Assembly: GCA_025930755.1 (NCBI GenBank)
Contig: JAICOJ010000020.1
Span: 1-43,822 of the forward strand
Source: Gemmatimonadaceae bacterium
GTDB lineage: Bacteria > Gemmatimonadota > Gemmatimonadetes > Gemmatimonadales > Gemmatimonadaceae
Direction: 5' to 3'
DNA: 43,822 nucleotides
In this document: positions 1 through 43,822 of the stretch, in pieces
Layout: the number at the start of each line of letters is the position of its first letter
How positions within the stretch are numbered: position 1 is the first letter of the stretch
Translations under genes and position numbers: made by a program
The notes under the pieces: generated by a model
What the model was told of the DNA's origin: nothing
The model's input: the letters and a program-made list of their open reading frames with translations, nothing else
The model's database searches: none

Positions 1-110
1 CGGCGGCGCTTTCGCGCCGCCGTTTGCTCATCTGATGAGGCGCCTGCGGCGAAGCCGCGGCGCCTTTTCCGTCCCTGACCCCTGACTCCTGACTCCTGAC
101 CCCTGACTCC
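1..110. repeat. Nested heptad/two-hairpin element, copy 1 (left part cut by window edge)
   Basis: The element runs off the left edge. Seen: hairpin 1 at 1-22 (9-bp GC stem, TTTC loop); the near-palindrome CTCATCTGATGAG at 27-39; hairpin 2 at 39-64 (6-bp lower stem, one bulged T, 5-bp upper stem, GAA loop). A right arm follows with five tandem heptads of the form CCTGAC[CT] at 74-108. The arm runs into the stop codon of the minus-strand M14 peptidase gene (110-112). The left arm should lie just outside the window. It has the same orientation as the 24711 copy and is inverted relative to the 36545 copy. Confidence 0.85.
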
Positions 111-2935
111 TACATCGACGGCCCCAGGAGAATCGCGTTCAACACCAGCCGGTCCAGCGCTCTCCACCATCCGCGAAACATCGGCTCGTTGACGAAGGCC
201 ACGACGTGCCCGTCGCCCATCGATTCCTCGACGAGCAGTGCCGTTCCGCGCAGCAGGCGCTCGGTATTGCCGGGAAAGATGAAGCCGGCGCGGTGGAGCG
301 GGCCCGACGCCGGGAAGACCGCGACGTTCGCTCCGTCCTTCGAGAGCGAAAGGAAGAAATCGCCGTCGAGCATCACCGTCAGGCGCGGGTCCTCATAGCC
401 GAAGGTGAGCCAGTGCGTGCGGTCGAGCACGACGTCGAAGTGCGTGCCTGGCAGCGGCGCCGGGGCATCGTTCGACGACGACGGGCTCTTCACCGGGATG
501 AGGTCCTCCGCGGTGCGCTCCGGCGCCTGACGACGGGCCGCACTGTCGCTCGCCGATGGCTCCGCCTTGGCGCTGTCGTCGTCTGCGCCGACCGCTCGCC
601 CGCTCGTTAGGTCGGTGCTCTCCCGCGCCGCCCACACCGTGGAACCGCCCATCGTCACGAGCGTGCCCCCGCCGCGGATCCAGCCTTTCAGCCGATCGAC
701 GCCCTCCTTCCCGAGGCGCGCCGTCAGCGCCCCGGGCGATGCGCTCGGAAGAATGATGACGTTGAGCTTCGAGAGATCGCCGCCGGAAAGATAGCCGAGG
801 GAGATCGGCATGAACTCGATGCCGTAGCGTCGCTCGAAATTCCACCAGAGCGCGCCGTAGGAGGTCTGGCTCACTCCTTCGTCCCCCACCATCGCGATCG
901 TCGGGGCCGTGACGGCGACGGTTGCCTCCGAGCCAATGCCGAACTGCGCGGCGGTGGTGAAAGCCGAGTTCACCCCCGTCACCTCGACGCCGCTTTCTCG
1001 CGCCAGCGCATCGAGTCGTGAGGCGACCGTCGTATCGTTGCGCCCGACGCGCAGCACCCACGTGCCGCGAGGAAACGTCCTGCCATCCGCCTCGATGGGC
1101 TGCGTCGCGACCGCGAGGCGGAAGCCCGCTTTCATCAGGTGATAGGCGAGACGCGACGCTCCGTTGCGGTCCGGCGCGAACACATACGCCGATCTCGCGC
1201 CGGCGCCTGCCACGATTCCGCCGGGAATCTCGACCGCCAGGAGCTCGCCCCCGACTCGCCGCGCCTGTTGCTGCGCCTCGGGCAGCGTCGGTTCCTCCGC
1301 GGGGAGCGACAACACTCGGCCATTCACGGGAGAGGCGTCCTCCGTCCAATACGCCTCGACGCCGAAGGCGACTGGCAGTGACCACGCGGTGAGATCATAA
1401 AACTCGTAGCCCTCGCGCACGCCCCCGCGTCCGCGCCTCACGTTGCGGACGAACTTGGCGATCTGCTCGCGCACGAACGCGCTATCCATCGATGGCGTAG
1501 GCTCGAGGAACGCCTTCGCCACTCGGCCGTTCGGTTGGGCGAGATCGACGACGTAGGCGCCGCGCGGAAACCGCTGCGACCTCACGGCGTCATCCCGGAA
1601 GGCGTGAGCGCGCGAGGACGAGAACTCCGCCTCTGCCGCACGGACCTCGATGCCCGCGCGTAACAATGCCGATGCGAGCTCCGCGGCGCGGCCGGGATCG
1701 CGGCCGGGGAGAAAGACGACGCGCTTCATGGTCCCGGTGCGTCCATCCGAGATCGCGGCCTGGCGAAAGCGCAGGAAGTCGCGCACCCGCTCCTCGCGGC
1801 GTGCCGCCGTCTGCTCGATGGTCGCCATCGATGCGACCCAGTGCTTCGCGATGCCGTCGCGGAACGAGACGAGCGTCCCGTCGTCGCGTCGCCAGAGAAT
1901 ACCCTTCCATCCGCCACCGTCGGTCTCGAACGTCATTCCCGCCGCTCCCATGAGGGACGGCCACGTGTCCCAGTAGAACACGGCGTAGAAATCGAAGATG
2001 TCGCGCGAGTAGTACATCCAGCCGTACTTGTCGAAGGCCGTTGCATTGGCGCGGCCGAGGATCTCCATCCATTTCGCGAACAGGTCGCCGAAATTGGCGT
2101 TGATGGCCTTGGCGACGGGTGGGAAGAAGAATCGCTCGGTCACCCCATGCAGGTCGGCGGCGACCATCGGATGCCACCGGAGCATCGCGCGCATGAGACC
2201 CTGCACCTCCCGCTGCGTCGACGCCATCACATCGCGGTTCATGTCGAAGCGATAGTGGTTGTACCGGCCCTGCACGCTCCACGGCTCGTCGTGCTCGATC
2301 GCGTTGGGATCGGGATGGCGCACGTTGATCGAGTTGTACCAGACGGTGAAGCGTTCGTGACCGTCCGGATTCGAGCTGGGATTGATGACCACGATCGTGT
2401 TGCGGAGCGCGTCGACGGTCGCCGGCTCCTCGCTCGCGGCGAGCTGATAGAGCGTCTGAATCGCCGACTCGAATCCGGGCGACTCGTTGCCATGCACCGA
2501 GTGTGAGAGGAACACGACCGCGGGAGTGCGGGCGACGATCTGCTCGAGCTCCGAGGGGCTCGCCCCGCGCGGGTCCGCGAGGCGGTCCAGGTCGCCGCGG
2601 ATGGCGTCGAGTCGCGCGATGTTCTCGGGGGAGGAGACGATGAACAGGCGCATTGTCCGCCGCTCGTAGCTCGACCCGAACTCCTCGACGCGCACGCGAT
2701 CCCTGGCCGCGTCGGCGATCGCGAGCAGCACTCGCTCCTGCGCCGCGTACTGGGTGTTCATCTCCCCGATCGAGTACCCGAGCACCGCTTCCGGCTTTGG
2801 CACCGACGTCCGATAGGGACCGCGGTCGTAGAAGGAGAAGTTGCGGTCGTCGCGAATGGAATCGAGGGGAAGACGCTGTGCGGCGAGCGGCGACGCGAGG
2901 ATCAGCGACAGCAGAGCAACACGGAGGAGGCGCAT
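110..2935 (-). CDS. Exported M14-family zinc carboxypeptidase-like metallopeptidase, 941 aa
   Basis: The chosen ATG at 2935 is followed by a clear signal peptide (MRLLRVALLSLILASPLAAQ). A longer in-frame reading lacks it, so I reject the upstream start. The M14 zinc motif HGNESPG (HxxE, about His148/Glu151) is followed by NPSSNPDGHERF and VAADLHG, consistent with the peptidase fold and its third ligand. After about residue 500 come Gly-rich and beta-rich regions. Near residues 680-800 is a segment resembling a class-I glutamine-amidotransferase-like fold (TIAMVGDEG... VIILPSASPG... GGTLVTMGG), a layout common in large exported M14 proteins. It probably cleaves peptides in the periplasm or outside the cell. 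Substrate is unknown. A serine-rich low-complexity linker precedes the last 100 residues. Confidence 0.88.
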   Translation of the reverse strand: MRLLRVALLSLILASPLAAQRLPLDSIRDDRNFSFYDRGPYRTSVPKPEAVLGYSIGEMNTQYAAQERVLLAIADAARDRVRVEEFGSSYERRTMRLFIVSSPENIARLDAIRGDLDRLADPRGASPSELEQIVARTPAVVFLSHSVHGNESPGFESAIQTLYQLAASEEPATVDALRNTIVVINPSSNPDGHERFTVWYNSINVRHPDPNAIEHDEPWSVQGRYNHYRFDMNRDVMASTQREVQGLMRAMLRWHPMVAADLHGVTERFFFPPVAKAINANFGDLFAKWMEILGRANATAFDKYGWMYYSRDIFDFYAVFYWDTWPSLMGAAGMTFETDGGGWKGILWRRDDGTLVSFRDGIAKHWVASMATIEQTAARREERVRDFLRFRQAAISDGRTGTMKRVVFLPGRDPGRAAELASALLRAGIEVRAAEAEFSSSRAHAFRDDAVRSQRFPRGAYVVDLAQPNGRVAKAFLEPTPSMDSAFVREQIAKFVRNVRRGRGGVREGYEFYDLTAWSLPVAFGVEAYWTEDASPVNGRVLSLPAEEPTLPEAQQQARRVGGELLAVEIPGGIVAGAGARSAYVFAPDRNGASRLAYHLMKAGFRLAVATQPIEADGRTFPRGTWVLRVGRNDTTVASRLDALARESGVEVTGVNSAFTTAAQFGIGSEATVAVTAPTIAMVGDEGVSQTSYGALWWNFERRYGIEFMPISLGYLSGGDLSKLNVIILPSASPGALTARLGKEGVDRLKGWIRGGGTLVTMGGSTVWAARESTDLTSGRAVGADDDSAKAEPSASDSAARRQAPERTAEDLIPVKSPSSSNDAPAPLPGTHFDVVLDRTHWLTFGYEDPRLTVMLDGDFFLSLSKDGANVAVFPASGPLHRAGFIFPGNTERLLRGTALLVEESMGDGHVVAFVNEPMFRGWWRALDRLVLNAILLGPSM

Positions 2936-3012
2936 GGGTGGGGCGTGAGATGTTTGGGTGTTGGACTTGGCGCAGATACTACAGAAGGGAGTCCAATCCG
3001 CAACGAGCTTGG

Positions 3013-3103
3013 TGCTGACCACAGAGGCACAGAGGCACGGAGGACGGCAACCGCGCAAGAGCAGTTTGCCGTCCTCCGTGCCTCTGTGCCTCTGTGGTCA
3101 GCA
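3013..3103. repeat. 38-bp perfect inverted repeat with octamer units
   Basis: Arms 3013-3050 and 3066-3103 are perfectly complementary over 38 bp around a 15-nt spacer. The arm contains tandem octamers (CACAGAGG CACAGAGG). It lies between the co-directional kup (stop at 3200) and M14 (start at 2935) genes, downstream of kup on the minus strand. RNA from either strand would form a very stable hairpin, but no T-run follows, so it is not a canonical intrinsic terminator. It belongs to the same structural class as the heptad inverted repeats elsewhere in the window. Confidence 0.9.
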
Positions 3104-3199
3104 CTAAAGCACGTTGCATGAGAGGTCGCGAGCATGATCGGCCTAAGCTCGACCCAGGATCTTCGCCACGCGAGTCCCGCGCGTCCGGTTCTTACGAAA

Positions 3200-5260
3200 T
3201 CAAAACTCGATCTGCGCCCCGAGCTCGACGACTCGATTCGGCGGGATCTGGAAGAACTCCGTCGCGCCCTGCGCATTCCGCGACATGATGCCGAACAGCT
3301 TCTTGCGCCAGCGCGCCATGCGGGAGCTGCCAGTGGGGATGAGGCGCTCGCGGCCGAGGAAAAAGGAGATCTCATGCGGTCGCAGGTGCGCGACGCCGCT
3401 CTCCTCGCAGTACTCGAGGATCTCGGGCACGTTGGGCGTTTCCATGAAGCCATAGCGCGCGATCACCCGCACGAAGTTCTCCGGGAGCCGCTCGACCTCC
3501 ACGCGTTCCTCGTCAGGCACCTCCGGCACCTCGCGCGACACGATCGACATCAGCATCACCTGCTCGTGCAGCACCTTGTTGTGCTTGAGATGATGCAGCA
3601 GCACGACCGGCGTGCCCTCGGGGTCCGACGTCATGAACACGGCGGTTCCGGGAACACGAACGGGCTTGCGGTTGCCGACGTCGCGCAGGAAGAGATCAAG
3701 CGGGAGCGAGCTCCGACGGAGGATGCTCGAGAGGAGCATGCGTCCGCGCTTCCACGTCGTCATGAGGGTGTAGACGAGGACGGCGACGAGTAGCGGTACC
3801 CACCCGCCATGCGGGATCTTCAGCAGGTTCGAGGAGAAGAAGGCGAGATCGATCGTCAGGAAGAGCACGAGGAACGTCCAGAGCTGCCACGGCTTCCAGT
3901 TCCAGCGCTGCCGTGCAACGGCGACGAACAGCACCGTGGTGATCGCCATCGTTCCGGTAACGGCGACGCCATACGCTCCGCCGAGCGCCCCCGCCGAGCC
4001 GAAGCCCACGACGAGCAGCAGCGTGCCGATCGCGAGGGCCTTGTTGACCTCGGGGATGTAGATCTGCCCCGCCTCACGAGCGGACGTATGCTGGATGGTC
4101 ATGCGCGGCATGTAGCCGAGCTGGATCGCCTGCTGCGTCAGCGAGAAGGCGCCCGAGATGAGCGCCTGCGACGCGACGATCGTGGCGGCGGTCGCCACGA
4201 AGAGCAGGGGGATGAGCAGCGGCCGCGGGGCGAGGAGATAGAAGGGATTCTCGATCGCCGCGGGGTTTCGGAGCAGGAGCGCGCCCTGGCCGAAGTAGTT
4301 GAGCAGCAGGGCCGGGAAGACGAGGCCGAACCACACCACGCGGATCGGGCGCTTCCCGAAATGTCCCATGTCCGCATAGAGCGCCTCACCGCCCGTGATC
4401 ACCAGCACGACCGCGCCTAACACCACGAAGGAAACCTTGGGGTGATCGAAGAAGAAGCGAACGCCGTTCCATGGATTGAGCGCCCACAGCACCTCCGGGC
4501 CGCGCGCGATCTCCACGATGCCGAGGCCGGCGATGCTGAGAAACCAGATGAGCGTGATCCACCCGAACGTGGTGCCGACCCGCGCCGTGCCGAATCGCTG
4601 GACGGCGAACAGGCCGGCGATGATGACGAACGCGATCGGCACGATGAGGTGCCTGAGCGCGGGCGTGGCGATCTCGATGCCTTCGACCGCCGAGAGGACG
4701 GAGATCGCCGGCGTGATGATTCCGTCGCCGTAGAGAAAGGCGCCCCCGACCAGACCCAGCGCAATGAGTATCGCCCGGCGCCGAGCATCCCGCCGTCGTC
4801 GGGCGCCGCTTTGTACGAGCGCGAGAAGGGCAAGGACGCCACCTTCGCCCCGGTTGTCCGCGCGCAGGATGAACAACACGTACTTCACGCTGATCACGAG
4901 CAGCAACGCCCACACGATCAGCGACAGCACCCCGTACACGTTCACCGGTGTCGGAGCGAGCCCGTAGTCGGGCTTGAACGTCTCCTTGATCGCGTACAGC
5001 GGGCTGGTGCCGATGTCGCCGTACACGACACCGAGCGCCGTGAGCGAAAGGATCGCGAGCCGCTTCCCGGTCGGATGCTCCTCGGGGCGGTGTCGATGGG
5101 GATGCGGCTGCGCCGGGTTCCGCGGGGGCGGCGCGGGAATGCCCGAGCTCGGCGGCGTGCGTACCGCGATCTCCCCCGTGCTAGTGGGGTCAGCCGGGGT
5201 GTTGGGCGGGAGCGGTACTGCCGGCTCCCCCCCGCTGGGTTCTGGGGGCTCTACGGTCAT
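3200..5260 (-). CDS. kup: Kup-family potassium uptake permease, 686 aa
   Basis: Kup/HAK/KT family K+:H+ symporter of the inner membrane. The family signature GVVYGDIGTSPLYAIKETF lies about 70 residues from the N-terminus, followed by a run of hydrophobic segments typical of the 12-TM core and a C-terminal cytoplasmic domain of about 200 residues ending in VVELGAQIEF. The N-terminal 60 residues are Pro-rich and variable. A TTG start at 5290 would give ten more residues but lies inside the terminator of the upstream gene, so I use the ATG at 5260. It sits downstream of the padR gene, separated by that terminator, so it probably has its own promoter in 5261-5358. I see no c-di-AMP riboswitch in that short leader. 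Confidence 0.93.
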   Translation of the reverse strand: MTVEPPEPSGGEPAVPLPPNTPADPTSTGEIAVRTPPSSGIPAPPPRNPAQPHPHRHRPEEHPTGKRLAILSLTALGVVYGDIGTSPLYAIKETFKPDYGLAPTPVNVYGVLSLIVWALLLVISVKYVLFILRADNRGEGGVLALLALVQSGARRRRDARRRAILIALGLVGGAFLYGDGIITPAISVLSAVEGIEIATPALRHLIVPIAFVIIAGLFAVQRFGTARVGTTFGWITLIWFLSIAGLGIVEIARGPEVLWALNPWNGVRFFFDHPKVSFVVLGAVVLVITGGEALYADMGHFGKRPIRVVWFGLVFPALLLNYFGQGALLLRNPAAIENPFYLLAPRPLLIPLLFVATAATIVASQALISGAFSLTQQAIQLGYMPRMTIQHTSAREAGQIYIPEVNKALAIGTLLLVVGFGSAGALGGAYGVAVTGTMAITTVLFVAVARQRWNWKPWQLWTFLVLFLTIDLAFFSSNLLKIPHGGWVPLLVAVLVYTLMTTWKRGRMLLSSILRRSSLPLDLFLRDVGNRKPVRVPGTAVFMTSDPEGTPVVLLHHLKHNKVLHEQVMLMSIVSREVPEVPDEERVEVERLPENFVRVIARYGFMETPNVPEILEYCEESGVAHLRPHEISFFLGRERLIPTGSSRMARWRKKLFGIMSRNAQGATEFFQIPPNRVVELGAQIEF

Positions 5261-5288
5261 GAAGAGGTGCGGCGACCCCTCGGGACGC

Positions 5289-5321
5289 AAAAAACGGGTC
5301 GCGGCTGTGGCCGCGACCCGT
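5289..5321 (-). terminator. Intrinsic terminator of the padR gene
   Basis: Read on the minus strand, a perfect 12-bp GC-rich stem (5310-5321 with 5294-5305, four-base loop) is followed by six T residues (complement of the A-run 5289-5294). It lies 38 nt past the padR stop codon. This is the only classical Rho-independent terminator I could identify in the window, which contrasts with the T-less heptad inverted repeats at other gene ends. Confidence 0.88.
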
Positions 5322-5358
5322 CGTGCAATCTACGTCGTGCCTCGACGGCGTCCAGCGG

Positions 5359-5943
5359 CTACTTCGTGAGCCCGTCGATCTCCTTCGCCGCGCGCTCGAG
5401 GACTTCTCGCATCTTCGCCAGCACGTCGCTCTCCACGTTCCGGCGGAAGGCGCTTCCGTAAACCGCCCGCCCCAGATCGGCGAACGCGCGATTGACGTCC
5501 GTCATCTTCCCGCCAAACAGGCTGGACCCGAACTGCGCCATCCGTTCAAAGATGTCGTCGACAGTGGTCTTGTGCTCCGCCAGGTGAGCGCGACCCGCCT
5601 CGGTGATCTCGTAGATCTTCTTTCCCCCTTCCTCTTCTCGCGCGACCGCGAAGCCAAGGTCGACCAGCATGGTGAGCGTCGGATAGACCGTGCCGGGACT
5701 GGGTGAGTATGCCCCGGAAAACCGGTCCTCGAGCTCCTTGATGATCTCGTAGCCATGGCGGGGCTTCTCCTCCAACAGCTGGAGGATCACGTACTTGAGG
5801 TCGCCCTGCTCGAACATGCGGCCGCCGCGCCAGGGGCCGCCGCGCCGGCGCCACGGTCCACCCCAGAACCCGAATACGCCTGGATCAAAATCGGATGAGC
5901 CTTTCCTGCCGTGATGGTGCGGCCAGCGATCGTGCGTGCACAT
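5359..5943 (-). CDS. PadR-family transcriptional regulator, 194 aa
   Basis: After a His/Gly/Trp/Arg-rich N-terminus (about 40 residues) comes a typical PadR winged-helix domain: FEQGDLKYVILQLLEE, PRHGYEIIKELEDRF, SPSPGTVYPTLTMLVDLGFAV and KIYEITEAGRAHL. A C-terminal helical dimerisation region follows. The ATG at 5943 (MCTHDRW) is used because the longer reading runs through the probable operator. MFEQGD (about residue 42) is an alternative start giving a minimal PadR. A dyad just upstream (5964-5989) suggests autoregulation. Targets are unknown; the MATE exporter upstream on the same strand is the closest candidate, as PadR proteins often control exporters. Confidence 0.9.
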   Translation of the reverse strand: MCTHDRWPHHHGRKGSSDFDPGVFGFWGGPWRRRGGPWRGGRMFEQGDLKYVILQLLEEKPRHGYEIIKELEDRFSGAYSPSPGTVYPTLTMLVDLGFAVAREEEGGKKIYEITEAGRAHLAEHKTTVDDIFERMAQFGSSLFGGKMTDVNRAFADLGRAVYGSAFRRNVESDVLAKMREVLERAAKEIDGLTK

Positions 5944-5963
5944 TGGGATACCCCGGAGGTTCT

Positions 5964-5989
5964 GACGATAGTACGTACGATATATCGTC
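5964..5989. promoter_or_regulatory. Dyad upstream of padR, candidate PadR operator
   Basis: Perfect 7-bp inverted arms GACGATA (5964-5970) and TATCGTC (5983-5989) flank a 12-bp AT-richer centre containing GTACGTAC and a second ACGATA. It lies 21 bp upstream of the padR ATG, in a locally AT-rich patch where a promoter would be expected. PadR proteins bind dyads of this size and commonly repress their own gene. The assignment rests on position and symmetry only. Confidence 0.6.
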
Positions 5990-6091
5990 GCTCCCGGTTT
6001 CGCGAGACCGGGATGACCCTCGGCCCGCCGTATGTTCACTTACAACCGCCTCCCGCCCATCCGCTTGGTCCCGGTCAGGAGACAGCTCACC

Positions 6092-7528
6092 TCACACGCG
6101 ACGTGTCTTCCACCGCCCCTTCGTAAACAGCCACGCGCTGAGGACCGCCAGCGTCGAATAGGCGACCGTGATCGAGACGAAGACACCGCGCGGGCCCATG
6201 TCCAGCGCCACCGCGAGGGCGTAGGCGAGGGGAATCTCCCACATCCAGAACACCACGAGATTCAGCCACGTCGGCGTCCACGTGTCACCCGCCCCGTTGA
6301 AGGAGCTCGTGATCACCATCCCGTACGCGTAGAAGAGGAAGCCGAGCGCGACGATGCGCAGGCAGTCGACCGCATACGAGGCGACCGCGAGCTCGGTGGT
6401 GAAGAGCGATACGATCCCGCGTGCGAGAAACACGAAGAGAAGACCGACGATCCCGAGGAAGACGAGGTTGTAGCGCGCCGCGAGCCAGACGGCGCGCTCG
6501 GCGCGCTCCGGCTTCCCGGCGCCTAACGCCTGGCCGACCATCGTCGCCGCCGCGTTGCTCAGCCCCCACGACGGCAGCAACGCGAAGATGATGACCCGCA
6601 TCCCGATCGTGTAGCCGGCCAGCGCGGCGCTCCCGAAGCTCGAGATCACGCGAATCAATCCGATCCAGCTCGCCGTGCCGATGAGGATCTGCAGCGTGCC
6701 CGAGCCGGACAAGCGGACCATCTGCCACATGAGCGCGGGATCGAACGCGAAGTGGCGACGCGCGACGTGCACGCGAGCTCCGGGGCGGAAGAGACGGCTG
6801 ATGGCGTACAGTGCCCCCGTCCCGCGCCCGATGTTGGTCGCCACGGCCGCGCCGACCACGCCGAGCTCCGGAAACGGTCCAATGCCGAAGATGAGCAGCG
6901 GGCCGAGCACGATGTTGATCCAGTTCGCGAGCCAGAGCACACGCATCGCGATCGCGGCATCACCCGCGCCGCGGAAGATCGCGTTGATGAGGAACAGCAG
7001 CAGTACGGTCGCATTCCCGCCCAGCATCACTTGCATGAACGCGGCGTTGGCGATGACGGCCGGGGAGCCGCCCATGACCCGCAACAACGTGGGGGCGAGA
7101 ACGACGCCGAGCACTCCGAGGACGACCGAGACGATGAGACCGAGCAGCAGCGCCTGGGCGGCGGCGTGGGCGGCGCCTTCCGCGTCGCGCTCGCCGATGC
7201 GCCGCGCCACCGTCGCGGTCGCGCCGATGCCAAGGCCCATCGCGAGCGAGTAGACGAGGACCATCATCGATTCGGTGAGCCCGACGGTCGCCACCGCATC
7301 GGCACCGAGGCGGGACACGAAGAACACGTCGACGACGGCGAAGACGCTCTCCATCACCGTCTCGAGCACCATTGGGACCGCGAGCAGGAAGATCGCGCGT
7401 CCGATCGGGCCGTCCGTGTAATCGTGATGCGTCCCGCGAATGGCATCCTTGACCGCGTCCCACGTGCGCTGGGGACGGTCAGCGCCGGCGGGAGCCCCGG
7501 CGAGCGCGGCGTCCTGCGAATCGTGCAT
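6092..7528 (-). CDS. MATE-family multidrug/toxin efflux transporter, 478 aa
   Basis: A cytoplasmic N-terminal stretch is followed by IGRAIFLLAVPMVLETVMESVFAVVDVFFVSRLGADAVATVGLTES, the characteristic first helices of a MATE transporter. About twelve hydrophobic segments arranged as two similar halves follow. Length is normal for the family. It would export cationic drugs or metabolites at the inner membrane using H+ or Na+. It lies between the DUF983 gene and the padR operator region and is read towards padR; the gap to the padR start is about 150 bp, so padR probably has its own promoter. Substrate cannot be read from sequence. Confidence 0.92.
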   Translation of the reverse strand: MHDSQDAALAGAPAGADRPQRTWDAVKDAIRGTHHDYTDGPIGRAIFLLAVPMVLETVMESVFAVVDVFFVSRLGADAVATVGLTESMMVLVYSLAMGLGIGATATVARRIGERDAEGAAHAAAQALLLGLIVSVVLGVLGVVLAPTLLRVMGGSPAVIANAAFMQVMLGGNATVLLLFLINAIFRGAGDAAIAMRVLWLANWINIVLGPLLIFGIGPFPELGVVGAAVATNIGRGTGALYAISRLFRPGARVHVARRHFAFDPALMWQMVRLSGSGTLQILIGTASWIGLIRVISSFGSAALAGYTIGMRVIIFALLPSWGLSNAAATMVGQALGAGKPERAERAVWLAARYNLVFLGIVGLLFVFLARGIVSLFTTELAVASYAVDCLRIVALGFLFYAYGMVITSSFNGAGDTWTPTWLNLVVFWMWEIPLAYALAVALDMGPRGVFVSITVAYSTLAVLSAWLFTKGRWKTRRV

Positions 7529-7554
7529 GGAATGATCGGAGGTGCGAGATCGGC

Positions 7555-8001
7555 TCAGTGTGGCTGCGGCGGGGCGAAGTCGTTAGGTACGACCGGCCGC
7601 AGCGTGAGATCGAACGCCAGCCACACGAGCTTGGAGAATGGATAGAGAATGATGGGCGCCAGCACCATCGCGGCCGGTGCCCCGTATTGGAGCAGCGCCC
7701 AGGGCACGCGGGGCCAGGTCACCACCAGCGTGACGATGAGCACGACGACGAAGACACTTTCGGCGAGGGCGATGTTGAACATCATGCCGCCGAGAAAGTA
7801 ATCCGATTCGCCACGCTCCGGCCGCAGATGACACGTCGGGCACGTGGGCGCGAGCTTGAACCAGGTCGCGACGATGCCGCGTCCGCCGCAATGCGGGCAC
7901 CGCAGCGTCACCGCCCGCGCGAAGAGAACGGCGGCGCGACGAAAGCCCTGAAAACGCATCGGGGCGGAGCCGGCACGGTCGACCTGCCGTCCGTCACCCA
8001 T
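7555..8001 (-). CDS. DUF983 family membrane protein, 148 aa
   Basis: Two Cys pairs in the N-terminal third (RCPHCGGRG and PTCPTCHL) form a zinc-ribbon-like motif. Two hydrophobic segments follow (about residues 78-96 and 104-122). This matches the DUF983 family of small membrane proteins of unknown function. The start is uncertain: ATG at 8001, or MRFQGF at 7959, which begins nearer the conserved region. Neither has a convincing ribosome binding site. It lies 26 bp upstream of the MATE gene on the same strand, so co-transcription is likely. Confidence 0.8.
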   Translation of the reverse strand: MGDGRQVDRAGSAPMRFQGFRRAAVLFARAVTLRCPHCGGRGIVATWFKLAPTCPTCHLRPERGESDYFLGGMMFNIALAESVFVVVLIVTLVVTWPRVPWALLQYGAPAAMVLAPIILYPFSKLVWLAFDLTLRPVVPNDFAPPQPH

Positions 8002-8043
8002 GTAGATGTACGCGAGGCAAGCCGGCGACGACGCGATGGGGCA

Positions 8044-8553
8044 TCACCGGTCTCGCAACATTTTCTTCACAATCGCAATCTGCCCCGAATGGTAGGCGTC
8101 GTGCTGTACGAGGCCATTGATCGTCTGCGCAAATGTGACGCCGGTGCCGAGCTCCCGATTCCGCGCATCCTCGACCGGTGCGGCGAGTCGAACCGGGTCG
8201 ATCGCGCCGACGGCCACGCGCAGCGCGCTGTGCGCCTCGTCGAGCGCGGCGAGGGCGGCTCGCCAGGATCGCTCGTCAGGCGGCGCGGGGATGGCGGGCC
8301 AGTCGCCCATGTCCGGCTCCGAGGCGAGGTGACCCCCGAGGCGTCGCGTGACCTCGCGCGTCCACGCCGTCATGTGGAGCACCAGCTCCCAGATCGACTG
8401 AACGCCTGGTGAGGGGCGGCGGCGTGCCTCCTCCACGGAGACATCGGCGAGCAGTGAGGTACGGGAGGAGCCGTGCCACGCGTCTCCGTCGTGTTCCCGT
8501 GCGAGCTGGTCGATGAGAAAGTGCGTGAGCGAAGGATGGGTCATGACGTTCAT
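8044..8553 (-). CDS. DinB-family protein, 169 aa
   Basis: Small helical protein with the DinB/YfiT-like pattern: an N-terminal helix (THFLIDQLAREHDGDAWHG), a central helix with a His (SIWELVLHMTAWTREVTRRL) and a C-terminal QHDAYHSGQIAIVKKML motif. The three His residues match the metal triad of the four-helix DinB fold. Family members include bacillithiol/mycothiol-dependent transferases and many uncharacterised proteins. The start at 8553 lies 5 bp past the preceding stop codon, with MTHPS (8544) as an alternative. It is the last gene of the tightly spaced DUF1801-GNAT-phosphatidyltransferase-DinB cluster. Confidence 0.85.
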   Translation of the reverse strand: MNVMTHPSLTHFLIDQLAREHDGDAWHGSSRTSLLADVSVEEARRRPSPGVQSIWELVLHMTAWTREVTRRLGGHLASEPDMGDWPAIPAPPDERSWRAALAALDEAHSALRVAVGAIDPVRLAAPVEDARNRELGTGVTFAQTINGLVQHDAYHSGQIAIVKKMLRDR

Positions 8554-8558
8554 GCGCC

Positions 8559-9149
8559 TCAGACGAGACGCCGAGCCTCGAGAAGAACGGGAATGCCGCG
8601 AAGGACGCAAAGGATGACGGCGGCGTACACGCACACCAGCGCCGTCGTCAGCACGAGGCGCTGCGCCGACCCCGGGAGGCCCGGAGCGTACGCGACGATC
8701 ATCAGGGTGAACGCCGCCGCCTTGGCGATGCCGTATGCCGAGCGGCTCTCGCGCGATGCCACGAGGAAGGTGCCGACCTTCGATCGCATCATCGTGGTCG
8801 GTCCGAACGCGGTGAGGCCACGCTCGAACGCGACCGCCCGCGCGCCATCGACGAGCAGCCCACGCACGGCGACGACGATGGGGATCCATACGGGAATCCA
8901 GTGGAGTGCGGCGAACGCGATCCAGTAGGTGAGCTCGACGATGCGGTCGGTGAGAATGTCGATCACCGCTCCGAGGCGCGACACTTCTCCGTATCGCCGC
9001 GCGACCCACCCGTCGAGCCCATCCATCAGGATGGAAACGATCGTGAGAACCGCGGCCAGCAGGTAGAAGGCGGGGCGATGAAACAGAATCGCGACCGCGA
9101 GGAACGCGAGTGCCGCGCGCGTGATCGCGACGACATTGGCCCGCGTCAC
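8559..9149 (-). CDS. CDP-alcohol phosphatidyltransferase family membrane enzyme, 196 aa
   Basis: Contains the complete family signature D-x2-DG-x2-AR-x8-G-x3-D-x3-D (MDGLDGWVARRYGEVSRLGA then VIDILTD) near residues 42-69, within a protein of about six hydrophobic segments. These enzymes transfer a phosphatidyl group from CDP-diacylglycerol, or a related group, to an alcohol in the inner membrane. The closest everyday relatives are PgsA-type phosphatidylglycerophosphate synthases, but the acceptor cannot be assigned. The GTG start at 9149 overlaps the stop of the upstream acetyltransferase gene (GTGA), giving translational coupling. Longer readings are incompatible with the family length. Confidence 0.87.
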   Translation of the reverse strand: MTRANVVAITRAALAFLAVAILFHRPAFYLLAAVLTIVSILMDGLDGWVARRYGEVSRLGAVIDILTDRIVELTYWIAFAALHWIPVWIPIVVAVRGLLVDGARAVAFERGLTAFGPTTMMRSKVGTFLVASRESRSAYGIAKAAAFTLMIVAYAPGLPGSAQRLVLTTALVCVYAAVILCVLRGIPVLLEARRLV

Positions 9150-9706
9150 GCTCCGAGCGGGCGGGCCATGACTCGATCCGTCTGCTCCTCGGTCCCGAAG
9201 ATGAAGGCGTGCGATCCGACGTCGGCGAAGCCGGACTTGGTGTAGAACGCGATCGCGCGCGGGTTGCGCTCCCACACGCCGAGCCAGAGCGTGCGACCAC
9301 CCAGCTGGTGCGCGGCCTCCTCGACGGCGTGCATGAGCGTCTGAGCGATCCCGCGTCCGTGGAAGGGGCGGTCCACGTAGAAGCGCCAAAGCTCGACCGG
9401 GGATTCCCCGGTGACGCATGCCGGCCACGTCCCCTGACGTACTTGCGCGAACCCGACCATGGTGCGGCCACACTCGGCAAGCAGCGTCACGATTCGAGGA
9501 TCACGAATCTGGCCGAGCTGGATGTCGGTGCCGAAGGCCTGGGCGACGTGAATCGCCATGTCCTCGGCTGCGTTGTCGGCGCCGAACGTCTCGACGAAGG
9601 TCCGGCGAGCCAACTCCGCCAGCTGCTGGGCGTCCTCCTCCATCGCTCGGCGAATGACGAGATCATCGCGAGCGGATTCCGCGGGCGGAGCTGCGGGAGC
9701 CGTCAT
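9146..9706 (-). CDS. GNAT-family N-acetyltransferase, 186 aa
   Basis: One GNAT domain spans most of the protein. LVIRRAMEEDAQQLAELARRTF is the first strand and helix. The acetyl-CoA-binding motif A appears as FYVDRPFHGRGIAQTLMHAV (R/Q-x-x-G-x-G/A), and LGVWERNPRAIAFYTKSGF is the typical last segment. ATG at 9706 overlaps the stop of the upstream DUF1801 gene (ATGA), and its own stop overlaps the phosphatidyltransferase start, so the three are translationally coupled. The acetyl acceptor is unknown. Confidence 0.9.
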   Translation of the reverse strand: MTAPAAPPAESARDDLVIRRAMEEDAQQLAELARRTFVETFGADNAAEDMAIHVAQAFGTDIQLGQIRDPRIVTLLAECGRTMVGFAQVRQGTWPACVTGESPVELWRFYVDRPFHGRGIAQTLMHAVEEAAHQLGGRTLWLGVWERNPRAIAFYTKSGFADVGSHAFIFGTEEQTDRVMARPLGA

Positions 9707-10152
9707 CGCTTGGCGTGCGCGGCTTCGTGGTGAGCGATGAGCGTGTCCGGCGGCGTGCTCGCGATGACGTGCGCCACGGCGTCGAGCGGCAGATCCTCGA
9801 GCTTCTTGAAGCGCAAGCACGATTTGCCCATGTCCATCTTCTTGCCGGCGCGCTCGAACGCTGCCTCGAGCTGCCTTCCCTGCTCGGGATCCATGTACGG
9901 ACCCGTGAGATACAGCGCGTAGTAGTTCTTCTGCGCGGCGAGCGCGACGTACCCTAACGGTTCGCCGTTGTACGTGTCGGGATACCGGGAGAGAGGTATT
10001 CCGTAACTGATCATGCCCCAGCTCATCGCCTCGTCATATCCCTTTGGGAGGTTGCGCTTGACGATCTCGCGCATCTTCGACACGACTGCTCGGCGATCGG
10101 CGGGAAGCTCGGCGAGGTACTCCTCGACCGTCGCCGCTTTGCTGGTGGCCAT
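9703..10152 (-). CDS. DUF1801-domain protein, 149 aa
   Basis: The sequence TVEEYLAELPADRRAVVSKMREIVKRNLPKGYDEAMSWGMISYGIPL fits the DUF1801 (YdhG-like) fold; function is unknown, although some members are annotated as iron chaperones. ATG at 10152 has GAGGA about 9 nt upstream and puts the protein start where the family starts; an upstream ATG at 10197 lacks a good site. It is first in the overlapping gene cluster with the GNAT and phosphatidyltransferase genes. Confidence 0.82.
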   Translation of the reverse strand: MATSKAATVEEYLAELPADRRAVVSKMREIVKRNLPKGYDEAMSWGMISYGIPLSRYPDTYNGEPLGYVALAAQKNYYALYLTGPYMDPEQGRQLEAAFERAGKKMDMGKSCLRFKKLEDLPLDAVAHVIASTPPDTLIAHHEAAHAKR

Positions 10153-10235
10153 CAGATCCTCGGGCGGGAGCGGGACGAGGAATCTGGTAAGAGACATGGG
10201 CCTTGGCCAGTCTCCGACGCTTCTCGCGAAGGAAG

Positions 10236-12203
10236 CTAAGGAATCGCGAATGCGACCACCCAATCCCCGCGTCCCCACACGCCACCACCGCCGGCGCTGA
10301 CCACCACATACTGCTTCCCGTTCACGCGGTAGGTCATCGGGGTCGCCTTGCCGCTCGCTGGCAGATCGCCGCGCCACAGCTCCCGGCCAGTCTCGACGTC
10401 GAAGGCGCGAATGGAGCGGTCGAGCGTGCCGGCCATGAACACGAGGCCGCCCGCGGTCGCGATGGGACCACCGAGCGTCGGTGAGCCCCAGTCCGGTGGA
10501 ACGGTCGTCCCCGCGGGGGCGAGGGCGCTGACGGTGCCGAGGGGGACTTCCCACACGCGCTCGCCGGTCGCAAGGCTCACGGCGACGAGCGTCCCGAATG
10601 GCGGTGGCGAGCAGGGAAGTCCCGACGGCCCCAGGAGAATGCGGCGCCGCATAACGAACGGCGTGCCGCGCATGCGGGTGTACTCGAAGCCGAATCGCCG
10701 ACTCGCGGCGCGCATGCTGTCGGCGTTGAGCTGCTCGGCGGGGATGAGCTGCACCATGGCCGCGAGCCGGTTGACCGGAATGACGGCGAGCTGTCGCGAT
10801 GGATCGATCGCCACGCCGCCCCAGTGAGCCCCGCCGATGTTCGACGGCATGACGAGCGTTCCCTCGAGCGAGGGCGGCGTGAAGATCCCCTCGTTGCGCA
10901 GCGGTGAGATCGCCTCGAGACACGCGGCGCGATCGGCCGGCGTCGCACCCCACACGTCGTCGCGACGAAAGCCATGCGGGCTGAGCGGCGGTGTGCGCAC
11001 GGTGAACGGCTGCGTGGGCGATGCCGCTTCACCTGGCACGGTGCTGGCCGGAACGGCGCGCTCCTCCACGGGGAAGACGGGAGCCCCGGTCTCGCGGTCG
11101 AGCACAAACAGCATGCCCGTCTTCGTCGCCTGGACGACGACGTCGCGCTGACCGCCGCCGATACGAACCGTCGCCAGCGCCGGCGGCGAGGCATTGTCGT
11201 AATCCCACAGATCGTGGTGAACGGTTTGAAAGTGCCACACGACCTCGCCGGTCGCCGCGCGGAGCGCCACGATCGAGTTCGCGTAACGATTGTCGCCGCG
11301 CCGCTCACCGCCGTAGTAGTCCGGACTCGGGCTTCCCGTTGGGACGAACACGAGGCCGCGGCCGGTGTCGGCGGCAATGACGGACCATGCGTTCGCCGCG
11401 CCCGTCGTATGCGCGCGGTCGCCGATCCAGGTCGCGTACGCTGGATCGGCTGGATTCTGCGGAATGGGATCCCACGTCCAGCGTAGCGCACCGGTCCGTG
11501 CGTCGAAGCCGCGCACTTCGCCGCTCGCCGCGTCGGCCCGGCTGTTGTCCGCCACCGCCGATCCAACGACGAGCATGCCGCCCACGATCGCGGGTGGCGA
11601 GGTGACCTCATATTCGGCGGTCTCGAATGGCGGATTGCGCAGTCCCACGCGCAGGTCGACGGTGCCGTTCGCTCCAAAGTCGGCGCACGGACGGCCGGTG
11701 CGAGCGTCGAGGGCGATGAGGCGCGCGTCGATCACCGCCACGAAGATTCGTCTGCGACAGGCGGCGCTGGGCGACGCCGACGCATCGAGCCACGTCGTGA
11801 CGCCTCGATTGGTGAAATCGCCGAAGTTGATACGCCGGTCGACTCCGGGGTCGAAGACCCATCGCTCGAGTCCCGTGGCGGGATCGAGCGCGATCACGCG
11901 GCCGAGCGGCGTCGCAAGATACATCGTGCCATCGACGACCAGCGGAGTGGTCTCGAGAGAAGTTTCCCGACGCGTGGCGAACGCGGAATCGGTCTCCCTG
12001 GTGCGATACGTCCAGGCCACGCGGAGCCGGGCGACGTTATCGCGCGAGATGTCGTCGATCGGTGCATAACGACTCCCGCCCGGGTCACGCCCGTAGCTGC
12101 GCCACTCGACGGATCCGGATTCGGAGGCGGGACGCGGCGGCAGGGTCGACGGCGAGCGGCAGGCGAGCAGGCAGGTGATCGCCAGGACGGTCGCGCGCGT
12201 CAC
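10236..12203 (-). CDS. PQQ-dependent dehydrogenase lipoprotein (GCD-like), 655 aa
   Basis: A GTG start at 12203 gives a short lipoprotein signal ending LLAC (Cys15). The rest is the eight-bladed quinoprotein propeller: WRSYGRDPGGSRYAPIDDIS at the start, blade motifs such as TPLVVDGTMYLATPLGRVIALDPATG and VWHFQTVHHDLWDYDNASPP, and WRGDLPASGKATPMTYRVNG with QYVVVSAGGGGVWGRGDWVVAFAIP at the end. This matches the membrane-bound glucose/quinate-type dehydrogenase family but lacks its N-terminal five-helix membrane domain, so the protein should sit on a membrane through its lipid anchor. It probably oxidises a sugar or alcohol in the periplasm. The electron acceptor is not encoded nearby. Confidence 0.88.
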   Translation of the reverse strand: MTRATVLAITCLLACRSPSTLPPRPASESGSVEWRSYGRDPGGSRYAPIDDISRDNVARLRVAWTYRTRETDSAFATRRETSLETTPLVVDGTMYLATPLGRVIALDPATGLERWVFDPGVDRRINFGDFTNRGVTTWLDASASPSAACRRRIFVAVIDARLIALDARTGRPCADFGANGTVDLRVGLRNPPFETAEYEVTSPPAIVGGMLVVGSAVADNSRADAASGEVRGFDARTGALRWTWDPIPQNPADPAYATWIGDRAHTTGAANAWSVIAADTGRGLVFVPTGSPSPDYYGGERRGDNRYANSIVALRAATGEVVWHFQTVHHDLWDYDNASPPALATVRIGGGQRDVVVQATKTGMLFVLDRETGAPVFPVEERAVPASTVPGEAASPTQPFTVRTPPLSPHGFRRDDVWGATPADRAACLEAISPLRNEGIFTPPSLEGTLVMPSNIGGAHWGGVAIDPSRQLAVIPVNRLAAMVQLIPAEQLNADSMRAASRRFGFEYTRMRGTPFVMRRRILLGPSGLPCSPPPFGTLVAVSLATGERVWEVPLGTVSALAPAGTTVPPDWGSPTLGGPIATAGGLVFMAGTLDRSIRAFDVETGRELWRGDLPASGKATPMTYRVNGKQYVVVSAGGGGVWGRGDWVVAFAIP

Positions 12204-12297
12204 GATGTCACCGGCTCGTCGACTGCGATGCGATCGCGGCGCCTGTCCAGAGGGCGACGCCGTGCCTCGACCACCTCGACGACCTGGACACCCTCGA

Positions 12298-14859
12298 TCA
12301 CCTCGCCGTACCCTCGGTTGCCGGAATCGTGACTCTCGCCGCATCCCAGCTCTCCATTCCTCGCGCGTTCACCGCCCGAACGGCGATCTCGCTTCCCGGC
12401 GCCACGCCGGTGAGTGTTGTACGCGGCGCCGTCACCGTCACTGTCCGGCTGGCCGCCGCTCCTGGCGGACCGATCCGGACGACGTAGCGCGCGTGATCGC
12501 GCTCCGGCGCCGCGACCCATCGGATCTCGACGCGATCCCCATCGTGCCTCACGAGCTCGAGTCCGGTGGGACGCGCGGGGCTCGACGCCAGCAACATGAT
12601 GGACGCCGCCGTCGCCTTGCTCACCTCGGCCACCAGGCGATGGTTGATCGTCTCGAGGATGTCGTGCGACTGGTGATAGTGGGGATTGCCGAGGATCGGA
12701 TAGGAGCCGATCCCTCCGACGATGTCGCCGTACACCTCGAAGTACGCGTGCGCGTCGGTGTTGCGGTAATACTTGGCGTCGTACGTGATCAGGTCGGTGA
12801 AGAGGAACGCCGCGGCATGCTGCAGATCGCGGATGCCCGCGTTGGAGTAGCGGATGGTGTTGTCGAGGCGCTCGTCGTTCGTCCAGCCGATCATGTCGTT
12901 GTTCAACGCGCCGGCGATCCTGTCGTTGTTGGCCACGGCGCGCCTGACGAACTCCCGGCTGCCATAGAGGCCGGCTTCCTCCCCCGTAAACCAGGCAAAC
13001 TTGATCGTCGCCGCCTGTGGCCGGCGCGCGAGCACGCGCGCGACGTCGAGCAATGCGGTGGTACCCGAGGTATTGTCGTCGGCGCCCGGACCGTCCTCGA
13101 CGGAATCGAAGTGGCTGCTGACGACATAGAGCAGCTCCGGACTGATCCGTCCGCGCAGCGTGGCGATGACGTTGGCGGTGCGCACGCCGGGCTGCGGCTC
13201 GAACCACTGGATCTCCGGCTCATAGCCGAAGGAGCGCAGCGTGCTCGCGAGGTACTCGATCGCGAGGCGATTGCCCGGCTGCGTGATGTACTTCGACCCG
13301 AACCGGTAGAGCGCGCGCTCGTACTCGTAGATACGCTCGACCGAGATGCCCCGCACCGCTGCCCGCACAGTGCTGTCGACGGTCACGAACAGGCGACGGC
13401 CACGCTCACGGAGGTCGCGCTCGGCGGCCGCACTGGCGCGCACGCGAGCAAGCACATCGGCGCGTGTGTATCGCCGAGTGAGATCGAGCAGAAAGACGCC
13501 CCGCTCGGGCGAGATCGTGTCCCCGTCGCGGTCGGCAACGATGAGGATTCTGCTGCCATCCGGACTGACTGCCCACTCGTACTCCGGCGCCACCGTTCGC
13601 ACGGTGTTGTTGTGGTGCAGGCGCGTTGCCTCGCCGCTGGCCGCGTCATACATGTACGAGCGACGGTGACGAGGCTCCCCTTTCACCGCGAGCACCCGGT
13701 TGTTGGAGAGCCACCGCGGAAACACGTCGTGCTGAATCTCCCGCGACAATCGCACGTCGCCCTGTCCGTCTCGGCCGATGACGAACAGATCCCAGTCGTC
13801 CCGCAGCATGACGACGTGCGCAATGCGACGGCCGTCAGGGGAGGGCACCGGCGTCGCCATCGGACGCTCGCTGCGCTTGACGATCGTCGGCGCCCCGCCG
13901 CTCACCGTCACCGCCGTTATCACGAATTCGCTTCCCGCGCGCGCGAGAAACGTCAACGTCGACCCGTCCGCCGAGACCGAGGGGGAGGTGCCGGCAAACG
14001 TGCGCGTCGCGCCCGAAGCCACCTCGCGGATCGAGACCGAGTCGCTGCCGAGCGTGTAAATGACGTGCCTTCCGTCCGCGGTGAATACTGGGTTCGCCTT
14101 GATCCCGGGCCCGGATGAGATGGCTCGTGGCGCAGCGGAGGCAGAGACCACATGGATGTCGGTGCGCGCGCGATCGCCGGTCGGTCCGCCCACGACGTGC
14201 AGCGTCGCGCCATCGGCACTGAACGCCAGCGCGCGCTTCGCCAGGTCCGGCGCCCGCAGCTCCTCACTCGTGCCGCCCCGAAGATCGCGGACCATGATGC
14301 GCGCCGCCTCCTGCTCCAGACGCGTCACTTCCTGACGCTGCCGCTGAAAGCGGCCGAACTCCTGGGCGCGCAACAGCGAGTCGGCCAGCGCGCGCGCAGC
14401 GCGCAACGGCGGCGTCTCATCGATCGCGAGGTACGCCACGCGGTCGCCGCCGGGCGAGAACACGAGTGCCACGCCGTTGATCGACGTGACAGGCCGCACC
14501 GAATCGCCATCCACCGCGATCACGTTCGTCACTCGGCCGCCGTTGGTCGTGAACGACGCATACCGGCCGTCGGGGCTCCATCGCGGTGCCTGGCCATCCT
14601 CCGCCACGGCGATCGTGCGATACAGCTCACCGGTGAGAAGCGCAATTGGCGCGACCACGCCGTCGCCGTCAGGCGATGCCAGAAGCCGCTCGAACCCCGC
14701 AAGCGCTGTCGGGTAATCCCCGCGCTGCCACGCAAAGTAGGCTGTGTCGTAGCGCGCTCGCGCGGCCGCGGGAATGGAGTCGCCGTCTGCTTGTGCGATG
14801 GCAGCCGAGCCGGCGAGCGAAAGGGCGGTGACGAGCGAGCTGAAGCGCGCGAGAGCCAT
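12298..14859 (-). CDS. Exported M28-family aminopeptidase with N-terminal propeller, 853 aa
   Basis: A signal peptide (SSLVTALSLAGSAAIAQ) is followed by TolB/WD40-like propeller repeats to about residue 470 (WSPDGRYASFTTNGG, FSPGGDRVAYLAIDE, PSPDGRRIAHVVML, VSPDGSRILIVADRD). The M28 domain has all expected zinc ligands: SHFDS (His583), GPGADDN, GEEAG, NNDMIGW and HYHQSHDI. A C-terminal fibronectin-III-like module follows. This propeller-M28 architecture suggests a periplasmic or surface aminopeptidase. It is read divergently from the histidine kinase across 79 bp, and lies 94 bp upstream of the PQQ enzyme on the same strand. Confidence 0.9.
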   Translation of the reverse strand: MALARFSSLVTALSLAGSAAIAQADGDSIPAAARARYDTAYFAWQRGDYPTALAGFERLLASPDGDGVVAPIALLTGELYRTIAVAEDGQAPRWSPDGRYASFTTNGGRVTNVIAVDGDSVRPVTSINGVALVFSPGGDRVAYLAIDETPPLRAARALADSLLRAQEFGRFQRQRQEVTRLEQEAARIMVRDLRGGTSEELRAPDLAKRALAFSADGATLHVVGGPTGDRARTDIHVVSASAAPRAISSGPGIKANPVFTADGRHVIYTLGSDSVSIREVASGATRTFAGTSPSVSADGSTLTFLARAGSEFVITAVTVSGGAPTIVKRSERPMATPVPSPDGRRIAHVVMLRDDWDLFVIGRDGQGDVRLSREIQHDVFPRWLSNNRVLAVKGEPRHRRSYMYDAASGEATRLHHNNTVRTVAPEYEWAVSPDGSRILIVADRDGDTISPERGVFLLDLTRRYTRADVLARVRASAAAERDLRERGRRLFVTVDSTVRAAVRGISVERIYEYERALYRFGSKYITQPGNRLAIEYLASTLRSFGYEPEIQWFEPQPGVRTANVIATLRGRISPELLYVVSSHFDSVEDGPGADDNTSGTTALLDVARVLARRPQAATIKFAWFTGEEAGLYGSREFVRRAVANNDRIAGALNNDMIGWTNDERLDNTIRYSNAGIRDLQHAAAFLFTDLITYDAKYYRNTDAHAYFEVYGDIVGGIGSYPILGNPHYHQSHDILETINHRLVAEVSKATAASIMLLASSPARPTGLELVRHDGDRVEIRWVAAPERDHARYVVRIGPPGAAASRTVTVTAPRTTLTGVAPGSEIAVRAVNARGMESWDAARVTIPATEGTAR

Positions 14860-14938
14860 TGGGGTGCATCCGCGAAGGGTCGGGGCAAAAAGAAGCTAAT
14901 GCGCTCGCACAATCCCTGCACATTGCCCAAGTTCACCT

Positions 14939-16780
14939 ATGCGCCGCACTGGATCATTGTCGCTGGAGCACAAGCTTCCCCTGCTGATGACGGCGGTGCT
15001 GCTCGTCGTGCTGGCGGCATCGCTTTTCCTGACGTACCGCACGCTCTCGGACAGCAGCGCCGCGGCGGCTCGCAAACGGCTCACGGAAGCGGTGGAGCAG
15101 GTGGCGGGCAGTGCCGAGATCTCCATGCGGCGACGGGCACAACTCCTTGCCGGTGCAGCGCGCGATCCCGCGCTTCGGGCGGCGCTCGACACGAACGACA
15201 CGAGCGCGTATGCACCGGCGCGCCGGGTCCTGCTTCGCCTCACGGCCGCGACGGATTCCGGCTTGCCCGTCGAATTGTGGAACGCGCGTGGGGAGCGCGT
15301 CGTCTCGACCAATGCCGATCCCGACACGCTGCGCGCCGAGGTGCCGGAGGTCCTGCGCACCGACGTGCTGCGTGCGCCCCCGCAGCGCCACTCCTCGGAT
15401 TCGGTGCGCTTCAGCATCCTGTACCCCACCGGCGATCGCATCGCCTTCTGGATCATCGCGCCCGTCGTGCGCGGCCAAACCACGCACGGGTACGTCGCGC
15501 AGCTCCTTCGCGTGGGGGGAGCGCGCGATGCATCGCAGACGCTTCGCGAGCTGACCGGCGAGCAGGTGACGCTGTTCGTGCGCAACGTCGCCGGCGACGT
15601 CTGGGGACTCGCTCCCGGCGCACCGGTCGCCGCGCCGGCGGCGCGCGATTCCGCGGAGGGCGAGCTGACCTACACGCGAGGGGGCAGTCGCATGATGGCG
15701 ACGGAAGCCCGTGTTCCCGGCACGCCGTGGGTATTCGTGCTCGAGGCGCCGCTGGAATCCGTCCAGGCCGGACCTCGTACGACGGTGGCGACGCTCGCGC
15801 TCCTCAGTATCGCGCTCATCGCGCTCGGGGCGGCGCTCTCGTGGTTCATCAGCCGGAGCATCACGCGTCCGCTGGGTGCGCTCACGGTCGCCGCCGAGGC
15901 GATCGCGAATGGCGAGTATACGCGCCGGGTGCAGGTGACGGGCGGCGACGAGATCGGACGTCTCGCCGAGAGCTTCAATCAGATGGCGAGTCAGATCGAC
16001 GCCTCACGACGCGAGCTCGAGGCGGGCGTGCAGGACGCGCGTCGCGCACGCGAGGAGGCCGAGGCGGCCAATCGGGCGAAGAGCGACTTCCTGGCCGTGA
16101 TGAGTCACGAGCTGCGCACCCCCCTGAACGCCATTGGCGGCTACGCGCAACTCCTCGAAATGGGGATTCACGGTCCGGTCACGGATGCGCAGCGCGATGC
16201 CCTCGGTCGCATCGACCGCAGCCAGGCGCATCTCTTGTCGCTGATCAATGACGTGCTCAACTTCGCGAAGATCGATGCCGGTCAGGTGGAATTCCACCTG
16301 ACGGACGTCGCGCTCGACGACGTGATGTCGGAGCTCGAGGCGATCGTCGCGCCGCAGGTGCGTGCCAAGGAACAGCGCCTCGAGATGCCTGAATGCGATG
16401 GCGGCCTTCGGGTGCGTGCCGATCGCGACAAGCTGCGGCAGATCCTGCTCAACCTCGTCTCCAACGCGGTGAAGTTCACACCGGAGGGCGGGCGCATTGT
16501 GCTCGACTGCGCGCGAGCCGGCGCCGCCCTCCGAATCCGCGTCAGCGACACGGGCATCGGGATTCCCGAGGATCGGATGCGGTCGATCTTCGAGCCTTTC
16601 GTGCAGGCGGGACGGGCGCTGAACCGCACGCACGAAGGCGTCGGGCTCGGGCTCGCCATCAGTCGCGATCTCGCGCGCGCGATGGAGGGCGACATCACGG
16701 TGGAGAGCGAGGTGGGGCGCGGGTCAGTATTCACGCTCACGCTGCCCCAGGCGGCGCCGGTGCCCGCGCGAGTCTCGTGA
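14939..16780 (+). CDS. Membrane sensor histidine kinase (HAMP, HisKA, HATPase), 613 aa
   Basis: TM1 is at about residues 14-32, a periplasmic sensor region of about 250 residues follows, TM2 is at about 282-304 and HAMP at about 305-357. A coiled-coil linker leads to HisKA with phospho-acceptor His390 in SDFLAVMSHELRTPLNAI. The ATPase domain contains NLVSNAVKFTPEGG and DTGIGIPEDR, and GLGLAISRDLARAM. All catalytic boxes look intact. The sensor region resembles an extracytoplasmic Cache-type domain, but I cannot name its ligand. No response regulator is adjacent, so it is an orphan kinase here. It converges on the molybdenum-hydroxylase genes, with a heptad inverted repeat starting about 8 bp past its stop. 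Confidence 0.93.
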   Translation: MRRTGSLSLEHKLPLLMTAVLLVVLAASLFLTYRTLSDSSAAAARKRLTEAVEQVAGSAEISMRRRAQLLAGAARDPALRAALDTNDTSAYAPARRVLLRLTAATDSGLPVELWNARGERVVSTNADPDTLRAEVPEVLRTDVLRAPPQRHSSDSVRFSILYPTGDRIAFWIIAPVVRGQTTHGYVAQLLRVGGARDASQTLRELTGEQVTLFVRNVAGDVWGLAPGAPVAAPAARDSAEGELTYTRGGSRMMATEARVPGTPWVFVLEAPLESVQAGPRTTVATLALLSIALIALGAALSWFISRSITRPLGALTVAAEAIANGEYTRRVQVTGGDEIGRLAESFNQMASQIDASRRELEAGVQDARRAREEAEAANRAKSDFLAVMSHELRTPLNAIGGYAQLLEMGIHGPVTDAQRDALGRIDRSQAHLLSLINDVLNFAKIDAGQVEFHLTDVALDDVMSELEAIVAPQVRAKEQRLEMPECDGGLRVRADRDKLRQILLNLVSNAVKFTPEGGRIVLDCARAGAALRIRVSDTGIGIPEDRMRSIFEPFVQAGRALNRTHEGVGLGLAISRDLARAMEGDITVESEVGRGSVFTLTLPQAAPVPARVS

Positions 16781-16788
16781 TTCGAGAT

Positions 16789-16877
16789 ACGAACTACGAG
16801 CTGCGAACTGCGAACTTCGAACTGCGAAGACGGCAGGGCGTTCGTAGTTCGCAGTTCGCAGTTCGCAGTTCGCAGTT
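16789..16877. repeat. Heptad inverted repeat (CTGCGAA type) between convergent genes
   Basis: Left arm 16789-16828 is built from variants of GAACTGC (GAACTAC, GAGCTGC, GAACTGC, GAACTTC, GAACTGC). Right arm 16841-16877 carries the complementary TTCGCAG heptads. Pairing is imperfect but extended, around a 12-nt spacer. It fills the gap between the convergent histidine-kinase stop (16780) and FAD-subunit stop (16898). Confidence 0.85.
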
Positions 16878-16897
16878 ATTTCCCGCCGCTCACGCCC

Positions 16898-17896
16898 TTA
16901 GGTGTTTTGCGCGCGGATGTCCTGCAGCGCACGCTGCACGTGGACGCGCACCATCTCCTTTCGCCAGGCGAGCGTGAAGTCGGTGTTGTCCATCGGCTTT
17001 GCGGGACGGTAGGCGGCGTCGGCCGCCGCACCAATCGCGCCTTCATCGAGACGGGTGCCGATGATCGCGTCGGCCGCGGCGGAGATCTCCTGCGGATAGG
17101 ATGCCACGGCCCCGAGTACGATGCGGGCGGCGCTCACGCTCCCGTCGCGCGCGAAGTCGACGCGAGCGGCCACGCCGAGGACCGGAAAGTCGAACGCGTC
17201 GCGACGGCGGAGCTTCCGGTAGGTGGCGCGCCAGTCGCCGTCCCTGACCGGCGGAAGGTGGTACGCGACGAGCAGCTCGTCGGGCCCCTTCTCGAGGTAC
17301 TGGATCCCGTCGTTCCGGTAGAGACCCGCCGCCGGCAGACGGCGCGTCCCGCGCACCGACGTTACCGTCACGTCGGCGCCTAACGCCACCGCGACCGGGA
17401 CGCCGTCCGACGACTGCACCGCCCAGCACCGCGGGCTCGACGGCGCGACCCAGCAGATCTCGCCGTCCCGCTTCATGCAGAAGTTGATCGCCTTCCGCCA
17501 TTCATAGTTCTGGTCGTAGTAGTTGCACCGCGTGTCGAGCAGGAGATTGCCCCCGATCGTGCCCATGTTGCGGAGAATCGGCGTCGACACGACGTGGGCG
17601 GCATGCGACACCGCCGGATAACGCAGGCGAACCGCCTCGTGCGCCGCGAGCTCGGTGAGCGTGACGCACGCACCGATCGTCATGCCGCTCTCCGGCGTTC
17701 CGGCAATCGCTCGCAGCTCGGGGATGCGATGCAGTGCGATCACCGTCGCCGGCGTTTGCTGCCGGCGCTTCATGTTCGGATAGAGATCGGTTCCGCCCGC
17801 CACATAGGCGACGTCGGGCATTGCCTCGGTGAACAAGCGGACCGCCTCGCCGACCGTGGTCGGCTCGTGGTACGTGAAGCGCGGGAGGCGAAGCAT
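16898..17896 (-). CDS. FAD-binding subunit of a molybdenum hydroxylase, HcrB-like with [4Fe-4S] insert, 332 aa
   Basis: FAD subunit of the xanthine-oxidase family: AGGTDLYPNMK and MGTIGGNLLLDTRC are the FAD-binding loops, followed by the usual C-terminal domain (AARIVLGAVASYPQEISAAADAI). Between the two halves is a Cys-containing insert with Cys124, Cys140, Cys148 and Cys157. From memory, this spacing (16, 8, 9) equals that of the four Cys ligands of the additional [4Fe-4S] cluster in the beta subunit of 4-hydroxybenzoyl-CoA reductase. The cluster would let the enzyme run as a low-potential reductase. Its ATG shares one base with the stop of the Mo subunit gene. The same insert also occurs in uncharacterised relatives, so the CoA-ester substrate is inference. 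Confidence 0.9.
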   Translation of the reverse strand: MLRLPRFTYHEPTTVGEAVRLFTEAMPDVAYVAGGTDLYPNMKRRQQTPATVIALHRIPELRAIAGTPESGMTIGACVTLTELAAHEAVRLRYPAVSHAAHVVSTPILRNMGTIGGNLLLDTRCNYYDQNYEWRKAINFCMKRDGEICWVAPSSPRCWAVQSSDGVPVAVALGADVTVTSVRGTRRLPAAGLYRNDGIQYLEKGPDELLVAYHLPPVRDGDWRATYRKLRRRDAFDFPVLGVAARVDFARDGSVSAARIVLGAVASYPQEISAAADAIIGTRLDEGAIGAAADAAYRPAKPMDNTDFTLAWRKEMVRVHVQRALQDIRAQNT

Positions 17897-20415
17897 CAGG
17901 GCTGCTTCCGTGGCGCGGCCCCGGCCGCCGCTGTCGTCTCACCCGCCTGCTCCACCGGCCCACCCACTTCGCTGTGAGCGCGGCCGTCTTCCTCGCGACC
18001 GGTGCCGCCCTGCGCGGGTGTTCGGACGTGAGCGACGTCCGGGAACGCGTAGCTCGGCAGGGCCGTCGGACCGAAGCGGCCGGCGTTGCCCTTCATCTTG
18101 TCCTTGAGCGCCTTCAGGACCTTGTGCGGCGAGCAGGGAATCTCGTCGATTCGCACGCCAACCGCGTCGTAGATGGCGTTCGCGACCGCGGGCATCACCG
18201 GCAGCAGCGGGCCCTGCCCGGCTTCCTTGGCGCCGAACGGCCCACTCGGATCGGGATCGTGGACCAGAATCGTCTCGACGTCGCACATCTCGAACGTCGT
18301 CGGACTCTTGTACTCCAGCATGCTCGGATGGTGGTGCACGACGTTCCGCACGCGGTCGCGATAGGTCATCTCCTCCATGAGCGCTTCGCCCAGGCCCATG
18401 TACACCGAGCCCTCGACCTGCCCGATCACGAGCAGCGGATTGATGGACTGGCCGACGTCGTGCGCGATCCAGATCTTCGGCACTCTCACTATTCCCGTGT
18501 CGGGGTCGACCTCGACCTCGGCGACCGCGGCCGTGTACGAGTAGGCCGGTGAGGGTCCGACCCCCGCGCCTTTGTATCTGCCTGGCGAGCGAGGCGGCGT
18601 GTACGATCCCGTCGTCCCGACCGTGCCGAACATCCCCTCGGCAATCTGCACCGCTTCGGCGAACGTCACCCCGCGGTCGGGCGACTCCGTATCGAAGACC
18701 CGCCGTTCCGCGAACACCAATCGCGACTTCGGCACGTTGAGCTTCCGCGATACGCCGTCGGCCAGGATCTCGCGCGCACGCTCCGCGGCCTGCACGGCGG
18801 CGTTTCCCGTCATGAGGGTGACGCGCGATGAATAAGACCCGAGGTCGACCGGGGTGAGGTCGGTGTCGCCGGTGACGATGCGGATGTCCTCCGGCTCGAT
18901 GCCTAACACGTCGGCGACGCAGTAGGCAAGTACGGAGTCCGAGCCCTGCCCGATGTCGGTGGAGCCACAGAACGCGGCGACGCCACCGGAGCGGTCGAGC
19001 TTGAGCTGCACGCCGGAGTGCGGCATGCTGTTCCAATAGATCGGCAGCCCCGCTCCGGAGATGTAGGACGAGCACGCCAGCCCGACCCCCCGCCCGAACG
19101 GCAGCTGGCGGTACTTCGTCTGCCAACCGCTGCGCTCGACGACCGCGTCGATGCACTCGCCGAGGCCCATCGAGCCGATGCGAAGCCAGTTCGCGGTGAC
19201 GGAGTTCGCGGGCTGCAGGATGCGTTTGCGCAGCACCGCAGGATCGATCGCGAGATCCTCGGCGATCTTGTCGAGCTGACACTCGAGCGCAAAGCGCGGT
19301 TGCGGCGTCCCGTGGCCGCGTTTGGGGCCGCACGGCGCCTTGTTCGTGAAGACGCGAGCGCCGCGAAAGCGATAATGCGGCACCTCGTACGTCACGGTCT
19401 GCAGCGCACCGGTGTAGTAGGTGCTGGCGACGCCGTACGAGCCGTAGGCGCCGCCGTCGAGAAACGAGGTGAAGTCCATCGCCACGATGCGGCCGTCACG
19501 CGTGACCCCCGTCTTGATGCGCATGAGCGTCGGATGCCGCCCACGATGGCAGTAGAAGACTTCTTCGCGCGTGAGCGAGATCTTGACCGGCCGGCCAGTG
19601 CGGCGCGCGAACGCGGCGACGACGATCTCGTGGTTGAACGGATCGGACTTTCCGCCGAAGCCGCCGCCGTTGGGTGTGGCGATGACGCGAACGTGCGCGG
19701 CGGGCATCTCGAGCACCTTCGCCAGCGCGCGGTGCAAATAGTGTGGCGTCTGCGTGCTCGACCAGACCGTCACCTTCCCATCGGGCGACCACTGCGCGAG
19801 CGACGCGTGCTGCTCCATCGGCAGGTGCGTGTTCCCCTCGAAGAAAAACAGGTCCTCGCGCACGTGGTCCGCCGTCGCCATTTCGGCGTCGACGTTCCCG
19901 AACTCCAGGGCGATGTGCTTGTGCACGTTGCCAGCGTCGCCGTAGTCATGGATGTGCGCGTCCGGCGTGTCGACGCTGGCCAACGCATCCTCCACCGACT
20001 CGATGGGCGGCAGCTTCTCGTATTCCACCTCGATGAGATCGCACGCGTCGGCGGCGGTGTCTTCGTCGATCGCGGCGACGGCGGCGACGGGATCACCGAC
20101 GAATCGTACGTGGTCGGGACAGAGCGCGTGCTCGTCCTGCGAGATGGGCAGAATTCCGAACGGAATCGGCAGATCGCGCCCGGTGAGCACGGCGACGACG
20201 CCCGGGTGACGCTCGGCGCGTGATGTATCGATGCGGACGATGCGCGCGTGCGGCTCCCGAGAGCGCAGCAACTTGCACCACAGCATGCGCGGCAGTGAAA
20301 GGTCGTCGGCGAATTTGGTCTCGCCCGTCACCTTGGCGGTGGCGTCGACCTTCCGGCGCGCGGTGCCGACGACTGACTGCGGACTGCGAACTGCGAACGG
20401 CGAACGATCAGTCAT
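17896..20415 (-). CDS. Molybdopterin-binding catalytic subunit, xanthine dehydrogenase family, 839 aa
   Basis: Large Mo-cofactor subunit: VDATAKVTGETKFADDLSLP at the N-terminus, the GGGFGGKSD loop, FCGSTDIGQGSDSVLAY and the C-terminal GPFGAKEAGQGPL, whose Glu is the conserved active-site base. It should act with the FAD and 2Fe-2S subunits encoded on either side (order Fe-S, Mo, FAD). The first 16 residues (MTDRSPFAVRSPQSVV) are translated from a heptad inverted repeat lying across this start, so the true ancestral start may have been nearer VVGTARRKVD. The C-terminal 50 residues are low-complexity. Context with the HcrB-like subunit favours a CoA-ester reductase or hydroxylase, but substrate is unproven. 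Confidence 0.9.
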   Translation of the reverse strand: MTDRSPFAVRSPQSVVGTARRKVDATAKVTGETKFADDLSLPRMLWCKLLRSREPHARIVRIDTSRAERHPGVVAVLTGRDLPIPFGILPISQDEHALCPDHVRFVGDPVAAVAAIDEDTAADACDLIEVEYEKLPPIESVEDALASVDTPDAHIHDYGDAGNVHKHIALEFGNVDAEMATADHVREDLFFFEGNTHLPMEQHASLAQWSPDGKVTVWSSTQTPHYLHRALAKVLEMPAAHVRVIATPNGGGFGGKSDPFNHEIVVAAFARRTGRPVKISLTREEVFYCHRGRHPTLMRIKTGVTRDGRIVAMDFTSFLDGGAYGSYGVASTYYTGALQTVTYEVPHYRFRGARVFTNKAPCGPKRGHGTPQPRFALECQLDKIAEDLAIDPAVLRKRILQPANSVTANWLRIGSMGLGECIDAVVERSGWQTKYRQLPFGRGVGLACSSYISGAGLPIYWNSMPHSGVQLKLDRSGGVAAFCGSTDIGQGSDSVLAYCVADVLGIEPEDIRIVTGDTDLTPVDLGSYSSRVTLMTGNAAVQAAERAREILADGVSRKLNVPKSRLVFAERRVFDTESPDRGVTFAEAVQIAEGMFGTVGTTGSYTPPRSPGRYKGAGVGPSPAYSYTAAVAEVEVDPDTGIVRVPKIWIAHDVGQSINPLLVIGQVEGSVYMGLGEALMEEMTYRDRVRNVVHHHPSMLEYKSPTTFEMCDVETILVHDPDPSGPFGAKEAGQGPLLPVMPAVANAIYDAVGVRIDEIPCSPHKVLKALKDKMKGNAGRFGPTALPSYAFPDVAHVRTPAQGGTGREEDGRAHSEVGGPVEQAGETTAAAGAAPRKQP

Positions 20416-20467
20416 TGCCGTTCGCCGTGTTGGCAGGTGGCAGCTCGCGGTTCGCAGTTCGCAGTTG
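20374..20467. repeat. Heptad inverted repeat lying inside two overlapping genes
   Basis: Left arm about 20374-20406 and right arm about 20418-20467 contain CTGCGAA/TTCGCAG heptads and pair with interruptions. Unlike the other copies it is translated. It encodes the C-terminal tail of the 2Fe-2S subunit (LRTANRELPPANTANGND) and, in another frame, the N-terminus of the Mo subunit (PFAVRSPQSV). The two reading frames overlap by 8 nt within it. Confidence 0.8.
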
Positions 20468-20962
20468 TTCCGCCGCCTTCTCCACCGCCTCATAGATCTT
20501 CAGATACCCCGTGCACCGGCAGAGATTGCCGCTCAAGGACTCCTTGATCTCATCGCGCGTCGGCGATGGATTGCCGTCGAGAAGCGCGCGCGCGGCGAGC
20601 AGAAATCCGGGCGTGCAGTACCCGCACTGCGCGGCGCCCAGCTCGGCGAACGCATCCTGGAGCGGGTGCAGCGTGCCGCCCTGCGCCATCCCCTCGACCG
20701 TCTCGATGCGGCGATCCGCATAGGAGAGGGCCAACGCGAGGCAGGAGAGGATCGGCGTCCCGTCCACGAGCACCGTGCAGGTACCGCACTCGCCCAGCTC
20801 GCAGCCGTGCTTCGTGCCGGTGAGTCCGAGCTCCTCACGCAGGACCTCGAGCAGCGTTTTCTGGGGGGCGAACGCCACCTCGACGCGCTCACCGTTGACG
20901 GTGAAGCCCGCGTGCGCTTTTTGCTTCGTGATGGGCTCGATTAGAATCGGCTGTCCGGACAT
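20408..20962 (-). CDS. 2Fe-2S subunit of the molybdenum hydroxylase (HcrC-like), 184 aa
   Basis: Both [2Fe-2S] clusters are present: the plant-type motif GCELGECGTCTVLVDGTPIL followed by SC in the N-terminal half, and CGYCTPG with CRCTGY in the C-terminal helical domain. It passes electrons between the Mo and FAD subunits. ATG at 20962 (MSGQPI) fits the family start. The last 18 residues are encoded by the heptad repeat and extend past the usual end of the family (around KIYEAVEKAAEQ). It is the promoter-proximal gene of the three, divergent from the serpin gene across 125 bp. Confidence 0.92.
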   Translation of the reverse strand: MSGQPILIEPITKQKAHAGFTVNGERVEVAFAPQKTLLEVLREELGLTGTKHGCELGECGTCTVLVDGTPILSCLALALSYADRRIETVEGMAQGGTLHPLQDAFAELGAAQCGYCTPGFLLAARALLDGNPSPTRDEIKESLSGNLCRCTGYLKIYEAVEKAAEQLRTANRELPPANTANGND

Positions 20963-21087
20963 GACTGAGGATGTCTCGGGGGGCGGATGAGCCGCAAGGC
21001 ATTCCGGCGCGCTACGCGTGTGACGCGCAACGGGCTCCCGAGGGTGATACGTGGGTCTCGCAACGATGTCCACCGCCAAGAGGACGT

Positions 21088-22341
21088 ATGTCGCGTCGTC
21101 GTCTTTTTCCCTGCTTGCTCCTCGCGGCCTCCGCGGCCTGCGCCGATTCGCCTTTGCCGTCGGGGGTAAGAGGACCCACGCCCGATTCGCTCAAGGCGCT
21201 CCCCCGAGCGCTGAGTGCGGATGAACAGCAAACCATCGCCGCGAGCAACCGGTTCGCGTTCGATCTCTTCCGCAGCGTCAATACGCGCTTCGTTGACACG
21301 AACGTCTTCATCTCGCCCCTGAGCGCATCCTTCGCGCTCGGCATGACGCTCGAAGGTGCCGCGGGTGAGACCTTCGAGGGGATGAGCCAGGCGCTCCGCC
21401 TTCTGGAGACCGACCGATCCCGCATCAACGCCGCCTATCGAGACTTGATCGAGCTGCTGCTCGACCTCGACCCGTCGGTGGACATGCGCATCGCGAACGC
21501 CATCTTTTATCGCGACACCTTTCCATTCCATCAGACATTTCTCGATACGGTCGCGCACTATTTCGACGCTCGGGTCGCCGGTCTCGATTTCGACGATCCC
21601 GCAACCGTGACACGCGTCAACGCCTGGGCCGACACCGCGACGGCGGGAAAGATTCCCGAGGTCATCGACGCGATCGAGCCGGACATCGTCATGCTTCTCA
21701 TGAACGCCATCTACTTCAAGGGAAGTTGGCGCTCGCAATTCGATCCGGACAACACCCACAACGCCCCATTCGCGACTGAGCGCGGAACGTCCTACGCCGC
21801 GCGAATGATGCATCTGGAGACCGAGGATGTGGCGCTCGCGATGCTGAACGGCGTGCAAGCCGTTGACCTCCCGTATGGCCGCGCGGCCTTCACGATGACG
21901 GCGATTCTCCCTCCGGCCGGCACCGACGTCGATGCGTTCATTCAGACGCTCGATCAAGCGCGATGGGATGCCATCGTTGGCGCGCTCGCCCACCGCGAAG
22001 CGGACGTCTACCTCCCGAAGTTCACGATGACGTGGAAGGACACGCTCAACAGTGACCTCAAAGCGATGGGCATGGAGCACGCGTTCTGCGACTGCGCGGA
22101 CTTCACCCGCATGTCTCCCCTCGGCGACAAGCTCTACATCGATTTCGTCCTCCAGAACACGTTCGTGAACGTGAATGAAGAAGGCACGGAAGCCGCTGCG
22201 GTTACGACCGTTGGCGTCGGGGTGGAGAGCGCCCCGCCGACGATCCGCTTCGACCGCCCCTTCGTGTTCGTGATTCGTGAGCGTTTGTCAGGAACCATTT
22301 TGTTTATGGGTAAGGTCGCCGTCCCCATTAGCGAGAGCTAA
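21088..22341 (+). CDS. Serpin-family protease inhibitor, probable lipoprotein, 417 aa
   Basis: The ATG at 21088 has AAGAGG just upstream and is followed by a signal ending SAAC (Cys18), probably lipidated. The serpin fold is complete: NRFAFDLFRSV, NVFISPLSASFALGMTLEGA, MLLMNAIYFKGSWRSQFDP, VDLPYGRAAFTMTAILP and the terminal FDRPFVFVIRERLSGTILFMGKV. The reactive-centre hinge EEGTEAAAVT (Glu364-Thr373) has the small residues needed for loop insertion, so it should be an inhibitory serpin. Counting from the hinge puts P1-P1' at Glu380-Ser381. Target is unknown; it may shield the cell surface from its own or other organisms' proteases. Confidence 0.93.
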   Translation: MSRRRLFPCLLLAASAACADSPLPSGVRGPTPDSLKALPRALSADEQQTIAASNRFAFDLFRSVNTRFVDTNVFISPLSASFALGMTLEGAAGETFEGMSQALRLLETDRSRINAAYRDLIELLLDLDPSVDMRIANAIFYRDTFPFHQTFLDTVAHYFDARVAGLDFDDPATVTRVNAWADTATAGKIPEVIDAIEPDIVMLLMNAIYFKGSWRSQFDPDNTHNAPFATERGTSYAARMMHLETEDVALAMLNGVQAVDLPYGRAAFTMTAILPPAGTDVDAFIQTLDQARWDAIVGALAHREADVYLPKFTMTWKDTLNSDLKAMGMEHAFCDCADFTRMSPLGDKLYIDFVLQNTFVNVNEEGTEAAAVTTVGVGVESAPPTIRFDRPFVFVIRERLSGTILFMGKVAVPISES

Positions 22342-22563
22342 ACAAGCGCACCCGAACACGTGCCGTAGCGTCGTACAGAATCGTCTATAGACAACGCTGT
22401 TCACGACGCCTCCACGTGGGAGTCGCACATCTCCAGGGTCGCGCCACCCGCTTCCGGCGATACTGCCGAAAGCGCATCACCCGAGCTCGCGCCATCACCG
22501 AGCGATTATCTCGACGCGGCCCCTGATCCGGGCTTCGATCGATGCGCGCGTGTCGCCGCGGCC
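22342..22563 (+). other. Gap after the serpin gene; mostly open frame leading into the diguanylate cyclase
   Basis: No terminator hairpin or heptad repeat is visible after the serpin stop, unlike most gene ends here. From 22369 the frame of the diguanylate cyclase is open to its ATG, and the last 30 codons read as the first helix of a GAF domain (YLDAAPDPGFDRCARVAAAM). I see no ATG, GTG, TTG or CTG in that frame. Confidence 0.7.
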
Positions 22564-24711
22564 ATGGCGCGCGCGCCGCTGGCGTTTCTCGTGCTGGTGC
22601 TGGGCGATCGTCATGTGCTCAAGAGCACGTGGGGACTTCCGGCCGCGCCGCCGCCCCGCACGGATTTCCCCGCCACCGAATCGCCCTTCGGGTTCATCCT
22701 CGCGCACACGGCGCCGCGGGTCGTCAACGATTCGTGGGACCACGAGGTGCTCCGCGCGCTGCCGATCCTGTCGGCCCTCGGCGTGCGCTCCTACCTCACG
22801 ACGCCGCTCGCCGTCGGCGACACGATGATCGGCGCCCTGGTGGTTCTCGACCACGCGCCCCGCTCCTGGTCGGAGAAGGAGATCGCGCAGATGGACGACG
22901 TGGCGGCGCTCGTCACGACGGAGATGGAGCTGCGTCGCGAGCGATTCGGCCATGAGCGTGCCGTCGCGGAGCACCGCGAGAGTGAGAGTCTGCTTCGCGG
23001 CGTCATCGAGAGCACCGCACTCGCTGTCGCGGTGAAGGACCTCGACGGTCGATATCGAATGATCAACGAAGCGGGGGCCGCCATCCTCGGCTGGGGCGCG
23101 AACGAGATCATTGGCAAGCTGGATCTCGATCTGGTCGATGCCGATCTCGCGCAGCGCATTCGCGATCGCGACCGCGACATTCTCATGGCCGGTGGCGTGC
23201 TGCTCTCGGAGGACGATGCGCCGGGCGCGCCGCACGGCGTGCGATCGTCGACGACCGTCTTCAAGAATGCCGAAGGCGATGCGGCCGGTCTCATCAGCAT
23301 CTCGCGCGTCATCACCGAACGGCAGCGAGCGGAGGAGGCGCTGCGCCTCCTCCACTCGATCGTCGCACGCATCGCCGAGGCGGAAGACTTCTCGAGCGCG
23401 CTGCATCTGGCGCTGTGGCACGTGTGTGACGTCACCGGCTGGGTGTTCGGCGAAGTGTGGATGCCCACCGCCGATGGGCGCTCGCTGGAACGCTCGGACA
23501 TCCGGCACAGCGTGCGCGCGGACTTGCTGGCCCGCGACGTGGCTCATGTCACGCCGCTCCCCCCCGGTGAGGGCCTCGCCGGCCGCGCGTGGTCGAGCAA
23601 GCAGGCGGTGTGGGTGCCCAACGTGGAGGAAGAGCAGGCATTCGCGCAGGCGGGCCATGCCACGGCCCTCGGGCTGAAATCGGGCGTGGCCATCCCCGTG
23701 CTTGCCGCCGACGAGGCCGTCGCGGTGCTCGTGTTCTACATGTTCGAGGTCCGCGAGCAGGATGAGCGCCTCGTGCATCTCATCTCGGTGGTGAGCGCGC
23801 AGCTGGGCGCGTTCATTCGGCGCAAGCGCGCCGAGGATGCGCTCCGGCACAGCGAGGAGAATGCACGCCGCCTGATCGAGAACCTCAATGACGTCATCAT
23901 GGTCCTCGACGCCGAGGGGCGGCTCACGTACGTGAGCCCTTCGGTCGAGCGCATCCTTGGCCGGAGTCCGGACGAGGAGCTGGGGCGATCGATCCTGGAC
24001 TTCGTTCACACCGACGAAGTGGCACGCGCACAGGACATGATCGCCGACACGCTGGGCGCTCCGGGCTTTTCGCGCTCGATAGAGATCCGGGTGCAACACC
24101 GGAACGGGCACTGGCGCTACATGGAGGTCGTCGGCAACGCCGTGCTCGATCAGCATGGGGTGGCGACGATCATCGTCAACGCGCGCGACCTCACCGAGCG
24201 GCAGCGCCTTCAGGCCGAGCTTCGCCGGATGTCGGTGACCGATGATCTCACGGGCCTCAACAACCGCCGCGGCTTCTTCATGCTCGCCGAGCAGGAGATG
24301 AAGCTCGCCAGGCGGCTGAAGAAGGACCTGTTGCTGGTGTTCGTCGATCTCGACGACTTCAAGTCCATCAACGACACCCACGGTCACCAGGTGGGTGACC
24401 AGGCGCTGGCGGAGACGGCGGAGATTCTCCGCACGACCTTCCGCGAATCCGACGTGCTCGCGCGCCTGGGCGGCGACGAGTTCGTGGCGCTGGCGATGTT
24501 CTCGCCCGACGAGACGGACGATGTGATCGAGACGCGCCTGCATCAGACGCTGGCCGAGCACAATGCGCGCTCGTCGCGCAAGTATGCGCTGTCGATCAGC
24601 ACGGGCATGGCCCGGTTCGACGCGCGGAACGTGCAGTCGCTCGCCGAGCTCATGGCGATCGCGGATGACGCGCTCTATGAGCAGAAGAGGGCGAGGAAGA
24701 CGAGGAGCTAG
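22564..24711 (+). CDS. Diguanylate cyclase with GAF-PAS-GAF-PAS-GGDEF domains, at least 715 aa
   Basis: Domains in order: partial GAF (1-115), PAS (about 135-250), GAF (about 260-420), PAS (about 425-545) and GGDEF (about 550-710). The active-site motif GGDEF is intact (residues 636-640) and is preceded at the right distance by RESD, a product-binding I-site, so it should make c-di-GMP with feedback inhibition. The DDLTGLNNRRGFF start of the domain is typical. The ATG at 22564 falls inside the first GAF: in-frame codons upstream encode FDRCARVAAAM, which looks like the missing GAF helix, back to a stop at 22366, yet no ATG, GTG, TTG or CTG exists there. The true start is therefore uncertain. 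Confidence 0.88.
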   Translation: MARAPLAFLVLVLGDRHVLKSTWGLPAAPPPRTDFPATESPFGFILAHTAPRVVNDSWDHEVLRALPILSALGVRSYLTTPLAVGDTMIGALVVLDHAPRSWSEKEIAQMDDVAALVTTEMELRRERFGHERAVAEHRESESLLRGVIESTALAVAVKDLDGRYRMINEAGAAILGWGANEIIGKLDLDLVDADLAQRIRDRDRDILMAGGVLLSEDDAPGAPHGVRSSTTVFKNAEGDAAGLISISRVITERQRAEEALRLLHSIVARIAEAEDFSSALHLALWHVCDVTGWVFGEVWMPTADGRSLERSDIRHSVRADLLARDVAHVTPLPPGEGLAGRAWSSKQAVWVPNVEEEQAFAQAGHATALGLKSGVAIPVLAADEAVAVLVFYMFEVREQDERLVHLISVVSAQLGAFIRRKRAEDALRHSEENARRLIENLNDVIMVLDAEGRLTYVSPSVERILGRSPDEELGRSILDFVHTDEVARAQDMIADTLGAPGFSRSIEIRVQHRNGHWRYMEVVGNAVLDQHGVATIIVNARDLTERQRLQAELRRMSVTDDLTGLNNRRGFFMLAEQEMKLARRLKKDLLLVFVDLDDFKSINDTHGHQVGDQALAETAEILRTTFRESDVLARLGGDEFVALAMFSPDETDDVIETRLHQTLAEHNARSSRKYALSISTGMARFDARNVQSLAELMAIADDALYEQKRARKTRS

Positions 24712-24847
24712 GGGTCAGGAGTCAGGAGTCAGGAGTCAGGGGTGGAAAGGCGAACGGCAGCGCACAGCGCTGCCGTTCGCTCATCTGATGAGGCGGCAGC
24801 CGCGGAGCGGCGGCGCCCTTTCCACCCCTGATCCCTGACCCCTGACC
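24711..24847. repeat. Nested heptad/two-hairpin element, copy 2
   Basis: Left arm 24711-24750 (TCAGGAG heptads then GGTGGAAAGG) pairs with right arm 24817-24847 with few mismatches. Inside are hairpin 1 at 24750-24780 (13-bp perfect stem, 5-nt loop), the linker CTCATCTGATGAG at 24780-24792, and hairpin 2 at about 24791-24816 (one lower-stem mismatch, bulged A, 5-bp upper stem, GGA loop). The arm starts on the last base of the diguanylate-cyclase stop codon and ends 14 bp before the stop of the converging tldE gene. Confidence 0.9.
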
Positions 24848-24860
24848 ACTAGCTCCTACC

Positions 24861-26225
24861 TCACACCGCGTCAGAAAGGGAAGTGAAATTCCAATCGCGG
24901 ACACGCAGCGACGGCACCACTCGCCCTGCCTCGACCCTCTCTGCCCGCCCCAGCTCCTCGATCTTGTTCAGCATGAACAGCGGGCTCTCGTTCCACCGAA
25001 AGTTCTTGAGCGGGCGCGTGATCTTGCCGTTCTCGATCAGGAAGGTGCCGTCGCGAGTGAGGCCGGTCACCATCACCGTGCGCTGATCGAGGAAGCGGAT
25101 GTACCAGAAGCGCGTCACGAGAATCCCGCGCTGCGTGCCCGCGACGAGCTCGTCGACGCTCTTCGTGCCACCCATCATCTTCAGACCTCCGGGCATTCCG
25201 CCGCCGCCGCCTCCTCCTCCTCCACCGCCGCCACCACCACCGGTCGGCTGCACCCCCTTCTTGTCGGCCCAGAAACGCGAATACGCGAGATTCTTGAGGA
25301 CCCCATTCTCGATCCACGTGATCCGCCGCAGCGGGAGTCCCTCGTTGTCGAAGGGGCGCATCAGGAGGTCCCGGTCGGCCGGATCCGAATAGATCGTTAC
25401 GCGCTCGTCGGCGATCTTCTCCCCCAGCTTCGTGCCGCCCGGTTTCGCGAAGGCGCTGCGACCTTCGTCGGTGCTGCGGGCGTTGAACGAGCCCGCGAGC
25501 AGCGGCAGCACGTCCGACACGGCCTGCGGCTCGAGCACTACCGTGTACATCCCGGGCTCGATCGCCTGCGGGTTACGCGACGCCAGCGCCTTGTCCGCCG
25601 CTCGTCGCCCGAGCGACGCGGCATTGATGTCTCCCCAGTTGCGTGAGCCGGCGACCGCATACCCAGAACCCGTTCCATCCGGTGTACGAGCCGTCGTCGA
25701 CATCGAGGCGTCGGTGCTCGCGTGATACGCGAACAGCCCCGAGTTCGTGGCGACCGCGCTCGCTCCGGCGTTGGCTTCGATGAACCCGGCGATCGCCAGC
25801 CGATTGGTGCGCGCCTGCTCGGCGTCGATCACCTGCTGAGCGGCGAGGGCTCGCGCTTCGGGTCCAAGGTCGGCGGTGCGCTCGACGAAGGCGTCGACCG
25901 ACGCGTGCTGCGTAGGCCCGAGCTCGGGCATGATCTCGGGATCTTCCGGCGCCAGGCGCGCCAGCCGCTCGGACAGCTCGACCGTTCGTTTGAGCGATGC
26001 GTCGTCGAGAATGTTCGTCGACGCCGATGCGCGCCGCCGACCGATCGTGCTGGTGATGGTGACGTCGGTGTCGGTGACGCCGCCGGCCGTGGTGATCTCG
26101 CTCGCCGCGAAGCGCGTGTTACCGCTCCAGCCGGACCCCACGGTGACGCGGGTCTGTTCGGCGGTCGCGAAGGAGAGGACGCGTTGCGTCAGCGCTCGGG
26201 CTTCATCGCGTGAGAGTATGGCCAT
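24861..26225 (-). CDS. tldE: TldE/PmbA-family metalloprotease partner subunit, 454 aa
   Basis: TldD/PmbA family protein without the HExxxH motif, as expected for the non-catalytic TldE partner. Typical segments: NTRFAASEITTAGGVTDTDV near the N-terminus, PGMYTVVLEPQAVSDVLPLLAGSFNAR in the middle, and GTFLIENGKITRPLKNFRWNESP near the C-terminus. No signal peptide is visible, whereas its upstream partner has a Tat signal. A run of 15 Gly (about residue 327, from a CCG/CCT/CCA repeat tract) interrupts the C-terminal domain. It is the last gene of the co-directional sigma-TolC-MacA-TldD locus. TldD/TldE heterodimers degrade or trim unfolded and modified peptides. Confidence 0.88.
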   Translation of the reverse strand: MAILSRDEARALTQRVLSFATAEQTRVTVGSGWSGNTRFAASEITTAGGVTDTDVTITSTIGRRRASASTNILDDASLKRTVELSERLARLAPEDPEIMPELGPTQHASVDAFVERTADLGPEARALAAQQVIDAEQARTNRLAIAGFIEANAGASAVATNSGLFAYHASTDASMSTTARTPDGTGSGYAVAGSRNWGDINAASLGRRAADKALASRNPQAIEPGMYTVVLEPQAVSDVLPLLAGSFNARSTDEGRSAFAKPGGTKLGEKIADERVTIYSDPADRDLLMRPFDNEGLPLRRITWIENGVLKNLAYSRFWADKKGVQPTGGGGGGGGGGGGGGGMPGGLKMMGGTKSVDELVAGTQRGILVTRFWYIRFLDQRTVMVTGLTRDGTFLIENGKITRPLKNFRWNESPLFMLNKIEELGRAERVEAGRVVPSLRVRDWNFTSLSDAV

Positions 26226-26235
26226 GGCTCGAATA

Positions 26236-26361
26236 GGGGTCAGGAGTCAGGAGTCAGGGGTCAGGGGGTGTCAGGGTGGGGGGTAGAGGGAAGCGGCACG
26301 CGCGACTTCTGAAACCGAATCCCTGACACCCCCTGATCCCTGACTCCTGACTCCTGACCCC
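26236..26361. repeat. Heptad inverted repeat (TCAGGAG type) between tldD and tldE
   Basis: Arms 26236-26276 and 26321-26361 (41 bp each) are complementary with a single G-to-A difference that would still pair as G-U in one transcript. The 44-nt interior lacks the CTCATC-W-GATGAG two-hairpin module found in the three related elements. The right arm ends 6 bp before the tldD stop codon. The plus strand carries four G-tracts at 26257-26290 that fit a G-quadruplex pattern. Confidence 0.9.
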
Positions 26362-26367
26362 TCGTTG

Positions 26368-27987
26368 TCAGGCAGTTCTGCCGGTATTCACGATGTTCAC
26401 GTTCTGAAACCGCGCAGGGGGGCAGCCATGACTCACCGAGTTCGACTGGCTCGGCTCCCCCTTGCCATCGCCGAACGAGCCACCCAGCCAGTACGAGCGC
26501 TGCCCACCGATCATGTCCATCGAGTTCCAGAACTCCGGCGTGCGGCTCTGGTACGCCACATCCTTCAGCATCGCCACGATCTTCCCGCCGCGCACCTCGT
26601 AGGCGAGCTGGCCGGAGAACTGGAAGTTGTAGCGCTGCTGATCGATCGACCACGAGCCGCGATTGCGGATCACGATGCCGCGGTCGGTGGCGGCGACGAT
26701 GTCGTCGATCGTGATGTCGCGCTCGCCGGGCATGAGCGAGACGTTCGGCATGCGCTGGAACTGCACGCTGGACCACGAGTCGGCGAACGAGCACCCGTGC
26801 GAGCGGCGCACGCCGGTGAGATTCGAGATCCACGCTGCCTGGTCGCGCGTGGTCTGATAATCCTTGAACATGCCACGCTCGATGAGCAGCCACTGATCGG
26901 CGGGCACGCCCTCGTCATCCCAGGCGGTGCGGGAGAGCGACTCCGGCTGCGTGCGATCGGCCTGCACGTTCATGAACTCGGGTCCGTACTTGAGCTTCCC
27001 GATCGTGGCTTCGGGCGGCGCGATGAAGCTCGTCCCCGCGAAGTTCGCCTCGTACCCCACCGCGCGGTCGAGCTCCGTCGGATGGCCTATCGACTCGTGA
27101 ATCGTGAGCCAGAGATTCGTCGGATCGAGAATCAGCGCATAACGACCGACCTCGACCGATTTCGCCGACAGCTTCTGCACCGCGTACGAGGCCCACTCCT
27201 CGGCGTTGCCGGGCATGTTGAGTCCGGTGATGTACTCCCAACCGGAGCCGCGCGGCGCGATCTCGTGCGTGTAGCTCTGGAAATCACCGGGCGCGACGGC
27301 GGTCGCGGTGAACTGCGGCCCGACGCGCACGAACGTCTGCACCGTGTAGGTGCCGTCGGTCGTCGCGAGCGTCTTTTCCTCGCGCAGCAGCGCCATGCCC
27401 GAGTTCACGAAGCGGACGCCCTTCGCGCGGAGCGCGGCCTCGTTGGCCGAGAGCAGCAAAGCCACCTTGTCCTCGATCGGCACGTCGACGGGATCCGTCT
27501 GCACCGGCGTCCGCCACGTTCCAACGACGGGCTGTACCGGCGCGAGCTCGACGGGACGCTTCTGCGCGCTGCGCGCCGCGCGCGCAATGCGCGCCGCCTC
27601 GCGTGCGGCGAGCTGCACCGCCTCTCGCGTCATTTGGCTCGTCGCCGCGAACCCCCACGACCCGTTCACCAGTGCGCGCACCCCGATGCCGTAGGATTCG
27701 GAGTCGTTCACCCCGGTGACCTGTCGTTCGCGCGTCGCGACGAACTGGCGACGATACCGCCCCACGCGCGCGTCAGCGTACGACGCGCCGGCGTCACGCG
27801 CCGCGTTCAGCGCCTCCATCGCCAGGTCGCGGATGCCGGCATCGCCCGGCAGATTCGTCCGCGCCGCATCGGGAATCGTGGGCGTTGGGGTCGGCGCAGT
27901 CTCCGGCAGGCTGCCGCCAGGCGAGCACGCCGCAGCCACCGCCGCCGCGGAGGCCGTCTTGAGAAAGTCACGTCGAGAAGGGGACAT
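26368..27987 (-). CDS. tldD: TldD-family metalloprotease with Tat lipoprotein signal, 539 aa
   Basis: The N-terminus SRRDFLKTASAAAVAAACS is a twin-arginine signal with a lipobox-like end, so the protein should be exported folded and perhaps lipidated. The catalytic zinc motif HESIGH (His297-His302; HExxxH) is followed by ELDRAVGYEANFAGTSF as in TldD. C-terminal segments GMFKDYQTTRDQAAW and YEVRGGKIVAMLKDVAYQ are also family-typical. Cytoplasmic TldD of Escherichia coli works as a TldD/TldE heterodimer on peptides such as microcin B17 precursor. An exported version next to a TolC/MacA system suggests a periplasmic job. It is separated from the permease gene upstream by a heptad repeat. Confidence 0.9.
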   Translation of the reverse strand: MSPSRRDFLKTASAAAVAAACSPGGSLPETAPTPTPTIPDAARTNLPGDAGIRDLAMEALNAARDAGASYADARVGRYRRQFVATRERQVTGVNDSESYGIGVRALVNGSWGFAATSQMTREAVQLAAREAARIARAARSAQKRPVELAPVQPVVGTWRTPVQTDPVDVPIEDKVALLLSANEAALRAKGVRFVNSGMALLREEKTLATTDGTYTVQTFVRVGPQFTATAVAPGDFQSYTHEIAPRGSGWEYITGLNMPGNAEEWASYAVQKLSAKSVEVGRYALILDPTNLWLTIHESIGHPTELDRAVGYEANFAGTSFIAPPEATIGKLKYGPEFMNVQADRTQPESLSRTAWDDEGVPADQWLLIERGMFKDYQTTRDQAAWISNLTGVRRSHGCSFADSWSSVQFQRMPNVSLMPGERDITIDDIVAATDRGIVIRNRGSWSIDQQRYNFQFSGQLAYEVRGGKIVAMLKDVAYQSRTPEFWNSMDMIGGQRSYWLGGSFGDGKGEPSQSNSVSHGCPPARFQNVNIVNTGRTA

Positions 27988-28010
27988 GAAGGAGCCCTAT
28001 TGGGGGAGTT

Positions 28011-28070
28011 GATTGCGAGCTGCGGATGGCGGATTGCATTTTCATCCGCAATCGGCAGTCCGCAATCTCG
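28011..28070. repeat. Heptad inverted repeat (GATTGCG type)
   Basis: Left part about 28011-28039 and right part about 28046-28070 are imperfect reverse complements built on GATTGCG/CGCAATC heptads. The repeat ends at the base before the permease stop codon (28071-28073) and precedes tldD by about 24 bp. It uses a different heptad from other copies but the same architecture and position. Confidence 0.7.
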
Positions 28071-29291
28071 TCATTCGTACCGCAAGGCAAGAATGGGATC
28101 GAGACTCGCCGCCCGCCGAGCCGGCCAGACGCCAAAGACAATGCCTACCACCGCGGCGAACAGGAAGGCAAGGCCCACCGACAACATCGAGACGTCGGTG
28201 TTCCAATCCATCGATTCGCGCAGCACCGTCGCCGAGCCCACGCCCAGGATCACACCGATCAAGCCGCCAAGCAGGCAGAGCACCACCGCCTCGATCAGGA
28301 ACTGGAGCAGGATGTTGATGCGGGTGGCGCCCAGCGCCTTCCGCACGCCGATCTCGCGGGTTCGCTCGGTGACCGACACCAGCATGATGTTCATAATGCC
28401 GATCCCACCGACGAGAAGGGACACCGTCGCGATCCCGAGGAGGAGGACACCGAACACCTTGGTCGTCTCCTCGAACGTCGAAAGGAAGTCCGACTGGTTG
28501 CGGATCTGGAAATCGTCGTCGCGTCCCGGGCGCAACCGATGCTCACGACGCAGGATCTTCTGGATCTCCGCCATCGCGTTTGGAATCTGCGCTTCGCTCT
28601 GCGCGAGTACGTTGATCGAGCGCAGCCAGTTCGACCCCATCACGCGAAAGCGCGCGGTCTGGAGCGGGATCAGCACGAGGTCGTCGGGGTCCTGAAAGCC
28701 GCTGCCGGTGCCCTTCCGATCGAGAACGCCGACCACCTCGAACTGAATTCCGCGAATCCGGATCGACTCCCCAACGAGCGCCTCCGCAGACTCGAGGCCG
28801 AGGTTCTCCACCACGGTGGGGCCGAGCACGGCGACGCGCTTGCGGCCGTCGTCCTCGCTGTTGGTGAACATCCTCCCCGCGGCGAGACGATACTTGCGCA
28901 CGTCGAGATAGTTCGCGGTCGTCCCGATGATCTGCGTGTTGGTGTTCTTGTTGACGTACTGCACCTGGAGCTGCCGATTCATCTCCGGCTGCACCGCCGT
29001 GAGCAGCGTCGCGCGCTCGGCGACCGCTTCGGCGTCCTCCATTGTGAGACGCGCCCGGCTGTCCATCACGACCACGCCCCGTCCGAACTGCTGGCCGGGC
29101 ATGATGGTCAGGAGCGTCGTGCCGAGGGCGCTGATGCGGTCGCGGACAGCCTGCTGCGCACCGCGGCCAAGCGCGATCATGGCGATGACGGCCGCGACGC
29201 CGATGACGATGCCGAGCATCGTCAGGAACGACCGCATCTTGTTGGCGCGGAGCGCGCCGAGGGCGACGCTCAGGATCTCGCCGATCAGCAC
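28071..29291 (-). CDS. MacB/FtsX-type ABC transporter permease without ATPase domain, 406 aa
   Basis: Starts at a GTG (29291) one nt past the adaptor stop, with GGGGGA upstream. Topology: TM1 (NKMRSFLTMLGIVIGVAAVIAMI), a periplasmic MacB_PCD domain of about 210 residues, then three C-terminal helices (VFGVLLLGIATVSLLVGGIGIMNIML; ILLQFLIEAVVLCLLGGLIG; LFAAVVGIVFGVWPARRAA) with the conserved TREIGVRKALGA cytoplasmic loop. This is a mechanotransmission-type ABC permease. Its partner ATPase (about 230 aa) is not encoded next to it, although TolC and MacA-like genes are. It presumably recruits an ATPase encoded elsewhere. Confidence 0.9.
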   Translation of the reverse strand: MLIGEILSVALGALRANKMRSFLTMLGIVIGVAAVIAMIALGRGAQQAVRDRISALGTTLLTIMPGQQFGRGVVVMDSRARLTMEDAEAVAERATLLTAVQPEMNRQLQVQYVNKNTNTQIIGTTANYLDVRKYRLAAGRMFTNSEDDGRKRVAVLGPTVVENLGLESAEALVGESIRIRGIQFEVVGVLDRKGTGSGFQDPDDLVLIPLQTARFRVMGSNWLRSINVLAQSEAQIPNAMAEIQKILRREHRLRPGRDDDFQIRNQSDFLSTFEETTKVFGVLLLGIATVSLLVGGIGIMNIMLVSVTERTREIGVRKALGATRINILLQFLIEAVVLCLLGGLIGVILGVGSATVLRESMDWNTDVSMLSVGLAFLFAAVVGIVFGVWPARRAASLDPILALRYE

Positions 29292-29292
29292 G

Positions 29293-30951
29293 TTACCGTC
29301 CCCCGCCGCGCGGCGCGCCTCCGCCTCCCCCGCCGGCGGCTCCGCCACCTTGCTGGCGCTGCATGCCCGGGACGCCGCCGCCGGTCATGCCACGGAAGCG
29401 CTCGAGCTGCTCTTGTCGACGCTGCTGAAGCGCGGCGGCGGTCAGAATCGCGACCTGCTCGCCTTCGGTCAGGCCGGAGCGCACCTCGGTATAGTCGTAG
29501 TTGGCGATGCCTAACGTCACGATGCGGGGCTCGAAGGTCGTGCCCTTGGCGACGAACACCAGGCCGCGCCGCCCGCCACCGTTGGGACCACGGGGTGATT
29601 CACCGCTCATCGTGGGCCGCTGTACGCCAGAGCTGTCGGCTGCGCCGCGCTGCGCACGCATGCATGCCATGCCTACGCGAGGCTCCAGCCCGAGCTCGGT
29701 GTAGATCGCGCGCATCTGCTCGCGGATCGGCGCGGGATCCGCGACGGCCGAGGTCATACGGGCCATACGGAGGGAGTCGAGACGCGCCCGAAGCTGTGGC
29801 TTCTTCTCGAGTGCCGCGCGGACCTCGGCGCACTGAGCCGCCGTCGGCACCGGAAGCTGCGCGAGCTGCCCCTGTTGCGGCGCCTGTCCCGCGTCATCGA
29901 GAACGACATCACCGCGCGAAGTCGTCGTGACGCGGTCGCCCCCGTTCGCGCCGCCACCCATTGCGCCCGCCGACTGCGCCTGCACCTGCCGACGCACGCT
30001 GTCCGCGTTCAAACCGAGCGCCGCCGCCGCCGCGGTGATGTCGCGAGGAGGACGCACCGCATCGTTCGGCACCGAGATCACGTTCTCGCGGCGCTCGACG
30101 AGCACGGACACTTCGCCGTTCATCCCCGGCATGAGCAGCCCCTCACGGTTCGAGACCGCGACGAGCACCGGAAACATGGTGACGTTCTGCTGTATGACCG
30201 CCTGCGGCTCGATCTTCTCGACGGAGCCGCGAAACGGCCGATCGGGATACGCATCGACCGTCACCGTCGCCTGCTGGCCCGCCTGGATGTTTCCGATGTC
30301 CGTCTCGTTGACGAGCGCACGCACCCGCACCTGGGACAGATCGGCCATCTTGAGCAGCAGGGTCCCGCCACCGAACGCGCCGGTCGCCGACGTGATGACC
30401 TGTCCCGTCGACACCGCCTTCTCGATGATCGTCCCCGAGACGGGCGCGCGCACGGTGGCATCATCGAGGCGCTGCTGCGCGAGGTCGAGCGAGGCATCGG
30501 CGCGCGTCACCTGCGCCTGCGCATTGGCGTAGTCGAGCTGCGCCGTCTCGAGCTCCTGCGCCGTGATGATCTGCTGCTTGAACAGATCCTCCGACCGCTT
30601 GCGCTGTGCCGCGGCCACGGCCACGCGCGCCTGCGCCGCGCGCAGGTCGGCGAGGGCCTGGTTGTACTGATTGCGCACGTCGCGCGTGTCGACCTGCACG
30701 AGCAGGTCGCCGGGCTTCACGTGCGTTCCCGTCTCGACCGGCATCCGCTCGATCTGCCCCGAGGCCTTCGACTTCACCTCGATGACGTTGATCGGCTCGA
30801 CGACTCCCGTCGCCTCGGCGTCGACGATGATGTCGCGCCGCTCGACCGGCACGGTCTGGACGGTGGAGGCTTGTTCATCGTCCCCCTTGCACGCGGTGAG
30901 GCTGGCGAGTGCAAGGACAACAGCAGCTGTAACGCGCAAAGTGAGCTCCAT
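29293..30951 (-). CDS. MacA/RND-type periplasmic adaptor lipoprotein, 552 aa
   Basis: Lipobox LTAC (Cys21) is followed by the membrane-fusion-protein core: the lipoyl half-motifs GVVEPINVIEVKSKASGQIERM and VRAPVSGTIIEKAVSTGQVI flank an alpha-hairpin rich in Q/A heptads, then a beta-barrel domain. At about residues 325-465 there is an unusual insertion of around 140 residues, Ala/Gln/Arg-rich with two Cys, before the last conserved strand (GLVFVAKGTTFEPRIVTLGI). The C-terminus is a Gly/Gln tail. The protein bridges the permease and TolC. It is immediately upstream of the permease and downstream of tolC, with a heptad repeat between. Confidence 0.9.
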   Translation of the reverse strand: MELTLRVTAAVVLALASLTACKGDDEQASTVQTVPVERRDIIVDAEATGVVEPINVIEVKSKASGQIERMPVETGTHVKPGDLLVQVDTRDVRNQYNQALADLRAAQARVAVAAAQRKRSEDLFKQQIITAQELETAQLDYANAQAQVTRADASLDLAQQRLDDATVRAPVSGTIIEKAVSTGQVITSATGAFGGGTLLLKMADLSQVRVRALVNETDIGNIQAGQQATVTVDAYPDRPFRGSVEKIEPQAVIQQNVTMFPVLVAVSNREGLLMPGMNGEVSVLVERRENVISVPNDAVRPPRDITAAAAALGLNADSVRRQVQAQSAGAMGGGANGGDRVTTTSRGDVVLDDAGQAPQQGQLAQLPVPTAAQCAEVRAALEKKPQLRARLDSLRMARMTSAVADPAPIREQMRAIYTELGLEPRVGMACMRAQRGAADSSGVQRPTMSGESPRGPNGGGRRGLVFVAKGTTFEPRIVTLGIANYDYTEVRSGLTEGEQVAILTAAALQQRRQEQLERFRGMTGGGVPGMQRQQGGGAAGGGGGGAPRGGGR

Positions 30952-30960
30952 GAGTTAGAT

Positions 30961-31054
30961 CGACTGCGAACTGCGAACTGCGAACTGCGAACTGCGAACT
31001 GCGAAGACTGCGCGTGCTGTGTTCGCAGTTCGCAGCTCGCAGTTCGCAGTTCGG
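30961..31054. repeat. Heptad inverted repeat (CTGCGAA type) between tolC and macA genes
   Basis: The left arm (30963-31007) contains six consecutive near-perfect ACTGCGA heptads. The right arm (31021-31054) contains five complementary heptads with one C/T variant. The spacer is about 13 nt. The right arm ends 2 bp before the TolC stop codon (31057-31059), and the left arm starts about 10 bp before the MacA start, so the element occupies nearly the whole intergenic gap inside an apparent operon. Confidence 0.9.
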
Positions 31055-31056
31055 TT

Positions 31057-32361
31057 CTAGAGTCCCCTCCCCACCAATGCCTCCAGCTGTGCCTTCGCGA
31101 TCCGGTAGTCGTATCGCGCCTGGATCAGCGCGGCGCGCGCGTTGTTCAGCTCCGTCTGTGAGGTGAGCAGGTCCAGAAGCCTCGAGGCGCCCACCGCATA
31201 CCGCTGCTGCTGCACGCGCACGTCCTCCTCGGCGGCAGCGACGCTCGCGCTCTGAATGGCGATGCGTGCTTCCGCGGTGCGCAGCGCGCCCAGGAACTGC
31301 GACAGCTGCTGGCGTGCGGCGAATTGCGCGTCGCGAAGGGCGGCGGCGGAATTTGCCTCCTGCACATCGGCGCTGACACGCTGCTCCTCGCGATTGAGCC
31401 GATTGAACAGCGGATACGAGGCGGTGAAGCGCAGATTGCTCGAGTAGCGGAAGGGATCGTTCCAGCCGTACCCGAGGTCGTCCCCGTTGGAGCCGCGCGA
31501 GTACGACATGCTGATCGACGGAAAGTACGTCGAGCGCGCCGCCTTCTGACTCGCGCGCGCGACCTGCCATTGGGCCGCTGCCTCGCGAATGGCTGGTCCA
31601 TCGAGGGCGAGCTGCGCGAGGCTGGTGCTGTCCATCGAGATGCTCTGCGGGCTGAGCGTGTCTTCGGCCGGCGTCACGGGGAAGGGAGTCGCCACCAGTC
31701 GCGTGAGCGTCGCCTCGGCGGTGCGGAGCGCGTTCTGAGCCGTGATGAGTGCGAGCTGCGCATTGCCGATCTGGATTACGGTGCGGAGCGAGTCGCTCTT
31801 CGTCGCGGCGCCGGCGGCCATGCGGGCCGTGGCCGTCCGCATCTGCTGCTGCGCTTCGTCGAGCTGAGTACGCGCCGCCGCTTCCGATTCTCGCGCCGCC
31901 AGACCGTCGTAGTAGGCCTGCTTCACATCGAGCGCGATCTGGAAGCGCTGATCGATGTCGTTCGCTTCGGCGGCGTCCTGCTGCGCGCGGGCGCGACGCA
32001 GCTCGTAGAATCGCGAGCCGCCATCGAACAGCTGAATGCTCATCGACGCGCCGGCGGAGCTCGACCAGGGACCCTCATCGTCGACAGGACGGCCCGCCTG
32101 CACGGTGCGCGTCCCGCCTTCCCACGCGCGCGACATGTTGAGGTTGACGTCGGGGAGAAACGCGGCGTAGGCGCCGCGGACGGTCGCGTCGCTCGAGCGC
32201 AGCTGACCACGCGCTTGCACGGCGAGCGGGGCGTTGCGCTGCGCCAGCTGCACCGCCTCATCGAGCGTGATCGGCCGAGGGGCTTCCTGCGCCTTCGAAA
32301 CGCCTGTGGCAGCGAGCGCGGTCAGTACGCAGTACGCAGTACGCAGTATCGCCGTTTTCAC
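31057..32361 (-). CDS. TolC-family outer-membrane efflux protein, 434 aa
   Basis: Starts with GTG at 32361, overlapping the stop of the upstream Spy-like gene (GTGA). After the signal peptide come the two repeats typical of outer-membrane efflux proteins: TLDEAVQLAQRNAPLAVQARGQ begins the first and GPAIREAAAQWQVARASQKAARS begins the second, with long amphipathic helices between. Length is standard. The signal-peptide segment ILRTAYCVLTA is encoded by tandem ACTGCGT heptads (32321-32350), so a short-repeat array supplies part of the export signal. Together with the adaptor and permease it would form a tripartite exporter. Confidence 0.92.
   Translation of the reverse strand: MKTAILRTAYCVLTALAATGVSKAQEAPRPITLDEAVQLAQRNAPLAVQARGQLRSSDATVRGAYAAFLPDVNLNMSRAWEGGTRTVQAGRPVDDEGPWSSSAGASMSIQLFDGGSRFYELRRARAQQDAAEANDIDQRFQIALDVKQAYYDGLAARESEAAARTQLDEAQQQMRTATARMAAGAATKSDSLRTVIQIGNAQLALITAQNALRTAEATLTRLVATPFPVTPAEDTLSPQSISMDSTSLAQLALDGPAIREAAAQWQVARASQKAARSTYFPSISMSYSRGSNGDDLGYGWNDPFRYSSNLRFTASYPLFNRLNREEQRVSADVQEANSAAALRDAQFAARQQLSQFLGALRTAEARIAIQSASVAAAEEDVRVQQQRYAVGASRLLDLLTSQTELNNARAALIQARYDYRIAKAQLEALVGRGL
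32321..32350. repeat. Tandem heptad array inside the TolC signal-peptide codons
   Basis: About four copies of CAGTACG (last one changed to CAGTATC) lie in the first 15 codons of the TolC gene. On the coding strand the unit is CTGCGTA, read as L-R-T-A-Y-C-V. No complementary arm is visible within 100 bp, so this is a one-armed version of the heptad class. Confidence 0.85.
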
Positions 32362-32729
32362 CTGGACTTCGTCTCCTTCGCGGACTGCTTCTTGGCCAGC
32401 AGCTCATCGAAGCGGGCGCGTTGACTCTCGGTGAGCACGCGCCGGATCTGCTGGCGGGCCGTGTCGCGCACCGCGTCCATCTGCGGGCGCACCGGCGCGA
32501 TGACCGCCCGCATCTCGCGATGCCGGCGCTCGACGATGCTATCCACCGCGGCGGACTGCTCCGGGGTCAAGTGAAGCTCCTCCGTGAGCCAGGCGAACGA
32601 ACGCCGGTTGTCGCCACTCTTCGCGCAGCGGTCGCTGGTGAGGACGCGATCGGCCGTGAAGCCCAGTGCGCCGCCCACGAGGAGGGCGCCCAACAGGAAC
32701 ATCAGCGCGAGACTGCGTGAGCGCTGCAT
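32358..32729 (-). CDS. Spy/CpxP/CnrX-like periplasmic stress-sensor protein, 123 aa
   Basis: A signal peptide or anchor helix (MFLLGALLVGGALGFTADRVL) is followed by an all-helical domain with two LTxxQ-type motifs (LTPEQSAAVD and LTESQRARFD), the signature of Spy/CpxP and periplasmic heavy-metal sensors such as CnrX and ZraP. A central RRHREM segment could contribute metal ligands, but the full CnrX ligand set is not clear. Encoded between the anti-sigma and TolC genes, it probably senses metal or misfolded protein and acts on the anti-sigma factor. Confidence 0.85.
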   Translation of the reverse strand: MQRSRSLALMFLLGALLVGGALGFTADRVLTSDRCAKSGDNRRSFAWLTEELHLTPEQSAAVDSIVERRHREMRAVIAPVRPQMDAVRDTARQQIRRVLTESQRARFDELLAKKQSAKETKSR

Positions 32730-32743
32730 GTCGTACTCCGAGT

Positions 32744-33103
32744 TTAGGGTTCGATGACGTAGCGGAGGGTTGCCTCACGCCCGTCAGGTTCGGTGACTTC
32801 GGTGGCGACCCGTGCCGTGAAGGAGACGGGCGTCTCGAGCAGAGTCGCCATCTCCCGGGCCTCCACTTCATACGTGCGCACGAGGGCAGCGCCCGTGATG
32901 AGCGCCGCCAGAGCGGCCGCGATCAGCCCCGCGCTCGTCCAGCGCGCGAAGGGCGCGGTCCAGTCCTCGTCGTCCGCGAGGCGCGCAAGCATGCTCGCCT
33001 CGAGCCCACTCCAGTACGCGGGGTCCTGGGGCGGCGCCATCAACGCGCGCAATGCCGCGGTGACGCGAGAATCCTCGGGCTCGATGTGATGACCGTCGAT
33101 CAT
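32744..33103 (-). CDS. Probable single-pass anti-sigma factor, 119 aa
   Basis: A short cytoplasmic N-terminal region (about 55 residues with PEDSRVTAALRALMAPPQDPAYW), one transmembrane helix (SAGLIAAALAALITGAALV, about 57-75) and a small periplasmic tail. No zinc-binding HxxxCxxC motif is present. The ATG overlaps the sigma-factor stop (ATGA), the usual arrangement for an anti-sigma factor. Its role is inferred from position and topology because sequence similarity to known families is weak. Confidence 0.75.
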   Translation of the reverse strand: MIDGHHIEPEDSRVTAALRALMAPPQDPAYWSGLEASMLARLADDEDWTAPFARWTSAGLIAAALAALITGAALVRTYEVEAREMATLLETPVSFTARVATEVTEPDGREATLRYVIEP

Positions 33104-33714
33104 GAGTCGCTCCGTGTGTCGCTCAACAAGCGCCGTAACGTGGCGCGGGCGTGGTGCAGATCGGACCGTGCCGTTCCTTCCGGTATACCGAGCATCTCGC
33201 TGATCTCGGCGTGACGAAACCCTTCGACATCGTGCAACACGATCACCGCCCGCTGACGCTCCGTGAGCCGCTCGAGCGCCGCGGTCAAGCGGCGTCGCAG
33301 CTCATCCGATTCCGCCGGATCGTGAAACGGCAGCGCAATCGTCTCCGGCAGCGTGCCGGCCGTCCGAACCTTTCGGCGCCGCTGCAGGTCGAGCGCCGCG
33401 TTCGCGACGATCCGATGCAGCCAGGCACCGAACGGCTCCCCGGGCCGAAACCGGCCCAACGCGCGATACGCGTGCAGGAACCCATCCTGCACCGCATCCT
33501 CGGCGTCGTGATGATCGAGCACGATCGCTCGCGCCACCGCGTAGGCGCGCCGTTGATGCGCGCGGACGAGGTCTGCGAACGCCTCGTGGCTGCCCCGTTG
33601 CGCGGACAGCACGAGCTCGTGCTCGCGTGCGCGGTCATCCGGCACGGTGGAGGCGCCGCCCACGACGGGGCGCGCGGCTGCCGCTGGGGCAGGGGGAGAG
33701 GCGGTCGCGATCAT
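33100..33714 (-). CDS. ECF RNA polymerase sigma factor, 204 aa
   Basis: Region 2 (SHEAFADLVRAHQRRAYAVARAIVLDHHDAEDAVQDGFLHAYRAL, then FGAWLHRIVANAALDLQRRR) and region 4 (RLTERQRAVIVLHDVEGFRHAEISEMLGIPEGTARSDLHHARATLRR) are complete. It should direct transcription of an envelope-stress regulon including this locus. It starts the overlapping sigma/anti-sigma/Spy-like/TolC gene string. The order resembles CnrH/CnrY/CnrX-type metal-response units. The promoter it recognises could not be read with confidence in the 57-bp gap upstream. Confidence 0.93.
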   Translation of the reverse strand: MIATASPPAPAAAARPVVGGASTVPDDRAREHELVLSAQRGSHEAFADLVRAHQRRAYAVARAIVLDHHDAEDAVQDGFLHAYRALGRFRPGEPFGAWLHRIVANAALDLQRRRKVRTAGTLPETIALPFHDPAESDELRRRLTAALERLTERQRAVIVLHDVEGFRHAEISEMLGIPEGTARSDLHHARATLRRLLSDTRSDS

Positions 33715-33771
33715 CTACCGGACGTCCTGTGTCAGATACGCGGCGCGCGGCCAAAACGTTGGGCGATGACA

Positions 33772-34401
33772 CTACCCGCCGGCTGAGGCGGGTGCGCCAG
33801 GTGCCCCAGGGGGGGTTCCCTCCAGCCCCAGGGCCGGCGCGGAGCGCCGCATGGCGTCGATCACGAACTGGATGTGTCCGTCGAGCTCCACCCCGAGCTC
33901 CTCCGCGCCGCTGATGACGTCCTCGCGATTGACGCCGCGCGCGAAAGCCTTGTCCTTCATCTTCTTTCGGACCGATCTGGCATCGACCTCGTGAACGCTC
34001 TTCGATGGCCTCACGAGCGCCGTGGCAGTCACGAGCCCGGTGAGCTCGTCCACCGCGAACAGCGTCTTCGCCATGCGTGACGTGCGCGGTACTCCGGAGT
34101 ATTGCGCGTGCCCGAGAATGGCCTCGAGGATGTCCTCCGGCCAGCCGCGCTCCCGCAGGATGCGAACGCCTTCGGCCGGGTGACCGGTCGTGGGCGAATG
34201 TTCCTGATTGGGCCACCGCTCGTAGTCGAAGTCGTGGATGAGTCCCGCGAGTCCCCACCGCTCCGGATCCTCCCCGAACTTTTCCGCGTACGCTCGCATC
34301 GCTGCCTCGACGGCGAGCATGTGCTTTCGAAGCGAGTCGCTTTGCGTGAACTCGTGCAGCATCGCGAGGGCTATGTCGCGGGTGGGGAGCGTGGATGGCA
34401 T
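33772..34401 (-). CDS. HD-domain hydrolase, 209 aa
   Basis: The HD-superfamily metal site is visible as HMLAVEAAMRAYAEKF (first His) and GLAGLIHDFDYERWP (HD pair), with a later HAQYSG His. Such short HD proteins hydrolyse phosphate esters of nucleotides or related metabolites, but the substrate is unknown. The ATG at 34401 (MPSTLPTRDIAL) is chosen because further upstream the frame runs through a heptad repeat. The C-terminus is a Pro/Ala/Gly tail. It lies 57 bp upstream of the ECF sigma gene on the same strand; a functional link is unproven. Confidence 0.85.
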   Translation of the reverse strand: MPSTLPTRDIALAMLHEFTQSDSLRKHMLAVEAAMRAYAEKFGEDPERWGLAGLIHDFDYERWPNQEHSPTTGHPAEGVRILRERGWPEDILEAILGHAQYSGVPRTSRMAKTLFAVDELTGLVTATALVRPSKSVHEVDARSVRKKMKDKAFARGVNREDVISGAEELGVELDGHIQFVIDAMRRSAPALGLEGTPPGAPGAPASAGG

Positions 34402-34433
34402 GGGCGGGGATTGGCAAGGAAGGAAGGCAAAGG

Positions 34434-34513
34434 CGTCAGATGTCAGAATACAGAATTCAGAAGGTTGTCGGTCTGAATTCTGTATTCTGTATTCTGTATT
34501 CTGACATCTGACG
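34434..34513. repeat. Heptad inverted repeat (CTGTATT type) with unequal arms
   Basis: Left arm 34434-34460 and right arm 34473-34513 are complementary. The right arm has two extra ACAGAAT heptads (as read on the opposite strand), so the arms differ by exactly 14 bp. Flanking GAAGGCA/TGCCTTC sequences extend the pairing outward to about 34424-34522. It ends at the stop codon of the minus-strand gene at 34523. Unlike other copies it is AT-rich, in a high-GC region. Confidence 0.9.
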
Positions 34514-34522
34514 TCTCTGCCT

Positions 34523-35131
34523 TCAGTGTGAAGCATGAAGGTAGACCACACTCCATCGCGAGGGGAGATCGCGCCCGCCCAATAGCTCGGTCGTCGCTGG
34601 GTCCACGCCGTATCGACCGAGCCAGCCTTGCAGATGCACCCGCGCCTCCGCTGGCGTGCAGCTGCGAGGCTCACCCGCCGCACCGAGCACAATGCGATCC
34701 GTGACCATCGTGATCACGTCGGCTGCACGCCCACCGCGGAACGCCACGCCCACGAAATGCACCGGCTTTTCCCGAGCGGCGAAGCCGATGACGGTGACGC
34801 GTCGAGAAAGTGCGCGCGCGAGCACGCTCAACGCTGGGGGAAGTGCCATCTCCATCCGCGCCGCCGCGGGCAGCCCTGAGGCGAGCTCGAGCGCGGCGCC
34901 CCAGGGCGTCGCATCGCTGTAACCGCTCCACTCGCGGATCATGCTCAGCGCGGGCTGAACGAGATCGACGTCGAAGAAGCGCGCTTCGCTGCGCTCGGTG
35001 GGCTCTGTCGGAATCGGCCGCGCTGGTTCCGCGCGCTCGAACCCTCGTTCGGCGAGCACCTCATCGAGGGCCCGTTCCGCCTCCGCGGCGGGGAGTGCCA
35101 CGAGGAGTGCCTCACGCGTTCTGGTCGCCAT
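34523..35131 (-). CDS. Unrecognised protein, 202 aa
   Basis: I do not recognise a family. The protein has no signal peptide or membrane helix. It begins with an Ala/Glu/Arg-rich helix (TREALLVALPAAEAERALDEVLAERGFERAEP), has an alternating beta/alpha pattern in the middle (RRVTVIGFAAREKPVHFVGVAFRGGRAADVITMVTDRIVLG) and ends in RWSVVYLHASH. Codon use is like its neighbours and the ORF fills the space between a heptad repeat and a divergent lipoprotein gene, so it is probably real. Confidence 0.7.
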   Translation of the reverse strand: MATRTREALLVALPAAEAERALDEVLAERGFERAEPARPIPTEPTERSEARFFDVDLVQPALSMIREWSGYSDATPWGAALELASGLPAAARMEMALPPALSVLARALSRRVTVIGFAAREKPVHFVGVAFRGGRAADVITMVTDRIVLGAAGEPRSCTPAEARVHLQGWLGRYGVDPATTELLGGRDLPSRWSVVYLHASH

Positions 35132-35203
35132 GGAGGGGAAGCGTCGAGTGAAACGCGCGCGGGCGCAAGGCCGTAGTGATGGCTGTCCCGCTCGGAGGGT
35201 GGC

Positions 35204-35644
35204 ATGCGTACTTCGTTTGTCGCCGTCTCACTCGTGGTTGCATCGGTCGCAGTCGCCGCGTGTCGTGCCGTGGAGGGCGACGCGATTCCTCGCAGTGTTC
35301 CCGGCGTCTATGAATATGACGCTGCCGGTCGCGCCTTTGGACATCCGTGGTCCTTCCACGTCGCGCTGGAGCTGCACCGCGATGGCCGGTACGAGATGAC
35401 CACCGACTCCGACATCGACGGCGATCGCGATCGCGACACCCACCGCGGACGCTATATTGTCCGCGACAATGTCGTGCTCCTGGCCAAGCACGGTGGCGAT
35501 CGCGTCCGGGAAGACGATGCCCACCGACTGGAGATTCGCGGCGATTCCCTCCGGGCGAACATGCCCTGGGTCGCAAACGCGGCGCTTCGCCTGGCCGGTG
35601 CCTCCAAGCCCATCCTCGTCCGACGCGATCGCATCGGAGACTGA
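35204..35644 (+). CDS. Small lipoprotein with an Asp-rich calcium-loop-like motif, 146 aa
   Basis: The ATG at 35204 has GGAGGG upstream. The signal ends VAVAAC (Cys20), a plausible lipobox. The mature part is beta-rich (PGVYEYDAAGRAFGHPWSFHVALELHRDGRYEMTTD), then carries DSDIDGDRDRD, which matches a DxDxDG calcium-binding loop, and RGRYIVRDNVVLLAKHGGD. This looks like a small lipocalin-like or META-like beta barrel, but I cannot place it in a named family. It is divergent from the 34523 gene and 99 bp upstream of the SPFH lipoprotein gene. Confidence 0.8.
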   Translation: MRTSFVAVSLVVASVAVAACRAVEGDAIPRSVPGVYEYDAAGRAFGHPWSFHVALELHRDGRYEMTTDSDIDGDRDRDTHRGRYIVRDNVVLLAKHGGDRVREDDAHRLEIRGDSLRANMPWVANAALRLAGASKPILVRRDRIGD

Positions 35645-35743
35645 ACCCGCGGCCAGTCGTCCTTCCTGGGGTGCGCGTGACAGGCGGAGCGCGCATCGGA
35701 CGGCCGTCCACCCGCCCCGACCATTCAGATCGAGGTAGGAAAG

Positions 35744-36541
35744 ATGCGGAGCTCATTCGCGCTGCTCGCGGCGATTCTCGTCGTCGCGGGATGCACGTCG
35801 GTCGATACCACCGAGCATTGCGTGCTCACGCGGTATGGGAGGATCATCGAGCCGCGCATGAGCACGGGCTTGAACTTCACGCCTCTGGCCAAGGCGACCT
35901 GCTTCTCGATGACCGACAAGAACTTCCCCGATCAGGGTGGAAAGGAGACGATGGAAGCGCAGACGCGCGATCCCATCACCGTCGTCGGCGACGTCGGCAT
36001 CGTGTACTCGTACGATCCGGCGACGATTCTCCAGCTGTTCGAGGACAAGCGCACGCCGGAAGCGGCGGAGGCCGAGATCCTCAACGCGGTGCGCGAAGGC
36101 TATCGCAACGCGCTCGCGAGCTGGACCGTCTCACAAATCTTCTCGGCCGACCGCGCGTCGCTGTCCGATTCCGTTCGCTCGCACATCCAGCGCAAGCTCG
36201 GCGGGCGCGCGATCGTGAAGCAGGTGTTCGTGCGCGACATCAAGGCACCGGCCGCGATCGAGGCGGCGCGTATCGAAGCGGCGAAGCAGGCGCAGGTCCT
36301 CGACCGCGCGATCAAGCAGTTCCAGATCGATTCGGTCAACGCGCGGGCCACGGTCATCGGCGCCGAGGCACAAGCGACCTCGAAGCGGCTCGAGGCCCAG
36401 GCGTACTCGCAGAACCGTGAGCTGTTGCAGCTGCGAATCGCCGAGGCGCAGGCGAAGGGGCTGGCCGAGGCGTGCAAGGGAGTGACGACGTGCGTGATTG
36501 GCGGGTCGGTCATCGACTCGTGGAAGTCCCCGCGCGAGTGA
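35744..36541 (+). CDS. SPFH/band-7 (prohibitin-like) lipoprotein, 265 aa
   Basis: The ATG at 35744 has GAGGTAGGA upstream. The lipobox is VAGC (Cys17). The following domain matches band 7: EHCVLTRYGRIIEPRMSTGLNF, RDPITVVGDVGIVYSYDPATI and a long Ala/Glu/Arg-rich coiled coil (AAIEAARIEAAKQAQVLDRAI and onward) before a short C-terminus. SPFH proteins usually have an N-terminal transmembrane helix and form ring scaffolds that hold proteases. Here a lipid anchor replaces the helix, putting the domain in the periplasm or on the outer membrane. Confidence 0.88.
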   Translation: MRSSFALLAAILVVAGCTSVDTTEHCVLTRYGRIIEPRMSTGLNFTPLAKATCFSMTDKNFPDQGGKETMEAQTRDPITVVGDVGIVYSYDPATILQLFEDKRTPEAAEAEILNAVREGYRNALASWTVSQIFSADRASLSDSVRSHIQRKLGGRAIVKQVFVRDIKAPAAIEAARIEAAKQAQVLDRAIKQFQIDSVNARATVIGAEAQATSKRLEAQAYSQNRELLQLRIAEAQAKGLAEACKGVTTCVIGGSVIDSWKSPRE

Positions 36542-36544
36542 CTG

Positions 36545-36693
36545 GGGGTCAGGAGTCAGGAGTCAGGGATCAGGGGTGGAAAGGCGCGTCGCCGCTTCGC
36601 GGCAGACGCGCTCATCTGATGAGCAAACGGCAGCGCTCTCGCGCTGCCGTTTGCCTTTCCACCCCTGATCCCTGACTCCTGACTCCTGACCCC
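36545..36693. repeat. Nested heptad/two-hairpin element, copy 3 (inverted orientation)
   Basis: Outer arms 36545-36584 and 36654-36693 are perfectly complementary over 40 bp. Inside are a hairpin at 36584-36611 (7-bp lower stem, one bulged base, 5-bp upper stem, TTC loop, read as GAA on the other strand), the linker CTCATCTGATGAG at 36611-36623, and a hairpin at 36623-36654 (14-bp perfect stem, TCTC loop). The hairpin order is reversed relative to copies 1 and 2. The element starts 3 bp after the SPFH stop codon and ends 3 bp before the stop of the converging LVIVD gene. Confidence 0.93.
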
Positions 36694-36696
36694 TAC

Positions 36697-38691
36697 TCAG
36701 GGCACCACCTCCGACTTCGGCTCAATCCGCACGACCCACAACCCGTTATGGTTGTCGTTCACATACGCCAACCCATCCCGATAAATCACTCCCCACACGC
36801 GCGGCGCGTTCGTGACGTGGCCCACGTCGCTCGCGGTGTGGAGGTGCGCGATCTCGCGATCCTGCGCGCGCAGGTCCCCGCGCAGTTCGCCTGAGATGTC
36901 GAAAGCCCGGAAGCCGGCCTCGTACGCGCCCATGTAGAGCGTGTCACCGGCGATCCAGATGTTGTGCACGCCACCGAACTCGGGCTCGTACCACGCCACC
37001 GACTTCGGATTCTTCATGTCGCTGACGTCGATCACCTGCAGGCGGCCATAGGCGCGCTCGGCGGCGACGCCCGTCGCGCCGGCGACGCCGCGCAGCGGGA
37101 ACACCTCGTCGGCGATGAAGACGTAGTCCTTGTGGCGCCAGGCGGTGTGCGTGCCGCGGATGAAGCCGCCGCCGGCAGTCTGTGCGACGTCGCGATAAAG
37201 CTCATCGAGATCGTACTTGTACTGCGTGACCAGCTTCGGGCTCGAGGGCGTGCCGCCGTGCGAGCCGTTGCCGATGTCGAGCACGACCAGACCGTCGTTC
37301 CAATAGCTCAGATACGCGAGGCCGTCACGCACGTCGATGTCGTGGAGCGAGCGTCCTTCGGCAGGGCGTTCCGTCACCCAGCGCGCCACCTCACGAGGCC
37401 TGGCCGGATCGTCGAGGTTCAGGATGTGCAGCTCGGCTGTCCCGTCGTTCGTGAGGAGGAGATGCCGGCCGAAGCGCGGGCTCTCGTAAAAGAAGAGCGA
37501 GTGTACACCCGACGTTACACCCTCCGTGAACTCGGCGATCGGGCGCGGGTGTGCCGGATCGCGATTGTCGCAGATGACGATCCCGTTCCGGCGGTCGGCG
37601 GCGCCCTCGCGCGTGAAGACGAGGACGGAGCCGTCGGCGGTCGTGACGATGTCGTTCACGCGGCGCGTGTTGGCGACGATCGAGTCGGTGACGACGGGCT
37701 TCGCCGGATCGCTGATGTCGATCGCGAACATGACGTCACCGCCCCGGCCGGTGCCGAGGTAGGCGTTCTTGCCGTTCGGGTGGAGCCAGAGCTCCTCGGT
37801 GCGGAAGCGCGCGCGTGGCAGGCGTCCGACGACCGTCACCGGGCGGCGCACATCGCGCTCGCCCAACGTGACACGGGCGCTGCCGCTCTGGTTGCCGAAG
37901 GTCGCGATGACCGTGTACTCGCCCGGCTCGTAGCCGACGAAGGCGCCCGTCTCATCGATGACCCCGTTGCCCGGGGAGACGCTCCACGTCGGCGTGACGC
38001 CGGCGATCGCGCTCCCGCCAGCGGTGCGCGCACTGGCGGTGAAGCGGACGACGTCGCCCTCGCGGGCTTCACGCGCGCTCGCGGTGACGCGCACGGATGC
38101 GACGCGGGCATTCGCGACCTCTACCGGGATCGAGGTGCGCACGTCACCCACCGACGCCGTGATCGTGGCGCGACCTGGGGCGACCGCGGTGACGAGACCC
38201 TCGGCGTCGACGCGCACGATCGCGGGGGCGGAGCTTCGCCAGGTCGGGCGATCGCGTCGCTCGTCGCCGATCGCTGACTGAGTACGTGTGCGAAGCACGA
38301 CCGTCTGACCGATGACCAGGCGGCCCGGCGCATTCAGGATGCTCACCCGAGCAGCCGGTCCGGGCACGACGCGAACGAACACGCGGTCGAGCAGTTGGCG
38401 CTGTCCCTCCCCGAGCCCGATGACGGTGACGGGGATGGTGGTCGGCGCGCCACCGACAACGAGGCCGGTGGAATCGACCCGGCCCTCGAACGATCCACCG
38501 CCGGCGCGGAACACCACGCGAGCGTTCGGCACGACGTTCCCCGCCCGGTCCCGCACTTCGCCGGTGAGGCGAACCGAGTCGCCCACGGCGATCTCGGCGT
38601 TGGCGGGCCTAACGACTATGCGGGCCTCGAGCGGCTCGGCCTGCTGCTGCTGCTGAAGGGACGCGATCAGCAGGAAGGGGAGAACGCTCAC
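36697..38691 (-). CDS. Exported LVIVD-repeat propeller protein with Ig-like domains, 664 aa
   Basis: A GTG start (38691) leads into a short hydrophobic signal (VLPFLLIASL) and a Gln run. Residues about 20-280 hold three Ig-like/Big-2-type domains (EIAVGDSVRLTGEVRDRAGN, VRVDAEGLVTAVAPGRATIT, AREGDVVRFTASARTAGGS). The rest is a propeller with LVIVD-type motifs (VMFAIDISDPAKPVVTDS, LHILNLDDPARPREVARW, GLAYLSYWNDGLVVLDIGN, LQVIDVSDMKNPKSVAWYEP, GLWVVRIEPK). It is probably a periplasmic or surface protein; function is not known. The start lies 5 bp past the stop of the small membrane protein gene, so the two are likely co-translated. Confidence 0.87.
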   Translation of the reverse strand: MSVLPFLLIASLQQQQQAEPLEARIVVRPANAEIAVGDSVRLTGEVRDRAGNVVPNARVVFRAGGGSFEGRVDSTGLVVGGAPTTIPVTVIGLGEGQRQLLDRVFVRVVPGPAARVSILNAPGRLVIGQTVVLRTRTQSAIGDERRDRPTWRSSAPAIVRVDAEGLVTAVAPGRATITASVGDVRTSIPVEVANARVASVRVTASAREAREGDVVRFTASARTAGGSAIAGVTPTWSVSPGNGVIDETGAFVGYEPGEYTVIATFGNQSGSARVTLGERDVRRPVTVVGRLPRARFRTEELWLHPNGKNAYLGTGRGGDVMFAIDISDPAKPVVTDSIVANTRRVNDIVTTADGSVLVFTREGAADRRNGIVICDNRDPAHPRPIAEFTEGVTSGVHSLFFYESPRFGRHLLLTNDGTAELHILNLDDPARPREVARWVTERPAEGRSLHDIDVRDGLAYLSYWNDGLVVLDIGNGSHGGTPSSPKLVTQYKYDLDELYRDVAQTAGGGFIRGTHTAWRHKDYVFIADEVFPLRGVAGATGVAAERAYGRLQVIDVSDMKNPKSVAWYEPEFGGVHNIWIAGDTLYMGAYEAGFRAFDISGELRGDLRAQDREIAHLHTASDVGHVTNAPRVWGVIYRDGLAYVNDNHNGLWVVRIEPKSEVVP

Positions 38692-38696
38692 GTGAC

Positions 38697-38948
38697 TCAG
38701 TGTGCGCCCGGGGCGTGCGCGGCGGCGGCCGTGTCGCCCGGCGCAGGCGAGGGTTGTCCCGCTGCTGGTGCGGCCGTCTGTCCCGCAGGCGCGGGCGCCG
38801 CGTGCCCCGGCTGTGCGGCGGCGGTGTGACCCGCGAAGGCCCGGTTGGTGAGCGCGATGATGGTCGTGACGGTTGCCAGCAGAAAGAGCACGGAGACCGC
38901 GAGACCGATGAAGCCCGCGCTCATGTCACCGGGACGAGGAGAGGACAT
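38697..38948 (-). CDS. Small single-pass membrane protein with Ala/Pro/His-rich tail, 83 aa
   Basis: ATG at 38948 is followed by about 11 polar residues, one transmembrane helix (FIGLAVSVLFLLATVTTIIAL) and a low-complexity tail of Ala, Pro, Gly, Gln and His. No family is recognised. It precedes the LVIVD gene by 5 bp, so it is probably part of the same transcript. A longer reading would start in the heptad repeat and is not used. Confidence 0.65.
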   Translation of the reverse strand: MSSPRPGDMSAGFIGLAVSVLFLLATVTTIIALTNRAFAGHTAAAQPGHAAPAPAGQTAAPAAGQPSPAPGDTAAAAHAPGAH

Positions 38949-38973
38949 GGTTTCGGGATTGAGTGTGGTGTCG

Positions 38974-39031
38974 ACTGCGGACTGCGAACTGCGAGCCACG
39001 AGCCGTTAGTTCGCAGTTCGCAGTCCGCAGT
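38974..39031. repeat. Heptad inverted repeat (CTGCGAA type)
   Basis: Arms 38974-38994 and 39011-39031 are perfectly complementary over 21 bp (three heptads each) with a 16-nt spacer. The right arm ends 6 bp before the cyclophilin stop codon (39038-39040); the left arm is 25 bp upstream of the small membrane protein start. Both flanking genes run on the minus strand. Confidence 0.9.
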
Positions 39032-39037
39032 GGGCCG

Positions 39038-39499
39038 TTACGTTACGCTCGCCTTCACGATCTGATCGTTCTGCTTGATCTGCTTCATCACGTCGAGCCC
39101 CTTGGTGATGCGGCCGAAGACGGTGTGCACGCCATCGAGGTGCTTCGCGTTCTGCTCGCTGAGCACCATGAAAAACTGGCTGCCGCCGGTGTCCTTGCCA
39201 GCGTGCGCCATCGAGAGCGCGCCGACGACGTGCTTCTGGTTGCCGCCTTTGGTCTCGCACTTGATGGTCCACCCGGGACCTCCCGTGCCGACGGGGCCCT
39301 TGGCGTGCTCGCCGCCTTTCGAGTAGGGGTCGCCGCCCTGGACGACGAAGTCCGGTATCACGCGATGGAACTTCGTCCCATCATAGAACCCGCTGTTGGC
39401 GAGCTTCTCGAAGTTGGCCACCGTGTTCGGGGCATCCTTGTCATACAGTTCCGCGGTGATCGTCCCGCGATTCGTTTCAATCGTAGCTGTTTTTGTCAT
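39038..39499 (-). CDS. Cyclophilin-type peptidyl-prolyl cis-trans isomerase, 153 aa
   Basis: The cyclophilin core is complete: [47 protein letters not shown] and [19 protein letters not shown], including the catalytic Arg of FHRVIPDF and the QFF motif. No signal peptide, so it should be cytoplasmic. ATG at 39499 ([12 protein letters not shown]) fits the family; the longer reading begins in repeat sequence. A Lys/Gly-rich insertion ([18 protein letters not shown]) is common in bacterial single-domain cyclophilins. Confidence 0.94.
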
Positions 39500-39531
39500 G
39501 CACGGAAGATAGTTGGGAGGCGCTGGGGTTA

Positions 39532-39689
39532 GGAACCGCAGATGGGCGCAAGAAGGCCGCAAATGCACCGGTGCGCCCTTCCAATCCTCCTCGCGAGATG
39601 AAGTTCCCAGGATTCCTTGGTTACACCTATCGAGAATCCGGTCCGCGAGCAGAAGTCTTCCGCGGCCTTCTGCGGCCTTCTGCGGTTCC
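39532..39689. repeat. Decamer-unit inverted repeat with one arm inside nth
   Basis: GGAACCGCAG (39532-39541) and AGAAGGCCGCA (39551-39561) on the left are complementary to CTGCGGTTCC (39680-39689) and TGCGGCCTTCT (39671-39681) on the right. The right arm has two and a half tandem copies of the 10-bp unit GGCCTTCTGC. The spacer (39562-39660) is about 100 nt. The right arm is coding: it supplies part of the C-terminal tail of endonuclease III. Confidence 0.75.
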
Positions 39690-40415
39690 TTTACCGCTTG
39701 CTACGGGGACAACAAGCGATGAAGGGCAGAGATCCCACAGCGGACACTTTTCGCACAGAGGCCGGCGCGCGACGCAGATCGCGCGACCGTGAAAGATCAG
39801 CAGGTGCGAGAACAGCGTCCACTTCTCGCGCGGAACCACCTCGATCAGGTCCTGCTCGATCTTCACCGCGTCGGTCTCCCGGGTGAGACCAAGCCGAAAC
39901 GACACGCGCGTGACGTGCGTGTCCACGACGACTCCCTCGTTCAGCCCGAAGGCGTTGCCCAGGACGACGTTCGCCGTCTTGCGGCCGATGCCGGGGAGGT
40001 GCGTCAGCTCGTCCATCGTGCGCGGGATCTCACCGCGATGCTTGTCGACTACCGCGCGCGCCATGCCGAGCAGGCTCTTCGTCTTGTTCCGGAAGAAGCC
40101 CGTGCTTTTGATGCGATTCTCCAGCTCCTCCGGCTCGGCGCCCGCGAGGGCCGCGGCATTGGGAAAGCGCGCGAACAGGTCGGGCGTCACCATGTTGACG
40201 CGGACGTCCGTGCACTGCGCGGACAGGATGGTGGCGACGACGAGCTCGTATGGGCTCCGGTAGTCGAGCGAGCATTTCGCGTCCGGGTACGTCTCCTCCA
40301 GCCGGCGGATGTACTCCAACGCGACCTCACGACCCACCTGCTTCGGCCGCCTGGGGAGCGCCTTACGAGTGACAAAGGCCGGTGGTGGCGGGGCTGCGCT
40401 CGCGCGCGGGCTCAT
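39627..40415 (-). CDS. nth: Endonuclease III, 262 aa
   Basis: DNA glycosylase/AP lyase of base-excision repair. The helix-hairpin-helix and catalytic Lys ([13 protein letters not shown]), the catalytic Asp in VVDTHVTRV and the [4Fe-4S] motif C-x6-C-x2-C-x5-C ([17 protein letters not shown]) are all present. It extends past the normal end by about 28 residues (from [21 protein letters not shown]), mostly translated from the decamer repeat. The N-terminal 30 residues are Ala/Pro-rich. ATG at 40415 overlaps the polX stop (ATGA), so the two repair genes are translationally coupled. Confidence 0.95.
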
Positions 40416-42145
40416 GCGCGGGCGCGACGCGCCCGGGCGCGCTCGACGATGGCGTCGGCGTCCCACGTGTTGAGCACGTCGGCGGGCTCGAGCCAGCCCT
40501 TTCGCGCGATGCCGACGCCGATCTCCGTGACGTCCAGCCCCGCCGTCGAATGGGCATCGGGACCGATCGCGACCGTCACCCCCCGCTGCTTCGCCGCCTG
40601 ACAGGTCTGCCAGTCGATGTCGAGTCGATGCGGGTCGGCGTTGAGCTCGACGACGACGCCCAGCTCCGCCGCCTTGTCCAGCACGGCCTCCATGTCGATC
40701 GCGTAGGGCTCGCGCGTGAGCAGCAAGCGACCGGTGGGGTGGCCGAGGATCGTCAGGTGTGGGTTGTCGAGCGCCTTGAGGACGCGGTCCGTCATCGCTG
40801 CGCGGTCCATCCCGAATCGTGAGTGCACCGACCCGATGACGAAGTCGAAGCGCTCGAGAATCTCATCGTCGTAATCGACGCGACCGTCGGCAAGAATGTC
40901 GGCCTCGATCCCCTTGAGGACCTTGATCCCCTCGAGCGTCTCGTTGATGCGATCGATCTCCTCGTGCTGCGCGAGGAGCGCCTCGCGCGAGACGCCACCG
41001 GCATAGAATGCCGACTCCGAGTGATCGGAAATGCCGATGTAGCTCCAGCCACGGGCCTTGGCCGCCGCGGCCATCTCGGCGATCGTCGCCTTGCCGTCGG
41101 AGTACTGCGAGTGGCAGTGCAGCACCCCCTTGATATCGGCATAGGCAATGAGTGATGGCAGCGCGCGTCGTGCGGCGGCGTCGAGCTCGCCGCGCCCTTC
41201 ACGCAGCTCCGGCTCGATGTACGGGAGACCGAGCGCGTCGTAGAGCGCGACTTCATCCGCGATCGGCAGCACGGTGCCGCTGCCGTCTCGTAGCTCGTCT
41301 TCCGCCAGTGTGAAGCCGCGCTCCAGCGCATGCGCGCGAAGCTCGTTCGTGTGCGACTCGCTTCCCGTCGCCCGCCAGAGTGCAATGCCGAAGCGCTCCG
41401 GCTCCACGCAGTGGAGATCGAGGACGGTGCCATCCACATACCGGATGGAAAGCGACCGTCCACCAGCGCCGACGACATCGCGCACGCCGCCAGCGCGGGC
41501 GAACGAGGCGGCGACAGACGCCGGCGTCGTCCGACAGGCGGCGACGATGTCGACGTCGCGCACCGTCTCGCGGCGGCGGCGGATCGAGCCGGCGATGAGC
41601 GCACGCTCGACCTCGGGATGCGCCTCGACCATCGCCAACAGGCGTCGCGCCTCGATCACGGCGTGCGGGTAGAGGATGTACGCATTCGTCGACCGCAGAT
41701 ACCCGATCCCCTTGAGGATCTTCTCGGCGGTCTTGGGCCCAAACCCCTTGACCTTGGCGAGGCGCCCGTCGCGAGCGGCCTCCTCCAGCTCCTGGACAGT
41801 CGAAATCCCCAGCCCTTCGTGGAGCGCCTGAATCTTCGAGACGCCGAGTCCCGGCACGCGGAGCATCTCGAGCAGGCCCTCCGGAGTCTGCTCGCGAAGC
41901 TGGTCGAAGTAGCGCGATTCCCCGGTCTCGCACAGGTCGGCGATGACGCCGAGGGTGGCGGGCCCAATCCCTTTGAGCTTGGCGAGTGCGCCCTCACGGT
42001 AGAGTGGGCAAAGGTCGTCGGTGGTGACTTCGAGGACCGCCGAGGCGGCCGAACGGTATGCGCGGGCCTTGAAGCGATTCTCCCCCGTGAGCTCGAGGAT
42101 CTCGCTGATCTGGGTGAGGACGTGAGCGGCAGTGCGGGGGTCCAT
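40412..42145 (-). CDS. polX: Bacterial family-X DNA polymerase/exonuclease, 577 aa
   Basis: PolX with N-terminal helix-hairpin-helix and lyase-like region (KARAYRSAASAVLEV, KLKGIGPATLGVI, VKGFGPKTAEKIL), the polymerase palm (GSIRRRRETVRDVDIVAA with the two catalytic Asp, and TVLDLHCVEPE for the third), and a C-terminal PHP domain with all metal motifs (HCHSQYSDGK, GISDHSE, GIEADI, GSVHSRF, LGHPTGR, ELNADPHRLD, IGPDAHS). The PHP domain gives 3'-5' exonuclease or AP-endonuclease activity. It works in base-excision repair, as its coupling to nth suggests. Divergent from the 42219 gene across 73 bp. Confidence 0.95.
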   Translation of the reverse strand: MDPRTAAHVLTQISEILELTGENRFKARAYRSAASAVLEVTTDDLCPLYREGALAKLKGIGPATLGVIADLCETGESRYFDQLREQTPEGLLEMLRVPGLGVSKIQALHEGLGISTVQELEEAARDGRLAKVKGFGPKTAEKILKGIGYLRSTNAYILYPHAVIEARRLLAMVEAHPEVERALIAGSIRRRRETVRDVDIVAACRTTPASVAASFARAGGVRDVVGAGGRSLSIRYVDGTVLDLHCVEPERFGIALWRATGSESHTNELRAHALERGFTLAEDELRDGSGTVLPIADEVALYDALGLPYIEPELREGRGELDAAARRALPSLIAYADIKGVLHCHSQYSDGKATIAEMAAAAKARGWSYIGISDHSESAFYAGGVSREALLAQHEEIDRINETLEGIKVLKGIEADILADGRVDYDDEILERFDFVIGSVHSRFGMDRAAMTDRVLKALDNPHLTILGHPTGRLLLTREPYAIDMEAVLDKAAELGVVVELNADPHRLDIDWQTCQAAKQRGVTVAIGPDAHSTAGLDVTEIGVGIARKGWLEPADVLNTWDADAIVERARARRARA

Positions 42146-42218
42146 GGCCGGAATATAGCCGTCCTTGACTTCGGTGTTTCTTCGGGTTACTCTCGGTGCC
42201 CGGATTGAGGAGGACCAG

Positions 42219-42797
42219 GTGCCAAAATCAGACCTGCCGATCGGCGGGGAGTATGCCCCGGTGGCCGACCGGATCGCGCTGTTCTACGAGCGGTTCCCGG
42301 CGGGGCGGATCATCACGCAGCTCACGATGCATAACGAGCGCGAGGTGGTGTTCCGCGCCAGTGTCTATCGAACCGAGAAGGCACGGACGCCGGCGGCGAC
42401 GGGCTGGGCGAGCGAGAAGTTCGGCGACGGCGACATCAACACCGTGGCCTGTCTCGAGAACACGGAGACCTCGGCCATCGGGCGGGCGCTCGCGAACCTC
42501 GGCTTCACGGCGGCGAAGAACCGGCCGAGTCTCGAGGAAATGGAGAAGGCCGCCCGGGCGCGGACGCGGGCGGTGCTCGCGGAACGATACCAGAGCGCAT
42601 CGAGCGATGCGTTGGAGGATGTGCTCACTCTGGTTCGCACCGCCGAGCGGTACGGCCTCCGCACGAGACGGGCGACGTGGCTGCGCACTCGCATACGGCG
42701 CGGCCTCTTTACTCCGGCCCAGCTCACGAGGCTCTCGCAAACCCTTCGTCGCTGGGTCCGGTCAGACGCGGTTCGGGCGGTCGAGTCGCCCCAATAG
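42219..42797 (+). CDS. Protein resembling phage single-strand-annealing/ssDNA-binding proteins, 192 aa
   Basis: A GTG start (42219) has a strong AGGAGG 6-8 nt upstream. Residues 8-105 carry YAPVADRIALFYERFPAGRI, REVVFRASVYR and ENTETSAIGRALANLGF. This pattern resembles small phage-encoded proteins of the single-strand-annealing type that have an ETSAxGRAL motif. That comparison is from memory and approximate. The C-terminal 80 residues are Arg-rich and helical (a possible helix-turn-helix or DNA-binding tail). It is divergent from polX, so a repair or recombination role is plausible. No other phage genes are nearby. Confidence 0.6.
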   Translation: MPKSDLPIGGEYAPVADRIALFYERFPAGRIITQLTMHNEREVVFRASVYRTEKARTPAATGWASEKFGDGDINTVACLENTETSAIGRALANLGFTAAKNRPSLEEMEKAARARTRAVLAERYQSASSDALEDVLTLVRTAERYGLRTRRATWLRTRIRRGLFTPAQLTRLSQTLRRWVRSDAVRAVESPQ

Positions 42798-42910
42798 ACG
42801 TGTCACCACCTCGCATCTACCAGGGCGTCCCGAGGATGCGCAGCCACAGGAGCAGTCGACGCCGACACAGCATGACGCGGGGATCAGGATGATGACCGGG
42901 AGGCGGTGGG

Positions 42911-43681
42911 GTGTTGCGAGCGTACAAAGAGGCGAGCGACGACGCGGTCGTCCACGCGATGCGAGCCGGTGAAGAGCCAGCGATGCGCGAGTTCATTGAG
43001 CGGTATCAGTCTCTCGTGTTGGTGCAGGCGCGCCGCTTTCGCGTTCCGGAAGACGAGCGCCAGCACTGGACGGCCGAGACGCTGTACGATGTGGCGCTGT
43101 CGCTGATCCGTTCGACGCGGCCCGTGCCGGCGTCGCTCCCTGGCTATCTGATCGCGGCGTGCCGTCGAAAGGTCATGATGACCGAGCGCGCTCGTCGCTC
43201 GCGGATGGTGCGTGAGGGGGCGGTGGTGGGGAGCGTCGGCGGCGAGCGCGTCATCGTTACTACCTGTTCGGAAGACAGCCTGCGCCTGGCGCGCGGCCCA
43301 TTGCGCGATGCCTCGCCGCTGTCCGCCGTGCTCGAACGGCTGGTGGCGGCGCTGGATGATCGACTCGATAGCAGCGAGCGAACGCTGCTCTCGTGGATGG
43401 GGCAACGAGTGCCATACAGCACCATGGCGACCTGGCTGGGGATCAGCCGCTCGGCGGTGATCAAGCGAGCCATGCGATTGCGAGTTCGATTGCTCGGCGT
43501 CGCCATGGAGTTCGGCCGGACCCTCGGTGCGCCAGACCGTGAGGAGCTCGTGCGCTTCTTTCGGCGAACGGGCGCGCTCGACGCGATCGCGTTGGCCCGC
43601 CTCGAGCATGGTGGGCACGGTCGTGAGGTCCATCCATCGTCCGTGGTGTCGGCACGGCGCGTACACTCAAAGGATAGCTAG
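42911..43681 (+). CDS. Sigma-70/ECF-like protein with C-terminal extension, 256 aa
   Basis: Starts at a GTG (42911) preceded by GGAGGCGG. Residues 20-95 resemble sigma region 2 (EPAMREFIERYQSLVLVQARRF then PGYLIAACRRKVMMTERARRSR). Residues 150-195 resemble region 4 (LDSSERTLLSWMGQRVPYSTMATWLGISRSAVIKRAMRLRVRLLG), including a helix-turn-helix. A C-terminal extension of about 50 residues follows. Similarity is weaker than for the 33100 sigma factor, so it may be a divergent ECF factor or a related DNA-binding protein. The next gene starts 2 bp after its stop, as for a partner anti-sigma factor. Confidence 0.72.
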   Translation: MLRAYKEASDDAVVHAMRAGEEPAMREFIERYQSLVLVQARRFRVPEDERQHWTAETLYDVALSLIRSTRPVPASLPGYLIAACRRKVMMTERARRSRMVREGAVVGSVGGERVIVTTCSEDSLRLARGPLRDASPLSAVLERLVAALDDRLDSSERTLLSWMGQRVPYSTMATWLGISRSAVIKRAMRLRVRLLGVAMEFGRTLGAPDREELVRFFRRTGALDAIALARLEHGGHGREVHPSSVVSARRVHSKDS

Positions 43682-43683
43682 CC

Positions 43684-43822
43684 ATGGATGACCGCGATGT
43701 GGTGCTTCAGCGCGAGCGGCTCGATCGACTCGAATCCGCCAGCGATCCGCTGATCGATGCGATCGGATACCTCGAATCCCTTCGCCCCAGCTCGCCGGCG
43801 TTCGCCGATGAAAAGTTCGTCA
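43684..43822 (+). CDS. 5' end of a gene cut by the window edge
   Basis: ATG at 43684, 2 bp past the stop of the sigma-like gene, opens a frame that continues to the window end (46 codons; begins MDDRDVVLQRERLDRLESA). The visible part is charged and helical. Tight coupling to the sigma-like gene suggests a functional partner, perhaps an anti-sigma factor, but no domain can be recognised yet. Confidence 0.6.
   Translation, partial: MDDRDVVLQRERLDRLESASDPLIDAIGYLESLRPSSPAFADEKFV

Follow-up and report, generated by a model that had tools for sequence, protein, structure and literature searches.

The accessible parts of the literature describe several repeat systems that resemble the one reported here. 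In Yersinia, the mobile repeat RU-2 of 168 bp supplies a portion of the signal peptide predicted for YPO1552 (Delihas, PMC2759123; PMC2229807), and in Rickettsia palindromic elements of 105-146 bp are found in protein genes (PMC2229807). The heptamers of Xanthomonas/Nostoc (GGGAATC/GGGGATT) are mostly intergenic, lie near gene ends and form 70-75 convergent inverted pairs per genome. In two xanthomonads, 11% and 7% of these repeats overlap ORFs at least partly, and most of them are flanked by the same genes in both species; their lengths and sequences vary considerably (PMC4692102). Marine Beggiatoaceae carry TAACTGA repeats, mostly just upstream of start codons, with only one inverted case and a few copies in ORFs (PMC4679880). 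Our search of the literature on heptanucleotide and tandem repeats in Gemmatimonadota, which covered few subscription journals, found nothing on the arrays described below. Searches on signal peptides and phase variation yielded just the Delihas papers cited above. One of the arrays lies in the tolC gene of a Gemmatimonadaceae bacterium and is a real, apparently recent and lineage-specific coding heptad array, most likely tolerated by its host protein.

The tolC array and the heptad family of its genome

The window, by which we mean the whole stretch of 43,822 nt that was analysed, belongs to a metagenome-assembled genome (G000; 275 contigs, 4,267,153 bases). The Gemmatimonadaceae metagenome bin JAICNG010000006.1 is its nearest named relative and has the same letters as contig C67 of the congener G001 over the aligned stretch. 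The minus strand encodes a TolC-like outer membrane efflux protein (31057-32361; GTG start, 434 aa), which belongs to the OEP/TolC family according to its match to PF02321 (E 1.5e-55; 188.3 bits vs. a curated cut-off of 22). It is located in a gene row with an ECF sigma factor, an LTXXQ-type protein, a HlyD/CusB-type protein and a MacB-type protein. The LTXXQ gene lies upstream of tolC on the same strand (32358-32729), and 4 nt (GTGA) are shared between its stop and the tolC start.

Nucleotides 14-39 of tolC form a perfect period-7 run of 26 nt (32323-32348, minus strand) with the unit ACTGCGT on the coding strand (CAGTACG on the plus strand) in 3.7 copies, three of them full, which is translated as ILRTAYCVL at residues 5-13. 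The earlier note on this DNA had proposed that tandem heptads partly build the TolC signal peptide. The array is indeed real and placed in a signal-like N-terminus, and the span given for it, codons 5-14, was about one codon too generous. As the GTG at 32361, within the overlap with the LTXXQ gene, is the sole in-frame start upstream of the array, the array is necessarily contained in any product with this signal. In 200 dinucleotide shuffles of the window, the length of period-7 runs peaked at 20 nt, and those of at least 19 nt averaged 0.02, compared to 10 runs of at least 20 nt in the real window; the tolC array is therefore far beyond chance. It is barely conceivable that metagenome assembly created it: contigs C80, C252 and C16 do start or finish inside heptad arrays, but the tolC array lies far inside a 43.8-kb contig, in frame, and its flanks are collinear with G001.

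Three two-armed heptad elements occupy intergenic positions of the window, one between tolC and the HlyD-type gene (30961-31055; ACTGCGA/TCGCAGT) and the others at 24709-24847 (GTCAGGA) and 38974-39031 (ACTGCGA/G). For the tolC array, no second arm was found within 500 bp, in agreement with the one-armed form assigned to it earlier. The window also holds two octamer arrays that are inverted relative to each other (CACAGAGG / CCTCTGTG; 3020-3043 and 3073-3096) with period 8 and three copies each.

Perfect period-7 runs of at least 19 nt numbered 131 in 659,378 bp of G000 (15% of the genome), a density that is biased upward because the sampled stretches were picked from contigs known to hold heptad arrays. 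With an equal excess of 12 self-matches required at every period, the periods 5, 6, 8, 9, 10, 11 and 12 yielded 0, 2, 3, 16, 1, 2 and 2 runs in this sample, and unit length 7 is thus over-represented against neighboring lengths, as is characteristic of a heptamer family. Four cyclic classes, including that of the tolC unit, make up 114 of the 131 runs (AACTGCG 42, ACTCCTG 39, AACGAGG 17, ACGCAGT 16), with 181, 166, 92 and 22 overlapping exact 19-mer matches, respectively, across the whole of G000. The 22 matches to ACTGCGT are spread over 9 contigs, and those in tolC are the only ones within gene calls.

According to our own simple gene caller, 118 of the 131 runs are intergenic, and many arrays lie about 15 nt or less from a gene end. 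The first 265,678 bp contain 30 clusters, 24 of which show both orientations (our count); three of the six one-orientation clusters lie at contig ends, the remainder being L053:3080, DNA topoisomerase I (topA) and tolC. The family is thus mainly intergenic and often arranged in inverted pairs, which bears out the description of the tolC unit as a non-coding repeat type; the copy in tolC lies within a gene and has a single arm. Another 51 runs, from G000 loci found by exact-unit matches, comprised 43 intergenic and 8 coding ones, with none in signals; one of the eight coding rows (L163) resembles ordinary low-complexity coding sequence and was rejected as an array.

In a sample of 390,177 bp from 20 other genomes of the family, only 7 period-7 runs were detected, compared to 0, 1, 2, 5, 4, 0 and 3 runs for the periods 5, 6, 8, 9, 10, 11 and 12. 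As they were restricted to three genomes (G003, G006 and G021), the heptad type appears patchy across the family. Two candidate agents were searched for in nine genomes. The Y1 (RAYT-like) transposase (PF01797) matched once each in G000 and G016 and in none of the other seven, and reverse transcriptase (PF00078) matched four times in G003 and once in G016, with no match in G000, G001, G006 and the other four. Neither of these two families tracks the heptad arrays in this set, in which G001 is 81% complete.

Contribution of the array to the TolC signal and its age

Sec signal peptides are composed of a charged n-region, a hydrophobic core and small residues at -3 and -1. Judged by hydropathy only, the TolC N-terminus is signal-like, reading MKTAILRTAYCVLTALAATGVSKA|QEAP, where the cut before QEAP is presumed from the small-residue rule and is our own reading. 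Its most hydrophobic 8-mer is CVLTALAA (2.38), of which the array encodes CVL alone, and its most hydrophobic 10-residue window is VLTALAATGV (1.96). After removal of 21 nt on paper, the best 8-mer is AILTALAA (2.33) and the best 10-mer ILTALAATGV (1.99). As the hydrophobic peak is nearly the same with and without the repeat, the array would extend the signal and not be needed for its core, which does not bear out the earlier view that it forms the hydrophobic part. TolC export would probably work in either case.

The homologue search covered 60 genomes including the source genome, with tolC homologues in 53; the loci of 29 relatives were kept, and 28 were comparable since one (L046) is truncated before the N-terminus. 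A heptad run in the tolC signal was present in none of these 28, i.e., the congener G001 and 27 others. Many of the relatives' TolC proteins have, by eye, a hydrophobic N-terminus of their own (ten signals were scored, eight of them from tolC). Conserved non-repeat codons for the same residues, which would have refuted the earlier proposal, were not seen; the orthologues differ in the residues at this place. The TolC of G001, the one genome on which the same-genus comparison rests, is 90% identical and starts with MSRTRYLAIAAVAWTGLASA|QEAP. Its signal sequence is diverged and 9 nt shorter in the alignment, with flanks that align well on both sides, and its tolC segment is devoid of a period-7 signal, with equally high scores in 496 of 500 shuffles.

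The array is either young or was lost in G001, and young is the likelier of the two, because the array is perfect and absent from the other relatives compared; it appears to be a recent in-frame insertion specific to this lineage. The truncated locus L046, which is from another genus, displays by eye imperfect CTATCAG-type heptad arms 3' of the tolC stop, inverted and with a spacer of about 100 nt.

We posit, with a probability of roughly two in three, that the tolC array is a coding instance of the genome-wide heptad family that arrived recently and in frame and persists at a permissive site. The array would have arisen in this lineage near the charged/hydrophobic junction of the TolC signal peptide, where 21 of its bases would amount to a seven-residue extension that the site permits, so that the array could persist. 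Persistence may have been aided by the unit, which contains a stop codon in none of its frames and whose heptapeptide LRTAYCV, read on the coding strand, is the most hydrophobic (mean 0.83) of seven units compared on both strands. For the copying step we envisage slippage seeded by a local heptad or sequence transfer from an existing array.

It is possible, if rather unlikely, that local replication slippage expanded a heptad pre-existing in the tolC signal and unconnected to the intergenic arrays. G001 holds GCGTACT once at the aligned position, within the otherwise diverged stretch, and the accessible parts of two studies report that, in most genomes, heptanucleotides outnumber the other classes of 5-11 nt repeats, possibly owing to polymerase slippage (PMC4679880, PMC4692102). 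The tolC unit, however, is among the four that make up 114 of the 131 arrays, whereas about 1,170 heptad classes are possible by our count, and a coincidence of the unit is therefore unlikely, unless the process itself favors these units.

The proposal that the repeat was recruited adaptively as an export signal appears improbable to us. The array does lie within the signal, its heptapeptide is the most hydrophobic of those compared, and the sister genome provides another array in a signal (see below). Against this stand the hydrophobic peak that is kept after removal on paper, the absence of the array from G001 and the 27 other relatives, and the lack of any sign of conservation. On sequence grounds the array may benefit the TolC signal; most likely it is tolerated rather than beneficial.

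Even less probable is a phase-variation switch, in which the addition or removal of one or two units would shift the frame and turn TolC off. Arrays near a start codon are a classical place for phase variation. They are cited as such also in PMC4692102, in the part accessible to us. On paper, 1, 2, 4 and 5 units end the tolC frame after 29, 10, 36 and 17 codons, respectively, and 0, 3 and 6 units leave it open. However, the array contains only three full units, most G000 arrays are intergenic, and the analysis covered one assembly of the species.

Other arrays read in frame

Rows touching a gene by 1-2 nt were excluded from the count of coding sites. In G000, 13 of the 131 runs overlap a gene call; after four with an overlap of 2 nt had been dropped, nine rows at six sites remained: two sites in topA, the one in tolC, the end of an oxidoreductase gene, a 195-aa ORF near its end, and the inside of a gene with an IMS_C match. 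The G001 sample (320,404 bp) contained 8 runs, five of which share bases with a gene call. One of the five, with an overlap of 1 nt, was dropped, and the four remaining sites lie in a signal peptide, in a carboxyl transferase, between two domains of a MetH-like protein and at the C-terminus of an rRNA dimethylase. By our sorting, the ten sites of both samples are divided into two signals, three positions near C-termini and five internal positions. In topA (L055:201-2789), both arrays (L055:1106-1207 and 1686-1757) are at positions of length variation among relatives. Similar in-frame arrays in topA, at internal sites, in C-terminal tails and in a second signal are most simply read as tolerated insertion at permissive sites. 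As in topA, the arrays at L216:8374-10221 and L200:691-2280 lie in frame in conserved or long genes. At L216:8374-10221, both inverted heptad arms are translated in frame, and apparently, judging by the peptide, also at L200:691-2280.

The second signal belongs to a TPR protein of G001 (L068:17981-19144, minus strand) with the N-terminus MTRPLALGPWPLTRLLCAVLFVAF..., whose n-region contains the array immediately after MTR, the other arm lying just upstream of the start, a GTG by our reading. The heptapeptide of this array, LALGPWP, is the second most hydrophobic among those compared. The G000 orthologue (77% identity) reads MTRWWCALVFVAVSTGLSA and has no array. The minus-strand reading was taken because of the TPR match and this orthologue; an opposite-strand call, from a model trained on that stretch alone, was set aside. 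Further exported proteins with LRTAYCV in their signals, which the earlier note had envisaged, were not found among the exact 19-bp ACTGCGT matches in G000 outside tolC. As for signals with LRTANCE or other units, the classified part of G000 held no second case, and the TPR protein of G001 is one with another unit. Two signals among ten coding sites correspond to a binomial p of 0.004-0.035 for an assumed signal share of 1-3% of coding sequence. That signal sites exceed this share, both with hydrophobic units, is suggestive of a preference over mere tolerance, on a tiny number of sites and an assumed share.

Unit change at shared sites and comparison with known repeats

In order to compare the congeners, the G001 segments of 13 G000 heptad sites with both flanks located in G001 were tested for period 7 against 500 shuffles. 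Two candidates were removed from this comparison: the tandem-repeat (TRF) row at 22261-22280, which is a conserved coding stretch, and the site at 36544-36695, one flank of which was not located in the G001 stretch. Seven of the 13 segments carry a period-7 signal (no more than 2 of 500 shuffles match it). At five of the 13 sites, the unit differs between G000 and G001: GGGCCAG is the G001 unit at 30961-31055 and also forms the array at 24709-24847, CGGATTG is found at 38974-39031, and both topA loops have changed, the second with only about two copies in G001 (2 of 500 shuffles). The unit is the same in both congeners at L233:15661 and nearly the same at L233:17090. No significant period-7 signal was detected in the G001 segments at tolC, 26234, 34442, L234:1854, 20376 and L234:15401. 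The array at 20376-20466 was weak in G001 (33 of 500 shuffles) and therefore not counted. At L234:15401 (orthologue in L251 of G001), an inverted period-9 array replaces the heptads of G000.

The spacer between the arms at 24709-24847 has the opposite orientation in G001 (alignment scores of 54 for the inverted and 19 for the direct alignment), which is what recombination between inverted arms would give. That congeners differ in their unit at fixed sites is not accounted for by slippage alone. As different units are found in the congeners at three intergenic positions and both topA loops, we tentatively raise the idea, which we consider unlikely on balance, that the genus possesses an active mechanism for writing tandem heptads at set addresses, conserved genes included. 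The unit would be swapped wholesale as lineages diverge, with the address kept, and tolC would be a fresh write at a new address.

Taken alone, the tolC array is a repeat turned into protein in a forgiving place, and its interest is modest; that of the unit change at fixed sites is higher. A heptad read in triplets yields the identical cyclic heptapeptide whichever frame is used, and a stop-free heptad can therefore be inserted into a gene irrespective of frame and affect the shape of loops, tails and signals.

The tolC case extends known kinds, as both heptad arrays and intergenic-type repeats read as a signal have already been described. As far as the accessible parts of the cited papers go, it resembles Yersinia RU-2 in that a mainly intergenic repeat is read in frame and gives part of a predicted export signal. 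It differs in that RU-2 is a mobile repeat of 168 bp at the N-terminus of a putative new protein, whereas tolC carries 26 nt of tandem heptads in a conserved efflux protein. With the Rickettsia palindromic elements it shares the tolerated in-frame insertion of a repeat into conserved proteins, although these are palindromes and not tandem heptads. Like the Beggiatoaceae repeats, the G000 arrays are genome-wide heptad direct repeats with a few copies within ORFs, but the forward unit TAACTGA contains stop codons, unlike the tolC unit. The likeness to the Xanthomonas/Nostoc heptamers comprises period 7, a chiefly intergenic location, proximity to gene ends and inverted pairs. The variation at the same sites has a partial precedent there, because those repeats also vary between the same genes (PMC4692102). 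That paper describes one G-rich unit with G-quadruplex potential, whereas several abundant units, and a change of unit in the congener, are found here.

Follow-up and report, generated by a model that had tools for sequence, protein, structure and literature searches.

The palindrome at positions 36545-36693 of the window (the whole analysed stretch of 43,822 nt, contig C162 of the 4.27-Mb, 275-contig genome of a Gemmatimonadaceae bacterium, labelled G000) belongs to a dispersed repeat family that has a protein-coding relative, and the few odd palindromes singled out by a first-pass annotation are this family. The copy number, the arms shared with S23 genes, the association of S23 genes with repeat arrays, the placement at 3' ends, the conservation of sites and the fast change that preserves pairing make it somewhat probable, as the best explanation of the data, that this palindrome (the target) is a non-autonomous copy of a class of dispersed S23-associated palindromic elements, tolerated or useful as a 3'-end structure. 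Within this explanation, S23-borne mobility and a terminator function of the palindromes are what we infer.

The target arms (36545-36585 and 36653-36693) are perfectly complementary over 41 nt, with a spacer of 67 nt, and when extended to 36539-36699 they reach 47 nt at 96% pairing, the added outer pairs, TGA/TCA, being the stop codons of two convergent genes. The target fills the gap between the stop codon (TGA, 36539-36541, + strand) of an SPFH/Band 7 gene listed among the open reading frames (35744-36541, +; Pfam Band_7 E 4e-12) and the stop codon (36697-36699, - strand, TCA on the + strand) of a convergent Big_2/LVIVD-repeat gene (36697-38691, -). The 5' arm consists of tandem 7-mers of the type xxxTCAG/GTCAGGA (36545-36577, +) and of the inner arm GTGGAAAGGC (36576-36585, +), which pairs with 36653-36662; the 3' arm (36653-36693, +) is the exact complement of 36545-36585. 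Between the arms the order is GTGGAAAGG, hairpin A, the linker, hairpin B and the complement CCTTTCCAC. Hairpin A (GCGCGTCGCCGC-TTC-GCGGCAGACGCGC, 36584-36611, +) and hairpin B (CAAACGGCAGCGC-TCTC-GCGCTGCCGTTTG, 36624-36653, +) both appear in the computed fold and correspond to helices 2 and 3 of the covariation analysis; the conserved palindromic linker between them, TCATCTGATGAG (36612-36623, +), reads TCATCAGATGAG in most copies. The first-pass description of a long perfect outer palindrome, with an inner region of two hairpins and a palindromic linker, is confirmed in this way, and the predicted fold supports the multi-branched, cruciform-type structure that it proposed; a 67-nt spacer should slow extrusion.

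Folded as RNA, the target has an MFE of -145.1 kcal/mol (z -19.8), and folded as DNA one of -90.1 kcal/mol (z -19.7), with 0 of 200 shuffles equally stable in either case; the top inverted repeat in 36300-37000 scores 41, whereas no score above 15 arose in 300 Markov shuffles of these 700 nt. The Rfam search of the target returned 0 matches at the gathering score; identity as a miRNA hairpin was rejected, the corresponding matches being sub-threshold and a chance product of the long stem, and one sub-threshold sRNA match was also seen. Only CCTTTCC comes after the target hairpins, with no U-tract of an intrinsic terminator, so the case for a terminator function of the core hairpins is weak on sequence grounds.

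Several copies in the window had been reported, and those at 24705-24862, 26235-26362 and 36545-36693 are real, with a partial copy of the target family at the contig start (1-103, -). The first of them is a second complete family copy, in reverse orientation, between the convergent genes 22564-24711 and 24861-26225; the palindrome at 26235-26362, between two PmbA/TldD-like genes, has GTCAGGA-type arms as in the target without the double-hairpin core, and it is missing at the orthologous site of the other genus member analysed (G001). A related palindrome type with the unit ACTGCGA lies between convergent genes at 16792-16877 and recurs at 20383-20465, at 30963-31053 and, as ACTGCGA/ACTGCGG, at 38974-39031. 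Two further types are represented by CAGAATA/CAGAATT (34423-34524), the G001 counterpart of which has shrunk to a 23-nt gap, and by the 8-mer CACAGAGG (3009-3107). Another inverted repeat, GGAACCGCAG...CTGCGGTTCC, occurs at 39531-39690 of the window and at L047 12910-13161, where its position is kept between G000 and G001.

Persistence at many loci, also claimed in the first pass, holds for the genome as a whole: the target family has 82 matches over both strands in G000, in at least 40 places, and 71 matches, representing dozens of copies, in G001. No match was found in 11 other genomes of the same family, a single genome at the order level has two weak arm matches to the target, and the covariance model of the target family matched G000 alone among 149 genomes of the class, a draw to which G001 did not belong. 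In 36 aligned copies, 96.2% of pair cells still pair, and both-sided changes are found in 18 of 39 pairs versus 11.1 in shuffles; in slid controls of the alignment, pairing falls to 42-52%. The switches in both hairpins are mostly GC<->CG or AU<->GC, with half-way states almost absent, these counts being of cells, not of events, and possibly reflecting few founding types. The conserved sequence parts of the copies are the linker and GGAAAGG. The loops of hairpin B occur in two orientations (TTC/GAA and TTT/AAA; alignment A3), which suggests hairpin inversion, and those of hairpin A are never inverted in the same alignment.

Several contigs end inside palindromes (L039 1-403, L042 1-312, L044 1-259, L045 2-299, L052 9912-10271, L074 8917-9298 and window 1-103), and some of them fold back onto their own flank; such ends are an assembly artefact, by which genomes of this kind probably become fragmented. 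The first six of these contigs would also speak for the target being itself a product of draft-genome assembly, an explanation that is nonetheless barely credible, since the target has different genes with complete open reading frames on either side and its orthologous site in an independent genome is structured as well.

Arms of the target type are shared with S23 genes. The 38-nt target arm is identical (38/38; L057 6978-7015) to an arm of an S23-enclosing element of ~520 bp (L057 6982-7504), and a second S23 element of G000 with target-type arms lies at L048 6181-6703, so that inverted tandem 7-9-mer arms are common to the target and to an S23-bearing copy of the same genome. The target copy itself consists of arms without an S23 gene, and in its S23-bearing relatives the gene stands between stem-forming inverted repeats. 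S23 (PF05635/TIGR02436) denotes the four-helix-bundle protein of rRNA intervening sequences (23S-rRNA-IVS type), a relative of Avd; the entries of the two solved S23 relatives, 2gsc and 2rld, contain five chains each, and the Xanthomonas one is described as a homopentamer (PMC4990558); 2gsc is Xanthomonas campestris XCC0516, from a genome with many GGGAATC arrays. S23 genes of G000 taken as cognate to the arrays lie at C145:17066-17380 and C54:53306-53620. Further unit families of G000 with S23-bearing copies are CTGCGAA (two copies), the 9-mers GGCGCTGGA (two) and GGGTCCTCA (one), and CAGAATT (one copy, L076 5955-6464, not included in the 575 kb tally). This tally contains 47 GTCAGGA palindromes, two of them with S23 and 32 with the target core, and 18 CTGCGAA palindromes, two with S23; the S23-bearing copies stand among many S23-less ones in their unit families.

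The association extends over many phyla. One genome was scanned per species, which gave 80 S23 loci; an inverted repeat scoring at least 18 encloses 51 of them, versus 1% of cross-locus flank pairs. Since these 80 loci were the top matches to an alignment centred on Gemmatimonadaceae, they lean to element-like S23 genes, and over S23 genes in general the fractions may be lower. When relatives are added, 104 of 108 S23 genes have a tandem array in either flank and 91 of 108 in both, usually arranged as inverted arms, with a period of 7 in 83 cases, 8 in 13 and 9 in 7, and a median of five units. As controls, both flanks carry arrays in 34 of 298 ordinary small genes of the array-rich G000 and in 4 of 132 pseudo-segments of the 80 loci, and an enclosing inverted repeat was found for 4 of the 298 small genes. 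The more alike two S23 proteins are, the more alike are their arms (Mantel r 0.17, P 0.0005), the mean arm cosine being 0.36 for the closest S23 pairs versus 0.03. Across 21 genomes, the number of YAG-type arrays correlates with the number of S23 genes (rho 0.60, P 0.004), with the exceptions of G014, which has 11 array matches and no S23 match, and of G005 and G013, which are rich in S23 genes and almost without YAG arrays. The unit consensus is YAG in 62 of 104 cases versus 29 expected, i.e., it is enriched, not universal.

One query for S23 on phages found none, and 31 plasmid records carry S23, most of them cyanobacterial. In the type I-D CRISPR locus of the Anabaena sp. 90 plasmid pANA02, an S23 gene and a long CAGGTGA array lie between cas6 and cas4, and a Dolichospermum UHCC 0315A plasmid, with cas genes and flanks ~98-99% identical, has an unrelated palindrome in the cas6-cas4 gap (the two loci are L246 1620-2460 and L249 1200-1480).

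It might be supposed that S23 genes are passengers, captured repeatedly by self-propagating or repair-driven n-mer palindromes, given that S23-less copies are about tenfold more numerous than S23 copies and that, to our knowledge, S23 proteins have no known function and no known catalytic domain or enzyme activity. As a general account this is improbable, because the link between gene and array holds almost without exception in many phyla and because S23 sequences diverge together with those of the arms; some of the S23 genes may still be passengers.

The palindromes have a marked preference for gene ends. In G000 stretches chosen around target-family copies, where a codon-usage script made the gene calls, a palindrome is present in 32 of 68 convergent intergenic regions (47%), versus 41 of 326 tandem (13%) and 8 of 73 divergent ones (11%; P 4e-10 for the orientation bias), and the bias persists when the target family is left out (P 2e-6). 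The median distance of palindrome ends is 6 nt to a stop codon and 43 nt to a start.

A comparison of G000 with G001 (~80-85% identical, palindrome flanks mostly 80-90%) indicates that 27 of 31 palindromic sites are filled in G000 and G001 alike; four are empty in G001, and no target-site duplications were found at these four. The partner sequences contain an n-mer array in 24 of 26 cases, and 17 fold with z below -3. The repeat unit itself differs between the species at most shared sites: CAGAATT of G000 is replaced by ACGTCAG in G001 at four of four shared sites, the orthologous S23 gene site included, and CTGCGAA by GATTGCGG, GGCGCTG or GGGCCA. At the site of the target, G001 has a different palindrome, the right-hand gene is absent, and a canonical terminator is nested in the 7-mer arms (L232 6050-6100), with a 12-bp stem, CTACGGGGAGCC-AGTATC-GGCTCCCCGTAG, and T9 closely after it. 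Two pairs of G000/G001 contigs (L057/L097 and L065/L092) are 99.7-99.8% identical, the rest differing by 15-20%, and are read as cross-binning or recent transfer. In these pairs, the palindromic copies differ at about 10% of positions at least, whole 7-mers included, and these hypervariable copies still fold at -125 to -136 kcal/mol. Sites persist while their arms are rewritten, a pattern that we read as slippage, arm-to-arm copying, inter-copy conversion or replacement, all four of which fit the data; the two cyanobacterial plasmids with different palindromes in the cas6-cas4 gap are a parallel case. Part of the site sharing could stem from insertions that occurred more than once in one and the same short permissive region.

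Placement at convergent 3' ends and beside stop codons, the canonical terminator inside the G001 palindrome at the orthologous site, the sharing of sites across species and the compensatory changes are also what would be expected of 3'-end structures maintained by the host, that is, of bidirectional terminators, mRNA-stability hairpins or insulator hairpins selected at convergent genes, with arms generated by slippage and template-switch correction and with S23 irrelevant to the S23-less copies. We regard this explanation as rather unlikely, since it leaves unexplained the near-universal S23 association, the family-wide species-specific units, the highly similar copies at unrelated loci, and the empty sites in the sister species.

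These data also bear on how such palindromes survive. Recent formation, one of the causes offered in the first-pass annotation, is an improbable cause at most sites, given that two species have 27 of 31 in common. The same annotation named free drift of the arms with loss of complementarity, in a strain comparison, as an outcome that would speak against it; here the outcome is mixed, since the arms do change fast, with units swapped between species, but complementarity is kept. Lack of SbcCD was rejected as a reason for persistence: sbcD-like and sbcC-like genes are adjacent in the genome (C38), the sbcD match passing its curated cut-off, with its neighbours, and the sbcC matches lying below theirs, and the absence of the nuclease therefore does not explain the persistence of the palindromes. 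A class of sites in which position and fold are conserved while the sequence is rewritten is relevant to the survival of palindromes despite SbcCD-like nucleases.

The S23-associated explanation of the target could work as follows. Larger members of the class carry the gene of the four-helix-bundle protein inside arms of the same kind; the S23 protein, a pentamer in crystals, would recognise its own n-mer array when this is folded as single-stranded DNA or as RNA, and would act in trans, helping the family to spread or to convert itself. The arms might stay paired because one is copied from the other, by hairpin template switching, and from other family copies. Copies would survive just past stop codons where a strong two-way hairpin is harmless or useful, possible uses being transcription stop, protection of mRNA 3' ends and insulation of convergent genes. 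A wider proposal, which we put forward tentatively and consider doubtful, is that S23 proteins act in trans on a palindromic class found throughout bacteria, in which the pentameric ring reads about five 7-nt units (often YAGNNNN) and each S23 lineage makes its own n-mer family spread and become homogeneous, this family supplying the 3'-end structures of many genes. Since YAG is not universal, the idea of ring reading stays speculative; if true, trans-acting reading by S23 would explain heptamer repeats long noted in bacteria.

Among known systems, the intervening sequence (IVS) of Coxiella burnetii 23S rRNA is a palindromic stem enclosing an S23 gene and is regarded as a selfish element; its stem is cut in RNA by RNase III, and Coxiella S23p is reported to be apparently not made in vivo (PMC4990558). 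The S23-bearing relatives of the target resemble it in having a palindromic stem around an S23 gene (PF05635/TIGR02436), whereas the elements described here are intergenic and multi-copy, with tandem 7-9-mers as arms, and the gene is missing from most copies, among them the target; the target lies between two protein genes, not in rRNA. MITEs are likewise short, gene-less, dispersed and bounded by inverted repeats, but no duplication was seen at the four empty sites, and Y1_Tnp, the sole transposase family tested, has other termini. We found no paper linking S23 genes to heptamer palindromes in a search that most subscription literature lay outside, nor a description of the pairing of an S23 gene with a short tandem-repeat palindrome over many phyla.

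The REPIN/RAYT system (PMC3116915, PMC3733652) shares with the present elements miniature palindromic extragenic repeats in many copies per genome, few cognate protein genes and a preference for 3' ends and convergent genes, and the S23-associated class may loosely be called its parallel; it differs in that the partner would be the four-helix-bundle S23, not an HUH tyrosine transposase, and in that the arms are tandem arrays. It is quite improbable that the palindromes are themselves miniature elements of the REPIN type, mobilised by an HUH transposase (Y1/RAYT), even though they are extragenic, numerous and built as a REP-like doublet of inverted hairpins and the genome has one Y1_Tnp gene (C64). 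This gene, the sole Y1_Tnp of G000, is single-copy, and in place of copies of the palindrome it is flanked by unrelated 28-bp inverted repeats of its own (L082 6643-7439); Y1_Tnp is absent from G001 and from five array-rich relatives, and the number of YAG-type arrays does not track that of Y1_Tnp genes in the 21 genomes (rho -0.28). By eye, no GTAG/CGTC tag is seen at the bases of the hairpins. RAYT mobilisation was disfavoured on the different termini, the G001 genome without Y1_Tnp and the absent correlation of counts.

The G-rich heptamers GGGAATC of Xanthomonas and GGGGA(C/T)T of Nostoc, typically of four units and in Xanthomonas with many inverted pairs, are also intergenic and closer to the end of the preceding gene; they differ in being linked to G-quadruplexes, generally with no association with mobile elements, and S23 is not mentioned (PMC4692102). 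The TAACTGA heptamers of Beggiatoaceae, Cyanobacteria and Bacteroidetes are intergenic and patchily distributed, and their author speculated that what is mobile may be a protein that binds the repeats; unlike the present arms, they are direct repeats, mostly just upstream of starts, and the candidates named are S1, Csp and CsrA, not S23 (PMC4679880). A tie between the heptamer repeats of Xanthomonas, Nostoc and Beggiatoaceae, which have no known cause, and S23, which has no known function, would give each a testable partner.
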